DNA of 48,103 nucleotides from the NCBI GenBank assembly GCA_028875655.1, contig JAPPCX010000105.1, positions 1 through 48,103 of the forward strand. The letters are read 5' to 3'. Both the position numbers and the translations under genes were made by a program. The stretch's first letter is position 1, and each line of letters begins with the position of its first letter. The stretch is from Chloroflexota bacterium. Lineage in GTDB: Bacteria > Chloroflexota > Dehalococcoidia > Lucifugimonadales > UBA3495. Of this stretch, positions 1 to 48,103 are shown piece by piece. The notes under the pieces were generated by a model, which saw only the letters and a program-made list of their open reading frames with translations, ran no database searches and was not told where the DNA came from.

Positions 1-41
1 GCCGCATCCTGTCCACTGGCTGACGTGATCATTACACGCCA

Positions 42-791
42 ATGCCAAGATACAACGTGGTGAACTTGCGGGCCTCGTACCATCAGGAAGCCGAGGAGAT
101 GGTGGCCCGGTTGACGGAAGACCTGGGGATAACCCGCGTCGCCGTGATGTATCAGAACGACTCCTACGGCCAGTCCGGGCTGGACGGCGTGACTGACGCG
201 CTGGCGAAGCGCAACCTGGCGCCGGTGGCGTCCTGGTACTACCAGCGCAACTCCGACGCGGTTAAGGCCGCCGTCTTCAACATCGTGGAAGCCAATCCGG
301 AAGCGGTCATCATGATCGGCGCGTATGCTCCGGTCGCCAAGGCGATTACCGTGGCTCGCGAGGACATAGACCCCATTTTTATGGCGGTCTCCTTTGTGGG
401 CAGCAACGCACTGGCCCAGGAATTGGGGCCTGATGGCGCCGGCGTTTATGTCACCCAGGTAGTGCCGCTACCCGATGACACCGGCGTTCCCGTAGTCGCC
501 GCTTATCGCGCCGCGCTACAGGCCTTGGACGCTAATGCCGTGCCGGGGTTTGTCTCTTTGGAGGGCTACCTGGCCGGGCGACTGGCGATTGTGGGCCTTG
601 AACAGTGCGGCCGGGACGTGAGCCGGGACTGTTTTCTCAACGCGCTCCGCAACTCCGGGACGATTGACCTGGAAGGGATGACGCTCCAATACGGCCCGGG
701 AGACAACCAGGGATCCGACGCGGTGTTCGTAACCGTGATCGGAGATGACGGGAACTACCACCTGGTCAGCAGCCTGACAGGAGCGCGGTGA
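42..791 (+). CDS. Periplasmic ligand-binding protein of the branched-chain amino acid type, N-terminal part missing
   Basis: The 249 residues match the C-terminal two thirds of a Leu/Ile/Val-type (Peripla_BP_6) binding protein. A family-typical block ending in NLRASYHQE comes first, followed by a VAVMYQNDSYGQSG motif. No signal peptide is present because the N-terminal lobe is absent. In this frame a TGA lies at 21-23, so ATG 42 is the only start in the window. The family similarity seems to continue upstream through a different frame (bases 16-30 read ADVI-like), which suggests a frameshifted or degraded gene rather than a natural start. The TGA stop overlaps the ATG of the next gene by one base, which implies translational coupling. 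By analogy with TorT-TorS, the protein may present a ligand to the membrane sensor encoded next; this is inference. The ligand cannot be told from sequence. Confidence 0.7.
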   Translation: MPRYNVVNLRASYHQEAEEMVARLTEDLGITRVAVMYQNDSYGQSGLDGVTDALAKRNLAPVASWYYQRNSDAVKAAVFNIVEANPEAVIMIGAYAPVAKAITVAREDIDPIFMAVSFVGSNALAQELGPDGAGVYVTQVVPLPDDTGVPVVAAYRAALQALDANAVPGFVSLEGYLAGRLAIVGLEQCGRDVSRDCFLNALRNSGTIDLEGMTLQYGPGDNQGSDAVFVTVIGDDGNYHLVSSLTGAR

Positions 792-2944
792 TGACACAAC
801 CACGCATTACTGCGCCCTTGCTCATTGGCACTTTGGGCGCACTGGCAATAATCATAGCTTCGGCAGTGGTCGGCTGGCTGGTCATCGACAATCTGGAGGC
901 TCAGAACCGGAGCATCCGCGACGCCGAGATTCTGTCGGACGCAGCGGCGATAACCAGGCTCTCGACTACCCTGTCGTCAACCGCAGCCGTGCCAACCAAC
1001 GCCCGGATGAGTCCCGAAAGCTTGGCGGAGACCGGAGCCGCCATCGCCGGCAATGAGGCCGATCTGGCCGAACGGCTGACGGCCCTGGAAGGCCGGGGTT
1101 ATGACGACCGTGTGGCGCGGATACGTGAGCAGGTTGCCCTGCTGACGGCTAATGTAGCGCAGATTGAGGATGAGCGACCCGCCCTGTTGGAAGCCATCCT
1201 TTCCGGGGAGCGCAGTTGGCAGGGGCTCCTATTCTCCACCAACCGGAAACTCCTGCCGGCCATCGGTTCGAGCCTGGACAACCAGTTCTACTACATGATG
1301 ACGGGCCGAAGCGATTTCAGGGATGCCGGGCCGGAGGCTTCCGGCGCTCTGTCCGAAGCGGAGTATCTTCGCTACTGGCACCTGGCCACGTTGCTGGAAT
1401 GGACGTTCAGCGCGCACCGGAGCCTGCTGGCGGCGAATCTCAGCAGCCAGGCCGACCCGACGCTGTTAGCCAGCAACGAAGAGAGTTTCGACACCGCGGC
1501 CCAACGCATGGAGCGCAGCATCGCGTACCTTGCGGAGCAGGGCGGGCCCGACTTGCATCCTGAGGTGATTCCTCTCTCCAACCGGCTGTTGGCCGCCGGC
1601 GCCGGGGAGAACAGCACCCTGGACGCCATGCGGCTGCGGGCGTCTATGGTAACGCGAGAGCGCGATCTGATTGCGGCCAACCGGCAAATTCTGGCCCGGC
1701 TGCAAGGCGAAGTGAACGGCCTGGTTGCGGAGGTCAGCCGGAGCGCGGTTACCGCTGCGGCTCAGCAAGAACGGGCTGCGTCCAACGGGCGCATTATCAT
1801 CCTGGTAATAGGCCTCGTGGGAATAATTGGAACGCTGCTCGTCGCCGGTTACTCCGGCTTCAAGTCGCAGCGGCGCGTATCCATGCCCCTGGCCATCAGC
1901 GTGTTGGGCGCACTGTCAATAATCATCGCCTCCGCGGTGGCCGGCTGGCTGGTCATCGACAATCTGGAAGGCAAGAAACCGGGCAGCGGCGACGTTGACG
2001 TACTGGCCGCCGCGGCAGCGGTAACTCAACTCTCCGGTACGCTGGCGTCAACCGCAGCCGTCCCGACCAGCGCGAGGATGACAGCCGAGAGTGTAGCGGC
2101 GGACAGGGCCTCCATCGCCAGCAATGAGGCTGAGCTGGCCGGCCGGCTGACGGATCTGGAGGGTATGGGCTACGATGAGAGCGTAGAGCGCATACGTCAG
2201 CAGGTTGACCGGCTGACAACCAACGTGTCGCGAATTGCGGATGGACGGCCCGCTTTGTTGGAGGCCATGCTCCGCGGGGAACGGAACTGGCAGGAGCTCA
2301 GCGTATCCACCAATTATGAGCTCTTTCCAGCCATCGGTTCGAGCCTGGACAACCAGTTCTACTACATCATGACGGGCAGGAGTGACGTCAGGGATACTGC
2401 GCCGGCGGGCATGGCTACTTTGTCCGAAGAAGAGTTCCTTCGCTACTGGCACATGGCCGCGCTGATGGAGTCGGCGTCAACCGGTTACTGGACGCTGGAT
2501 TTCGCCAACCGGTTGACCATCCCGACGCTAACGTCGCGGGTCGAAGAGACCTTCGATACCGCGGCTCAGCGCATGGAGCACAGCATCGCGTATCTTGCGG
2601 AGAACGGCGGGCCCGACCTGAATCCTGAGGTTATCACCCTGTCCAGCCGGCTGCTGGCGGCGGAGAGCAGCACACTGCAAGCCATGAAGTTGAGAACATC
2701 CATGGTGGCGCAAGAGCGTCGGCTGGCTGGCGCCAACCGGGGAATCACGACCGGGCTGCAGGCGGAAATAGACGGCCTGGTGGCAGAGGTCAGGCAAAGC
2801 TCGGCGGCGGCGGCGGGCCGGTATGGACAGGCTGCGTCCAACGGTCGCATTATAATCCTGGTCATTGCCATCGTCGGGGTCATTGGAACCCTGCTGGTCG
2901 CCGGCTACCATAGTGTCAGGAGTTCGCAGGGCAGCGAGGCTTAG
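791..2944 (+). CDS. Tandemly duplicated membrane sensor-domain protein without output domain
   Basis: This 717-residue protein consists of two homologous halves with a spacing of 357 codons. Each half has a transmembrane helix (about 9-31 and 366-388), a long helical extracytoplasmic region of about 300 residues, and a second transmembrane helix (about 335-355 and 687-707). Some blocks, such as GSSLDNQFYY and AAQRMEHSIAYLAE, are nearly identical in both halves at DNA level. The extracytoplasmic part resembles the helical-bundle sensor regions of TorS-like receptors. No HAMP, kinase, cyclase or methyl-accepting domain follows: only about ten residues remain after the last helix. The start is ATG 791, which overlaps the upstream stop (TGATG); a GTG lies one codon earlier. 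Pairing with the binding-protein gene suggests a ligand-sensing complex, but the signalling partner is not visible. The family name is inference. Confidence 0.65.
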   Translation: MTQPRITAPLLIGTLGALAIIIASAVVGWLVIDNLEAQNRSIRDAEILSDAAAITRLSTTLSSTAAVPTNARMSPESLAETGAAIAGNEADLAERLTALEGRGYDDRVARIREQVALLTANVAQIEDERPALLEAILSGERSWQGLLFSTNRKLLPAIGSSLDNQFYYMMTGRSDFRDAGPEASGALSEAEYLRYWHLATLLEWTFSAHRSLLAANLSSQADPTLLASNEESFDTAAQRMERSIAYLAEQGGPDLHPEVIPLSNRLLAAGAGENSTLDAMRLRASMVTRERDLIAANRQILARLQGEVNGLVAEVSRSAVTAAAQQERAASNGRIIILVIGLVGIIGTLLVAGYSGFKSQRRVSMPLAISVLGALSIIIASAVAGWLVIDNLEGKKPGSGDVDVLAAAAAVTQLSGTLASTAAVPTSARMTAESVAADRASIASNEAELAGRLTDLEGMGYDESVERIRQQVDRLTTNVSRIADGRPALLEAMLRGERNWQELSVSTNYELFPAIGSSLDNQFYYIMTGRSDVRDTAPAGMATLSEEEFLRYWHMAALMESASTGYWTLDFANRLTIPTLTSRVEETFDTAAQRMEHSIAYLAENGGPDLNPEVITLSSRLLAAESSTLQAMKLRTSMVAQERRLAGANRGITTGLQAEIDGLVAEVRQSSAAAAGRYGQAASNGRIIILVIAIVGVIGTLLVAGYHSVRSSQGSEA

Positions 2945-2975
2945 ATTTCAATGCCCGTGCTATGGAGGAAGATTT

Positions 2976-3977
2976 GTGAGACACATTGATGTTCATGCCC
3001 ACCTGGCGCCGCAGGTGCTGTGGAATGCCTTCGAGCAGGGGCAGGACTGGCATGGCATGCGCCACGAAGCCCGTGGCGACCAGGAATTCATCGTCGGAAA
3101 CGGCAAGCGGATCCTGATCAACTCGCCGAAGATCCGCTACACCCCCGAACAACGGCTGGCCGACATGGACGCCGAGGGCACGGACGTGCAGGTGGTCTCC
3201 ATCCACACGCCCTTGTTCCCCTACCACTGGGACACGACGGAAGCGATCCAGGCATCCCGAGAGGTGAACGACGAGATAGCCGGCATGACGCAACGCTGGC
3301 CCGACCGGTTCGCCGGCCTGGCCACCCTGCCGGCCCACGACGTTGACGCCGCCATCGACGAGCTGGAGCGCGCCGTCAAGGCGCTGGGCCTCAAAGGCGC
3401 GGAACTGGACATGGTGGTCAATGGCCTCAACTGGGACGAGCCACAATTTCTGCCGCTGTTCAAGGCCGCCGAGTCCCTCGGCGCCCTGCTGTTCTTCCAC
3501 CCTCAGCCGCAGGACAACCTGGTGGCCACGGACCGGACGCTGAAGTACGGCCTGCCCAACAGCGTGGGCGTCGTCATGGAAGACGCTCTGTTGGTGGCCA
3601 CCCTGATCTGCGGCGGCATCCTGGATGAATGCCCCAACTTGAAGGTGTGCATCGCCCACGGCGGCGGAGGCGCCTGCTTCGCCATGGGCCGGGTGGATCA
3701 CGGATGGAAAGTGCGCCCGGAAGCGCGGGTGAACATCCTTAAACCGCCCAGCGCGTACCAGGACCGGATGTACTACGACTTTCTGACTGGCAGCGAGGCC
3801 GGCCTGCGCTTCCTCATCGACACCGTGGGCGCCGACCGGGTGGTTATCGGGAGCGACTGGCCCTTTGTGGGTTGGGACCCGTCGCCCGGCGGGTGGCTGG
3901 AAGGGCTGACATCCCTCACGCAGGATGAGAAAGAGAAGGTTTCGTGGAAAAACCTGGAGGCGTTGCTGGGCATCTAA
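2976..3977 (+). CDS. Amidohydrolase family protein, ACMSD-like decarboxylase/hydrolase
   Basis: This is a 333-residue amidohydrolase_2 (TIM-barrel) enzyme related to 2-amino-3-carboxymuconate-6-semialdehyde decarboxylase. It has the metal-binding DVHAH motif at residues 5-9 (His7, His9), a FFHPQ strand with His175, a CIAHGGGG strand and the active-site GSDWPF motif with Asp294. The start is GTG 2976, preceded by GGAGGA at 2964-2969 with six bases of spacing. An upstream extension of the open frame would overlap the previous gene and is unlikely to be used. Members of this family decarboxylate or hydrolyse aromatic ring-cleavage products and similar carboxylates; the substrate here is unknown. 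A hairpin follows at 4003-4028. Family assignment is secure, the exact reaction is not. Confidence 0.85.
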   Translation: MRHIDVHAHLAPQVLWNAFEQGQDWHGMRHEARGDQEFIVGNGKRILINSPKIRYTPEQRLADMDAEGTDVQVVSIHTPLFPYHWDTTEAIQASREVNDEIAGMTQRWPDRFAGLATLPAHDVDAAIDELERAVKALGLKGAELDMVVNGLNWDEPQFLPLFKAAESLGALLFFHPQPQDNLVATDRTLKYGLPNSVGVVMEDALLVATLICGGILDECPNLKVCIAHGGGGACFAMGRVDHGWKVRPEARVNILKPPSAYQDRMYYDFLTGSEAGLRFLIDTVGADRVVIGSDWPFVGWDPSPGGWLEGLTSLTQDEKEKVSWKNLEALLGI

Positions 3978-4002
3978 CCCGCGCCGGCGGCCCGACAAAG
4001 TA

Positions 4003-4028
4003 GAACCGCCCCTCAGTTGGGGCGGTTC
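4003..4028. terminator. Perfect 10-bp hairpin between converging genes
   Basis: GAACCGCCCC pairs with GGGGCGGTTC around a six-base loop (TCAGTT). It lies 25 bp after the amidohydrolase stop and 15 bp beyond the 3' end of the opposing tRNA, so it may stop transcription from both sides. There is no U-tract, so it is not a canonical intrinsic terminator. Confidence 0.5.
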
Positions 4029-4043
4029 GCGTTGACAAAAGAT

Positions 4044-4117
4044 TGGCACCGGCGGCAGGAATCGAACCCACACTTTCGGTTTTGGAGACCGATGCGCTAC
4101 CACTACACCACGCCGGT
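4044..4117 (-). tRNA. tRNA-Trp (anticodon CCA)
   Basis: On the minus strand the sequence folds as a complete cloverleaf. The acceptor stem ACCGGCG/CGCCGGT is 7 bp, a 4-bp D stem carries the AGTGGTA loop, and the anticodon stem TCGGT/ACCGA encloses loop CTCCAAA. The T arm is GTGGG-TTCGATT-CCTGC. Anticodon CCA lies at 4083-4085 and reads UGG. The discriminator is G73 and the 3' CCA is encoded in the DNA (4044-4046). It sits between the pyruvate kinase stop and the hairpin at 4003-4028, on the same strand as pyk and 54 bp beyond it, so it could be co-transcribed. Confidence 0.95.
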
Positions 4118-4171
4118 ACGTTGCAGATATTTTAGCAACCGGGCACTCGCCGCGCAACCGGCCGGTCCGGG

Positions 4172-5626
4172 TTACACCAGTTGCGGAGCGGCGTGAGCAA
4201 CCGCGCTGCGTCCGATGTGGCCCAGGTATTCCTGGATGTTCAGCACCTGTATGGTGTTGGTGGTGCCGGTGACTCCCGTCATGAAGCCGTGGACCAGCGT
4301 TACCACGTCGCGCTCCGAAACCATGCCGGTTGCCATTGCTGCGTCCACCAAGAGGGTGACCAACTTGGCGACATCGGGTTCCGCCGGTATCACGCCCTTG
4401 GGGTTGAGGCCCCACGCCATGCAGACCCGGCGCTGGACGGCGGCGTCGTGGGAGAAGACGATGATGTCGTTTTCCGGGCGGAACCTTGCCATCTCAAAAG
4501 CTGCCCGACCGGTGCTGGTAATCACGATTGGTTTAGCGTTCAACGATTTGGTGAGTTGGTTGGCGCCCCAGGTCACTGCCTGCGTCTGGTTGGTCTGGGG
4601 AAACTCGGTGTAGTAGTCATACATGGTTTCGGCCTGGACGATAGCGGCATCCGCGATGCGGACCGCCTCCACCGGGTACGCGCCGACGGCGATTTCGTCG
4701 GACAGCAGAATCGAATCGCAGCCGTCCAGCACCGCGTTGGCGATGTCGGACACCTCGGCGCGGGTCGGCGTCGGCGAGTTCACCATGGAACGCAGCATCT
4801 GGGTAGCCACCGAGGAGATGCGGCCGGCCATGTTGGCGCGGGTCACCATGTTCTTCTGGATGACCGGTACTTCCTCCATGGGCATCTCCACGCCCAGGTC
4901 GCCGCGGGCGACCATGATGCCATCCACTTCTTCGAGAATATCGTCCAGGTTGTTGATGCACTCCCGGCGCTCCAGCTTGGCCATCACCGGAGCCTGGCTG
5001 TTGAGCTGATTGAGGTAGGCGCGGGCATAGCGCACGTCCTCGCCGGTCCGCACGAAGGAGAGCGCGACCCAGTCAACTTCCTGCTCAACGCCGAACTGCA
5101 ACGCGACCTTGTCGCTTTCGGTGATCACGGGCATGTCGATGGCAACGTCGGGCAGATTGACGCCTTTGTAGGAAGAGAGGTTGCCGCCGTTCCTCACCTG
5201 CGTCTTGATCTCCAGGTCATCGGAAACGTCCAGTACTTCCAGGCACACCGTGCCATCGGAGAGGTACACCAAGTGGCCCGGGCGCAGGCTCGCGAGAATG
5301 GAGGGCTCCGGGAAGGGCAGCCGATCCGGAGTATCCGCGCTGGCCTCGTTGACGATGGATATGCGGTCGCCGAAGTTGAGCTGGATGGCGTCGGCCATGT
5401 GCCCCAGGCGGAACTTGTTGCCGCCCAGATCCTGCAAGACCGCGACCGGTCGGTTGTGCCGTTCCGAAGCGGCGCGCACGCTGGCGATGACTTCAGCATG
5501 TTCTTCCAGCGTCCCGTGAGAGAAGTTAAGCCGGGCCACGTCCATGCCGGCGGCGACGAGCCGATCGAGTGTTTCCGGAGACCGGGAGGCCGGTCCGATG
5601 GTGGCGATAATCTTGGTTTTCCGCAT
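4172..5626 (-). CDS. pyk: Pyruvate kinase (divergent)
   Basis: Pyruvate kinase transfers phosphate from phosphoenolpyruvate to ADP in the last step of glycolysis. The 484-residue protein has the N-terminal barrel with ARLNFSHG (Arg32, Asn34, Ser36), the catalytic Lys217/Glu219 in AKLE, the MVARGDLGVEMP metal and substrate loop, ATQM with the catalytic threonine, and a C-terminal alpha/beta domain. Several normally strict motifs differ. The usual G-P-K/E-I-R stretch reads GGNKFR (residues 68-73), and the LSGETA loop reads LSDEIA (Gly to Asp310, Thr to Ile312). Start ATG 5626 has AAGGGGA upstream; an in-frame TTG two codons earlier is less likely. Transcription probably begins at the TATAAT at 5682-5687. 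Identity is clear; full activity is likely but not certain. Confidence 0.9.
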   Translation of the reverse strand: MRKTKIIATIGPASRSPETLDRLVAAGMDVARLNFSHGTLEEHAEVIASVRAASERHNRPVAVLQDLGGNKFRLGHMADAIQLNFGDRISIVNEASADTPDRLPFPEPSILASLRPGHLVYLSDGTVCLEVLDVSDDLEIKTQVRNGGNLSSYKGVNLPDVAIDMPVITESDKVALQFGVEQEVDWVALSFVRTGEDVRYARAYLNQLNSQAPVMAKLERRECINNLDDILEEVDGIMVARGDLGVEMPMEEVPVIQKNMVTRANMAGRISSVATQMLRSMVNSPTPTRAEVSDIANAVLDGCDSILLSDEIAVGAYPVEAVRIADAAIVQAETMYDYYTEFPQTNQTQAVTWGANQLTKSLNAKPIVITSTGRAAFEMARFRPENDIIVFSHDAAVQRRVCMAWGLNPKGVIPAEPDVAKLVTLLVDAAMATGMVSERDVVTLVHGFMTGVTGTTNTIQVLNIQEYLGHIGRSAVAHAAPQLV

Positions 5627-5681
5627 GACCAATCCCCTTGTCCGAGCCTGCTTCGAGTTTTGTTATGTTTCGTTCCAGCGC

Positions 5682-5687
5682 ATTATA
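5682..5687 (-). promoter_or_regulatory. -10 element of the pyk promoter
   Basis: A perfect TATAAT on the minus strand lies 55 bp upstream of the pyk ATG. No convincing -35 hexamer is seen at 16-18 bp. Confidence 0.45.
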
Positions 5688-5730
5688 ACCATTATCGCAC
5701 GACGGAACAGCGGCATCGGGATAAGCGAAA

Positions 5731-5751
5731 GGGCGGGTTTTGAGCCCGCCC
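5731..5751 (-). terminator. Hairpin terminator after the flavin oxidoreductase gene
   Basis: GGGCGGG pairs with CCCGCCC around a seven-base loop, 23 bp beyond the oxidoreductase stop on the minus strand. It is followed by TTTC rather than a full U-tract. It separates this gene from the pyk promoter. Confidence 0.55.
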
Positions 5752-5774
5752 CGAAATGCAGTCGTATCCGTGAG

Positions 5775-6941
5775 TTAGCGACCCTGGCGAGTCTCCTCAT
5801 AGGCCTGGGTGGCGCGTTCCAGCCCAGCGCGGCGGTTGACCTGCAAGGTATCGCGCAGATCGGAAGCCCACTGCTGCGAGGTCTGGATGCCGGTCAAGGT
5901 GCCCTGGAACTGGGGCATGACATAGCGAGCCATCAGCTCGTAGGAGTGATGGAGCTTGTCTCGGGGCGCCCAGTCTTCCACGCGGACCAGCATCCCGCCG
6001 AAACCGCCGGACAGTTCCTGCAACTCGTGGATGCGCTGGATGCAGTCGTCGGGCGTGCCGACAATCCATTGCTTGTTGTCGGTCATAAAATCGACAATCT
6101 GATCCCGGGGCACGTCGGGAACCTCGTGGCCAAGGGTGTTTCCGAAGTACTCGGTGACCACGCGGGCGGAACCCTCGCGGATATCTTCCTGCGCTTCCTT
6201 CTTGGACTCGGCCAGGTGGACGCCGACGGAAAGACGCCACTCGGAACGCTTGACCGTCTGCCCGTGCTCGGCGGCGGTCTCCTCGGCAATGGCCCACTGG
6301 TCCTTCAGGCTGGTGGAGCGCACCATGTCGCGGGGAACGCTGAGGGAGATGACGCCGGCGCCGTGCTTGCCGGCCGTGGTCACGCCGGCCGGCGACTGCA
6401 CCGAGGCCACAACCAGCGGGAACGGCTGCTGGTAAGGACGGAGTTGCAGGTGGGCGTCGTGCAGCTCGAACCAGTCCGACTTGTAGGTGTAGGGTTCCGG
6501 ACTGTCCATCAGACGCTTAATGACGCCCAGGGATTCGTCCATCATCTCGCGCTGGCGGGCCGGGTCGATGCCGAACATGTAGGCGTCGGAGGCTAGCGCG
6601 CCAGGGCCGACGCCAAGCATCACGCGGCCCCGGGTCAGGTGATCGAGGAGCACCATGCGGTTGGCCACCATGTAGGGATGGTGGTAAGGCAGGCTGACAA
6701 CGCCGGTGCCCAGGCGCAGGTTGCGGGTGCGCTCGGCGGCGGTGGCCATGAACACTTCGGGGGAGGCGATGGTTTCCCAGCCGGCGCTGTGGTGCTCACC
6801 AATCCAGGCTTCATCAAAACCCAGGTGGTCCAGCCATTGCAGCAGTTCAAGGTCGCGCTCCAGGGCCAGGGTCGGGTTTTCGCCCACCCGGTGGAAAGGG
6901 GCCATGAATACGCCGAATTTCATACGCGCCGGGACGGACAT
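5775..6941 (-). CDS. LLM class flavin-dependent oxidoreductase
   Basis: This 388-residue member of the bacterial luciferase-like monooxygenase family starts MSVPARMKFGVFMAPFHRVG. The protein continues with family motifs GFDEAWIGEHHSAGWE and LGTGVVSLPYHHPYMVANRM, then the LTRGRVMLGVGPGALASDAYMFG loop region. These two-component type enzymes use reduced FMN (or F420) and act on alkanals, sulfonates, cyclic ethers or terpenes; the substrate is not predictable here. Start ATG 6941 is fixed by a perfect AGGAGG at 6948-6953, six bases upstream. The open frame extends 113 codons further, but that part does not resemble the family. The gene stands alone, with a hairpin downstream. A second, distant member lies at 26424-27428. 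Confidence 0.88.
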   Translation of the reverse strand: MSVPARMKFGVFMAPFHRVGENPTLALERDLELLQWLDHLGFDEAWIGEHHSAGWETIASPEVFMATAAERTRNLRLGTGVVSLPYHHPYMVANRMVLLDHLTRGRVMLGVGPGALASDAYMFGIDPARQREMMDESLGVIKRLMDSPEPYTYKSDWFELHDAHLQLRPYQQPFPLVVASVQSPAGVTTAGKHGAGVISLSVPRDMVRSTSLKDQWAIAEETAAEHGQTVKRSEWRLSVGVHLAESKKEAQEDIREGSARVVTEYFGNTLGHEVPDVPRDQIVDFMTDNKQWIVGTPDDCIQRIHELQELSGGFGGMLVRVEDWAPRDKLHHSYELMARYVMPQFQGTLTGIQTSQQWASDLRDTLQVNRRAGLERATQAYEETRQGR

Positions 6942-7106
6942 CGGTTGCCTCCTCTGGTCCTCAACTGTTCGGGGAGTAGTGCGCCATTCTAACACGCAGG
7001 GCATAAGGCGCAACCGGAAAGACTGCGGGCCGTCGCAGTCCGTTCGCTTGACGCGCAGGCCGCAACATCGCAGAATGACAACAGGACAACGACGGGGGAC
7101 AACGGA

Positions 7107-7334
7107 ATGGTTACCGCAAAGGAACACTTCTCCGGCCAAGCTGCGCCGGAACTGCTGGCAGCGATGCGCAGCATAGCCCAGGCGGAAGGCCGCGACTTTG
7201 AGGCCGCGCTGGAAGACGCTATGCAGGAGTACATCGCTAGTCGGCAAGATACGAAGGTACAGCCCGAGGCCATGGCTCATTTCCAGGCCAGCCTAGAGCG
7301 CAACCGGGAACTTTATGAGTTGCTGGCACAATGA
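7107..7334 (+). CDS. Small antitoxin-like protein, apparently orphan
   Basis: This 75-residue, mostly helical acidic protein is reminiscent of small antitoxins found next to Fic/Doc or PIN toxins. The start ATG 7107 follows a G-rich stretch (GGGGGA) that could serve as ribosome-binding site. Its stop overlaps a downstream ATG (7331), the usual arrangement for antitoxin-toxin coupling. However, the reading frame from that ATG runs into the 3' end of the opposing GNAT gene and encodes no recognisable toxin. The partner therefore seems lost. I did not recognise a specific family; the antitoxin call rests on size, composition and the overlap. Confidence 0.5.
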   Translation: MVTAKEHFSGQAAPELLAAMRSIAQAEGRDFEAALEDAMQEYIASRQDTKVQPEAMAHFQASLERNRELYELLAQ

Positions 7335-7343
7335 GCCGCAACT

Positions 7344-7841
7344 TTAACCCCCCACCACCGCGCTCCGCCGCTCCACCATCACCGTGTCCCGCCACTCGCC
7401 GTTGAGCATCGCCACCCGTTTACGGCGGCCCAGGACGCGAAAGCCGCAGGCCAGGTGGATGGCGATGCTGGCCTGATTTTCGGGGAAGATGCTGCTCTGC
7501 AAAGTCCAGAATCCCGCAGCCTCGGACTCTGCGACGAATTCTGTCAGCAGGAGCTTGCCTATGCCCCGGCCTCGTTGCCTCGCGTCCACGTAGATGCTGT
7601 GCTCAGCGACTCCGGCATAGCAGGCGCGGCCCGACGCCGGCGAAAGGGCGGCCCAGGCCACTACCTCGTCGCCGGCCCTCGCGACCAGGCGGCATCCGGC
7701 ATGGTGGTTTCGATTCCAGGTTTCCCAAGCCGGCGGTTCGGTCTCGAAAGTGGCGTTGCCGGTGGCAATGCCTTCGGCGTAGATGCGCCGGACGGTGGGC
7801 CAATCCCCGGGCAGCATCGCGCCTATCGTAATTTCCGCCAT
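7344..7841 (-). CDS. GNAT N-acetyltransferase, phosphinothricin acetyltransferase-like
   Basis: This 165-residue GNAT protein resembles the Pat/Bar group in length and layout. The N-terminus has the family-typical IYAEGIATGNATFETEPP, then VAWAALSP and the YVDARQRGRGIGKLLL acetyl-CoA pyrophosphate loop (motif A). A C-terminal GFRVLGRRKRVAMLNGEWRD follows. Such enzymes acetylate the amino group of phosphinothricin, methionine sulfoximine or similar compounds; many chromosomal members act as methionine sulfone/sulfoximine acetyltransferases. The start lies three bases after the stop of the upstream metallo-hydrolase gene, so the two form an operon. The natural substrate is unknown. Confidence 0.85.
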   Translation of the reverse strand: MAEITIGAMLPGDWPTVRRIYAEGIATGNATFETEPPAWETWNRNHHAGCRLVARAGDEVVAWAALSPASGRACYAGVAEHSIYVDARQRGRGIGKLLLTEFVAESEAAGFWTLQSSIFPENQASIAIHLACGFRVLGRRKRVAMLNGEWRDTVMVERRSAVVGG

Positions 7842-7844
7842 TGA

Positions 7845-8528
7845 CTAACGGGTGCGGATCTGCGGTGTGAGCAAACCGATTTGCAGGGACGGAGGCAGGT
7901 TGTTGCGGGTGACCTGCATTCGCCCCTGGGGTTGCAACGATCCATCGGCCACCCCGAGTTCGCGCAGAAACGCGCTGGGGTCTGCCGGCTGGATTTCCGA
8001 CGACTCACCCGGCCCACGGTAGTGCATGGGAATCAGCCAGCGGGCATCTAACTGCTGCGCGGTCTGATTGACGGCGCGGTGGGACAGCAGGTTGCACTCC
8101 TCTCCGCCGGCCGGCGCCAGCACCACGTCGGCGGGGCCGATGAGGTCGATCTGCTGCGCGGTCAAGGGCCTGGCGATGTTGCCCAGGTGGCACACGCTGA
8201 TCCCGTCAATGGCAATGGTGTACGCGACGTTGCGTTGACTGCGGGCAGCGCCCTCGGGCAGCCCGGTCATCACCGCGCGGATGGTTACGCCCTGAAATTC
8301 GTACTCGCCTGGAGTATTGAAAATGCGGGCGTTGCCGTCGATGTCGGCGGGATTGTTGTGCATCGCGTCGTCGTGGCTTACGGTGACCCCCGCCACGTCG
8401 ATGATCTGGCGCGGATCGATCTGTATGCCTGACCCCCCGGTGGCCGCGTAGGGGTCGGTTATGATGGACAACCCGGTCGTGGCCGAGCGGAGCCGAAAAG
8501 AGGCATGTCCAAGCCAGTAAATATCCAT
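7845..8528 (-). CDS. Metallo-beta-lactamase-fold hydrolase (UlaG/COG2220-like)
   Basis: This 227-residue protein begins MDIYWLGHASFRLRS, the usual first strand of COG2220 metal-dependent hydrolases, and continues with ITDPYAA and VTVSHDDAMHNN. In that last motif the canonical HxHxDH is reduced to SHDDAMHN. Further blocks are FNTPGEYEFQGVTIRAV, ISVCHLGNIARPL, VVLAPAGG and IPMHY. The metal site is thus atypical, as in many members of this subgroup whose substrates are unknown. Start ATG 8528 has AGGA eight bases upstream; an earlier ATG (MTRIRG) would lie partly inside the palindromic repeat at 8541-8570. The gene is directly followed by the GNAT gene in the same operon. Confidence 0.75.
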   Translation of the reverse strand: MDIYWLGHASFRLRSATTGLSIITDPYAATGGSGIQIDPRQIIDVAGVTVSHDDAMHNNPADIDGNARIFNTPGEYEFQGVTIRAVMTGLPEGAARSQRNVAYTIAIDGISVCHLGNIARPLTAQQIDLIGPADVVLAPAGGEECNLLSHRAVNQTAQQLDARWLIPMHYRGPGESSEIQPADPSAFLRELGVADGSLQPQGRMQVTRNNLPPSLQIGLLTPQIRTR

Positions 8529-8540
8529 CCCGCGTATCCT

Positions 8541-8570
8541 CGTCATTCCCGCTTTCGCGGGAATCCGGAT
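8541..8570. repeat. Dispersed palindromic repeat (CGTCATTCCCGC family), copy 1
   Basis: The arms ATTCCCGC and GCGGGAAT (8545-8564) enclose TTTC, preceded by CGTC and followed by CC. Related copies lie near 22406, 23695, 27750, 41228, 42375, 45165 and 45219. This copy lies inside the 3' end of bioY and just upstream of the metallo-hydrolase start. Confidence 0.85.
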
Positions 8571-9220
8571 CCGTTGCCAGGAGGGACGATGAACCGGTCC
8601 AGCAAGGCCCACCCAGCCGGCACAACCAGGCTTGCCGCAACTAACTTGACGAGATCCCCGGGTATGAACGGGAGCAGGCCGCACTGCCAGACATCGCCGC
8701 AGCCCCAGGCGCTGGCAACGTCTGCGGGGAGGAACAAGTTTAGTTGAATCAGGCCTGGCACGTACAGGACGACGTTGCCCAGGAGCATGGCGAGCAGTAC
8801 CCATGGGCGCCGGCTCCAACCCCACTGGCACAGAAAGCCAACCAGTGCCGCTGCCGGAATGAATCCCACGATGTAACCGCCGGAGGGCAGCAGCCAGAAC
8901 CAGCCGGACGCGCCGCCGGCGAAGAACGGCAGGAATGCGCCCTCAATGGCGTAGAGGGCCAGGGCCAGCCCGCCGCGCCAACCTCCCAGCAACGCACCCA
9001 CCAGGAGAACGGCGAAGGTTTGCCCGGTGATGGGCACCGGCGTAAAGCCCAGGGGTATCTTGATCTGGGCGAAAAGCGCCACCAGCAGGCTGCCGGCGAC
9101 AATCAGCGCGACGTCGCGCGCGATTCGCGCCGTCCCTCCGGCGCCCGGGAAAACTACATCGGACAGTGTGCCGGGCAGGGGCAGCGCATGGTCTGCGGCG
9201 GGTGATATTCGATAGCGCAT
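8543..9220 (-). CDS. bioY: Biotin transporter BioY
   Basis: BioY is the substrate-binding membrane component (S component) of ECF-type biotin uptake. The 225-residue protein has the diagnostic first motif IPLGFTPVPITGQTFAVLLVGALLG, then GAFLPFFAGG, PSGGYIVGF and the late motif LPFIPGDLVKLVAA. About six hydrophobic helices are seen. Start ATG 9220 lies just downstream of a TAGGAT -10-like box. No bioM/bioN ATPase or permease is adjacent, so it acts alone or with shared ECF modules. The last residues (GFPRKRE) are encoded by a palindromic intergenic repeat, meaning the original stop has been replaced. The first 53 codons and the promoter are duplicated at 12455-12613. Confidence 0.92.
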   Translation of the reverse strand: MRYRISPAADHALPLPGTLSDVVFPGAGGTARIARDVALIVAGSLLVALFAQIKIPLGFTPVPITGQTFAVLLVGALLGGWRGGLALALYAIEGAFLPFFAGGASGWFWLLPSGGYIVGFIPAAALVGFLCQWGWSRRPWVLLAMLLGNVVLYVPGLIQLNLFLPADVASAWGCGDVWQCGLLPFIPGDLVKLVAASLVVPAGWALLDRFIVPPGNGSGFPRKRE

Positions 9221-9421
9221 GGTTGGGTATATCCTAAACCAACGAGCAAAATACTGTCCACGCGGCGGTGTACACGAATGGAACGATTCGGCGCAGCCGG
9301 CCCTCGCTTGCCCGCTTTTGTCGGCGGATGGTATGGTGAACCCATGACTACACCGATCAGCAACGACGACATCGTTACCCTGTTCAACAACATGGCGGCC
9401 ATGCTTGAGATCAAGGGCGAT
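9062..9421. repeat. 360-bp direct repeat, left copy (bioY 5' end to polX 5' end)
   Basis: This stretch is repeated without visible difference at 12455-12814. It contains the start of bioY, the divergent intergenic region and the first codons of polX. Both copies begin and end with GAT, so the underlying tandem duplication had a 357-bp period and a 3-bp microhomology. The IS sits at the junction between the copies. Confidence 0.95.
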
Positions 9422-9430
9422 CTGGGGTAG
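9344..9430 (+). pseudogene. Truncated 5' fragment of polX
   Basis: The first 26 codons of polX are present, then the frame enters the end of the transposon and stops at a TAG supplied by the terminal inverted repeat (9428-9430). It is the leftover of the left duplication copy; the intact gene starts at 12737. Confidence 0.9.
9418..9425. repeat. 8-bp target-site duplication, left
   Basis: CGATCTGG directly precedes the left end of the transposon and recurs at 12454-12461 directly after its right end. An 8-bp duplication is normal for IS1-type elements. CGATCTGG spans the seam of the 357-bp tandem duplication, showing that the duplication came first. Confidence 0.85.
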
Positions 9431-9447
9431 TGTCTCAGTTTGAAATT
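9426..9447 (+). repeat. Left terminal inverted repeat of the transposon
   Basis: The 22 bases are the exact reverse complement of 12432-12453. The outer GGTAG supplies a TAG stop to reading frames entering the element from both sides. Confidence 0.95.
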
Positions 9448-9465
9448 CTGCGGGCCGAAAAAGCC

Positions 9466-9494
9466 TTGACGGGGTGTTGACACGACTTTAGGAT
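9466..9494 (+). promoter_or_regulatory. Possible promoter for the transposon passenger genes
   Basis: TTGACG (9466-9471) is separated by 17 bp from TAGGAT (9489-9494). The predicted transcript would start near 9501 and reach the passenger ribosome-binding site at 9527-9534. Confidence 0.4.
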
Positions 9495-9539
9495 ATACCC
9501 ACTTGTCAAGCAAATTGTTGACTTTGAAAGGAGGCCATC

Positions 9540-9794
9540 ATGCCGGTAGGACCTAGAGGGGAGAAGCGACCGGCGGACGTCATCGGTTGTGCCGTGATGG
9601 TGGCCAAGATAGCCACCGGGGAGTTGGAAGAGGAACTGTCCGCCGAATCCCAAGACACCGAGGCCAAGAGCGAGGCCGGTAAGAAGGGCGGCAAGGCACG
9701 GGCCGGAGCTCTCACCCCAGAGAGGCGGACCGAGATTGCCCAGGCCGGGGCAAAGGCCCGGTGGAACAAGGAGACCGGCGATGTCGCCGCGTAG
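9540..9794 (+). CDS. Small KGG-motif protein, transposon passenger
   Basis: This 84-residue protein begins MPVGPRGEKRPADVIG and has an acidic middle followed by a lysine/glycine-rich tail with two related motifs, GKKGGKARA and AGAKARW. Such small proteins are common in bacterial genomes and are often labelled RNA-binding or histone-like because of the KGG motif; a real function is not established. Start ATG 9540 has a strong AAAGGAGG at 9527-9534. Its 3' end overlaps the ATG (9781) of the methyltransferase gene, whose ribosome-binding site lies inside this gene. The two are thus translationally coupled, and this protein may affect methyltransferase expression or DNA access; that is speculation. 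Confidence 0.75.
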   Translation: MPVGPRGEKRPADVIGCAVMVAKIATGELEEELSAESQDTEAKSEAGKKGGKARAGALTPERRTEIAQAGAKARWNKETGDVAA

Positions 9795-9866
9795 CCGCCG
9801 ACAAGCGGCCACAAAAGCCCCCCCCCCCCGACCTTTGACCATCCGTATCTGTCCGGGAACGCCCTG
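9781..9866 (+). other. Out-of-frame 5' start region of the methyltransferase gene
   Basis: ATG 9781 has an excellent AAGGAG at 9768-9773, seven bases upstream, and begins MSPRSRRQAATKAPP. It is not in the methyltransferase frame: translation crosses a run of twelve C and ends at 9924. With thirteen (or ten) C, it would join the frame reading TFDHPYLSGNALVCGDNLD, the expected N-terminus of this methyltransferase type. The in-frame part alone has no good start before GTG 9867. The gene is therefore off as written, through slippage, decay or a homopolymer sequencing error. Confidence 0.7.
9818..9829 (+). repeat. C12 homopolymer tract in the methyltransferase 5' end
   Basis: Twelve consecutive C residues lie between the Shine-Dalgarno-supported ATG 9781 and the conserved methyltransferase frame. 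Tract length decides the frame. Confidence 0.9.
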
Positions 9867-11480
9867 GTGTGCGGCGACAACCTGGACATCCTCCGCGAGC
9901 TCCCCAACGAATGTATTGACCTGATTTATGCCGACCCTCCCTTCAACTCGAACCACAACTACGTTGCGGCCTTCGGCGACAAGGGCGGGGTAGATGCCCA
10001 GCTCCGGGACATTTGGCGGTGGACCGTTGAGACCGAACGTGCCTATCAGCGACTCCCTCACGGCCCACTGCTGGACGCAATCAACGCCGTCCGGCTCCTA
10101 AGCGGCAACACTTCCCCTATGGCCGCCTACGCGGTCTTCATGGTCCGGCGGCTGGCAGAGTGCTGGCGGGTGTTGAAGCCTACGGGGAGTCTATACCTTC
10201 ATTGCGACCCCAACGCCAATTGGCTCCTGCGGATACTGGTCGAAGCCGTTTTTGGAACCAGTCAATTTAGGAACGAAATAATCTGGGAAAGAACCAGGGG
10301 ACGATCGGACGGCAGACAATGGGGGAACGTCACCGACACGATTCTCTTTTGCAGCCAATCGAATAGCTACCATTGGCGCAACGTCTACAAGGAAAGGCTG
10401 GCTGATGGGGACCAAACGACTGGTGATTTGACCGCTGCGGAAACCCGGAATGGTATTTCCGGAGAACCTTGGCGTGGGTACAACCCTACGGACTTTGGTC
10501 GACATTGGGCTGTGCCGCGCAACAGTCGATTTGCGGAATGGATTGAGGAAAACCGCATACCCGGCTACCTTGCGATAGACGACCCCCACGACCGATTGGA
10601 TGCCTTGGACGCTGCCGGGATGGTTACCTGGTCTGAAAATGGACGGCCTTCCATCGTGCGCCCGTCCGAAGCGAGTGCGGGAGCGAAAGTCAATAACCTG
10701 TGGTACGACATCACCCGGGCGGACGGCGGCGAACGCATTGGCTACCCCACACAGAAGCCATTGGCCCTGCTGGAACGAATCGTTAGGGCCAGTTGCCCGC
10801 CGGAGGGACTGTTGCTGGACCCGTTCTGCGGGTGCGGGACGGCGGCGGATGCAGCGGCCAAGCTGGGCCGGGGCTACTTGGGGATAGACGTAAGCGCCAT
10901 AGCCGTAAGGGTGATGGAGCAACGGCTGGCCAGCCGGGGCGGGGCGGCAACGCCAGTTGTGTACAAGCTGGGCTGGGAAGACTACGAATGGGAAGAGTTT
11001 GAGCGACGGGCATTGATGGGCCGGTCCGATGCGGAGGACGGGCGCCCCGGCCACGAATGGGCCGAGGATAAGGTTGCGGGGTTGCTCAACGCGGTACCCA
11101 ATGCCCAGAAGGTAGGGGACGGCGGGGTTGACGCCCGCTATTACGCTGAATCCGACGTGGTAATCCCGATCCAGGTGAAAATGCACAAGGGGCAGATAGG
11201 CCGGCCCGACCTGGACCGGTTGCTGGGCGTACAGGCCAGTTGGCTGAACCAGGGGCAGAACGCCCCCATGTCGGTAATGGTAACGCTCTACCCTCCCAAA
11301 GAAGGGTTGCGAGTATTTGCCGAGCAACAAGGCCAGGTAGCCGTGCGGGGCGCTGACTATCCGGTAATGCAGGTGTTGAGCGTTCAGGAAATGCTGACCC
11401 AAGAGGAACGGCCCAAGCTGCCGCCGGTGGACCCGCGTTGGCTGGTAGGGAACACTCAGACCAGACTTTCCCTTTCATAG
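9867..11480 (+). CDS. Site-specific DNA methyltransferase fused to Mrr-like nuclease domain (uninterrupted part)
   Basis: The 537-residue frame has motif IV ADPPF at residues 22-26, a target-recognition segment, and only then motif I LDPFCGCGTA (Asp318). This is the order of beta-class N6-adenine/N4-cytosine methyltransferases such as type III Mod. After about residue 390 comes an extra domain with GDGGVDARYY (Asp422) and IQVK (Gln436, Lys438), the D...QxK pattern of Mrr-type restriction endonucleases. The protein may thus methylate and cut DNA, as a single-chain restriction-modification enzyme. GTG 9867 is not a convincing start; see the C12 tract at 9818-9829 and ATG 9781. It lies inside the transposon, upstream of the transposase. 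Target sequence and cleavage are unknown. Confidence 0.85.
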   Translation: MCGDNLDILRELPNECIDLIYADPPFNSNHNYVAAFGDKGGVDAQLRDIWRWTVETERAYQRLPHGPLLDAINAVRLLSGNTSPMAAYAVFMVRRLAECWRVLKPTGSLYLHCDPNANWLLRILVEAVFGTSQFRNEIIWERTRGRSDGRQWGNVTDTILFCSQSNSYHWRNVYKERLADGDQTTGDLTAAETRNGISGEPWRGYNPTDFGRHWAVPRNSRFAEWIEENRIPGYLAIDDPHDRLDALDAAGMVTWSENGRPSIVRPSEASAGAKVNNLWYDITRADGGERIGYPTQKPLALLERIVRASCPPEGLLLDPFCGCGTAADAAAKLGRGYLGIDVSAIAVRVMEQRLASRGGAATPVVYKLGWEDYEWEEFERRALMGRSDAEDGRPGHEWAEDKVAGLLNAVPNAQKVGDGGVDARYYAESDVVIPIQVKMHKGQIGRPDLDRLLGVQASWLNQGQNAPMSVMVTLYPPKEGLRVFAEQQGQVAVRGADYPVMQVLSVQEMLTQEERPKLPPVDPRWLVGNTQTRLSLS

Positions 11481-11491
11481 TGAACAAATGC

Positions 11492-11520
11492 TTGACAGAT
11501 AAGCCGGTTTCCCCTATACT
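11492..11520 (+). promoter_or_regulatory. Strong sigma-70 promoter of the transposase, leaderless
   Basis: TTGACA (11492-11497), a 17-bp spacer and TATACT (11515-11520) form a near-consensus promoter. The transposase ATG starts seven bases after the end of the -10, about where transcription should begin, and no Shine-Dalgarno sequence fits between. Confidence 0.8.
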
Positions 11521-11526
11521 ACGGGT

Positions 11527-12444
11527 ATGGCGAATCGACTTTCTAAAGACAAGCAAATCCAGATACTCAACCTGCTGGTGGAAGGTTCCTCGATGCGGTC
11601 CATCAGCCGCGTAACCGGCGTATCCATCAACACCGTTACCAAGTTGTTGGTTGACGCCGGTGAAGCCTGTGCTAAGTTCCACGATGAAACTGTCCGGGGA
11701 GTTCAGGCCCGCAAGGTTCAATGCGATGAAGTCTGGAGCTTCTGCTACGCCAAGCGGCGGAACGTGGAGCGGGCGGTGGCTGCGCCGGAAGGAGCCGGGG
11801 ACGTGTGGACCTGGACGGGTATAGACGCGGATAGCAAGCTGATAGTTTCCTGGCACGTCAGCCCTGGTCGGGATTCCGATGCAGCCATTGAGATTATGGA
11901 CGATATGCGGGCGCGGCTGGAAAACCGGGTCCAAATAACCACCGATGGATTGAAGTCATACTTGGAAGCCATTGAGGGCGCGTTTGGCGGCGACGTGGAC
12001 TATGCCCAACTGGTGAAGTTGTATGGGCCGGCCCCGGCTGAAGATGCCCGCCGGTACTCGCCGGTGGAGTGCATCGGGGCGCGCAAGGAAACAGTCCAGG
12101 GCGACCCTGATTGGGACCATATCAGCACTTCCTACGTGGAACGGCAAAACCTGACAATGAGAATGGGGATGCGGCGGTTCACCAGGCTAACCAACGGCTT
12201 CAGCAAGAAGCTGGAGAACCACTGCCACATGCTGGCCCTGTACTTTGTTCATTACAATTTCTGCCGGCCCCATACCAAGTTGAACAAGCGTGCCGGCGGG
12301 TACAAGACCAGTCCGGCGATGGCGGCGGGATTGACAGACCAGGTTTACGATGTGGATTGGCTGGTGGACCTGGTGAACGCGGCTCAGCCGGTACTGGGAA
12401 AGCGCGGACCCTACGGCCCTCGCAAATCCGCAATTTCAAACTGA
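11527..12444 (+). CDS. IS1-like DDE transposase
   Basis: This 305-residue transposase has an N-terminal helix-turn-helix (SMRSISRVTGVSINTVTKLL, about residues 22-41) and a DDE catalytic domain. The likely catalytic residues are Asp67 (QCDEVWSF), Asp140 (TTDGLKSYL) and Glu205 (STSYVERQNLTMRM), followed by a YNFCRPH motif typical of the IS1/ISMhu11-like group. It is encoded in one continuous frame, unlike classical IS1, which needs a frameshift. No truncation or stop is present, so it looks functional. The last codons lie within the right inverted repeat. It is driven by its own promoter at 11492-11520. Confidence 0.9.
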   Translation: MANRLSKDKQIQILNLLVEGSSMRSISRVTGVSINTVTKLLVDAGEACAKFHDETVRGVQARKVQCDEVWSFCYAKRRNVERAVAAPEGAGDVWTWTGIDADSKLIVSWHVSPGRDSDAAIEIMDDMRARLENRVQITTDGLKSYLEAIEGAFGGDVDYAQLVKLYGPAPAEDARRYSPVECIGARKETVQGDPDWDHISTSYVERQNLTMRMGMRRFTRLTNGFSKKLENHCHMLALYFVHYNFCRPHTKLNKRAGGYKTSPAMAAGLTDQVYDVDWLVDLVNAAQPVLGKRGPYGPRKSAISN

Positions 12445-12453
12445 GACACTACC
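12432..12453 (-). repeat. Right terminal inverted repeat of the transposon
   Basis: Exact reverse complement of 9426-9447. The transposase stop codon lies within it. Confidence 0.95.
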
Positions 12454-12613
12454 CGATCTGGGCGAAAAGCGCCACCAGCAGGCTGCCGGCGACAATCAGC
12501 GCGACGTCGCGCGCGATTCGCGCCGTCCCTCCGGCGCCCGGGAAAACTACATCGGACAGTGTGCCGGGCAGGGGCAGCGCATGGTCTGCGGCGGGTGATA
12601 TTCGATAGCGCAT
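12449..12613 (-). pseudogene. Truncated 5' fragment of bioY
   Basis: The first 53 codons of bioY are repeated here from ATG 12613. The frame then enters the transposon end and stops at a TAG in the inverted repeat. It is the right-hand duplication copy; the intact gene is at 8543-9220. Confidence 0.9.
12454..12461. repeat. 8-bp target-site duplication, right
   Basis: CGATCTGG, the same as 9418-9425. Confidence 0.85.
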
Positions 12614-12814
12614 GGTTGGGTATATCCTAAACCAACGAGCAAAATACTGTCCACGCGGCGGTGTACACGAATGGAACGATTCGGCGCAGCCGGCCCTCGC
12701 TTGCCCGCTTTTGTCGGCGGATGGTATGGTGAACCCATGACTACACCGATCAGCAACGACGACATCGTTACCCTGTTCAACAACATGGCGGCCATGCTTG
12801 AGATCAAGGGCGAT
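12455..12814. repeat. 360-bp direct repeat, right copy
   Basis: Matches 9062-9421. It supplies the promoter and first codons of the intact polX, while the left copy supplies those of the intact bioY. Confidence 0.95.
12701..12730 (+). promoter_or_regulatory. Promoter of polX, probably leaderless
   Basis: TTGCCC (12701-12706), 18 bp, then TATGGT (12725-12730). The polX ATG lies seven bases after the -10 end, and no Shine-Dalgarno sequence is seen. The same promoter is present in the left repeat copy (9308-9337), where it would now transcribe the truncated polX fragment into the transposon. Confidence 0.55.
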
Positions 12815-14530
12815 TCGGTATTCAAGATTCGCGCTTACCAGAGGGCGGCCAATACCATCGACCAGCTTTCATGGTCGCTGGCCACTGCCGCTGCCAACGG
12901 CGAGGACCTGCGGAAAATTCCGGGGATCGGCAAGGCCATCAGCGACAAGGTGCAGGAGTACGTCGCCACCGGCCACGTGGCAGCCTACGACCGGCTAGCC
13001 GAAGAGCTGCCGCCCAACGTGCTGGAATTGCTGGAAGTGCCGGGGATGGGACCCAAGACGGTCAAGGCCGCGGTGGAGGAACTGAATATCTCATCGGTGC
13101 TGGAGCTGGAACAGGCCGCGCTGGACGGACGCTTGGCGCAACTGCCGCGCATGGGCAAGAAGTCGGCGGAGAATATCCTGCGGCACATTCACGCTCGGCG
13201 CATGCGCTCGGACCGGACCCCGCTGGGCATCGCGGCGGAAACCTGCGCGGCGGTGTCCGAGCAGCTGTTCGACGCTTGCCCCGGGCTGGTGAGTCTGACG
13301 CCGGCCGGATCTCTGCGCCGGTGGGAGGAGACTATTGGCGACCTGGACCTCATCGCGATTTCCGACAATCCGGCGGAAACGGGGCCGGCGCTGGCCGCAT
13401 TGCCTTCGGTGCGGGAGACGCTGGTGCAGGGAGATGCGAAAACCTCGGTGGTGGTTGACCCCGGCATACAGATCGACCTCCGCATCGGCGAACCGGACGC
13501 CATGGGCGCCATGCTCCAGTATTTCACCGGCAGCCAGCAGCACAACATCCGTCTGCGCGACTACGCGAACCGCCAGGGCCTTTCGCTGAACGAATACGGG
13601 ATTACGGTGATCGAGAGCGGCGTTGCCGAAAAGTTCGCCGATGAAGAGTCCTTCTACGCCAGGCTGGGATTGCCCTGGATCGCGCCGGAACTCAGGCGTG
13701 GCGCAGACGAATTGGACGCCGCGCGCAACGGGGAACTGCCCAACCTGGTCACGGTGGAAGATTTGCGGGGGGACCTGCATCTGCACAGCGATTGGAGCGA
13801 CGGTAAGTTCCCGCTGGAAGAGATGGTCGCCGCCGTGGCCGCCATGGGCTATGACTACATGGCGCTGACCGATCACTCCCAGGGCCTGGGGGTCGCCAAC
13901 GGCCTCACGCCGGACCGCCTGGCGCGACAGATCGAGACACTGAAAGGGTTGCAGAGTCGCTACGACATGACGATTCTGTGCGGCTCGGAGGTGGACATAC
14001 GGGCGGACGGCGCAATGGACTTCCCGGACGACGTGCTGGCCATGTTGGACTGGGTGATCGCGTCGGTACACAACGCCATGAGTCAGGACCGGGAAACCAT
14101 GACCCGGCGGATTGTGCGCGCCATGGAAAACCCCTACGTCTGCGTGATCGGCCATGCGTCCACACGCCTGCTGGGACACCGGGACCCGGTGGACTTTGAC
14201 ATCGAGACCCTTTTGCAGACTGCGCGGGCTACCGGTACGGCCATGGAGATCAACGCCGCGCCGGAGCGACTGGACCTGAAAGACACCCACGCCGCCCGCG
14301 CCCGCGAGCTGGGCGTGCCGCTCGTAATCAACACCCATTCGCATCACACCGACGGCCTGACCAATCAACGGTACGGCGTCGCAGTGGCGCGCCGGGCGTG
14401 GTGCGGCCCGCAGCACGTGCTGAACGCCTATCCGCGGACCGATTTCCTGGGCTGGCTGCGCACCTCCAAGAGCCAGCGCGCCGCGCGGTTCGACGATATG
14501 GTCGCCAGCAGACGGGTTGAGTCCGGATGA
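12737..14530 (+). CDS. polX: DNA polymerase/3'-5' exonuclease PolX
   Basis: Bacterial family X polymerase fills short gaps during base-excision repair and carries a C-terminal PHP nuclease. The 597 residues contain an 8-kDa-like N-terminal domain with KIRAYQRAA and helix-hairpin-helix motifs (KIPGIGKAI, EVPGMGPKT, LPRMGKKSA). The polymerase palm has GSLRRWEETIGDLDLI and a third acidic strand QIDLRI, and the PHP domain begins DLHLHSDWSDG and ends near VINTHSHH. Both halves look intact. Start ATG 12737 begins MTTPISNDDIV and has a -10 box just upstream. An open frame from 12671 is not needed. The next gene overlaps its stop by ATGA. Confidence 0.93.
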   Translation: MTTPISNDDIVTLFNNMAAMLEIKGDSVFKIRAYQRAANTIDQLSWSLATAAANGEDLRKIPGIGKAISDKVQEYVATGHVAAYDRLAEELPPNVLELLEVPGMGPKTVKAAVEELNISSVLELEQAALDGRLAQLPRMGKKSAENILRHIHARRMRSDRTPLGIAAETCAAVSEQLFDACPGLVSLTPAGSLRRWEETIGDLDLIAISDNPAETGPALAALPSVRETLVQGDAKTSVVVDPGIQIDLRIGEPDAMGAMLQYFTGSQQHNIRLRDYANRQGLSLNEYGITVIESGVAEKFADEESFYARLGLPWIAPELRRGADELDAARNGELPNLVTVEDLRGDLHLHSDWSDGKFPLEEMVAAVAAMGYDYMALTDHSQGLGVANGLTPDRLARQIETLKGLQSRYDMTILCGSEVDIRADGAMDFPDDVLAMLDWVIASVHNAMSQDRETMTRRIVRAMENPYVCVIGHASTRLLGHRDPVDFDIETLLQTARATGTAMEINAAPERLDLKDTHAARARELGVPLVINTHSHHTDGLTNQRYGVAVARRAWCGPQHVLNAYPRTDFLGWLRTSKSQRAARFDDMVASRRVESG

Positions 14531-15342
14531 TGACCGTAACGGACGTCTTCACCTCAGCCCGGCCCGCGGATAGTTTCGCGGCCGACCTCGTCGAGATCCA
14601 GTCCGGGATTGCCTCGTTCCACGTCGGCGTCATTGAACAACTGCGGCTGCGGGCGGGCCGGGAGGCATCCTGGCACCTGGCGCTGCTGCAGGCCATGGGC
14701 CAATGGACCCTGACTCGCGAACACGTAGCAGGGCGGGACTGGCAATACGTAATCGGCGGCGAGGCGCTGGACGGCCTGACGTTGGCACAGCGCCTGTGCC
14801 TGGAGATCGCGGATGTCGTACCGCAGTTCGAGTTGGAATCGCTGCTGTTTCGCGGACAGTGGCCGGAGCGGATTTCGTCAGACCGACTGCGCGAACTGAT
14901 CGGGCCTTACCGCTACACCGCGCTGCTGAATTTCAGGTACGGAGTGGTAGTGGAGGAGGCCCTGCAGCTGGTGGCGGAAGAGTCCATACGCAAGAGTCGG
15001 CTGGCACGGTGCTATCAGGACAGCGAACAGGTTATTGAAGATGCGTACCGCCACCTGTACGGGGACAGCCGCGCGATCCTGATGCCAGAGTTTCTGAAGG
15101 ACAGCGGCGGCACATGGGGCGCCGATGCGGAGTCGCTCTCGCTGACCGCGTGGCAGGAATTCACCTACTGGCTATTCAAGCGGCGGGTAAGGAAGTGGCA
15201 CCCGGCGCGAGTGGCCAGCGACACGCGGCGGGGGTTGGAACGGCTACGGGACCTGCACGGTTCGGGAGAGCACGACGCCACCGACTCCTTTACCGGCGGT
15301 GGATTCGACCCGCCGGCAGCGCTTGTGGGGCGTTCTGCCTGA
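14527..15342 (+). CDS. Protein of unknown function coupled to polX
   Basis: I do not recognise this 271-residue soluble protein. It is rich in Leu, Arg and Glu, looks mainly helical and has no signal peptide or membrane segment. Possible landmarks are WHLALLQAMGQWTLTREHV (about residues 49-67) and the stretch EFTYWLFKRRVRKWHP (about 214-229). The start ATG 14527 overlaps the polX TGA (ATGA), with a second ATG directly after, so translation is coupled to the repair polymerase. A helper role in DNA repair is possible but unproven. A hairpin at 15362-15386 follows. Confidence 0.7.
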   Translation: MMTVTDVFTSARPADSFAADLVEIQSGIASFHVGVIEQLRLRAGREASWHLALLQAMGQWTLTREHVAGRDWQYVIGGEALDGLTLAQRLCLEIADVVPQFELESLLFRGQWPERISSDRLRELIGPYRYTALLNFRYGVVVEEALQLVAEESIRKSRLARCYQDSEQVIEDAYRHLYGDSRAILMPEFLKDSGGTWGADAESLSLTAWQEFTYWLFKRRVRKWHPARVASDTRRGLERLRDLHGSGEHDATDSFTGGGFDPPAALVGRSA

Positions 15343-15361
15343 AACGAGTGCTTCAATGCGT

Positions 15362-15386
15362 AGGGGCAACCCTTGTGGTTGCCCCT
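15362..15386. terminator. Hairpin of the AGGGGC-ACC repeat family between converging genes
   Basis: AGGGGCAACC pairs with GGTTGCCCCT over a five-base loop. It separates the polX-linked gene from rpsA on the other strand and has relatives at 21101-21125 and 28031-28052. No U-tract is present. Confidence 0.6.
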
Positions 15387-15415
15387 GCTTCTTGCAACTG
15401 AGGTGCGCCGTCCGC

Positions 15416-16510
15416 TTACAGGCCGTAAACCCGGCGGTAGCTCAGGCTCATGCGCTTGCGTTCGGTGTCGATGCTCAGGATCTGCACCTTGATCTGCTGG
15501 CCCTGATAGACGATCTCCTTGGGGTGTTCCATCCGGCGGGCGGACAATTCGGAGATATGCACCAATCCTTCGACCCAGTCTTCCAGCTTGACGAATGCCC
15601 CGAAGTCCATAAGCCGGGTGACGGTGCCGTCAACGATGTCACCGACTTGGTAGCGTTCCGGCACCGAGTCCCAGGGTTCGGGTTGGGTGCGCTTCAGGCT
15701 GAGGGAAATCTTGCTGTTTTCCCGGTCAACGCGGAGAACCTTCAAGGTGAGGTTTTCGCCAATGCTGACCACTTCCTCCGGCGATTTGACCATGGACCAG
15801 GAAAGCTCCGAGATAGGAACCAGGCCCTCGGCGTCGCCAAGGTCAACGAAAGCGCCGAAACCGCGCATGGAGCGCACGGTTCCCTGGACGATCTGGCCTT
15901 CCTGGAGTTCCTCCAGCAGACGCTCCTTGGCCGCGTTGCGCAATTGACGCCAGATGCGACGTTCCGTCAGCACCAGCTTCTCGCGCTGGGAGTCCAATTC
16001 CAGGATGTTAAACCTGGCATCTTCGCCGATCCTGGCGTCCAGGTGCTCGATGCGTCCTTCCTTCGGCACCGGCGCCATCTGGGAGAAGGGCACGAATCCC
16101 CGGATTCCGTTCCAGTCCACAACCAGGCCGCCCTTGTTGTGCTGGACCACCTTGGCGGACAGTTCGGCGTCTTTCTGATGCAGGTCGATCAGGTCTTCCC
16201 AAACTTGCTTTTCCTGGGCCTGGTCGTAGGAAAAGACAGCCATGCCGCCTGGCCCCCGGTTGTTGACGTGGATGACCATGACGCGCGTTCCGGGAAGCAT
16301 TTGTTCGCGCTTTTCATCGGTCAGAGTCCGCATTTCCTGGGGCGGGACGATACCCTCGGTTTTGAGGCCGGCGCTGATGACCATGCCTTCTTCATCAATG
16401 CGCACTATTTCCCCGGTCACCAAATCGCCTCTGCGGTATTCCCTCGGCGAAAATGCCGATTCGGGAAGTTCCGACATGTCGGTGACTGCATACGGGTCCT
16501 GGGCTACCAT
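15416..16510 (-). CDS. rpsA: 30S ribosomal protein S1, four S1 domains
   Basis: S1 binds mRNA at the ribosome and helps to start translation of leadered messages. The 364-residue protein has four S1 (OB-fold) repeats: about 25-97, 115-178 (more divergent), 198-268 (VQGTVRSMRGFGAFVDLGDAEGLVPISEL) and 285-356 (VDGTVTRLMDFGAFVKLEDWVEGLVHISEL). This is shorter than the six-domain S1 of proteobacteria and fits Gram-positive and Chloroflexota forms. Start ATG 16510 has GGAG some ten bases upstream. The gene is transcribed from a promoter at 16616-16644 with a 5' UTR of about 100 bases, divergent from valS. Confidence 0.9.
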   Translation of the reverse strand: MVAQDPYAVTDMSELPESAFSPREYRRGDLVTGEIVRIDEEGMVISAGLKTEGIVPPQEMRTLTDEKREQMLPGTRVMVIHVNNRGPGGMAVFSYDQAQEKQVWEDLIDLHQKDAELSAKVVQHNKGGLVVDWNGIRGFVPFSQMAPVPKEGRIEHLDARIGEDARFNILELDSQREKLVLTERRIWRQLRNAAKERLLEELQEGQIVQGTVRSMRGFGAFVDLGDAEGLVPISELSWSMVKSPEEVVSIGENLTLKVLRVDRENSKISLSLKRTQPEPWDSVPERYQVGDIVDGTVTRLMDFGAFVKLEDWVEGLVHISELSARRMEHPKEIVYQGQQIKVQILSIDTERKRMSLSYRRVYGL

Positions 16511-16615
16511 CTGTTATGTTGCTCCTTACTCTTGCTGGACGAACCTGTCGAGAGGTGACCATCGACGAACGACACGCCGAAGTACACTGAGGTTAGGTCA
16601 CAATTCGCCTGCCTA

Positions 16616-16644
16616 ATAATACTTATAATGGACTCAAATTGCAA
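16616..16644 (-). promoter_or_regulatory. Promoter of rpsA
   Basis: On the minus strand TTGCAA (16639-16644), 17 bp, then TATTAT (16616-16621). Transcription would start near 16609, giving a leader of about 100 bases, long enough for autoregulation by S1. Confidence 0.55.
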
Positions 16645-16679
16645 CCGCCAATCCGAAGCGGCGCAAACGACGCCGCGTG

Positions 16680-16709
16680 TGGACAATCCGGCTGGTGCAA
16701 TGCTAACAT
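16680..16709 (+). promoter_or_regulatory. Possible promoter of valS
   Basis: TGGACA (16680-16685), 18 bp, then TAACAT (16704-16709) with an extended TGC. It leaves an 80-base leader before valS. I see no T-box core sequence in it. Confidence 0.4.
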
Positions 16710-16796
16710 TTTTTGGGCGAATTTTTGGCAACTGCAAACCCACGGCGGGAATCGGCGGCACACGTCAATTCCGGTGGGTGGATTTGGGACGGCGCG

Positions 16797-19490
16797 ATGA
16801 CTCAACCTGCCAACGCGATCCCCCGCGCTTACGAAGCGGGAGCCGTGGAACGACGCATCTATCAAAACTGGTGGGATTCGGGCTACTTCGCGCCCCACGC
16901 CAACCCCTCGGGCGAGCCATTCTGCATAGTAATGCCCCCGCCCAACGTTACGGGGGAGTTGCATCTGGGCCACGCGTTGACGGCGAGTTTGCAGGATGCC
17001 CTGACCCGTTGGCATCGCATGCGCGGAGACCCGACACTGTGGCTTCCCGGCAAGGACCACGCCGGCATCGCCACGCAATGGGTGGTGGAGCGCGCGCTGG
17101 CCGACGAGGGAACCAACCGTCACGACTTGGGCCGCGACGCCTTTGAACAACGGGTCTGGGAGTGGGTGGAGCGGTACGGTAACACCATCGACGAGCAGCA
17201 CCGCCGGCTGGGGGCTTCGTGCGACTGGTCGCGTCTCCGGTTCACCCTGGATCCCGGCCCCGTGCGGGCGGTGCGCACCACCTTCGTCAACCTCTTTAGC
17301 AAGGGACTGATTTACCGCCACGAACGCATCATCAACTGGTGCCCACGGTGCGCCACTGCCCTGTCGGACCTGGAAGTCGATTACGAGGAGCGGGACGGCA
17401 AGCTGTACTACATCCGCTATCCGCTGGCCGACCGGGCGGACGACTACGTAACCGTCGCCACAACGCGCCCGGAGTCAATGCTGGGCGATACCGGCGTGGC
17501 GGTCCACCCGGACGACGAACGCTATCAGGACAAGATTGGCCGGATGACGTTGCTGCCCATCGTAGGCCGCGAAATTCCGGTGGTTGGCGACCCGGCCATC
17601 GAAATAGAGTTCGGCACCGGCGCGCTGAAGGTCACACCGGGTCATGACGTGGTGGACTTTGAGATCGGAGAACGCCACGGACTGCCCATCGTGAACATCA
17701 TCGGGTTCGATGGGTGCATTACCGACGCAGCCGGGCCAAAGTACGCGGGAATGGAGCGGTTCGCCGCTCGGGCCGCGGTTGCCGAGGAGCTGGAGGCGCT
17801 CGGACTCCTCGAACGGGTCGAGGACTACCATCACGCCGTTGGACAGTGCCAGCGATGCAGCGAGGTGGTCGAGCCGCTGATTAGCCTGCAATGGTTCCTG
17901 AACGTGGGGCAACACACGGACCCGAACAGCATCGCCGGACGCGCTTACGCCGCGGTGGCCAACGGCACCATCGAGATCGTTCCCGAACGATTCACCCGCG
18001 TTTATCTGAACTGGCTGGAAAACATCCGGGACTGGTGCATCAGCCGGCAGTTGTGGTGGGGGCACCGGATTCCGGTGTGGTACTGCGCCGACTGCGGCGG
18101 ATTTGCCGCGCACGTCGAAGACCCCACCGCGTGCGAAGCCTGCGGCAGCGCGGCCATCCAACAGGAGAACGACGTTCTCGATACGTGGTTCAGCAGCGGG
18201 TTGTGGCCCCACTCCACCCTGGGATGGCCGGAAGAAGGCTCCGACGACCTGTCGGAATTTTATCCCAACTCGGTTATGGAAACCGGCTACGACATCCTGT
18301 TCTTCTGGGTGGCCCGCATGATCATGCTGGGCATCGAAAACACCGGGCAGATCCCTTTCCGCTCCGTGTATCTGCACGGCATGGTGCTGGACGCGGAAGG
18401 CCAGAAGATGAGCAAGACCCGGGGCAACACCCTGGACCCCCTGGATCTGCTGGAACAGTACGGCACCGATGCCCTGCGCTTTGCCTTGACGACGGGAACC
18501 GCTCCGGGGAATAACCTCCGGTTAAGCGACGAAAAGCTGGAATCGGCCCGCAACTTCGCCAACAAGATATGGAACGCTGCTCGCTTTGTAATCACCGCGA
18601 TTGAAGGCCGGAACGACCTGGACGATTGGCACGACCTGATTGCCCCGGAGCACCGGGAAGATCGCTGGATCGTTGGGCGGCTGGATGCGCTCACGGCGGC
18701 GGTGAACGAGTCGCTGGCGGAATTTGAACTGGGCGAAGCGCAACAGAAGCTCTACGACTTCGTGTGGAACGACTTCTGCGACTGGTACATCGAGATGGCA
18801 AAGGTGCGGCTGCGGGACGGGGACTCCGGCGCGGCGGTGACGCTGGTCCACGTGCTGGAGCGTTCGCTCCGCCTGCTGCACCCTTTCATGCCCTTCGTTA
18901 CCGAGGAGATCTGGCAGAATCTGACATCCCGCGTGCCGGCGCCTGCCGAGGGTCTGCCGCCTTCGATCATGGTTGCGGACTACCCGCAGGTACGTAGCGT
19001 CCGCTCGGCTCCCGATGCAGAATCCGAGATGGACGTGGTGATGCAGACCATCCGCGCGGTGCGCAACATACGCGCCCAACTGCGAATTCCGGCAGCTCAA
19101 AGATTGGAAGCGGCGATTGAAACCAACGGACTGCGGACCGTCGTAGAAGAAGAACGGGAAGCCATCCGCGTACTCGCCCGAGTTGAGCCCCTGCGCGTGC
19201 TTGACGGCGATGCAGCCCAGAGCGCGGCGGGTGTCAGCCTGGTGGTCAATCCCCTGGTGGTGCGCCTGCCGCTCGCCGGGATCGTCGATCTGGATGCGGA
19301 ATCTCAACGCTTGGACCAGGAACTGGAGAATACACGCCGCAACCAGGAGCGAGTCGAGCAACTGCTCGCCAACGCCAAATTTGTTTCGAAAGCCCGCCCT
19401 GAAGTGGTCGAAAAAGAACGCGAACGGCTGCACAGCCTCACCGAGCAAAGGGAACGGATCGAGGACATTATCGCTCAACTGAGCGCCTGA
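16797..19490 (+). CDS. valS: Valyl-tRNA synthetase
   Basis: This class Ia synthetase charges tRNA-Val. The 897 residues contain the HIGH-type motif PPPNVTGELHLGHAL early on, an editing (CP1) domain, the WCISRQLWWGHRIPVWYC block with a zinc-type Cys pair (CADCGG...CEACG), and the KMSKS motif as GQKMSKTRGN. An anticodon-binding domain and the C-terminal coiled-coil arm (about residues 830-895, rich in Glu/Arg/Leu heptads) follow. Start ATG 16797 begins MTQPANAIPRAYEAG; upstream in-frame codons do not resemble the family. The ribosome-binding site is weak (GGGA). It is divergent from rpsA. Confidence 0.95.
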   Translation: MTQPANAIPRAYEAGAVERRIYQNWWDSGYFAPHANPSGEPFCIVMPPPNVTGELHLGHALTASLQDALTRWHRMRGDPTLWLPGKDHAGIATQWVVERALADEGTNRHDLGRDAFEQRVWEWVERYGNTIDEQHRRLGASCDWSRLRFTLDPGPVRAVRTTFVNLFSKGLIYRHERIINWCPRCATALSDLEVDYEERDGKLYYIRYPLADRADDYVTVATTRPESMLGDTGVAVHPDDERYQDKIGRMTLLPIVGREIPVVGDPAIEIEFGTGALKVTPGHDVVDFEIGERHGLPIVNIIGFDGCITDAAGPKYAGMERFAARAAVAEELEALGLLERVEDYHHAVGQCQRCSEVVEPLISLQWFLNVGQHTDPNSIAGRAYAAVANGTIEIVPERFTRVYLNWLENIRDWCISRQLWWGHRIPVWYCADCGGFAAHVEDPTACEACGSAAIQQENDVLDTWFSSGLWPHSTLGWPEEGSDDLSEFYPNSVMETGYDILFFWVARMIMLGIENTGQIPFRSVYLHGMVLDAEGQKMSKTRGNTLDPLDLLEQYGTDALRFALTTGTAPGNNLRLSDEKLESARNFANKIWNAARFVITAIEGRNDLDDWHDLIAPEHREDRWIVGRLDALTAAVNESLAEFELGEAQQKLYDFVWNDFCDWYIEMAKVRLRDGDSGAAVTLVHVLERSLRLLHPFMPFVTEEIWQNLTSRVPAPAEGLPPSIMVADYPQVRSVRSAPDAESEMDVVMQTIRAVRNIRAQLRIPAAQRLEAAIETNGLRTVVEEEREAIRVLARVEPLRVLDGDAAQSAAGVSLVVNPLVVRLPLAGIVDLDAESQRLDQELENTRRNQERVEQLLANAKFVSKARPEVVEKERERLHSLTEQRERIEDIIAQLSA

Positions 19491-19594
19491 TCCAAGATTG
19501 CCATAATCCGCACGTCGGGCAAGGGGCAAGTAAGGCGAAATTTTGGCAAAGTCTAAAAAATAGAGCAATCATACCCGCCTACAGGAGCCCTTTG

Positions 19595-20233
19595 ATGAGA
19601 CGTAAGACTGTTCAACTTGTCGTGTGTGTTTTAACCGCCGGCTTGGCGCTGGGCGCGATCGCGGGTTGCTTCGGCGGAGGCGACGAACCGGAACCCACCG
19701 TGGACATCCAGGCTACCATCGACGCCGCGGTCAGAGAGGCGACGCCTACGGAAACGCCCACCCCCGAACCTACAGCGACGCCCGTACCGACGGTAGCCCC
19801 TACACCGGACATTGCGGCCACCGTTGCCGCAGCCCTCGCCGCCGCTCAGCCGACAGACGCGCCTCCGACGGCAACTCCCGAACCTACGGCGACCCCGGTA
19901 CCAACCAATACTCCGGTTCCTACCAATACTCCGGTCCCTACCCCCACGCCTACACCGTCACCCGAGCAGTCCAGCGGGCCCCCGTGCATCATCACCGGCG
20001 AGGTCAGAATCGGAGGCTCCATCCCTCCGGTGGGTACGCAGATATTCGCTCGCAGCAAGACCGACAGCAATGTCGTCGTGGAAGCTGAAACCAGGGACGG
20101 TGGCAAATACACATTGGCGATCCCACACTTTGACATGGTTTTCGACCTGTTCGTCAGGGGCAACGATTCCGGTCAGGACACCCCGGCCACGTACCAAGGA
20201 TGCCGCGAGATCAGGAACCTGTCGATCGGGTAA
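19595..20233 (+). CDS. Lipoprotein with Pro/Thr-rich low-complexity linker
   Basis: This 212-residue secreted protein has an N-terminal signal peptide with lipobox LGAIAGC (Cys about residue 25). A segment of roughly 90 residues follows, made of TPTPEPTATPVPT-like repeats with an interspersed ATIDAAV/ATVAAALAAA motif. The globular C-terminal domain of about 80 residues begins CIITGEVRIGG and resembles a carboxypeptidase-regulatory or Ig-like beta-sandwich that could bind surface partners. The Pro/Thr linker probably spans the cell envelope. Start ATG 19595 is set by AGGAG at 19583-19587. Such Pro/Thr-rich lipoproteins are frequent in Chloroflexota. No specific function is recognised. Confidence 0.8.
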   Translation: MRRKTVQLVVCVLTAGLALGAIAGCFGGGDEPEPTVDIQATIDAAVREATPTETPTPEPTATPVPTVAPTPDIAATVAAALAAAQPTDAPPTATPEPTATPVPTNTPVPTNTPVPTPTPTPSPEQSSGPPCIITGEVRIGGSIPPVGTQIFARSKTDSNVVVEAETRDGGKYTLAIPHFDMVFDLFVRGNDSGQDTPATYQGCREIRNLSIG

Positions 20234-20247
20234 TCAACTGGGCCAAC

Positions 20248-21102
20248 ATGACCATCCGCACCGCGCTGGGGATCATCGGACACCCCATCGGGCACTCCAT
20301 CTCACCAAGGTTTCAGCAGGCGGCGCTGGACAGTCTCGGCATCGACGCCGAATACCGGGCCTATGACGTAGCGCCCGACGACGTTGGCGCGTTCGTGAAC
20401 TCGCTCCGTTCGGATGCCGTTACCGGCATCAACGTGACCGTCCCCCATAAGGAAGCCGTGATGCCCTTCCTCGATGAAATCGACGAATGGGCCACGGAGG
20501 CCGGGGCGGTCAACACCATCATCAACCGCGACGGACGCCTCGCCGGTTACAACACGGATGGCTACGGGTTCCTGCGGGCGTTGCGGGAATCCGGCGGTCT
20601 GGACCCGGCGGGCAAAAGTACGCTGATCCTGGGCGCCGGGGGTTCCGCCCGGGGCGTGGTGCAGGCCCTGCTCCGCGCCGACGTCGGGCCGCTGACGGTA
20701 GCCAACCGCACCCTGACCCGCGCCGAATCCCTGGCCGAACTGGCCCGTTCCCGGGGCGTGGACGCGGAAGCCATCACGTTGGAATCCGACCGCGTCGATG
20801 ATGCGGCCCGTTCCGCGCAATTGATTGTCAACTGCACCTCGCTGGGGATGACGCACGGGCCCGATGAAACCGCGTCTCCCCTGCGGGCGGACCAAATCCC
20901 GCCAACCGCGCTGGTCTATGACCTGGTGTATAATCCCGCTCTAACCCCATTACTTGGCGAGGCGGAGCAGGCCGGCGCTACCACCCTGGGCGGCATCACC
21001 ATGCTCGTATATCAAGGCGCGGCGTCATTCGAGATCTGGCAGGAACGGCCCGCTCCGGTTGGGGTTATGATGGACGCCGCAATGGCGGCAATGCAGACGT
21101 AG
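20248..21102 (+). CDS. aroE: Shikimate dehydrogenase (NADP+)
   Basis: Shikimate dehydrogenase reduces 3-dehydroshikimate to shikimate in aromatic amino acid synthesis. The 284-residue protein shows the shikimate-binding GHSISP motif, the catalytic lysine in NVTVPHKE, the paired aspartate in YNTDGYG, the nucleotide-binding GAGGSARG and NRT motifs, and a C-terminal GGITMLVYQGAASFEIW helix. Start ATG 20248 begins MTIRTALGIIGHPIGHS; a longer open frame would overlap the lipoprotein gene. Chorismate synthase follows after a hairpin, so this is a small aro cluster. Other pathway genes are not in the window. Confidence 0.93.
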   Translation: MTIRTALGIIGHPIGHSISPRFQQAALDSLGIDAEYRAYDVAPDDVGAFVNSLRSDAVTGINVTVPHKEAVMPFLDEIDEWATEAGAVNTIINRDGRLAGYNTDGYGFLRALRESGGLDPAGKSTLILGAGGSARGVVQALLRADVGPLTVANRTLTRAESLAELARSRGVDAEAITLESDRVDDAARSAQLIVNCTSLGMTHGPDETASPLRADQIPPTALVYDLVYNPALTPLLGEAEQAGATTLGGITMLVYQGAASFEIWQERPAPVGVMMDAAMAAMQT

Positions 21103-21125
21103 GGGCAACCCTCGTGGTTGCCCTC
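21101..21125. repeat. AGGGGC-ACC hairpin repeat, copy between aroE and aroC
   Basis: AGGGGCAACC and GGTTGCCCTC form a stem over CTCGT. It overlaps the aroE stop codon and is a near-copy of 15362-15386. It may weaken transcription from aroE into aroC. Confidence 0.7.
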
Positions 21126-21162
21126 GACCGTGCTAACAGAATACAGGGAGGGCATACCCACA

Positions 21163-22350
21163 ATGATAAGGTGGTTCACCGCCGGCGAGTCCCACGGGCA
21201 AGGGCTGATGATAATCGTGGAAGGCGTGCCCGCCTACCTGTCTCTTGACGAGGGGTACATCGCCCACCACCTGGCCCGCCGGCAGCGGGGATATGGTCGC
21301 GGCGGGCGGCAGCAGATCGAGCGCGACCACGCCCACATCCAGACCGGAGTGCGCCACGGCTACACCCTGGGCAGCCCCATCGGTATGCTCCTGGAAAACC
21401 GCGACTGGGTGAACTGGCAGGACGCCATGGCCGTGGAGTACGTTGAGAACCCCTCACAGGAAGGGCGGAACGCGCGCGTAACCCGCATCCGGCCCGGCCA
21501 CGCCGACCTGCCGGGCGCGATGAAGTACGGGTTCCACGACGTGCGCAACTCCCTGGAGCGCGCGTCGGCGCGGGAAACCGCCGGCCGGGTCGCCGCCGGC
21601 GCCGTCGCCATGCGACTGCTGGAAGAGTTCGGCATCGTCCTGCACAGCCACGTCGTCTCCATCGGGCGCGTCCACGCCAACCCGCCCAAGCACGATGCCA
21701 TCGACTGGGACGCGGTTGAGGAATCGCCAGTGCATTGCGCGGACGCCGCCGCCGCCGATTTGATGATGGCCGAGGTGGACGCCGCCCGCGAGGCCGGCGA
21801 CACCGTGGGCGGAACAGTGGAGGTAATCGCGGAGAACGTACCCATCGGCCTGGGTTCCCACGTTCACTGGGACCGCAAAATCGACGCCAAAATCGCCCAG
21901 GCCCTGATGAGCATCAACGCCGTTAAAGCCGTCAGCATCGGCCCCGGCTGGGAGCTGATGGACGCCTGGGGTTCCGAGTTCCAGGACGTGATTGAGCCGG
22001 TCACCGACCCGGATCATCCCTGGCAGCGCAAGACCAACCGCGCCGGCGGTACCGAGGGGGGCATGACCAGCGGCCCGCCTTTGGTAGCGCGATTCGTCAT
22101 CAAGCCCATCGCCACCCTGCACAACCCACTGCCGTCCGTTGACCTGGACACCGGCGAGCCGGTGCAGGCGCATTTTGAGCGCAGCGACGTCTGCCAGGCG
22201 CCCCCGGCCGGCGTCATCGGCGAAGCCATGGTCGCCCTGGTGCTGGCCGACGCTTTCATGGAAAAATTCGGCGGCGACAGCATCCCCGAAACCCGCCGCA
22301 ACTTCGAGGGCTACCAGGCCACCGTCGGCCCCCGCCTCCGCTACAGCTGA
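21163..22350 (+). CDS. aroC: Chorismate synthase
   Basis: Chorismate synthase converts 5-enolpyruvylshikimate-3-phosphate to chorismate using reduced FMN. The 395-residue protein has the family signatures GESHGQGL at the N-terminus, RRQRGYGRGGRQQIE, TLGSPIG, RPGHADLPGAMKYG, RNSLERASARETAGRVAAG and, near the end, GGTEGGMTSG and ARFVIKPIATL. Length and motifs are normal. Start ATG 21163 (MIRWFTAGESHG) has GGGAGG about ten bases upstream; the preceding open-frame codons do not belong to the family. It follows aroE in the same direction, separated by a palindromic repeat. Confidence 0.95.
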   Translation: MIRWFTAGESHGQGLMIIVEGVPAYLSLDEGYIAHHLARRQRGYGRGGRQQIERDHAHIQTGVRHGYTLGSPIGMLLENRDWVNWQDAMAVEYVENPSQEGRNARVTRIRPGHADLPGAMKYGFHDVRNSLERASARETAGRVAAGAVAMRLLEEFGIVLHSHVVSIGRVHANPPKHDAIDWDAVEESPVHCADAAAADLMMAEVDAAREAGDTVGGTVEVIAENVPIGLGSHVHWDRKIDAKIAQALMSINAVKAVSIGPGWELMDAWGSEFQDVIEPVTDPDHPWQRKTNRAGGTEGGMTSGPPLVARFVIKPIATLHNPLPSVDLDTGEPVQAHFERSDVCQAPPAGVIGEAMVALVLADAFMEKFGGDSIPETRRNFEGYQATVGPRLRYS

Positions 22351-22405
22351 CCACCCTATCCCGTCACTCCCACTTCATTTACCCGTCCCTCCCGATTTAT
22401 TTACC

Positions 22406-22434
22406 CGTCATTCCCGCGAAAGCGGGAATCCAGA
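22406..22434. repeat. Dispersed palindromic repeat, copy 2
   Basis: CGTCATTCCCGC, GAAA, GCGGGAATCCAGA. Just before it, two degraded relatives of its left end (CCCGTCACTCCC near 22363 and CCCGTCCCTCCC near 22383) form a short run of partial repeats. Confidence 0.85.
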
Positions 22435-22457
22435 ATGCCCCCGAGGAGAACCGTTCC

Positions 22458-22652
22458 ATGCAATTGCTAACCGCGCTCCTCCGGCGGCTTGTCGTCCGCC
22501 AGCAAACCACCGAAGGCGCCCTCCACGTCGACACCGAGCAGACGAGGCGTCAACGGGAGCTAGCCCGCTCCGAAAACCAGGCCGGCCACAACCTCACCGT
22601 CCAAACCACCATCGACATGGCCCGCACCCAGACGTGGACGGGCGGCGGCTAA
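22458..22652 (+). CDS. Small hypothetical protein
   Basis: This 64-residue basic protein (MQLLTALLRRLVVRQQTTEG) has no recognised domain. A GAGGAG about ten bases upstream supports ATG 22458. The short hydrophobic N-terminus is followed by a charged helical stretch. It lies between aroC and the repeat-motif gene in an accessory-looking area, and coding status is uncertain. Confidence 0.4.
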   Translation: MQLLTALLRRLVVRQQTTEGALHVDTEQTRRQRELARSENQAGHNLTVQTTIDMARTQTWTGGG

Positions 22653-22666
22653 GCGACATTCCCCCG

Positions 22667-22695
22667 TTGACGCCTTCTGCCGTCCTCCCTAAAAT
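22667..22695 (+). promoter_or_regulatory. Promoter of the repeat-motif gene, probably leaderless
   Basis: TTGACG (22667-22672), 17 bp, TAAAAT (22690-22695). ATG 22703 is eight bases after the -10 end, with no room for a Shine-Dalgarno sequence. Confidence 0.6.
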
Positions 22696-22702
22696 AGAAT
22701 AT

Positions 22703-23563
22703 ATGTCCAATCTCGCCGACATCATCGCCCAGGAAACCCAGGACGGCCGGCTCATCGTCCGCTTCCTCCTCTCCGCCATGGACGGCGACCTACCCGACTT
22801 CCAGCCCTGTCACCGCATCGACGCCGCCCGTCTCCTCGTCAAACTAGGCTTCGACCAGGCCCAGGCCGTCATCGACCGCGCCCGCGACGCCCAGCGCGCC
22901 GCCGCCCAGCGCACACCCAACCGCGATTCCCGCTCCCAGCCTCAACCCGAAACGCGGTGGCTTTTCGATTCCGCATCCGAATCCGAAACCCAAAGCGCCG
23001 CCAACTCCATCCGCGACCAACTCGCCCAAATCGTCCGTGAGGAAACCGACGACGGCCGCGTCGCTGTCCGCTTCCTAATCGACGCCATGCAGGGCGAGTT
23101 CCCCGACTTCAAACCCTGCCACCGCCCCTCCGCCGCCAGGGAACTCCTCCAACGCGGCTTCGACTACGTGCCCGACGACGCCGACCCCCAGGCCGAACCC
23201 GAACCCGCCGAGCTTACCCCCGAAGCGCTCGAAGCCCGACGCCGCGCCGAACTCATCGAATTCAGCAAGCACGGCCCCGGGTACTACCAAATCCACCCCT
23301 TCCCCTGCGTCTGCGAAGACCGCCTCCACGACTGCGATGGCAACCCACTCAACGACGAACAACTCGAAGCCGCCGCCCGTCGCAGCCCCTCCATGGAACA
23401 CTTCATCGACGACCCCGACCAGATGAACCGCTTCCTCGCCCGCTACGCCGAGTACCTGACCACCTGGAACGCCGAACACCCCCGCAACCCCATCGACATC
23501 AACCGCATCATCTGGACCCATATCCCCTGGCGACACCTCAACCACCGCCCCCGCGCGCCCTAA
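22703..23563 (+). CDS. Protein with duplicated RFL-PDF-PCHR motif, unknown function
   Basis: The 286-residue protein contains two copies of a domain of about 50 residues (about 4-55 and 107-158) with the pattern E-T-x-D-G-R, RFL..AM.G..PDF.PCHR..AA..L...GFD. They are joined by a Pro/Arg/Ser linker. The motif resembles short segments I associate with phage-terminase-like and helix-turn-helix proteins of Chloroflexota; this is from memory and not firm. The C-terminal 100 residues (PFPCVCEDRLHDCDG, then helical) contain a Cys cluster that might bind metal. ATG 22703 is the natural start given the promoter just upstream. The frame is open further upstream, but over aroC. Confidence 0.7.
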   Translation: MSNLADIIAQETQDGRLIVRFLLSAMDGDLPDFQPCHRIDAARLLVKLGFDQAQAVIDRARDAQRAAAQRTPNRDSRSQPQPETRWLFDSASESETQSAANSIRDQLAQIVREETDDGRVAVRFLIDAMQGEFPDFKPCHRPSAARELLQRGFDYVPDDADPQAEPEPAELTPEALEARRRAELIEFSKHGPGYYQIHPFPCVCEDRLHDCDGNPLNDEQLEAAARRSPSMEHFIDDPDQMNRFLARYAEYLTTWNAEHPRNPIDINRIIWTHIPWRHLNHRPRAP

Positions 23564-23861
23564 CCCAAATCCCCGCCCGCCGTCGTTGCCACGGAACCCT
23601 CGCCGACGATAGCGAAATCACCTCATAGGTCCCGAGGCCACTCACGCGTACCCAGTTTGATCGTTGGTGGTTTGGACGGCTGAGATGTAGACACCGTCAT
23701 TCCCGCGAAAGCGGGAATCCAGTAACCCAATGTGTCAAAACACCGCTGCCGTTCCCTTGTCCTTTGGGTTTCTGGGCTCCTGCTTCGCGGGGGCAACGAT
23801 CTATGGGATTCCGTAGTGTGTGCCTACGACAAACTGGGTACGCGTAAGGCCGAGGCCATTG
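23564..23861. other. Gene-free stretch with dispersed repeats
   Basis: It holds an inverted copy of a CAAACTGGGTACGCGT repeat (23642-23660), a palindromic repeat (23695-23722) and a second, direct CAAACTGGGTACGCGT copy (23829-23846). No convincing gene is seen. Confidence 0.7.
23695..23722. repeat. Dispersed palindromic repeat, copy 3
   Basis: CGTCATTCCCGC, GAAA, GCGGGAATCCAG; the same as copy 2 over its whole length. Confidence 0.85.
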
Positions 23862-23891
23862 TTGACACTGCCCGGCTAGTAGTGGTAGGGT
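23862..23891 (+). promoter_or_regulatory. Promoter of the candidate nuclease gene
   Basis: TTGACA (23862-23867), 18 bp, TAGGGT (23886-23891). The -35 lies 16 bp after a CAAACTGGGTACGCGT repeat, exactly as at the ilv promoter (42502-42507). An AGGTGA ribosome-binding site precedes ATG 23921. Confidence 0.5.
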
Positions 23892-23920
23892 GGCGCACGT
23901 TAAAGATCAGGTGATCTATT

Positions 23921-24652
23921 ATGCCGATTCAGGGCCGGACAACTCAGTGGATGCAGGTCGTATCCGCTCTCCAACAACTCGGCGGTATCGCCACGCTGTC
24001 GCAGCTAACTCGCCATCTCCTCGCGCCAAGCGGGGATGCGACCAACTGGGCGACCAGAACCCCAGAGGCAACGATACGCCGCATCGTGCGAAATACGCCC
24101 GACCACATCCACGTGCTCAAACCCGGCCTGTACTGCCAGCGAGAGCTGGCGTCAAGATACGAAGACGAATACAGCCTACCGGATGAGGGCGATGCGCCGC
24201 TCAACGTCACGGAACGGAACCACTGGTACTATCAAGGCTTGCTGCTGGAAATCGGCAACCGGCGTGACTACAACACCTACGTGCCAGCCCAAGATAGGAA
24301 CCGCACCTATGGCAATGAAAAACTCGGCGAAATCTGCGGCACAACAAGATTACCCAACTTCGGCTACCAACAATTTGTACGCCGGGCAAGGACGGTGGAT
24401 GTCATCTGGTTCAACCGACGCGATATGCCCACCAATCTGTTCGAGGTCGAATTTTCCACCGATATGCTGAACTCGCTGACGAAATTCAACGAACTACGTG
24501 ATTTCTATACCCAATTCAGCATCGTTGCTCCGCCACATCGGAAAAGCCACTTTGAAGACCGGATCGACATGGACACGTTTCACGAAATCCGCCGGCGCGT
24601 AACGTTCATCAGCACCGACCAAATCGACAAAGAGAGCATTCCAACGAGGTAG
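23921..24652 (+). CDS. Candidate winged-helix restriction-type nuclease
   Basis: The 243-residue protein has an N-terminal winged-helix-like domain (about residues 8-73: LQQLGGIATLSQLTRHLL ... ATIRRIVRNTP ... KPGLYC). A domain resembling the PD-(D/E)xK nuclease core follows: LLEIGNRRDYNTYVP (helix with Glu about 110), TVDVIWF with Asp160, and LFEVEFS with Glu175-Val-Glu177. The third residue is Glu instead of the usual Lys, so catalysis is uncertain. The layout resembles stand-alone restriction endonucleases. No methyltransferase is adjacent. AGGTGA supports ATG 23921. A zinc-ribbon gene follows four bases after the stop. GC content looks lower than in the flanking housekeeping genes, which suggests transfer. 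The nuclease role is inference. Confidence 0.55.
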   Translation: MPIQGRTTQWMQVVSALQQLGGIATLSQLTRHLLAPSGDATNWATRTPEATIRRIVRNTPDHIHVLKPGLYCQRELASRYEDEYSLPDEGDAPLNVTERNHWYYQGLLLEIGNRRDYNTYVPAQDRNRTYGNEKLGEICGTTRLPNFGYQQFVRRARTVDVIWFNRRDMPTNLFEVEFSTDMLNSLTKFNELRDFYTQFSIVAPPHRKSHFEDRIDMDTFHEIRRRVTFISTDQIDKESIPTR

Positions 24653-24656
24653 TGAA

Positions 24657-24881
24657 ATGGACCCCGAAAATACCGGAACCCTGCCAAAGTACGCTTGCAA
24701 AGAATGCGGCAGCGTTAATGTCAGAAGCGACTTCAACGGGTACGACATCTTCATCGCGCAAGGCGACAAACTCCTGAACATTGGAGACGAGCATTTGGAG
24801 CCATTAGTCCAAGGGTTGTTCTGTTTGGAGTGCGACGAGGAGCTACCCGTGGAATCTGTTGACGACCTAAAGATTGAGTAG
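24657..24881 (+). CDS. Small zinc-ribbon-like protein
   Basis: This 74-residue protein has two Cys pairs, YACKECGS near residue 14 and LFCLECDEE near residue 55, a spacing that fits a zinc ribbon. It is acidic and has no other recognisable domain. It starts four bases after the stop of the candidate nuclease and is surely co-transcribed, so it may be its partner, for example a DNA-binding or regulatory subunit. Confidence 0.6.
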   Translation: MDPENTGTLPKYACKECGSVNVRSDFNGYDIFIAQGDKLLNIGDEHLEPLVQGLFCLECDEELPVESVDDLKIE

Positions 24882-24926
24882 GCAGGCGGCAAAACCCCGT
24901 CGCTGCATACGTGGACGCCGGCCATC

Positions 24927-26372
24927 ATGCCCGCCCCACCCCGCATCCTCCTCACCGGCGCAACCGGTTACGTCGGCGGCCGGCTGCTCAAAACACTGGA
25001 AGCGCGCGGCTACTCTGTCCGCTGCCTCGCCCGTCGGCCGGCAAACCTCGCCGGCAAAGTCGCGGATACCACCGAAGTAGTGACGGGCGACCTGCTCGAC
25101 CCCGATTCCCTGAGCCACGCCATGGCCGGCATCGACGCGGCCTACTACCTCGTTCATTCCCTCGGTTCTTCCGGCGACTTTGAGGCGGGAGAAGCGGCCG
25201 GCGCGCAGAACTTCGCCGATGCCGCCCGCGCCGCCGGCGTATCGCGCATCATCTATCTGGGCGGTCTTGGCGCCGTCTCGGACACAACATCGCCCCATCT
25301 GCGCAGCCGCTGGCGGGTCGGCGACATCCTCCGCAGTTCCGGCGCAACGGTCATCGAGTTCCGCGCGTCTATCGTCATCGGTTCCGGCAGCGTGTCCTTC
25401 GAGATGGTGCGCGCCCTGGTGGAACGCCTGCCGGTGATGATTACGCCCCGCTGGGTCTCCGTCCCCGCCCAGCCCATCGCCATAACCGACCTGCTGGACT
25501 ACCTGCAAGCCGCCGTGGACGTGCTCGCGGACGGCAGCCGGATCTTCGAGATCGGCGGCGCGGACGTCGTATCCTACGGCGGCCTGATGCAGGAGTATGC
25601 CCGGCAGCGCGGCCTGCGCCGCCGGATGATTGCCGTTCCCGTGCTCACACCGCGGCTGTCCAGCCTGTGGCTGGGGCTGGTGACGCCCGTGTACGCCCGC
25701 ATCGGCCGCAAGCTGATTGACAGCCTGCGCCATGCCAGCATCGTGGCAAATCCCGCGCCGCCCGGCGCCTTTGGCATCCGGCCCATGGGCATTGCCGACG
25801 CCATCGCCACCGCCATCCGCAACGAAGACCGTGATTACGCGGCAACGCGCTGGTCCGATGCCCTGTCGTCCTCAGGCCAGGAGCGCGTTCGAGGCAACGT
25901 TCGCTTCGGTACGCGCTTGGTGGACACCCGCACGGCAACGGTTGCATCACCGCCCGATGCAGCCTTTGAGCCGGTGCGCCGCATCGGGGGCAGTACCGGC
26001 TGGTATTCCGCCAACACGCTCTGGAAGTTGCGGGGATTCCTGGACCTGCTGGCCGGAGGCGTCGGCGTCCGCCGGGGCCGGCGCCATCCCAGCGACCTGG
26101 CAGTCGGCGACACTGTGGACTGGTGGCGGGTGGAGAGCTACGAACCGGGCCGTCGGGTCAAGTTCTATGCCGAAATGCGCCTGCCCGGCCGCGCCTGGCT
26201 GGAGTTTGAGGTCACGCCAGCCCGCAACGGCGGCTCAATCATCCGCCAGACCGCCGAATTCGACCCCATCGGGTTGGCCGGGCTAATATACTGGTACGCG
26301 CTCTGGCCAGCCCATGCCTGCGTCTTTCGCGGCATGATACGCGGGATTGCCAAAGCCGGCGCTAGCAAATAG
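24927..26372 (+). CDS. NAD(P)-binding SDR-like protein with DUF2867 domain
   Basis: The 481-residue protein starts with an extended-SDR/NmrA-type Rossmann domain: RILLTGATGYVGGRLL, a GDLLDPDSL strand, YYLVHSLG, and YLGGLG. No classical YxxxK is obvious. The C-terminal part (about residues 320-480) is a DUF2867 lipid-cavity-like domain with GWYSANTLWKLRGFLDLLAGG, DLAVGDTVDWWRVE and a final IYWYALWPAHACVFRGM segment. Fusions of this type are common in actinobacteria and Chloroflexota; the reaction is unknown. ATG 24927 is the start nearest the Rossmann motif. It lies before the second flavin oxidoreductase gene. Confidence 0.85.
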   Translation: MPAPPRILLTGATGYVGGRLLKTLEARGYSVRCLARRPANLAGKVADTTEVVTGDLLDPDSLSHAMAGIDAAYYLVHSLGSSGDFEAGEAAGAQNFADAARAAGVSRIIYLGGLGAVSDTTSPHLRSRWRVGDILRSSGATVIEFRASIVIGSGSVSFEMVRALVERLPVMITPRWVSVPAQPIAITDLLDYLQAAVDVLADGSRIFEIGGADVVSYGGLMQEYARQRGLRRRMIAVPVLTPRLSSLWLGLVTPVYARIGRKLIDSLRHASIVANPAPPGAFGIRPMGIADAIATAIRNEDRDYAATRWSDALSSSGQERVRGNVRFGTRLVDTRTATVASPPDAAFEPVRRIGGSTGWYSANTLWKLRGFLDLLAGGVGVRRGRRHPSDLAVGDTVDWWRVESYEPGRRVKFYAEMRLPGRAWLEFEVTPARNGGSIIRQTAEFDPIGLAGLIYWYALWPAHACVFRGMIRGIAKAGASK

Positions 26373-26423
26373 TAAAATCTTGTTTATCCTGTCCATCCAT
26401 GCAAATCAAAGGTTTCAATTCCC

Positions 26424-27428
26424 ATGAAGTACGGCGTAACCCTCCTCCCCACCTCCTACGATTCCTTTCGCAAACACGTTCGCCTGGCCGAGTCGCTGGG
26501 GTTCGACTACATCGGTGTCGCCGATTCCCAATCGCTGTTCCGCGAACTGATAGTATCGCTGACGGTGGCGGCGATGGAGACGGAGCGGGTGCATATAGGC
26601 CCGTCGGTCAGCAACCCGCTGACCCGGCATCCGGCGGTGATGGCGTCGGCAATTGCCTCGCTGCACGAGCTGTCCGGCGGGCGGGCTTTCATGGGCATCG
26701 GCACCGGCGACTCGGCCATCCTGAACTTGGGCCTGCGGCCGGCCCGGCTGGCCGCCTTGCGCGAGTACGTCGGTGCTTTACGCTCGTTTATGTCAGGCGA
26801 GTCCGCCGAGTACCTGGGCAGGGAGGGGCACGTGCGCTGGAGCAAGGAACCGGCCCCCATCATGATGTCCGCCGAGGGGCCGCGCACGCTGCGCATCGCC
26901 GGCGAAATCGCCGACCGCGTGATGATTCACACCGGGTTGACGCCGGAGATTCTTGAGGACACCGTGGCCCACGTGCGCGCCGGCGAGTGGAACGTGGGCA
27001 AACCCCTGGGCTCCACCGAGATCTGGGCGTTCGCCAAGTGCAACATCGCGGACGACCATGCGCGCGCCATCGATGAGATAAAAATGGCCCTGGCCGCCAG
27101 CGCGCACCACGCATTTCGTTTCACGCTGGAGGGCAAGCACGTGCCGGAGGAGTTGCACGAGGCCATGATGGCGGTACAGGGCGAATACGTGCCCGCCGAG
27201 CACGAGCAGGTGGGGGATACCCGCAACGCCGCCATCAGCGACGAGTTCGGCGTCACCAACTACCTGGCCGACCGATTCGCGGTAGTCGGGACGCCGGACG
27301 AGTGCCGAGCCAAAGCGTCGCAGATAGCTGCATCGGGAGTGGACGTGCTGCAAATCACCGCCATCAGCCACGACCCCAGCGACATCATCCGCCGGTTCGG
27401 GAAGGAAGTAATCGCCCATATATCTTGA
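26424..27428 (+). CDS. LLM class flavin-dependent oxidoreductase (F420/Mer-like)
   Basis: The 334-residue protein belongs to the luciferase-like/methylenetetrahydromethanopterin-reductase-like group. Motifs are MKYGVTLLPTSYDSFRKHV, GFDYIGVADSQSLFRE, RVHIGPSVSNPLTRHP and the SGGRAFMGIGTGDSAILNLG loop; it ends near GVDVLQITAI. Such enzymes use F420 or FMN; the substrate is unknown. ATG 26424 begins right at the first strand, with no strong Shine-Dalgarno sequence. It follows the SDR/DUF2867 gene by 51 bp and may be co-transcribed. It is only distantly similar to the protein at 5775-6941. Confidence 0.87.
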   Translation: MKYGVTLLPTSYDSFRKHVRLAESLGFDYIGVADSQSLFRELIVSLTVAAMETERVHIGPSVSNPLTRHPAVMASAIASLHELSGGRAFMGIGTGDSAILNLGLRPARLAALREYVGALRSFMSGESAEYLGREGHVRWSKEPAPIMMSAEGPRTLRIAGEIADRVMIHTGLTPEILEDTVAHVRAGEWNVGKPLGSTEIWAFAKCNIADDHARAIDEIKMALAASAHHAFRFTLEGKHVPEELHEAMMAVQGEYVPAEHEQVGDTRNAAISDEFGVTNYLADRFAVVGTPDECRAKASQIAASGVDVLQITAISHDPSDIIRRFGKEVIAHIS

Positions 27429-28028
27429 GCGCCGCCTTTGTGCCATCTAACCGCCGTACAAATGACATCCTGCCATTGCGCCAACCCGCCCACACGTTCT
27501 ATCCTGATTGCGTCAGGTTCCCCGCAACGTGCTCGAGAACCGCGCGGGGTCGCCGCACTGCTAGCAGCGGCGTTCACCAAACTACGGAAACATAGCGAGG
27601 TGTCTAAACGGTTCGGGTCGCAAAACGGCCTGTCGGTATCTACAGCAGAATCGGTTCCCCAGGGGCCTATGGTCGTCTTATTCAGCGATTATGCTCCCGG
27701 AACCCGGCGGGTGTCACCACCGCCCCACGAGGGTCGCCTGCCCCCTTACCGTCATTCCCGCGAAAGAACGTCACCCCGTACTTGATACGGGGCGGGAATC
27801 CAGGCAGGGAAGGGACGACGCGGCCAGCACGTGGAAGCCTAGGACGCAAACTCTCTGCGCAAGCAAAAAAATAGTGTTGGCCGTGCTCCGACACGCAACC
27901 CGAACCACAACCTGACTCCAAAATCCGAAAACCCACGCTACCAGCCAAACGGAGGAACCCATCGAACCTGCTGTCCACAAACCTCCCTGAGAAAGGGCGT
28001 CCAAATGCCCCGCTTACCCCAAACCAAG
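27429..28028. other. Gene-free stretch with nested repeats
   Basis: Some open frames cross this 600-bp region, but none has a ribosome-binding site or recognisable product. It contains a palindromic repeat split by another palindrome (27750-27803). Confidence 0.65.
27750..27803. repeat. Dispersed palindromic repeat interrupted by a second palindrome, copy 4
   Basis: The left half CGTCATTCCCGCGAAAG and right half GGCGGGAATCCAGG of the common repeat are separated by a different palindrome whose arms are CCCCGTA and TACGGGG. One repeat seems to have inserted into or recombined with the other. Confidence 0.75.
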
Positions 28029-28030
28029 TA

Positions 28031-28052
28031 GGGGCGACCCATGGGTCGCCCC
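28031..28052 (-). terminator. Perfect 22-bp palindrome downstream of the ferredoxin gene
   Basis: GGGGCGACCC and GGGTCGCCCC are separated by only AT. It lies 24 bp beyond the ferredoxin stop. It belongs to the same family as 15362-15386 and 21101-21125. Confidence 0.6.
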
Positions 28053-28075
28053 AAGCCCACGGATTAGTGCCGGAA

Positions 28076-28300
28076 CTACGGGAACAGGATCTCCCCGGTT
28101 TCAGCGTCCTCCACCGTTATAGCGGTCACTGGGCAGTTTTCGGCGGCCTCAATGATCGTCTCTTCCGGGTCTCCGGCCGCATCCTTGACGTAGGATTGCC
28201 GATCCTCGTTGAGTCCAAAAGTGTTCTCGGCGAAGGTCTCGCACATCGCGTTGCCTACGCAGACGTTGTAGTCCACGGTGATTTTCAACTGTCGGGCCAT
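28076..28300 (-). CDS. One-cluster ferredoxin, P450-associated type
   Basis: The 74-residue ferredoxin has cluster ligands in VCVGNAMC and ENCPVTAI. In the first motif the usual CxxCxxC reads C-V-G-N-A-M-C, with Asn at the middle ligand position. This favours a [3Fe-4S] cluster or an unusual [4Fe-4S] cluster, as in ferredoxins that serve actinobacterial P450s. It would carry electrons from a reductase (not encoded here) to one or more of the nearby P450s. ATG 28300 has GGAGG upstream. The gene starts 75 bp after the stop of the P450 gene at 28376-29605, so they form an operon. Confidence 0.9.
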   Translation of the reverse strand: MARQLKITVDYNVCVGNAMCETFAENTFGLNEDRQSYVKDAAGDPEETIIEAAENCPVTAITVEDAETGEILFP

Positions 28301-28375
28301 TGGGGTAACCTCCTCATGGTTCAGAATAAATGCGGCAGTAATGACGGTCAGCAGCGGCGGCCGGTGGGTCTGACG

Positions 28376-29605
28376 CTATTGCATGCTGACGGGGAGATTC
28401 AACAGGGTTCGCTGCCCGACGCTGGGCCGGTATTCCAGCCGGTCGGGGTCGGTTTCCAGTTCGAACCCTTCAAAGCGGCGGGCCAACTCGGCAAAGGCTT
28501 CCTGCCCCTCCAGGCGTGCCAGCGTCGCGCCCAGGCAGTGATGCACCCCGCTGCCAAAGGCGACGTGGGGATTGGGATCGCGGGTTATGTCCATCCCGTC
28601 GGGGTCCTCAAACACTTCCGGATCACGGTTCGCGGATGAAATCACCCAGCGCACCCGGTCGTCCTTGCCCACTCTTTGCCCGTCCCCCATGTCGACGTCC
28701 TGCGTCGCCACCCGCTGTATCGACTTGAGCGGCGAGTCGTAGCGCAGCACCTCTTCGACGGCCCCAACGATGCGTCCCTCGGGGTCGGTGCGCAGCAGGT
28801 CGAATTGGTCGGAGTGTTGGGCGAACGCGAGGACGCCGTTGGAAACGAGGTCGTTGGTAGTCTCGTGCCCCGCGACCAGCAGGAGCAGAGCGTTCGCCAG
28901 CACCTCGTCGCGGGTGTACGCCCCCATGATTTCACCCTTGCAGATCACGGACAGCAGGTCGTCGCCGGGATCGCGTACCCGTTCCGCAACGATGGGGGCG
29001 AGATAATCGGTAACCGCCTGCACGCCGGCGGCATAGTCGCGGATGCGGCTGGGGTCGTTCCCGTCGAACCCGCACATCTGCCCGCAGAGTTCCTTGACGA
29101 AAGCGCGGTCGGTGGGCGGTATGTCCATCAGGCCGGCGATGATGCTGTAGGTCAGCGGCGTGGCGAAGTCATGCATCACGTCCATGCGGCCGGCGCCCTG
29201 CAACTCGTCCAGCAGGTCGTTGACGGTCTGCCGCACCAATGGACGCCAGGTTTCCATGGCTTTGGGCGTGAAGTAGCCATGCACCACCTTGCGCTTTTCC
29301 TTGTGCTTCGCCCCGTCGTTCTGGGTGAACCGGGCGGCCATCCAATGCCGCACCGCCGCGAACAGCTCCATGTCCTCTTCAGGTATGGTCGGCGCGGGCG
29401 GCCTGCTGTCGCGCAGCGCTACCTCGGACGAAAAGTATTCGGGATGCCGCGCCGTCCACACCAGCCGTTCGTAGCTGGTCACCACCCACATCTGGTACTG
29501 CTCGTTCCAGTGCACCGGCGCTTCCGACCGCCAGGCGCCGAAGTAGCCATAGGGGTCGCGGATGGCATCGGGCGCGAAGAGGTCATCGTGGGCGTGGTGA
29601 GGCAT
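28376..29605 (-). CDS. Cytochrome P450 (first of three paralogues)
   Basis: The 409-residue bacterial class I P450 has the oxygen-binding I-helix motif AGHETT, the ExxR motif in VEEVLRYDSP, and the heme-binding loop FGSGVHHCLGA with Cys357 as axial ligand. The N-terminus (MPHHAHDDLFAPDAIRDPYGYF) lacks a membrane anchor, so the protein is soluble. HGYFTPKAMETWRPLV is shared with the other two P450s in the window. Substrates may be steroids, terpenoids or fatty acids; this is unknown. ATG 29605 is the start with weak ribosome-binding site; the ferredoxin gene follows as probable redox partner. Confidence 0.93.
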   Translation of the reverse strand: MPHHAHDDLFAPDAIRDPYGYFGAWRSEAPVHWNEQYQMWVVTSYERLVWTARHPEYFSSEVALRDSRPPAPTIPEEDMELFAAVRHWMAARFTQNDGAKHKEKRKVVHGYFTPKAMETWRPLVRQTVNDLLDELQGAGRMDVMHDFATPLTYSIIAGLMDIPPTDRAFVKELCGQMCGFDGNDPSRIRDYAAGVQAVTDYLAPIVAERVRDPGDDLLSVICKGEIMGAYTRDEVLANALLLLVAGHETTNDLVSNGVLAFAQHSDQFDLLRTDPEGRIVGAVEEVLRYDSPLKSIQRVATQDVDMGDGQRVGKDDRVRWVISSANRDPEVFEDPDGMDITRDPNPHVAFGSGVHHCLGATLARLEGQEAFAELARRFEGFELETDPDRLEYRPSVGQRTLLNLPVSMQ

Positions 29606-29657
29606 GGAGGGACCCCGCTGTGGGCTGGCTGGTGGGCCGTAAAATTATCACACGCAC

Positions 29658-29666
29658 TGCTATAAT
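29658..29666 (+). promoter_or_regulatory. Extended -10 promoter of the hicB-like gene
   Basis: TGCTATAAT, a perfect extended -10. The same nine bases precede glmU and (on the minus strand) dnaG. Confidence 0.55.
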
Positions 29667-29710
29667 TCAAACGTCCGCACGCTTTAATCCCCCGTCGAGA
29701 GGTCGCAACC

Positions 29711-30004
29711 ATGGCCAAAATATCCATGCACATAACCGTCGAAGCTGAACCGCGGCGCGACCATTGGGCCTGCTTCGTACCGGAGTTCGGGTTCACCGTG
29801 TACGGCGAGACCCAAGGCGAGGCCAGGCAGGAAGTGAATGTCGCTCTGCAAGTTTTGATGGACAGTTTCCATGAAGACTTGGAGGCTATTGAGCGATTCC
29901 TGAAAAAGCGCAACGTGAGTTACAGCATCCAGCATGATGTTGAGCCGGAGCACCAATCCGTCGTGGTTGAAAAGAGTCATGCCGAGGTGCTCATTGCAGC
30001 ATGA
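29711..30004 (+). CDS. HicB-like antitoxin
   Basis: The 97-residue protein shows the partial RNase H-like fold of HicB antitoxins: MHITVEAE, then HWACFVPEFGFTVYGETQGEARQEVNVAL. No C-terminal DNA-binding domain is clear. The stop TGA overlaps an ATG (ATGA) that would start the toxin gene, which is broken (see 30001-30239). HicB proteins neutralise HicA mRNA interferases and repress their operon. The gene lies between P450 genes on the opposite strand, with its own promoter at 29658-29666. Confidence 0.7.
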   Translation: MAKISMHITVEAEPRRDHWACFVPEFGFTVYGETQGEARQEVNVALQVLMDSFHEDLEAIERFLKKRNVSYSIQHDVEPEHQSVVVEKSHAEVLIAA

Positions 30005-30239
30005 GCCAACTTTAAGCCAGCAAGAAATCATCGGGATATTTGCCCGGCTTGGCTTGAACGAAACGTACCACTCGGGAGAATACGTGGTCTATGAGGGTGA
30101 CCAAGGCGGTAGCATCCTGATCCACCTCAGAGCGCAGTGGGATAAAACCTTCAACGACCTCGCGCGTTAACTATCCATCATCGGCTTCAGCCGCGCGGAA
30201 GTGGAAGCGGCGCGCGAATCCCTCTACTCTGACCATTAA
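30001..30239 (+). pseudogene. Broken HicA-like toxin gene
   Basis: From ATG 30001 the frame stops after four codons. With one base shifted, a coherent frame reads PTLSQQEIIGIFARLGL ... SGEYVVYEGDQGG, as expected for a small HicA toxin. It is then cut by TAA at 30168-30170 and continues LSIIGFSRAEVEAARESLYSDH to 30239. The catalytic histidine of HicA (GSH motif) seems to be replaced (SGEY). The gene thus carries a frameshift, a nonsense codon and probably an active-site change, while the antitoxin frame is intact. Confidence 0.6.
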
Positions 30240-30253
30240 CCACCCACACAGAC

Positions 30254-30288
30254 AAAAAAGCCAGCAACCACGCAATGCGGCTGCCGGC
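30254..30288 (-). terminator. Intrinsic terminator of the second P450 gene
   Basis: On the minus strand GCCGGCAGC pairs with GTTGCTGGC and is followed by TTTTTT (30254-30259). It lies 33 bp beyond the stop codon. Confidence 0.8.
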
Positions 30289-30320
30289 CTTTATCTGACC
30301 GGTCGGCGTTTTTCCGTCGC

Positions 30321-31595
30321 CTACTTGGCGCTCGTCACCGTAACCGGCAGCGCCTCCACGGCGCGGAAGGTGAGCACGCGGTCATACTGCACGTCCTCCA
30401 CGGGGATTTCAAGCTCAACCTTGTCAAAGCGATTGGCCAGGTTGCGGAAGATCTCCTGCCCTTCCAGCCGGGCCAGCGTAGCTCCCAGGCAGTGGTGAAT
30501 GCCGCTGCCAAATGCCACGTGCTGATTCGGATACCGCTCGATGTCGAAGTCGTCCGCCCGGTCAAAGACCTTGGGATCTCGGTTCGCTCCGGGAATGAAC
30601 CAACGTACCCGGTCGTTCTTGTTGATCTGCTGGCCGTTCAGTTCGATGTCATCCATGGCGATGCGCTGGATGGACCGCACCGGCGAGTCGTAGCGCAGGG
30701 CCTCTTCGGTGGCCCGCACCGTCTTGCCCTCCGGATCCGACTTGAGAATGGCCCACTGGTCCGGATGCTGAGTGAACGCCAGCGTGCCGTTGCAGATCAG
30801 GTTGATGGTCGTCTCATGCCCCGCGGACAGCAGCAGCATGATGTTGTTGATGGTCATTTCGCGAGTGAAAACGCCCTTCCTCTCGCCTTCGCACACCACC
30901 ATCATCAGGTCCAGCGAGTCGAAGTTCTCGGGGTTCTGCATCCGGTCCTCGACCATGGGCGCGATGAAGTCCTGGAGGTTCTGCACAGCCTGGCTCAGGG
31001 GCCTCATGCGGTCGGGTCCCTCGCGGTTGAGGAAACGCAGGTCCTTGGCCAGTTCACGCAGGCGGGGTCGCTCGCTGTCTGGGATGCCGAGCATTCGGGC
31101 GATAACCAGCAGGGGCAACGGAGTGGCCAGGTCGGCCATCACGTCCATGCGACCCTTCTCTTCCACGGCGTCCAGCAGTTCGTCGATAGCGGACTGCACC
31201 AAAGGACGCCACATCTCGATGCTCTTGGGGGTGAAGTAGCCGTGCATCACGCGCCGCATATCGACGTGGTCGGAGCCGGACATCTCGGGATTGTAGCGCC
31301 GCTGGTCGTGCTGGATGAACCGGGACACCTGCCACTTCTTGATGAAGTTGTACAGTTCCATGTCGTCTTCGTCGATGGCGGGATTCGGCGGCTTCGTATC
31401 CCGCGCGTACACGCTGGAAGAAAAGGCCTCGGGATGGCGGGTTACCCAGACCAGATGCTCCCATGAGGTGATCATCCAGACGTCGAGTTCCTCGTTGTAA
31501 TATACCGGCTGGTGCTCACGCAGCCGATTGTAGAAGTCATACGGCTTGTAGATGGCTTCCAGCGAAAACGGATTGTCGTTGAACGTCGTGACCAT
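30321..31595 (-). CDS. Cytochrome P450 (second paralogue)
   Basis: The 424-residue P450 starts MVTTFNDNPFSLEAI and is closely related to the one at 32091-33377. It has AGHETTINLICNGTLAF (I helix), the ExxR motif in TEEALRYDSPV and the heme loop FGSGIHHCLGA with Cys369. It is soluble, with no membrane anchor. An intrinsic terminator follows, so the gene forms a single transcription unit. It probably depends on the ferredoxin at 28076-28300 or a host ferredoxin. ATG 31595 has only a weak Shine-Dalgarno sequence (GGAGG lies within about 13 bases). The substrate is unknown. Confidence 0.93.
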   Translation of the reverse strand: MVTTFNDNPFSLEAIYKPYDFYNRLREHQPVYYNEELDVWMITSWEHLVWVTRHPEAFSSSVYARDTKPPNPAIDEDDMELYNFIKKWQVSRFIQHDQRRYNPEMSGSDHVDMRRVMHGYFTPKSIEMWRPLVQSAIDELLDAVEEKGRMDVMADLATPLPLLVIARMLGIPDSERPRLRELAKDLRFLNREGPDRMRPLSQAVQNLQDFIAPMVEDRMQNPENFDSLDLMMVVCEGERKGVFTREMTINNIMLLLSAGHETTINLICNGTLAFTQHPDQWAILKSDPEGKTVRATEEALRYDSPVRSIQRIAMDDIELNGQQINKNDRVRWFIPGANRDPKVFDRADDFDIERYPNQHVAFGSGIHHCLGATLARLEGQEIFRNLANRFDKVELEIPVEDVQYDRVLTFRAVEALPVTVTSAK

Positions 31596-32022
31596 TGGTG
31601 AAAACCTCCGGTGTGAATCTGTGGAACCGGCGGGCCGGCAGAACCCCGCCCCTGTGCAATGCCGCCATTATACGGATTTGCCCGGCCTATGCCAAATCCC
31701 GCGACGATTCCCTCTACCGCGTCGCCGCCGCCACCTTGAACACGCCGTCGTATTGGGCCGAGGTCAACCAACCGGTCATCGTTCACCGTCGCCGTCAGGG
31801 TGACAGACTGCGCTAGCGCGGGGGGCGGCTACGAAAGTATGATCGTTAAAACGGCCAGGCTCGGCAGCAACGCCGCCAGCATGGCCCATCGCATTTCGGA
31901 AAACCTGGATTGCAAGTTCATGCCAAAACCAACTCACCCAACCGAATATCGCCGCCTGATTCGGGTAAGCGCTTTACCCCAATCCTGTAAATCCCAAAAT
32001 CCCGTAAATCCTGATTCAGACC
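31596..32022. other. Intergenic region between two P450 genes
   Basis: About 430 bp upstream of the second P450 gene without a convincing gene. It should contain that gene's promoter, but I could not fix one. Nothing else was recognised. Confidence 0.6.
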
Positions 32023-32055
32023 AAAAAACCGGGGCAGGTTGCAGCCCGCCCCGGT
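32023..32055 (-). terminator. Intrinsic terminator of the third P450 gene
   Basis: On the minus strand ACCGGGGC pairs with GCCCCGGT over a 12-base loop and is followed by a run of T (32023-32028). It lies 36 bp beyond the stop. Confidence 0.85.
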
Positions 32056-32090
32056 CAAATCGTCATGCGACGCTAGCCTTTGCCGCCGTC

Positions 32091-33377
32091 TTACGACAGG
32101 TTCACCGGCAGCCGCTCCAGCGTGCGGAAGGTGATGCTGGAGGTGTAGGTGAGATCCTCGGGGTTCGCGTCCATGTTCAGGTTCGGGAACCGCTCGGCGA
32201 TGGCCTTGAACGCTTCCTGACCTTCGAGCCGTGCCAACGTTGCGCCCAGGCAGTGGTGGATTCCGCTGCCAAAGGCAACGTGCGGGTTCGGGTAGCGCTC
32301 GATGTCAAAGTCATCGGGGCGGTCGAACACTTCGGGGTCGCGGTTGGCGGAGGTTACGAACCAGCGCATCCGCTCGTCCTTCTGGATAGTCTTGCCGCCC
32401 AGTTCCACATCCTCGCCGGCGATGCGGGTGATGGACTTGACCGGCGCGTCGTACCGCAAGCACTCTTCGGTGGCGCGGATCATCTTGCCAGCGGGGTCAG
32501 TCTTAAACAGCTCCCACTGGTCGGGATGTGTCATAAAGGCGCGGGTGCCGTTGCAGATGAGGTTGATGGTGGTCTCGTGGCCGGCCAGGAGCAGCAGGAT
32601 GGCGTTGGCAACGACCTGCTCCTCGCTCATAATCTGCTTGCCGGCGGCGTTGGTCGTCCGGGCGGCGTCGGTCATCTTGTCCAGCAGGTCGCCGTTGGGG
32701 TTCTTCAACCGCTCCTTGACCATGGGACGGAGATAATCCTGCAACTCGGTGATGCCCTCGGAGAGCGGCTGCATCCGATCGGCGTTGCCGCGACCGATGA
32801 ACAGCAGCTTCTCTGCCAGCGAGCGGATGAACTGCCGGTCGTAGGTCTCAATGCCCATCATGGCCGCGATGACCAGCAGGGGCAGCGGCGTCGCGTAGTC
32901 GCGCATCACGTCCATGTGGCCGCGATCTTCGGCCTCGTCCAGCAGCTGCTTGATGGCGGACTGCACCAGGGGGCGCCAGAGTTCCATGGCCTTGGGGGTG
33001 AAGTAGCCGTGGATGACCTTGCGCATATCGGTGTGGTCGGGGCCGCCGTGCTCGCGGATCTCTTCGTGGTCGCTGACCGCCCGCCGGTCGGTCTGGATGA
33101 ACCATTGGCTGAAGAAGTTCCGCACGTCCTCGTACAGGCCCATGTCGGACTCGTCGATGGAAGGATACGGAGGCAGCGGATCCCGGTGGAAGACCTCGGA
33201 GGAGAAAGCCTCGGGCCGGCGGGTGACCCAAACGAGGTCCTTGTACTTGGTGATGACCCAGAGCTTGTAGGGGTCATTCCAGTGGACCGGGTCTTCCTCC
33301 CGCATGCGCCCGAAATAGGTATAAGGGTCCTGGATGACCTCAGGCGAAAACAGGTTTTCATTGAACGTGGTAACCAT
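32091..33377 (-). CDS. Cytochrome P450 (third paralogue)
   Basis: The 428-residue P450 begins MVTTFNENLFSPEVIQDPY and shares most motifs with the second paralogue: HTDMRKVIHGYFTPKAME, AGHETTINLICNGTRAF, ECLRYDAPVKSI (ExxR) and FGSGIHHCLGA with Cys376. A GGGAGGG six bases before ATG 33377 sets the start; the open frame upstream (MQLLESGKL...) is not P450-like. The shared N-terminus and the shared order suggest duplication followed by divergence, perhaps for successive steps on one substrate. It has its own terminator. Confidence 0.93.
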   Translation of the reverse strand: MVTTFNENLFSPEVIQDPYTYFGRMREEDPVHWNDPYKLWVITKYKDLVWVTRRPEAFSSEVFHRDPLPPYPSIDESDMGLYEDVRNFFSQWFIQTDRRAVSDHEEIREHGGPDHTDMRKVIHGYFTPKAMELWRPLVQSAIKQLLDEAEDRGHMDVMRDYATPLPLLVIAAMMGIETYDRQFIRSLAEKLLFIGRGNADRMQPLSEGITELQDYLRPMVKERLKNPNGDLLDKMTDAARTTNAAGKQIMSEEQVVANAILLLLAGHETTINLICNGTRAFMTHPDQWELFKTDPAGKMIRATEECLRYDAPVKSITRIAGEDVELGGKTIQKDERMRWFVTSANRDPEVFDRPDDFDIERYPNPHVAFGSGIHHCLGATLARLEGQEAFKAIAERFPNLNMDANPEDLTYTSSITFRTLERLPVNLS

Positions 33378-33586
33378 ACAAACCCTCCCGTAACTGTCAC
33401 GGCAGACCGTAGCGCTGGAGTTTGCACCAGCGGCATTTCTTGCGAGTTTGCCAGATTCTAGCAATTGCACCGTATGGGGTCAATCTCAATCAGATTTCTA
33501 TATTATATCGCCCGCCGCATTGCCAAGACAAATACCATATCGCGACGGAATCCGTAATAAATCGACTCCAGGGCAACCCGGCCCCT

Positions 33587-33595
33587 TGCTATAAT
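33587..33595 (+). promoter_or_regulatory. Extended -10 promoter of glmU
   Basis: TGCTATAAT (TATAAT at 33590-33595), 42 bp before ATG 33637. No good -35 hexamer is seen, as expected for extended -10 promoters. Confidence 0.6.
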
Positions 33596-33636
33596 CCGCC
33601 TTGAATAGCCACACGCCTTTTGCGCGGAGGACAGCC

Positions 33637-35031
33637 ATGAGCGCGACCCAGCCCCAAACCGATAGCGTCGGCATCATCCTGGCGGCGGGACACGGGAGTC
33701 GCATGCGCTCGCGCATCGCAAAACCGCTACATACTGCGGCCGGCAAGGAATTGATCCGGTTTCCCGTGGACCTACTGACCAAATGCGGCATACAAACAAT
33801 CGTGGTAGTCGCCTCTCCGGACAATCATCCGGGGATTGCCGCTCTCTTGGGTGATCGGGTTCAGTACGCCATCCAGCCTGCTGCGAGAGGAACCGCAGAC
33901 GCCGTGTCATGCGGATTGGGGGCATTGAGTTCGGCGCCCGAGTTGGTGATGGTAACTGCGGCGGACACTCCGCTGGTGCGAGTGAAATCCGTTCGGCGGA
34001 TGCTCGACGAGCACGCATCCTGCCCTGACCGACGAATGACGATTCTGACCGCGCCCGACGTTTTCGGCCTCGACCTGGGGCACATCGAACGGGACAAACC
34101 TGGCGATACGGATTCGGTGGGGCGGGTTTCGGCAATCGTGGAGGCAGCCGACCGCCAAAGCGACCCGGGTCGTCCGGCAGAGGTGAATACGGGGGTGTAC
34201 TGTTTCGATGGGCAGTGGCTCGCCGAGAACGTTGGCCACACACCCGTGTCCGCTTCGGGGGAAACGTACCTCACGTCGCTGGCCGAGATGGGGGCGAAGG
34301 CCGGCGACGACATAGTTGCGGCGCCCTTTGCATGGGCGGACGAGGCCATGGGCGTCAACGACAGACAACAGCTGTCGGCAGTAGCGACGGTCTTGCAAGA
34401 CCGCATCAATTCGCACTGGATGCTGGAGGGAGTCACCATCATCGACCCCGCCACCACCTACATTGATGCCGACGTAACAATAGGAATGGACACCGTGATT
34501 CAGCCGAACACCATGCTGTCTGGGCAGACCGTTATAGCGGAGGATTGCGAGATCGGCCCCAACTCGGTGATCCGTGATTCAACGGTTGCAGACCGGTGCA
34601 GCATTGTTGCTTCCACGATTGAAGAGTCCAGCGTGCATGCTGACGTGAGCATCGGCCCTTATAGCCATCTACGCCCCCAATCGGTGATTGAGCGGGGAGT
34701 TCACCTTGGCAACTACGTCGAGGTGAAAAACAGTCGGATCGGTTCGTCCTCAGCCGCGGGGCACTTCTGTTACCTGGGAGACGCGGACATAGGGGCGGGG
34801 GTGAACGTAGGTGCGGGCACGATCACCTGCAACTATGACGGCGTGTACAAGCATCAAACCACGATCGGAGAAGGGGCGTTCATTGGCAGCGATACCATGC
34901 TGATCGCGCCCGTAACCGTGGGCGCAGGAGCGCTGACCGGCGCGGGATCGGTGGTCACCAGAGACGTACCTCCCGCTGGACGAGTGGCGGGCGTTCCTGC
35001 TAGACTTTTGGCATCGTCTAACGAGGAGTAA
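33637..35031 (+). CDS. glmU: Bifunctional GlmU: UDP-N-acetylglucosamine pyrophosphorylase/glucosamine-1-phosphate acetyltransferase
   Basis: GlmU makes UDP-GlcNAc for cell-envelope glycans. The 464-residue protein has an N-terminal nucleotidyltransferase domain. Its signature is LAAGHGSRMRSRIAKPLH, where the usual G-T-R-M reads GSRM and P-K reads AK; TAADTPL and GVND follow. The C-terminal left-handed beta-helix domain has YSHLRPQSVI, GNYVEVKNS, GDADIGAGVNVGAGTITCNYDG and FIGSDTMLIAPV. Both catalytic parts appear complete. ATG 33637 is set by GGAGG at 33626-33630. It is divergent from the P450 genes. Confidence 0.9.
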   Translation: MSATQPQTDSVGIILAAGHGSRMRSRIAKPLHTAAGKELIRFPVDLLTKCGIQTIVVVASPDNHPGIAALLGDRVQYAIQPAARGTADAVSCGLGALSSAPELVMVTAADTPLVRVKSVRRMLDEHASCPDRRMTILTAPDVFGLDLGHIERDKPGDTDSVGRVSAIVEAADRQSDPGRPAEVNTGVYCFDGQWLAENVGHTPVSASGETYLTSLAEMGAKAGDDIVAAPFAWADEAMGVNDRQQLSAVATVLQDRINSHWMLEGVTIIDPATTYIDADVTIGMDTVIQPNTMLSGQTVIAEDCEIGPNSVIRDSTVADRCSIVASTIEESSVHADVSIGPYSHLRPQSVIERGVHLGNYVEVKNSRIGSSSAAGHFCYLGDADIGAGVNVGAGTITCNYDGVYKHQTTIGEGAFIGSDTMLIAPVTVGAGALTGAGSVVTRDVPPAGRVAGVPARLLASSNEE

Positions 35032-35101
35032 ATCAGACCCATTGCAGTCCGGTTCCATCAGTCGATAAGTGCGCTGATGGCATCGGCGAAGGGCCGCCAG
35101 C

Positions 35102-36337
35102 TTGGATACCGACAGTAGCTTACCTCCGTTATTGTTCCTCGCCGCATCATTGCTGATCTTTGGTTGGGTCAGCGTTGCGGTGGCCACACGCAGACGGAGA
35201 CCGGGCCTGGTCGCGTTACTCGGATACGCGCCGTCCCCGGGACTCGGCGCGCTGCGGGTGCTTTCAGCCGGAACCGCCGGAGTTTCCTTAGGGACGGTGT
35301 TATTGGTCGTCAATACCACCATGCACCCGGCGCTGCTGCTCCTGATAGCCACGGCAGGCACTGCCGCAGCTCTCGTCACGATACAGGTACTGTCGGAGCG
35401 CCTCAGTTCGCTTTATCCCAACGCAGCGCGGCGGGTCGCCCACCCTCGCGGATGGTTCTCCGGACAGCGTACTCCGCCCACCAACGGCAATGCCTCTCCC
35501 GGCGGGTGGGAGTTCAGCCCCTCTACAACGCAGAGTCAGGCCGGCGCTCCCGATGCTGAAGACGACGGGCGCATGGAACTGGACGAGCTGACTGCGGATG
35601 AAATCCTGAACCTGGACCGGAACGACATCGACATGGTGCGCTCCATCAGCCGCATGGACGACCGGGACGTCCAGGACATCATGGTGCCGCGCCTGGACAT
35701 GGACGCGATCTCCGCAACGGCTTCCCTGGACGAAGTAGTGGAGAAATTCACCGCGACAAGGCACGCCAGGCTGCCAATGTACCGCGACACCATGGACAAC
35801 ATGATCGGGATAGTCCACATCAGCGACGTGCTGGCAGTTTTGTCTTCCGGACAAAGCACGGCCGGCTGGGAGGGCCTGGTGCGCGACGCCGAGTTCGTGG
35901 CCGAGAACATGGCCGTGGATGACCTGCTGCACCTCATGCGAGCCAAATCGCTGCAGATGGCGATTGTGGTTGACGAGTACGGAGGCGTGGAAGGCCTGGT
36001 AACCCTGGAGGACGTGCTGGAAGAAATCGTCGGTGAGATCGACGACGAATTCGCCGCCAGTGACCCGGACGCGCCTGTACTCGCAGACGACGGCTCATGG
36101 ATTTTGAGCGCCACGATGCCGGTGGAAGAGGTCAATCGAATCGCCGGGGTAGAACTCAACGGGCACGACATCAACACCATCGGCGGGTACGTCTATACCG
36201 AGTTGGGACGGATGCCCGCAATCGGCGATGTTGTCGCCAATGACGACCTGCTCATAGAAGTTGTGGAGATACGGGGACGCCGCATCCAGCAACTGCGCCT
36301 GTCGTTGACCGGAACCGGCGCCGAGTTGGGCCGATAA
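35102..36337 (+). CDS. CorC/HlyC-family protein with CBS pair (CNNM-like)
   Basis: The 411-residue protein has two or three N-terminal membrane segments (about residues 8-28, 50-70 and 75-95), a variable linker, and paired CBS domains (RMDDRDVQDIMVPRLDMDAI ... and VDDLLHLMRAKSLQMAIVVDEYGGVEGLVTLEDVLEEIVGEI). A C-terminal transporter-associated CorC_HlyC domain ends the protein. The full DUF21/CNNM membrane domain is shorter than usual. The family is linked to magnesium/cobalt efflux; the name hemolysin is historical. The start is TTG 35102, the only start before the first helix, 70 bp after glmU, so the genes may be co-transcribed. Confidence 0.8.
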   Translation: MDTDSSLPPLLFLAASLLIFGWVSVAVATRRRRPGLVALLGYAPSPGLGALRVLSAGTAGVSLGTVLLVVNTTMHPALLLLIATAGTAAALVTIQVLSERLSSLYPNAARRVAHPRGWFSGQRTPPTNGNASPGGWEFSPSTTQSQAGAPDAEDDGRMELDELTADEILNLDRNDIDMVRSISRMDDRDVQDIMVPRLDMDAISATASLDEVVEKFTATRHARLPMYRDTMDNMIGIVHISDVLAVLSSGQSTAGWEGLVRDAEFVAENMAVDDLLHLMRAKSLQMAIVVDEYGGVEGLVTLEDVLEEIVGEIDDEFAASDPDAPVLADDGSWILSATMPVEEVNRIAGVELNGHDINTIGGYVYTELGRMPAIGDVVANDDLLIEVVEIRGRRIQQLRLSLTGTGAELGR

Positions 36338-36364
36338 GCCGGAAATCCGACTTTCCGAACCGGG

Positions 36365-37120
36365 CTATTTCATCCCGACCAGTTCGCCGCTCAATATCAG
36401 GAAGTGGTCGTACAGGCCAGACGGCACGGGAACCGCCAGGTGTATGGTTGCGCGCTCGCTGCCGCTGAGCCGCAGGTCGGAGGCTCGGAAAACGTCGGTG
36501 TGAGTCGCGGCGTACACGTAGATGCCGGAGCCGTTGTCGACGTAGATCAGGATATCCTCGCCGCCAGCGAGCACGTCCGCAGCGGTAGTTAATCCCTCGA
36601 AATTGTTGGCGCGCTGGCCGGCTTCGCCGAAGAACCACATCGCACCCCTTTCACCCGGGTTGGCCCGCAAAATATCCAAGCCGTCCGAATCCGCGGCGTT
36701 CGAGTGCGCAACTATGGCTCCCCCGGTGAGGCTCGTTTTGACGCTGATGCCCAGCTCGGGAACCATCACACGCTGGGCAGGCGGCAACGTACCCAGCGGC
36801 TGCGCGTCGGATTGGGAAAGAGGCGTAAAACCCAAGCCGGCCATGGTGTCAGCGTAGGCGTCGGGCTGCAACGCTAACTGGGATACGATATCGCCGTCCC
36901 GTGGGGCCTGGAGAGCCTGGCCGGCCGCCACCAGAGTAGTGTCCTGTCGCCGGCCGACGTAGTCATCCACGTTCGACCGCAGCCAATACAGGTTGCCGTA
37001 GTAGGCCAACGCCGCGACGACCAGCAGCGCGCCGAAGGCCAGCAGCGCGATACCGGCCCAACGCAGGCCATGGTACTGCGCCTGGGCGCGCATCTGCATG
37101 TAGTCCAATCCGATTTCCAT
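36365..37120 (-). CDS. Sortase-fold membrane protein lacking the catalytic residues
   Basis: The 251-residue protein has one N-terminal transmembrane helix (about 20-45) and a C-terminal domain with the sortase strand order: MVPELGISVKTSLTGG, GAMWFFGEAGQ, FEGLTTAADVLAGGEDILIYVDN, YVYAATHTDVF and IHLAVPVPSGLYDHFLIL. In sortases the second block carries the catalytic His (GH), the last one Cys (TC) and Arg. Here these positions read Glu (GE), Val/Pro and His. It is therefore probably a non-catalytic relative with a structural or binding role. ATG 37120 is the start. It converges with the CBS-protein gene. The fold is inferred by eye. Confidence 0.5.
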   Translation of the reverse strand: MEIGLDYMQMRAQAQYHGLRWAGIALLAFGALLVVAALAYYGNLYWLRSNVDDYVGRRQDTTLVAAGQALQAPRDGDIVSQLALQPDAYADTMAGLGFTPLSQSDAQPLGTLPPAQRVMVPELGISVKTSLTGGAIVAHSNAADSDGLDILRANPGERGAMWFFGEAGQRANNFEGLTTAADVLAGGEDILIYVDNGSGIYVYAATHTDVFRASDLRLSGSERATIHLAVPVPSGLYDHFLILSGELVGMK

Positions 37121-37236
37121 CTTGTTACCCTGCTCGTTCAGCGGAGGAGACCGCAGGCTCCCAGACCGGAGTGTTGGCGCCAGAGCGTATCCGGCGACGG
37201 CCGAACCAGCGCCGGCCCCTGGTCAGGTATTGAAGT

Positions 37237-37434
37237 TCAGTGTCGGCCCGAGCGGATGGGTTCGTTGACGAAAATGTCCCCGTTGCGGATTTTGATGTTG
37301 TAACCGCAGCCGGGATTAATGCACGTCCAGGCCTTGTAATGGACCGCAGCTCCTTGAGCGCCATAGTCGGACAGCGGGACCAAAGCTCCGATATTGCATT
37401 GTTGACAGACCGGCAACTCCATAGCTTCCACCAA
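37237..37434 (-). CDS. Small zinc-ribbon-like protein
   Basis: This short protein (about 65 residues) has CQQCNIG and CINPGCGY, a Cys pattern suited to one zinc, and ends IFVNEPIRSGRH. TTG 37434 has GGGAGG five bases upstream; GTG 37449 or ATG 37422 are alternatives. No function is recognised. It stands between the rpoD operon and the sortase-like gene. Confidence 0.5.
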   Translation of the reverse strand: MVEAMELPVCQQCNIGALVPLSDYGAQGAAVHYKAWTCINPGCGYNIKIRNGDIFVNEPIRSGRH

Positions 37435-37537
37435 GATAACCTCCCTCACCCAGCGTTCACTGGGGTTTCGGGTGGGAGTCTATCGCTTCCCGCCAACAAT
37501 TTGCCTACGTGTGGGTGGACGTTTTTGAGCGTTTTAC

Positions 37538-37567
37538 AAAAAAGGGGACGAACCGCAGTCCGTCCCC
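37538..37567 (-). terminator. Intrinsic terminator of the dnaG-rpoD operon
   Basis: On the minus strand GGGGACG and CGTCCCC pair over a ten-base loop and are followed by TTTTTT (37538-37543), 31 bp after the rpoD stop. Confidence 0.88.
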
Positions 37568-37597
37568 AATCCTGGCCGTGTTGCGCTACCGGAATGT

Positions 37598-39340
37598 TTA
37601 TTCCAGGTAGTCGCGGAGTTTCTTGGAACGGGAAGGATGGCGCAGCTTTCTGATGGCCTTGGCCTCGATCTGGCGGATACGCTCCCGAGTAACGCCGAAC
37701 TCGCGGCCAACTTCTTCCAAAGTGCGGGTACGCCCGTCCTCCAGACCGAAACGGAGCTTGAGGACGCGGCTTTCGCGGTCGGTAAGGGAGTTGAGAACTT
37801 CCTGCACCTGCTCGCGCAACAACTGGGCCGAAGCGGCGTCGGCCGGAGCCAGGGTGGTCCGGTCTTCGATGAAGTCTCCAAGGAAGGAGTCCTCTTCCTC
37901 GCCGATGGGGGTTTCCAGCGAGACCGGCTCCTGGGAAATCTTCTGGATCTCCTCCACCTTTTCGGGGGTCATTTCCATGGCTTCGGCCAATTCATCGGTG
38001 GTGGGCTCACGGCCCTTTTCCTGCAGGAGCCGGCGGTGGTGTCGCATCAGCTTGTTGATGGTCTCCACCATGTGAACCGGGATGCGGATGGTGCGAGCCT
38101 GGTCGGCGATGGCGCGGGTAATGGCCTGGCGGATCCACCAGGTGGCATAGGTGCTGAACTTGTAACCCTTGCGGTAGTCGAACTTTTCGACGGCGCGAAT
38201 CAGGCCGATGTTGCCTTCCTGGATCATGTCGAGGAGCGCCATGCCGCGACCGATGTACTTCTTGGCGACGCTGACGACCAATCGCAGGTTGGCCTCGGTA
38301 AGGTGGGTCTGGGCGCGCTCGCCGTTGCGCTTGGTCTGGTCGAAGTGCATCGCGGCGTCGAAATTCTCCTGCTCAACCAGATCGCTCATCCCGGGTTCCC
38401 GGAGCAATTGGGTCAGGAGCAGCAGAGAACAGTGGTCGTCCTGGGCATACAACGGGGGCACGTCCAGGCCCTGCTCGGGGCCGTAGCAGCCGCCCACGCC
38501 GTCGGGGTGCAGTTCCGCCCAGATCGGGACGTACGCAGTAACCACGTCCACGACACGCGGCGGCAGAACCCAGGTGTCCAGGGAAAGCTGAACGATGCGC
38601 TGGTACGCGACTTCCTCGGTGATGTCCAGGTCACGGGCGACCTGTTCCACCATTGCCGGCGCAACTTCGGCGTCGATGGCCTTGCGGAGGGTCGGAGATT
38701 CCTTGACCTCGGCGAGAGTCATGAACTCGTAGAGTTCCAGATAGCGGGCCAACGAGCGCACCAGGGGCGCAGCGTTGGCAATGCGCGCGAGGAGCACCAT
38801 GGCAGCTTCCCAGGCGGCGGCCTCCATCGGCGGGGCATCACCGGCATCCAGGTACTCGACCTGGGTATCGTCAGTGGCGGCCCGCTCGGCCAGTTCCTGC
38901 TCCAACTTGAGCAGGTGGTTGAGTCCCTCCAACTGGCGCGCGAGACGGCGCTCGTCGGCGGAGGTCAGCAGGTCAACCCGACCGATTTCCCGGAGATACA
39001 TGCGAACCGGGTCGTCCAGGGCATCGGCGCTGTCGGTGGTATCAACTTCAGCCCAGTCGCGTTCCTCGCGTTCCATGTCGCGAGCGGAAGGGCCGTCCTC
39101 GGGCAGCACGGTGCGCCGGGCAGCGGCCATTTGCCGGATCTGCCATTCGTCTTCGGTAGAGTCCTGGTCATCGACGGCGACGGGGGAAACGGTTTCCTCC
39201 TCGTCATCGACGGTATCTTCGTCCTCGTCGGAGTCGCTGGCGGTAGCGATGGCGGACGAGATGGAGATGGGTTCACTCCCGTCGTAGTCCGGCTCGTCTT
39301 CATCAACGATAACGTTGCGTCGATTGCTGATTATGGTCAT
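37598..39340 (-). CDS. rpoD: Primary RNA polymerase sigma factor (RpoD/SigA)
   Basis: The 580-residue sigma-70 has an acidic, disordered N-terminus (about 1-105) and region 1.2 ([18 protein letters not shown]). An insertion of about 200 residues precedes region 2. Region 2 ([57 protein letters not shown]), region 3 and region 4 ([45 protein letters not shown]) are intact. It directs housekeeping transcription. The insert contains [12 protein letters not shown], unlike the non-conserved region of familiar RpoD proteins. ATG 39340 has GGAGG four bases upstream. It begins ten bases after dnaG, the classic primase-sigma operon. Confidence 0.95.
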
Positions 39341-39350
39341 AGAGCCTCCG

Positions 39351-41171
39351 TTATGTACCGGTCGGCGCCGACGGCTTGAGGAGCCGGTCGATTTCGCCGA
39401 TGCGGCTATTGTTGTCGAGCAGCCGTTGGGCCAGGGGAGATTCCATGTTATCCATGATCTCCGGAAGGCTGGACAGCTGTTTGGTTTCGTTGTTGAGATA
39501 TTCCCTTTCCAGGGCCAGGCTCATTTGTAGCCAGGCCTTTTCGCGTTTCACTTGGCTGGACAGTCTCAATTCCCGGGAGCGCAGAGCGTCCAGATGGGAT
39601 TCCAACTCCGGCCCGACCTGGACTTCATCGGAACCCATGCCGGCAATTACGTTGCGGTATATTTCCCGGTTCTCTGAGCGGCTGAACCATTCCGTGGACG
39701 GCGTGGTTTGATACTCGTTGCCCAGCGTTTCCATGCCGTGTTGGAGGAGAAAGGCGAGCAGCGATTCCTCCACGGCGTCGTAGTCCCGCGCCGGGGGAGG
39801 GGTTGCCTCGGCGGCAGTGTCAGCGACGGGGAGTCCGCGCCGGTGGTTGGCGGACTGGCGCTGGGTTTCGCGCAACGCCGTGCGCAGGGTGTCGTTGTTC
39901 AAGCCCAGCCGGGCGGATAACCGGTCCAGGTACAGGTCGCTGCGCACCGGGTCCGGAATTTGCGCGACGAACCGGAGCATGGTGTGAGCCACCCAGGACC
40001 GGCCGTCGGGACTTTCCAGGTCGGCGCGGCCGGAAAGAGACGTCAAGAGATAATCAAATAATTCCTGAGCCTGCTCCACGAACGCGGGCCACGCGCCCGG
40101 CTCCCGGCGGATGTAGTCGTCGGGGTCCTGACCAGGCGGGAGTTCGGCGACGCGCAGTTCCATTGCGTCGGGCTGCTGGAGCATGGACGCGGAGGTCTGC
40201 TGAGAATTGCGGCGCTGAAACACTCCCCATGAAGATTCCAGGCTGCGCAGGGTCGCGTTGCGGCCGGCCGGGTCGCCATCCAGGGCCATGGTTACGTTGT
40301 TGGTCAGACGTCGAACCAAGGCAACTTGGTGCTCGGTAAGGGCGGTGCCCATGGAGGCGACGACGTTGTCATAGCCGTGTTGGTGAGCCATCACGGCGTC
40401 CATGTAGCCTTCCACGATGACGGCGCCACGTTGCCGGACGGGTTCTTTGGCCAGGTGCATTGCGTAGAGGATTCTCGATTTGTCGAACACCGGGGTGCGT
40501 GGGGTATTGAGGTATTTGGGCGTAGCGTCCGGGTCAAGGGCGCGGCTGCCGAATCCGGCGACGCGGGCCTGCCAGTCCCGAATGGGAATCATCAGCCGTC
40601 CCCGGAAAAAGTCGTAGCGCCGGCCGTCGTCGGTTTGTCCGGCCAGGGCAGCCCGAACTATCAGATCATCTTCGTAGCCGGCCTGCCTCAGGTGCGCCAG
40701 CAGGCGATTGTCCCGGGGCGGGCTGTAGCCGAGTTCGAAGGTCTGGATAGAGCGGTCGCTGATACCCCGCTGTGCCAGGTAGTCGCGGACGAACGCCGCT
40801 TCCGGTTCGCCCAGCATCCGCTGGAAGAAGAGACGGGCCGCGTCGTTGATCTCGAAAAGTTGCCGGGCAACGCCCCCGGATTCCTGATTGTTGACCAGAG
40901 TAACGCCGACGCGGGCGGCCAGAGTCTGCAGGGCATCCCGGAATTCCACCCGGTCGGCCTTCATGACGAAGGAGAAGGCGTCGCCGCCCTCGGCGCAGGA
41001 CCCGAAGCACCGCCACGACTGCCGGTCCGGGAAAACGAAGAAGGAAGGGGTGCGTTCCTGGTGAAAGGGGCAGTTAGCCTTCAGGGAACTGCCGGACCGC
41101 TGGAGATTCACGTACCCGGATATTAGCTCAACGATGTCCAGCCGGCTTTTTACGTCGTCAATCTGCGTCAT
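39351..41171 (-). CDS. dnaG: DNA primase
   Basis: DnaG makes RNA primers for replication. The 606-residue protein has the CHC2 zinc ribbon [16 protein letters not shown] ... [12 protein letters not shown], the TOPRIM domain with [14 protein letters not shown] and [11 protein letters not shown], and a C-terminal helical region for helicase contact. Start ATG 41171 begins [20 protein letters not shown] 41180 is a second possibility. It is transcribed from an extended -10 promoter at 41211-41219, next to a palindromic repeat, and is followed by rpoD. Confidence 0.94.
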
Positions 41172-41210
41172 AGCGTTCAATCAAAAGTTCAGTCACGTTA
41201 AGCCACCGTT

Positions 41211-41219
41211 ATTATAGCA
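41211..41219 (-). promoter_or_regulatory. Extended -10 promoter of dnaG-rpoD
   Basis: On the minus strand TGCTATAAT, with the -35 region falling into the palindromic repeat at 41228-41255. Confidence 0.6.
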
Positions 41220-41227
41220 CATGGGAC

Positions 41228-41255
41228 TGGATTCCCGCGAAAGCGGGAATGACGG
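41228..41255. repeat. Dispersed palindromic repeat, copy 5
   Basis: TGGATTCCCGC, GAAA, GCGGGAATGACGG, inverted relative to copies 2 and 3. Confidence 0.85.
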
Positions 41256-41363
41256 TGGAGGGCGGGGATAATGACAGTGGAAGGCGGGGGGATGATGACG
41301 GGGTTGAAAACCGAGAGTGCCCGACGGGACTGGGCGAGCGTTGGCGGTAAGCGGGCAGTGACG

Positions 41364-41397
41364 AAAGGGCCGCTGCCCGTGGAACAGGCAGCGGCCC
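41364..41397 (-). terminator. Intrinsic-like terminator of the SelW-like gene
   Basis: On the minus strand GGGCCGCTGCC and GGCAGCGGCCC form an 11-bp stem over nine bases, followed by TTTC, 25 bp after the stop. Confidence 0.8.
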
Positions 41398-41421
41398 GGA
41401 GTTTCGAGAGTCTGCCGGGGA

Positions 41422-41709
41422 CTAGTTGTCGGCGGCGACGGCCAAGTCGGCGCTGGCAATCTTGGCGGAGATGACTTCCTTCATCTTACGGACGCGAGAG
41501 AGGTCCGGGTAGATGTTGCCTTCGGCCTTCTTGTCAAAGATTTTCTCGCCGTCCAGGAACACTTCCATGATGCCCTGGCCGCGGGGAGAGATGGTAATGG
41601 CAGCGTCTGCGCCGTAGGCGCGGAAAAATTCGTTCGCCATCCACGTGGCGGTAGCGTGGTGCTGTCAAGGCACGCAGTAGGTGATCTCGAGTTGGACCTT
41701 TCCTTCCAT
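41422..41709 (-). CDS. SelW/Rdx-like selenoprotein with CxxU motif (TGA read as selenocysteine)
   Basis: The 95-residue thioredoxin-fold protein begins MEGKVQLEITYCVPU. Cys12 and an in-frame TGA (41665-41667, residue 15) occupy the CxxC/CxxU position of the Rdx/SelW family. After the TGA the family similarity continues without break: WMANEFFRAYGADAAI, GQGIMEVFLDGEKIFDKK, YPDLSRVRKMKEVI. ATG 41709 has GGAG five bases upstream; a start after the TGA (ATG 41640) would lose the redox motif and first strand. A hairpin fitting a bacterial SECIS element lies just after the TGA. The SelW family takes part in redox regulation. Selenocysteine use also needs selA, selB and selC, which are not in this window. 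Confidence 0.8.
41635..41664 (-). promoter_or_regulatory. Putative bacterial SECIS element
   Basis: On the minus strand, 14 bases after the TGA, CGCCA and TGGCG form a stem (41646-41650 with 41635-41639) with loop CGTGGA. The loop has G in its second position and starts 19 bases after the TGA, which matches the general bacterial SECIS model. Confidence 0.55.
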
Positions 41710-41884
41710 GATGTCTCCTCTTGATAGGGGATTTTGGCGGTTGCCTTTGCGCATTTTATCACAAAGTGGCGCGTTTTCCAACCGCACCGCAACGCGCGCG
41801 CACCCGCTTTGCAGACGCATGCGTGTCGGCGCTTGCTGGATTACGTCCTTTGGGGTTCGTTCTTCGACGGGCTGAGGACGATGG

Positions 41885-41907
41885 TTCGACAGGCTCACCA
41901 TGAGCGG
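41885..41907. repeat. TTCGACAGGCTCACCATGAG repeat, copy 1
   Basis: A related copy, with two differences in the core, lies at 42094-42116. It is a short dispersed intergenic repeat. Confidence 0.7.
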
Positions 41908-42093
41908 GTTGGTGGGGTCGGTGTTTCGATGGGCTGGCTCCTTGGGGTTCTGGGTTGGTTGGGCGAGAGGCAGGATTTTTCCGCCAGAGGCGGACCTTTC
42001 GGCGCATCGTTGTCAGCATACGGCCGGTTGGGTACGCAAGCATTTTGGACGGTCGTTCCGTGGGCACAAGACGGTGCTGCGACTGGCTCGTGG

Positions 42094-42116
42094 TTCGACA
42101 AGCGCACCATGAGCGG
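42094..42116. repeat. TTCGACAAGCGCACCATGAG repeat, copy 2
   Basis: A near match of 41885-41907 in the same orientation. Confidence 0.7.
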
Positions 42117-42374
42117 GTCTTCTCGTCCCCCACGCGGGCCCGAACGGTCCCGGTGATCAGTGTGGCCACCGCCGGTGAGGTATTAAACGGACGTGTTGCC
42201 ACCTGAATCGTTTGCGATTTTGAACTGACGGGGTTGGCCGTCGATGCGAAGAAACTGCCTCTCTATGGATGGTGATGAAACGTACGTTTTGCCTAGACAT
42301 GATTAGGATATACGTTCGGTTGGGTGGTTGTCAAGGGGGTGTCGGAAGCAGGGTTTGCGGGATTTGGGGATTTA

Positions 42375-42404
42375 CTGGATTCCCGCCTGCGCGGGAATGA
42401 CGGG
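42375..42404. repeat. Dispersed palindromic repeat, copy 6
   Basis: CTGGATTCCCGC, CTGC, GCGGGAATGACGGG, followed by a partial second GCGGGAATGACGGG at 42410-42423. Confidence 0.8.
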
Positions 42405-42501
42405 TAGGGGCGGGAATGACGGGTTGCGTGGGGCACGAGATCGCCGCGTCGCTACGCTCCTCGCGATGACAAACTGGGTACGCGTGAGGACGGGGGGTGT
42501 G

Positions 42502-42530
42502 TTGACACGGTGTTAACCGGGTGATAGCAT
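42502..42530 (+). promoter_or_regulatory. Promoter of the ilv-leu operon
   Basis: TTGACA (42502-42507), 17 bp, TAGCAT (42525-42530). The -35 lies 16 bp after a CAAACTGGGTACGCGT repeat. Transcription would start near 42537, the beginning of the T-box leader. Confidence 0.65.
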
Positions 42531-42536
42531 TCTTCG

Positions 42537-42812
42537 GGTGATTCGCTGTGATGGGGAGTAGTAGGCGGAGTAAGGTCGCGTAGAGAGCCGACGGTCGGTG
42601 AAAGTCGGTGGACGGAACCGTTGAACTCGCCCCGGAGCGTCTTGGCTGAGATTTCGTTCCACGTAGAGCGGTACGTAGGCCGGGCGGGTCGGCCCCGATA
42701 AAGGCTGTGTACAGAGAGTTTCGAGCTGAGGCTCCGCCGCTGCGGGGCAGGCGCGGAAAAGAAGGGTGGTACCGCGGGAACCAAACCCGTCCCTTCGGGG
42801 TCGGGGCTTTTT
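42537..42812 (+). promoter_or_regulatory. T-box riboswitch leader, leucine specifier CTC
   Basis: The leader has the invariant T-box core GGGTGGTACCGCGG (42764-42777), an upstream stem I region with AGAGAG and GGTGAAAG motifs, and a GAACTCGCC specifier segment. The likely specifier codon CTC lies at 42626-42628. The TGGT in the T-box bulge would pair with the ACCA end of uncharged tRNA-Leu. A terminator follows at 42786-42812. When uncharged tRNA-Leu binds, the antiterminator forms and the branched-chain operon downstream is transcribed. The T-box call is firm; the specifier is read by eye. Confidence 0.9.
42786..42812 (+). terminator. T-box-controlled intrinsic terminator
   Basis: CCCGTCCC, TTCG, GGGTCGGG with one internal mismatch, then GCTTTTT. 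It overlaps the 3' side of the T-box antiterminator region. Confidence 0.88.
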
Positions 42813-42860
42813 AATGTCTCGACGACACTGGATCCCGGCAAGAATCAGGAGAAGTCGACA

Positions 42861-44567
42861 ATGGAAATGACCGGCGCCGAAATAATTTGCGAAAGCCTGC
42901 TGCGCGAAGGCGTGGACACGATATTCGGGCTGCCCGGCGGCGCTGTATTGCCTTTCTACGGCGCGCTTTCCGGCTATCCCCAGCTGCGCCACATCCTGGT
43001 ACGACACGAACAGGCTGCCGCCATGGCCGCCGACGGATACGCCCGGGCGACCGGCAAGGTAGGCGTGTGCTCGGCCACCTCAGGGCCGGGGGCTACAAAC
43101 CTGGTGACCGGGCTGGCGTCAGCGCAGATGGACTCGGTGCCCATCGTGTGCATCACGGGCCAAGTGCCCCGCCCCGCCATCGGCCGGGACGCGTTCCAGG
43201 AAACTGACATCACCGGGATCACGCTGCCGGTGACCAAGCACAACTACCTGGTTATGGACGTGCGGGACATTGCGCCAGTAATCAAGGAAGCGTTCTACAT
43301 CGCCCGCACCGGCCGGCCAGGCCCGGTACTGATCGACGTGCCGAAAGACGTGCTGGCCGGCGACAAGATCGAGTTTGAATGGCCGGAATCGATTGATTTG
43401 CCGGGATACGAGCCGCCCGGAGAGCCGGACCCCCGGCAGATTGCCGCGGCGGCCAACCTGATCAATGAGGCCGAGCGTCCGGTGATTCTGGCCGGCCACG
43501 GGGTGTTGATCTCGCGGGCCTGGGAAGAACTGCGCGCGCTGGCCGAGAAGGCGCAGATTCCCGTCATCACCACGCTGCTGGGCATCGGATCGCTGCCCAC
43601 CGATCACGTGCTGCACATGGGAATGCCCGGGATGCACGGCATGGCGTACGCGAGCCTGGCCATCGACCGGTCGGACCTGGTGATCGCGCTGGGGGCGAGG
43701 TTCGACGACCGGGTTACCGGGCGGCTGTCCGACTTCGCGCCCGGCGCCAAGATCATTCACTTTGACGTTGACCCCAGCGAGTTCAACAAGAACGTGGTCG
43801 CCGACGTTCCGGTTCTGGGAGACCTCAAGGCAGGGTTGCGCGCGCTCATTCAGCGGGTCAACTCCAACGTACACATGGACTGGATCCGGGAGTGCGACCG
43901 ACTGCGCGCCGAGCATCCCTCGCTGTTCATACGCAAGTCCGACGTGCTGCTCCCTCAGCAAGTGCTTAAGGAGCTTTCCGACGAAACCAACGGTGAAAGC
44001 ATCATCGTCACCGGGGTAGGACAGCACCAGATGTGGGCGGCACAGCATTACGGCTACAAGGAGCCGAACTCGCTGATCACGTCGGGCGGCAGCGGAGCCA
44101 TGGGGTTTGAAGTGCCGGCGGCGTTGGGAGCGAAGGTGGGCCGGCCCGACAAGACTGTCTGGTCAATCGCCGGTGACGGCGGGTTCCAGATGACGCTGTG
44201 CGATTTGGCCACCGCCGTGGAAAACAACATAGACGTGAAATACGCCATCCTGAACAACGGCTCGCTGGGGATGGTGCGGCAGTGGCAGGACTTCTTCTAC
44301 GACAAGGATTTTTTCTCCACCATCTACAGCAAGAATCCGGATTTTGTGAAACTGGCAGAGGCATACGGCATTCGCGGCATCCGGGTCACCAAGCAGGAAG
44401 AGGTATCGGGGGCGATACAGGAAGCCATGGAGACGCCGGGGCCGGTGGTGGTGGATTTTGTGGTGAAAGAGGACGAGTTCGTGTTCCCGATGATACCGGC
44501 CGGCGAGTCGGTCCATGAGATGCTGGAAGAGCCGGAGGCCGAGGGGGTCGCCATTGAAACCGCATAA
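42861..44567 (+). CDS. ilvB: Acetolactate synthase, large (catalytic) subunit
   Basis: The 568-residue ThDP enzyme condenses pyruvate with pyruvate or 2-ketobutyrate, the first common step to Val/Leu/Ile. Motifs are MTGAEIICESLLREGVDTIFGLPGGAVLPFY, the catalytic Glu in RHEQAAAMAADGYAR, a central FAD-binding domain (GMHGMAYA, LGARFDDRVTG), and the ThDP motif GDGGFQMTLCDLATAVENNIDVKYAILNN. ATG 42861 follows AGGAG by about nine bases. It is the first gene after the T-box and overlaps ilvH by 14 bp. Confidence 0.96.
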   Translation: MEMTGAEIICESLLREGVDTIFGLPGGAVLPFYGALSGYPQLRHILVRHEQAAAMAADGYARATGKVGVCSATSGPGATNLVTGLASAQMDSVPIVCITGQVPRPAIGRDAFQETDITGITLPVTKHNYLVMDVRDIAPVIKEAFYIARTGRPGPVLIDVPKDVLAGDKIEFEWPESIDLPGYEPPGEPDPRQIAAAANLINEAERPVILAGHGVLISRAWEELRALAEKAQIPVITTLLGIGSLPTDHVLHMGMPGMHGMAYASLAIDRSDLVIALGARFDDRVTGRLSDFAPGAKIIHFDVDPSEFNKNVVADVPVLGDLKAGLRALIQRVNSNVHMDWIRECDRLRAEHPSLFIRKSDVLLPQQVLKELSDETNGESIIVTGVGQHQMWAAQHYGYKEPNSLITSGGSGAMGFEVPAALGAKVGRPDKTVWSIAGDGGFQMTLCDLATAVENNIDVKYAILNNGSLGMVRQWQDFFYDKDFFSTIYSKNPDFVKLAEAYGIRGIRVTKQEEVSGAIQEAMETPGPVVVDFVVKEDEFVFPMIPAGESVHEMLEEPEAEGVAIETA

Positions 44568-45156
44568 CACGCAGCAGCACACCATCGTGGCGCTGGTGCA
44601 CGACCGTCCCGGCGTCCTGGCGCGGATTGCCAGCCTGTTCCGCCGGCGGGGGTTTAACATCGCGAGCCTGGCGGTGGGAGCCAGCGAACAGGCCGGGCTG
44701 TCCCGGCTCACGTTCGTGGTCACCGGCGACCAGTACACCGTTGAGCAGGCGACGGCCCACCTGGACAAGCTCATCGACGTGGTGAAGGTATCCAACATAT
44801 CCAACGAGGACGCGGTGGCGCGGGAGCTGGCGCTGATCAAGGTGCGCGCCACGCCGTCGAACCGCAGCGAAATCCTGGAGATGGCCAACCTGTTTCGGGC
44901 CAAGATCGTTGACGTTGGCGCGCGTTCGCTGGTGGTGGAAATCACCGGCGAGGAGGACAAGATCGACGCGCTGTACGACCTGCTCCGGCCATTTGGGATC
45001 CTGGAGTTGATGCGCACCGGGCGGGTCGCCATGGTTCGCGGCAAGACCGGCGGCCGGGTCAGCGACGACGTGGGCGCGGACGCGATAATCATGGGACGGA
45101 ACGGCATGGCGGCGCAGCTGGCCGGCTCCGTGCCCGGACACTACGAAGGGGTTTAG
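44554..45156 (+). CDS. ilvH: Acetolactate synthase, small (regulatory) subunit
   Basis: The 200-residue subunit carries the N-terminal ACT domain ([34 protein letters not shown]), which mediates valine feedback, and a C-terminal ALS domain (LALIKVRA ... [36 protein letters not shown]). TTG 44554 is the best start: it lies just before the first strand, has a GAGGGGG upstream and overlaps ilvB by 14 bp. The longer frame from 44515 would be mostly within ilvB. The last 35 residues go beyond the usual family length. It is also called ilvN. Confidence 0.92.
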
Positions 45157-45164
45157 TCCGTATC

Positions 45165-45193
45165 CGTCATTCCGGCCTTGAGCCGGAATCCAG
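45165..45193. repeat. Dispersed palindromic repeat variant, copy 7
   Basis: CGTCATTCCGGC, CTTGA, GCCGGAATCCAG, between ilvH and ilvC. Confidence 0.8.
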
Positions 45194-45218
45194 ATACGTA
45201 GTTAGCAGAAACCGTCCC

Positions 45219-45250
45219 CGTCATTCCCGCCTTAGCGGGAATGACGGGGA
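45219..45250. repeat. Dispersed palindromic repeat, copy 8
   Basis: CGTCATTCCCGC, CTTA, GCGGGAATGACGGGGA, 38 bp before the ilvC ATG. Two hairpins in this gap may shape expression of ilvC relative to ilvBH. Confidence 0.8.
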
Positions 45251-45287
45251 AAGCAGGAATGACAGGGATAAAAAAGGACAAAACAGA

Positions 45288-46298
45288 ATGGCAGTTAATA
45301 TCTACACCGAGAAGGACGCCGATCTCTCCGTACTGGACGGCAAGACCGTCGGGATGATTGGCTACGGCAGCCAGGGACACGCCCACGCCCTCAACCTGCA
45401 TGACAGTGGCGTCAAGGTCATGGTCGGCCTGTACGAAGGCAGCGCCAGCCGCCAGGCTGCGCGCGACGCCGGCCTCGAAGTCGGCAGCGTGGCCGAGGTC
45501 GCCAAGGAAGCCGACGTGATGATGGTGGCGATTCCCGACCACGTGCAGAAGGACGTGTACCGGGACGAGATCGAACCCAACCTGGGGCCGGGCAAAGCCC
45601 TCATGTTCGCCCACGGCTTCACCATTCACTACCAATTCGTCGTGCCGCCCCCCACGGTGGACGTGATGATGATCGCGCCCAAGGCTCCCGGCCACCGGAT
45701 GCGCGAGCACTTCGTGGAGCAGGGCATCGGCGTGCCGTGCCTGCTGGCCGTTCACCAGGACGCCACGGGCAACGCGAAGAACATCGGGCTGGCCTACGCC
45801 GCCGGCATCGGCTGCGCCCGCGCCGGCGTCCTGGAAACCACCTTCAAGGACGAGACTGAGAGCGACCTGTTCGGCGAGCAGTCAGTGCTGTGCGGCGGCG
45901 TTACGGCTCTGATCAACCTGGCCTTCGAAACGCTGGTGGAACGCGGCTATCCGCCGGAAATTGCGTACTTCGAGTGCCTGCACGAGCTGAAGATGATCGT
46001 AGACCTGATCCAGCAGGGCGGGTTCAACTACATGCGCTACTCGGTGAGCGACACGGCGGAGTACGGCGACCTGACGCGCGGCACCCGTGTGGTGGACGAC
46101 CACGTGCGCGACAACATGCACCGGGTGCTGGACGACATTCAGAGCGGGTCCTTTGCCCAGGAATGGATGGCGGAATGCGATGAGGGTCGGCACAACTTCC
46201 TGCGCCTGCGCCAGGAAGCGCGCACCAGCCGGATTCACGAGGTGGGCCGGGGGCTGCGGGAGATCATGCCCTGGCTGAACCCGCGGGAGATTGAGTGA
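45288..46298 (+). CDS. ilvC: Ketol-acid reductoisomerase
   Basis: The 336-residue class I enzyme isomerises and reduces acetolactate or acetohydroxybutyrate with NADPH. Motifs are [17 protein letters not shown] (Rossmann), [11 protein letters not shown] (cofactor loop), [33 protein letters not shown] and [17 protein letters not shown] with the metal-binding acidic residues, then [12 protein letters not shown]. The cofactor loop has Tyr where many family members have Arg. ATG 45288 follows AAGGA by about ten bases. Located third in the ilv-leu operon, after two palindromic repeats. Confidence 0.96.
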
Positions 46299-46321
46299 TT
46301 TAGTACCCTGAGGAGGATACG

Positions 46322-46435
46322 ATGAGCATGGAGGTACTGTGCAGAGCAGTTCACCATCGCAGGCTGGTCTTGGCGGGGCTGGCTGCGGTGGACTGCGTGT
46401 GCCTGCCGCACCTTTCCTCGAAAGCCACGATCTGA
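46322..46435 (+). CDS. Possible small protein or leader peptide between ilvC and leuA
   Basis: A 37-codon frame (MSMEVLCRAVHHRR...) has a strong AGGAGG (46311-46316) five bases before ATG 46322. It has six Leu codons and a Cys-Val-Cys motif, and ends 57 bp before leuA. No domain is recognised. The ribosome-binding site is better than that of many genes here, so translation is plausible; a role in leuA expression is guesswork. Confidence 0.4.
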   Translation: MSMEVLCRAVHHRRLVLAGLAAVDCVCLPHLSSKATI

Positions 46436-46491
46436 CGGTCAACGCCAACGCGCCTCAGACGGCGCACACCCACTGAAGGAAAGGAACCAAA

Positions 46492-48051
46492 ATGGCTGCA
46501 CAAGTAAAGTTTCTGGATACTACCCTGCGCGATGGTGAACAGTCTGCCGGCATCGGCATGACGGTGGACGAAAAGATGCAGATCGCGCGGCAACTGGCGC
46601 GGATGAAGGTTGACATCATCGAGGCGGGTTTCGCCGCCAGCTCCCCCGGCGACTTCGAGGCGGTCTCTCGCATCGCCAACGAAGTGGAGGGGCCGATCAT
46701 CTGCTCGCTGTCCCGCGCCGTCGCCGGCGACGTGGACGCGGCGTGGAACGCCATCAAGGGCGCGGCCAAGCCCCGTATCCACGTGTTCCTGTCATCCTCG
46801 GAAATCCACCAGATGCACCAGTTGAGGAAGGACCGGGAAGACGTGATGACCATGGCCGTGCAGATGGTTTCCCGCGCCAAGTCCTACTGCGATGACGTTG
46901 AGTTCTCGCCCATGGACGCCACCCGCACTAACCGGGAATACCTGTACCGGATGCTGGAAGAGGTCATCAAGGTGGGCGCTACCACCATCAACATCGCCGA
47001 CACGGTGGGTTACGCCATCCCGTCGGACTTCCAGACTATGCTGCTGGACATTCAGCAGAACGTGCCGGGCATCGACGGCGTCACCCTGTCGGTGCACTGC
47101 CACAACGACCTGGGGTTGGCGGTGTCCAACAGCCTGGCGGCCATCGAGGTGGGCGCGCGGCAGGTCGAGGGCTGCATCAACGGCATCGGCGAGCGGGCCG
47201 GCAACGCGTCGCTGGAAGAGATCATCATGGCGCTGGACACGCGCCGGGACCTGTTTGGCGTCGATCTGAACGTGGACACCACGCAGATTTATCCCAGCAG
47301 CCGGCTGGTGAGCCGCATCACGGGCATGAACGTCCAGGCCAACAAGGCCATCGTGGGCGAGAACGCCTTCCGGCACGCTTCCGGCATCCACCAGGACGGG
47401 GTGTTGAAGGACCGCTCCACCTACGAGGTGATGCAGCCGGAGCGGGTCGGGTTGCCGCCGGACGTGCAACTGGTGCTGGGCAAGCTCAGCGGCCGCGCCG
47501 GGTTGCAGGCCCGCCTGGAGACCCTGGGCTACTCACTGGACCGGGAAGAGGTCACCGGGGTCTATCAGAGGTTCCTGGAGCTGGCCGACAAGAAGCCGGA
47601 AATCACCGACCGGGATCTGGAAATTCTGATGGACGAAGAGAACCGCTCCGCGTCGGAGCCAATCTCCTACTCGCTGGAGACCGTCCACTTCACCGGCGGG
47701 GACAAGGACATCCCCACCGCGACCGTGCGGCTGGTCGGGCCGGACGGTGAAACCCGCACTGACGCCTCCACGGGCAACGGCCCGGTGGACGCGGTGTGCC
47801 GCGCCATCGACCGCGTGATCGGCACAACGGCCCGAATCGAGGACTTCCAGGTGCAGGCCGTAACGGAAGGCCGCGACTCGGTGGGTTCGGTCACGATGCG
47901 CGTCGAGAACGCCGGTCGCATCTTCTCCGGACGGGGCGCGAACACTGACATCATCGTCGCCAGCGCCCAGGCATACCTGAGCGCGATGAACCGGATGCTG
48001 GCGGCGGACGAGGAAGCGGCGCTACCGGCGGTTGGGACGACGCCGGACTAG
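46492..48051 (+). CDS. leuA: 2-isopropylmalate synthase
   Basis: The 519-residue enzyme condenses 2-ketoisovalerate with acetyl-CoA, the committed step to leucine. It has FLDTTLRDGEQSAGIGM, the barrel metal site HCHNDLGLAVSNSLAA, GCINGIGERAGNASLEEI and the HASGIHQDGVLKD motif. The C-terminal LeuA allosteric dimer domain (about residues 385-505) includes GNGPVDAVCRAID and GSVTMRVENAG, indicating leucine feedback. ATG 46492 follows AAGGAAAGGA. It is the last complete gene of the T-box operon, which explains the leucine specifier. leuB, leuC and leuD are not seen before the window ends. Confidence 0.96.
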   Translation: MAAQVKFLDTTLRDGEQSAGIGMTVDEKMQIARQLARMKVDIIEAGFAASSPGDFEAVSRIANEVEGPIICSLSRAVAGDVDAAWNAIKGAAKPRIHVFLSSSEIHQMHQLRKDREDVMTMAVQMVSRAKSYCDDVEFSPMDATRTNREYLYRMLEEVIKVGATTINIADTVGYAIPSDFQTMLLDIQQNVPGIDGVTLSVHCHNDLGLAVSNSLAAIEVGARQVEGCINGIGERAGNASLEEIIMALDTRRDLFGVDLNVDTTQIYPSSRLVSRITGMNVQANKAIVGENAFRHASGIHQDGVLKDRSTYEVMQPERVGLPPDVQLVLGKLSGRAGLQARLETLGYSLDREEVTGVYQRFLELADKKPEITDRDLEILMDEENRSASEPISYSLETVHFTGGDKDIPTATVRLVGPDGETRTDASTGNGPVDAVCRAIDRVIGTTARIEDFQVQAVTEGRDSVGSVTMRVENAGRIFSGRGANTDIIVASAQAYLSAMNRMLAADEEAALPAVGTTPD

Positions 48052-48057
48052 GGCCTG

Positions 48058-48087
48058 TTCACACAAACTATGCGGAGATGGTATCAT
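48058..48087 (+). promoter_or_regulatory. Promoter of the gene entering at the right edge, probably leaderless
   Basis: TTCACA (48058-48063), 18 bp, TATCAT (48082-48087). An ATG (48094) starts seven bases later and reads MEI before the window ends. The geometry is that of the transposase and polX promoters. Confidence 0.5.
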
Positions 48088-48103
48088 CCCCACATGGAGA
48101 TTA

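Follow-up and report, generated by a model that had tools for sequence, protein, structure and literature searches.

A SelW-like (Rdx family) gene of a Chloroflexota bacterium with an in-frame TGA codon very probably read as selenocysteine

The gene and its reading frame

The window analysed here, a stretch of 48,103 nucleotides covering contig JAPPCX010000105.1 of a Chloroflexota bacterium, contains a 95-codon frame with a single in-frame TGA, and the question raised by the locus is whether this codon ends a short product or is read as selenocysteine (Sec, U) in a longer one. Translated with TGA as Sec, the minus-strand frame has its ATG at 41709–41707, the TGA at 41667–41665 (in the context ITYCVP-U) and a TAG at 41424–41422. 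The read-through product has 95 residues and reads MEGKVQLEITYCVPUQHHATATWMANEFFRAYG...AADN. The gene and its flanking elements are as follows.

41422–41709, minus strand: SelW-like/Rdx gene of a probable selenoprotein, 95 codons plus TAG, with an ATG start at 41709 (translation with TGA as Sec and a Pfam Rdx match)
41665–41667, minus strand: in-frame TGA, the probable Sec codon for U15 of the CVPU motif (sequence and homologue codons)
41716–41721, minus strand: Shine–Dalgarno-like GAGGAG, 6 nt upstream of the ATG (read from the sequence)
41753–41781, minus strand: promoter-like TTGGAA-17-TAAAAT (consensus scan only, 9/12)
41367–41397, minus strand: 14-bp inverted repeat, a possible terminator, 24 nt past the stop codon (repeat search); the terminator scan did not call it as a terminator

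The original prediction had placed a SelW/Rdx-like gene at 41422–41709. The interval proved to be exact, from the ATG at 41709 to the TAG ending at 41422; the strand had been left unstated and is minus; translation of the plus strand of the interval gives no Rdx-related protein. The split at the TGA that had been foreseen for an ordinary annotation is indeed found in the conventional ORF list, which cuts the gene into 41901–41665 (ending ...ITYCVP) and 41640–41422 (starting from an internal ATG). The read-through frame corrects gene calls that would truncate or omit the Rdx protein.

The family assignment had also been anticipated, and it holds. The read-through protein matches Pfam Rdx (PF10262) with an E-value of 1.6e-13 and 51.0 bits, against a cut-off of 22.6. 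Its score for NCBIfam TIGR02174 (CXXU_selWTH) is 32.9–33.1 bits, slightly under the curated cut-off of 34.2, and all 31 of the aligned relatives match this model at E ≤ 0.001. An AlphaFold2 model built from 31 relatives has a mean pLDDT of 90.5, and the predicted fold is of the SelW type and thioredoxin-like: each of the best 22 PDB matches of the model is an Rdx/SelW protein, mouse SelW among them, and thioredoxins come next. A sequence search of the PDB agrees with the structure search in returning Rdx/SelW-related matches. The PF10262 structures with PDB codes 2fa8, 2p0g, 2obk and 2npb (mouse SelW) share both the fold of the model and sequence similarity, with TM-scores for the best structures of 0.72–0.76 (by query length); the sequence identity is ∼26–28% for the best bacterial matches and 19% for mouse SelW. 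In the model the first strand (residues 5–12) leads into the redox motif C12-V-P-U15, which precedes a helix (residues 18–35). We infer that CVPU would act there as a redox pair, and the product is probably a small thioredoxin-like thiol/selenol oxidoreductase.

Conservation of the TGA site and the Sec machinery

The closest named records (best 98% identity) are metagenome-assembled genomes of Dehalococcoidia and of the SAR202 cluster. We compared 76 homologues ranging from 98% to 23% identity, with the window gene counted among them. The codon at the U15 site is TGA in 74 of the 76, a count that takes in close relatives and is thus not one of independent events, and TGC or TGT in the two others, which are distant. 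More distant Rdx proteins of the same class have Cys in the same alignment column, so that the TGA occupies the second redox position of a CxxC/CxxU motif, as originally proposed. The alignment with Cys-containing and Sec-containing Rdx proteins that had been suggested as a check therefore gives a TGA or Cys codon at this site in every homologue (76/76), and not the random residues that had been named as an outcome contrary to the prediction. Over the 60 codons downstream of the TGA, dN/dS is 0.01–0.16. In one orthologue (L102) the match is interrupted between residues 44 and 64, perhaps by a frameshift or an assembly fault. A search for a phage homologue found none.

These comparisons bear on the plainest alternative, in which translation really ends at the TGA, as a genuine stop or a nonsense mutation, and the locus is a decaying pseudogene or two small ORFs with a restart at the internal ATG at 41640. 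The plain ORF list does give two such pieces, the second with an ATG of its own, but the homologues overwhelmingly keep the TGA, and the codon comparisons indicate strong purifying selection on the protein both before and after it. Restart at 41640 would, moreover, give a product in which strand 1 of the predicted fold and the redox motif are missing. We consider this alternative very unlikely.

In bacteria, Sec is delivered to a UGA by SelB, which carries GTP and Sec-tRNA(Sec) and binds the apical part of an mRNA hairpin. The assembly (3.45 Mb in 123 contigs, 96.9% complete) was searched for this machinery. SelA (552.9 bits), SelB (361.5 bits) and SelD (377.7 bits) were all found, as was a tRNA-Sec with anticodon TCA, on which the Rfam model and ARAGORN agree. 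The original prediction had inferred that the organism decodes UGA as Sec, had asked for a search for selA, selB, selC and selD, and would have been given up had selB and tRNA-Sec been absent; with all of these components present, the inference is supported. The selD gene itself (locus L023, G000:C89:5347-6270) has an in-frame TGA in CAGU, and SelD is therefore also a predicted selenoprotein.

Among 60 sampled relatives, 53 have an Rdx match and 55 have selA, which suggests that selenium use via SelW-like proteins is general in this mostly uncultured group of Chloroflexota. selA is present in 50 of the 53 genomes that have an Rdx match; the three lacking it are 67, 71 and 81% complete. This co-occurrence is a soft test, because nearly all of the relatives have selA.

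The downstream hairpin and the decoding of UGA 15

The remaining element is a hairpin in the mRNA downstream of the TGA.

41635–41650, minus strand: candidate bSECIS hairpin CGCCA-CGTGGA-TGGCG (rule scan, homologue consensus fold, frozen synonymous sites and a pair change)

Published bSECIS criteria ask for a loop of 3–9 nt with a G in the first two places, 16–37 nt from the UGA, and a minimum free energy of ≤ −7.5 kcal/mol (PMC13188914). The stem of the candidate begins 14 nt after the TGA and its 6-nt loop, CGTGGA with G at position 2, after 19 nt; the loop length, the placement of the G and the distance all fit this geometry. The energy is −5.9 kcal/mol for the hairpin alone and −7.4 kcal/mol in context, short of the limit in PMC13188914.

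By shape and energy alone this hairpin is ordinary, and such evidence is weak. Under a relaxed bSECIS rule, 843 of the 1222 TGA trinucleotides in the window are followed by some such hairpin, and 181 of the 1222 (15%) by one at least as stable as the candidate; we therefore rejected the hairpin as stand-alone evidence because it is nonspecific. The z-score of the single sequence against shuffled controls is −0.52, i.e. it folds no better than the shuffles, and its minimum-energy fold is a competing structure with a CAC loop. Thus, of the claim that a SECIS-like hairpin lies 19 bases after the TGA, the loop start and the G-containing loop stand, whereas a stability above chance does not.

It is by its conservation that the hairpin rises above chance. 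Consensus folding of 25 and of 29 relatives gives the CGTGGA-loop hairpin in both cases; the longer CAC-loop fold is lost in several relatives, with 93.1% of cells paired compared with 99.4% for the CGTGGA-loop hairpin, and was discarded. Across 41 distinct orthologues, the ratio of observed to expected synonymous diversity is 0.92 upstream of the TGA, drops to 0.07 at codons +5 to +10 (from only three informative codons), returns to 0.90 at codons +13 to +30 and is 0.70 further downstream. The trough, at 7% of the expected variation, coincides exactly with the hairpin. In four of 32 sequences the closing pair is U-A in place of C-G, the substitutions being synonymous ones at third codon positions; this compensation is limited to one stem pair, the three other pairs being invariant in the 32 sequences. 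More distant Rdx genes have a shifted hairpin, GGCC-TGGAT-GGCC, with its loop at 21 nt.

From the gene, its family, the conservation of TGA or Cys at the site, the Sec machinery encoded in the assembly and the constraint on the hairpin, all of which were computed, we assign a probability of about 0.96 to 41422–41709 being a functional SelW-like (Rdx family) gene with UGA 15 read as Sec. As we picture it, SelB loaded with Sec-tRNA(Sec) would bind the hairpin just downstream of the UGA, and the ribosome would for this reason decode UGA 15 as selenocysteine.

Two other ways of reading through the codon can be weighed against Sec insertion. Near-cognate read-through could place Cys at UGA 15, and homologues with Cys at the site do exist, but nothing points specifically to Cys insertion, and the full Sec pathway and the constrained hairpin are present; we regard it as extremely unlikely. 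A code variant in which UGA specifies a different amino acid (Trp or Gly) throughout the genome would likewise have the in-frame TGA read through, but its probability is negligible: the neighbouring ilvC ORF in the window terminates in TGA and the tRNA-Trp of the window has anticodon CCA, so that a general use of UGA for Trp finds no support, and in addition the residue aligned at the site is Cys rather than Trp or Gly, and the genome has a tRNA-Sec.

Related genes, known systems and neighbourhood

SelW-like CxxU selenoproteins are already a known and common bacterial kind, and the present gene adds no new mechanism. They were described as the most abundant selenoprotein family in the Sargasso Sea and GOS surveys (PMC1088965, PMC2398784), and those proteins share with this one the CxxU motif, a TGA-encoded Sec, a downstream bacterial SECIS and a small Rdx protein. 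The host differs: it is here a Dehalococcoidia/SAR202-type Chloroflexota, and Chloroflexi are not named in the main text of either paper. A literature search covering open-licence papers found none linking SAR202 with selenoproteins. The function of SelW-like proteins has been called unclear, with CXXU suggesting a redox role (PMC1088965); they are present in several bacterial genomes, with few Cys forms in Sec-using organisms (PMC1794560).

The same genome has a second TGA-bearing Rdx gene (L002, G000:C12:20879-21100). It resembles the window gene in having CVPU with TGA and the same hairpin core, CGCCACGTGGCTGGCG, but is a 42% identical paralogue in which U is followed by GY rather than QH. 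At another locus (L131), an Rdx gene with Cys (CMPC) neighbours a second that has TGA (CVPU).

An Rdx gene at L036:1498-1722 (G017:C38:6415-6636) has two in-frame TGAs and, at G017:C38:6418-6627, reads MQVKITYUQQUNYKPRAV..., that is, UxxU; its nearest homologues (L105–L110) are CxxU. By eye, it has a hairpin CCGTC-AGTTT-GGCGG with the loop ∼21 nt after the second TGA and ∼30 nt after the first. At the threshold used, UxxU was found in no other of 50 family genomes, i.e. in L036 only, and because it is known from a single species a TGC-to-TGA error or mutation is possible. That SelW-like proteins in this Chloroflexota family are nearly always Sec forms, mostly with 2–5 TGA copies per genome, and that L036 is a UxxU form with one hairpin, is a tentative picture that we think rather unlikely as a whole; if true, L036 would represent a SelW with two Sec residues, a form new to the family.

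A conserved operon with dnaG–rpoD was considered and rejected: the adjacency is confined to a small number of the nearest loci and most orthologues do not have it, so we claim no functional link. A T-box leader (RF00230, 96.5 bits against a gathering threshold of 93) lies at 42539–42797 on the plus strand, ∼63 nt upstream of an ilvB–ilvN–ilvC–leuA gene run. A 44-nt direct repeat with copies that are 80% identical, at 41226–41269 and 42374–42417, flanks the Rdx gene and contains the palindromic ATTCCCGC...GCGGGAAT.
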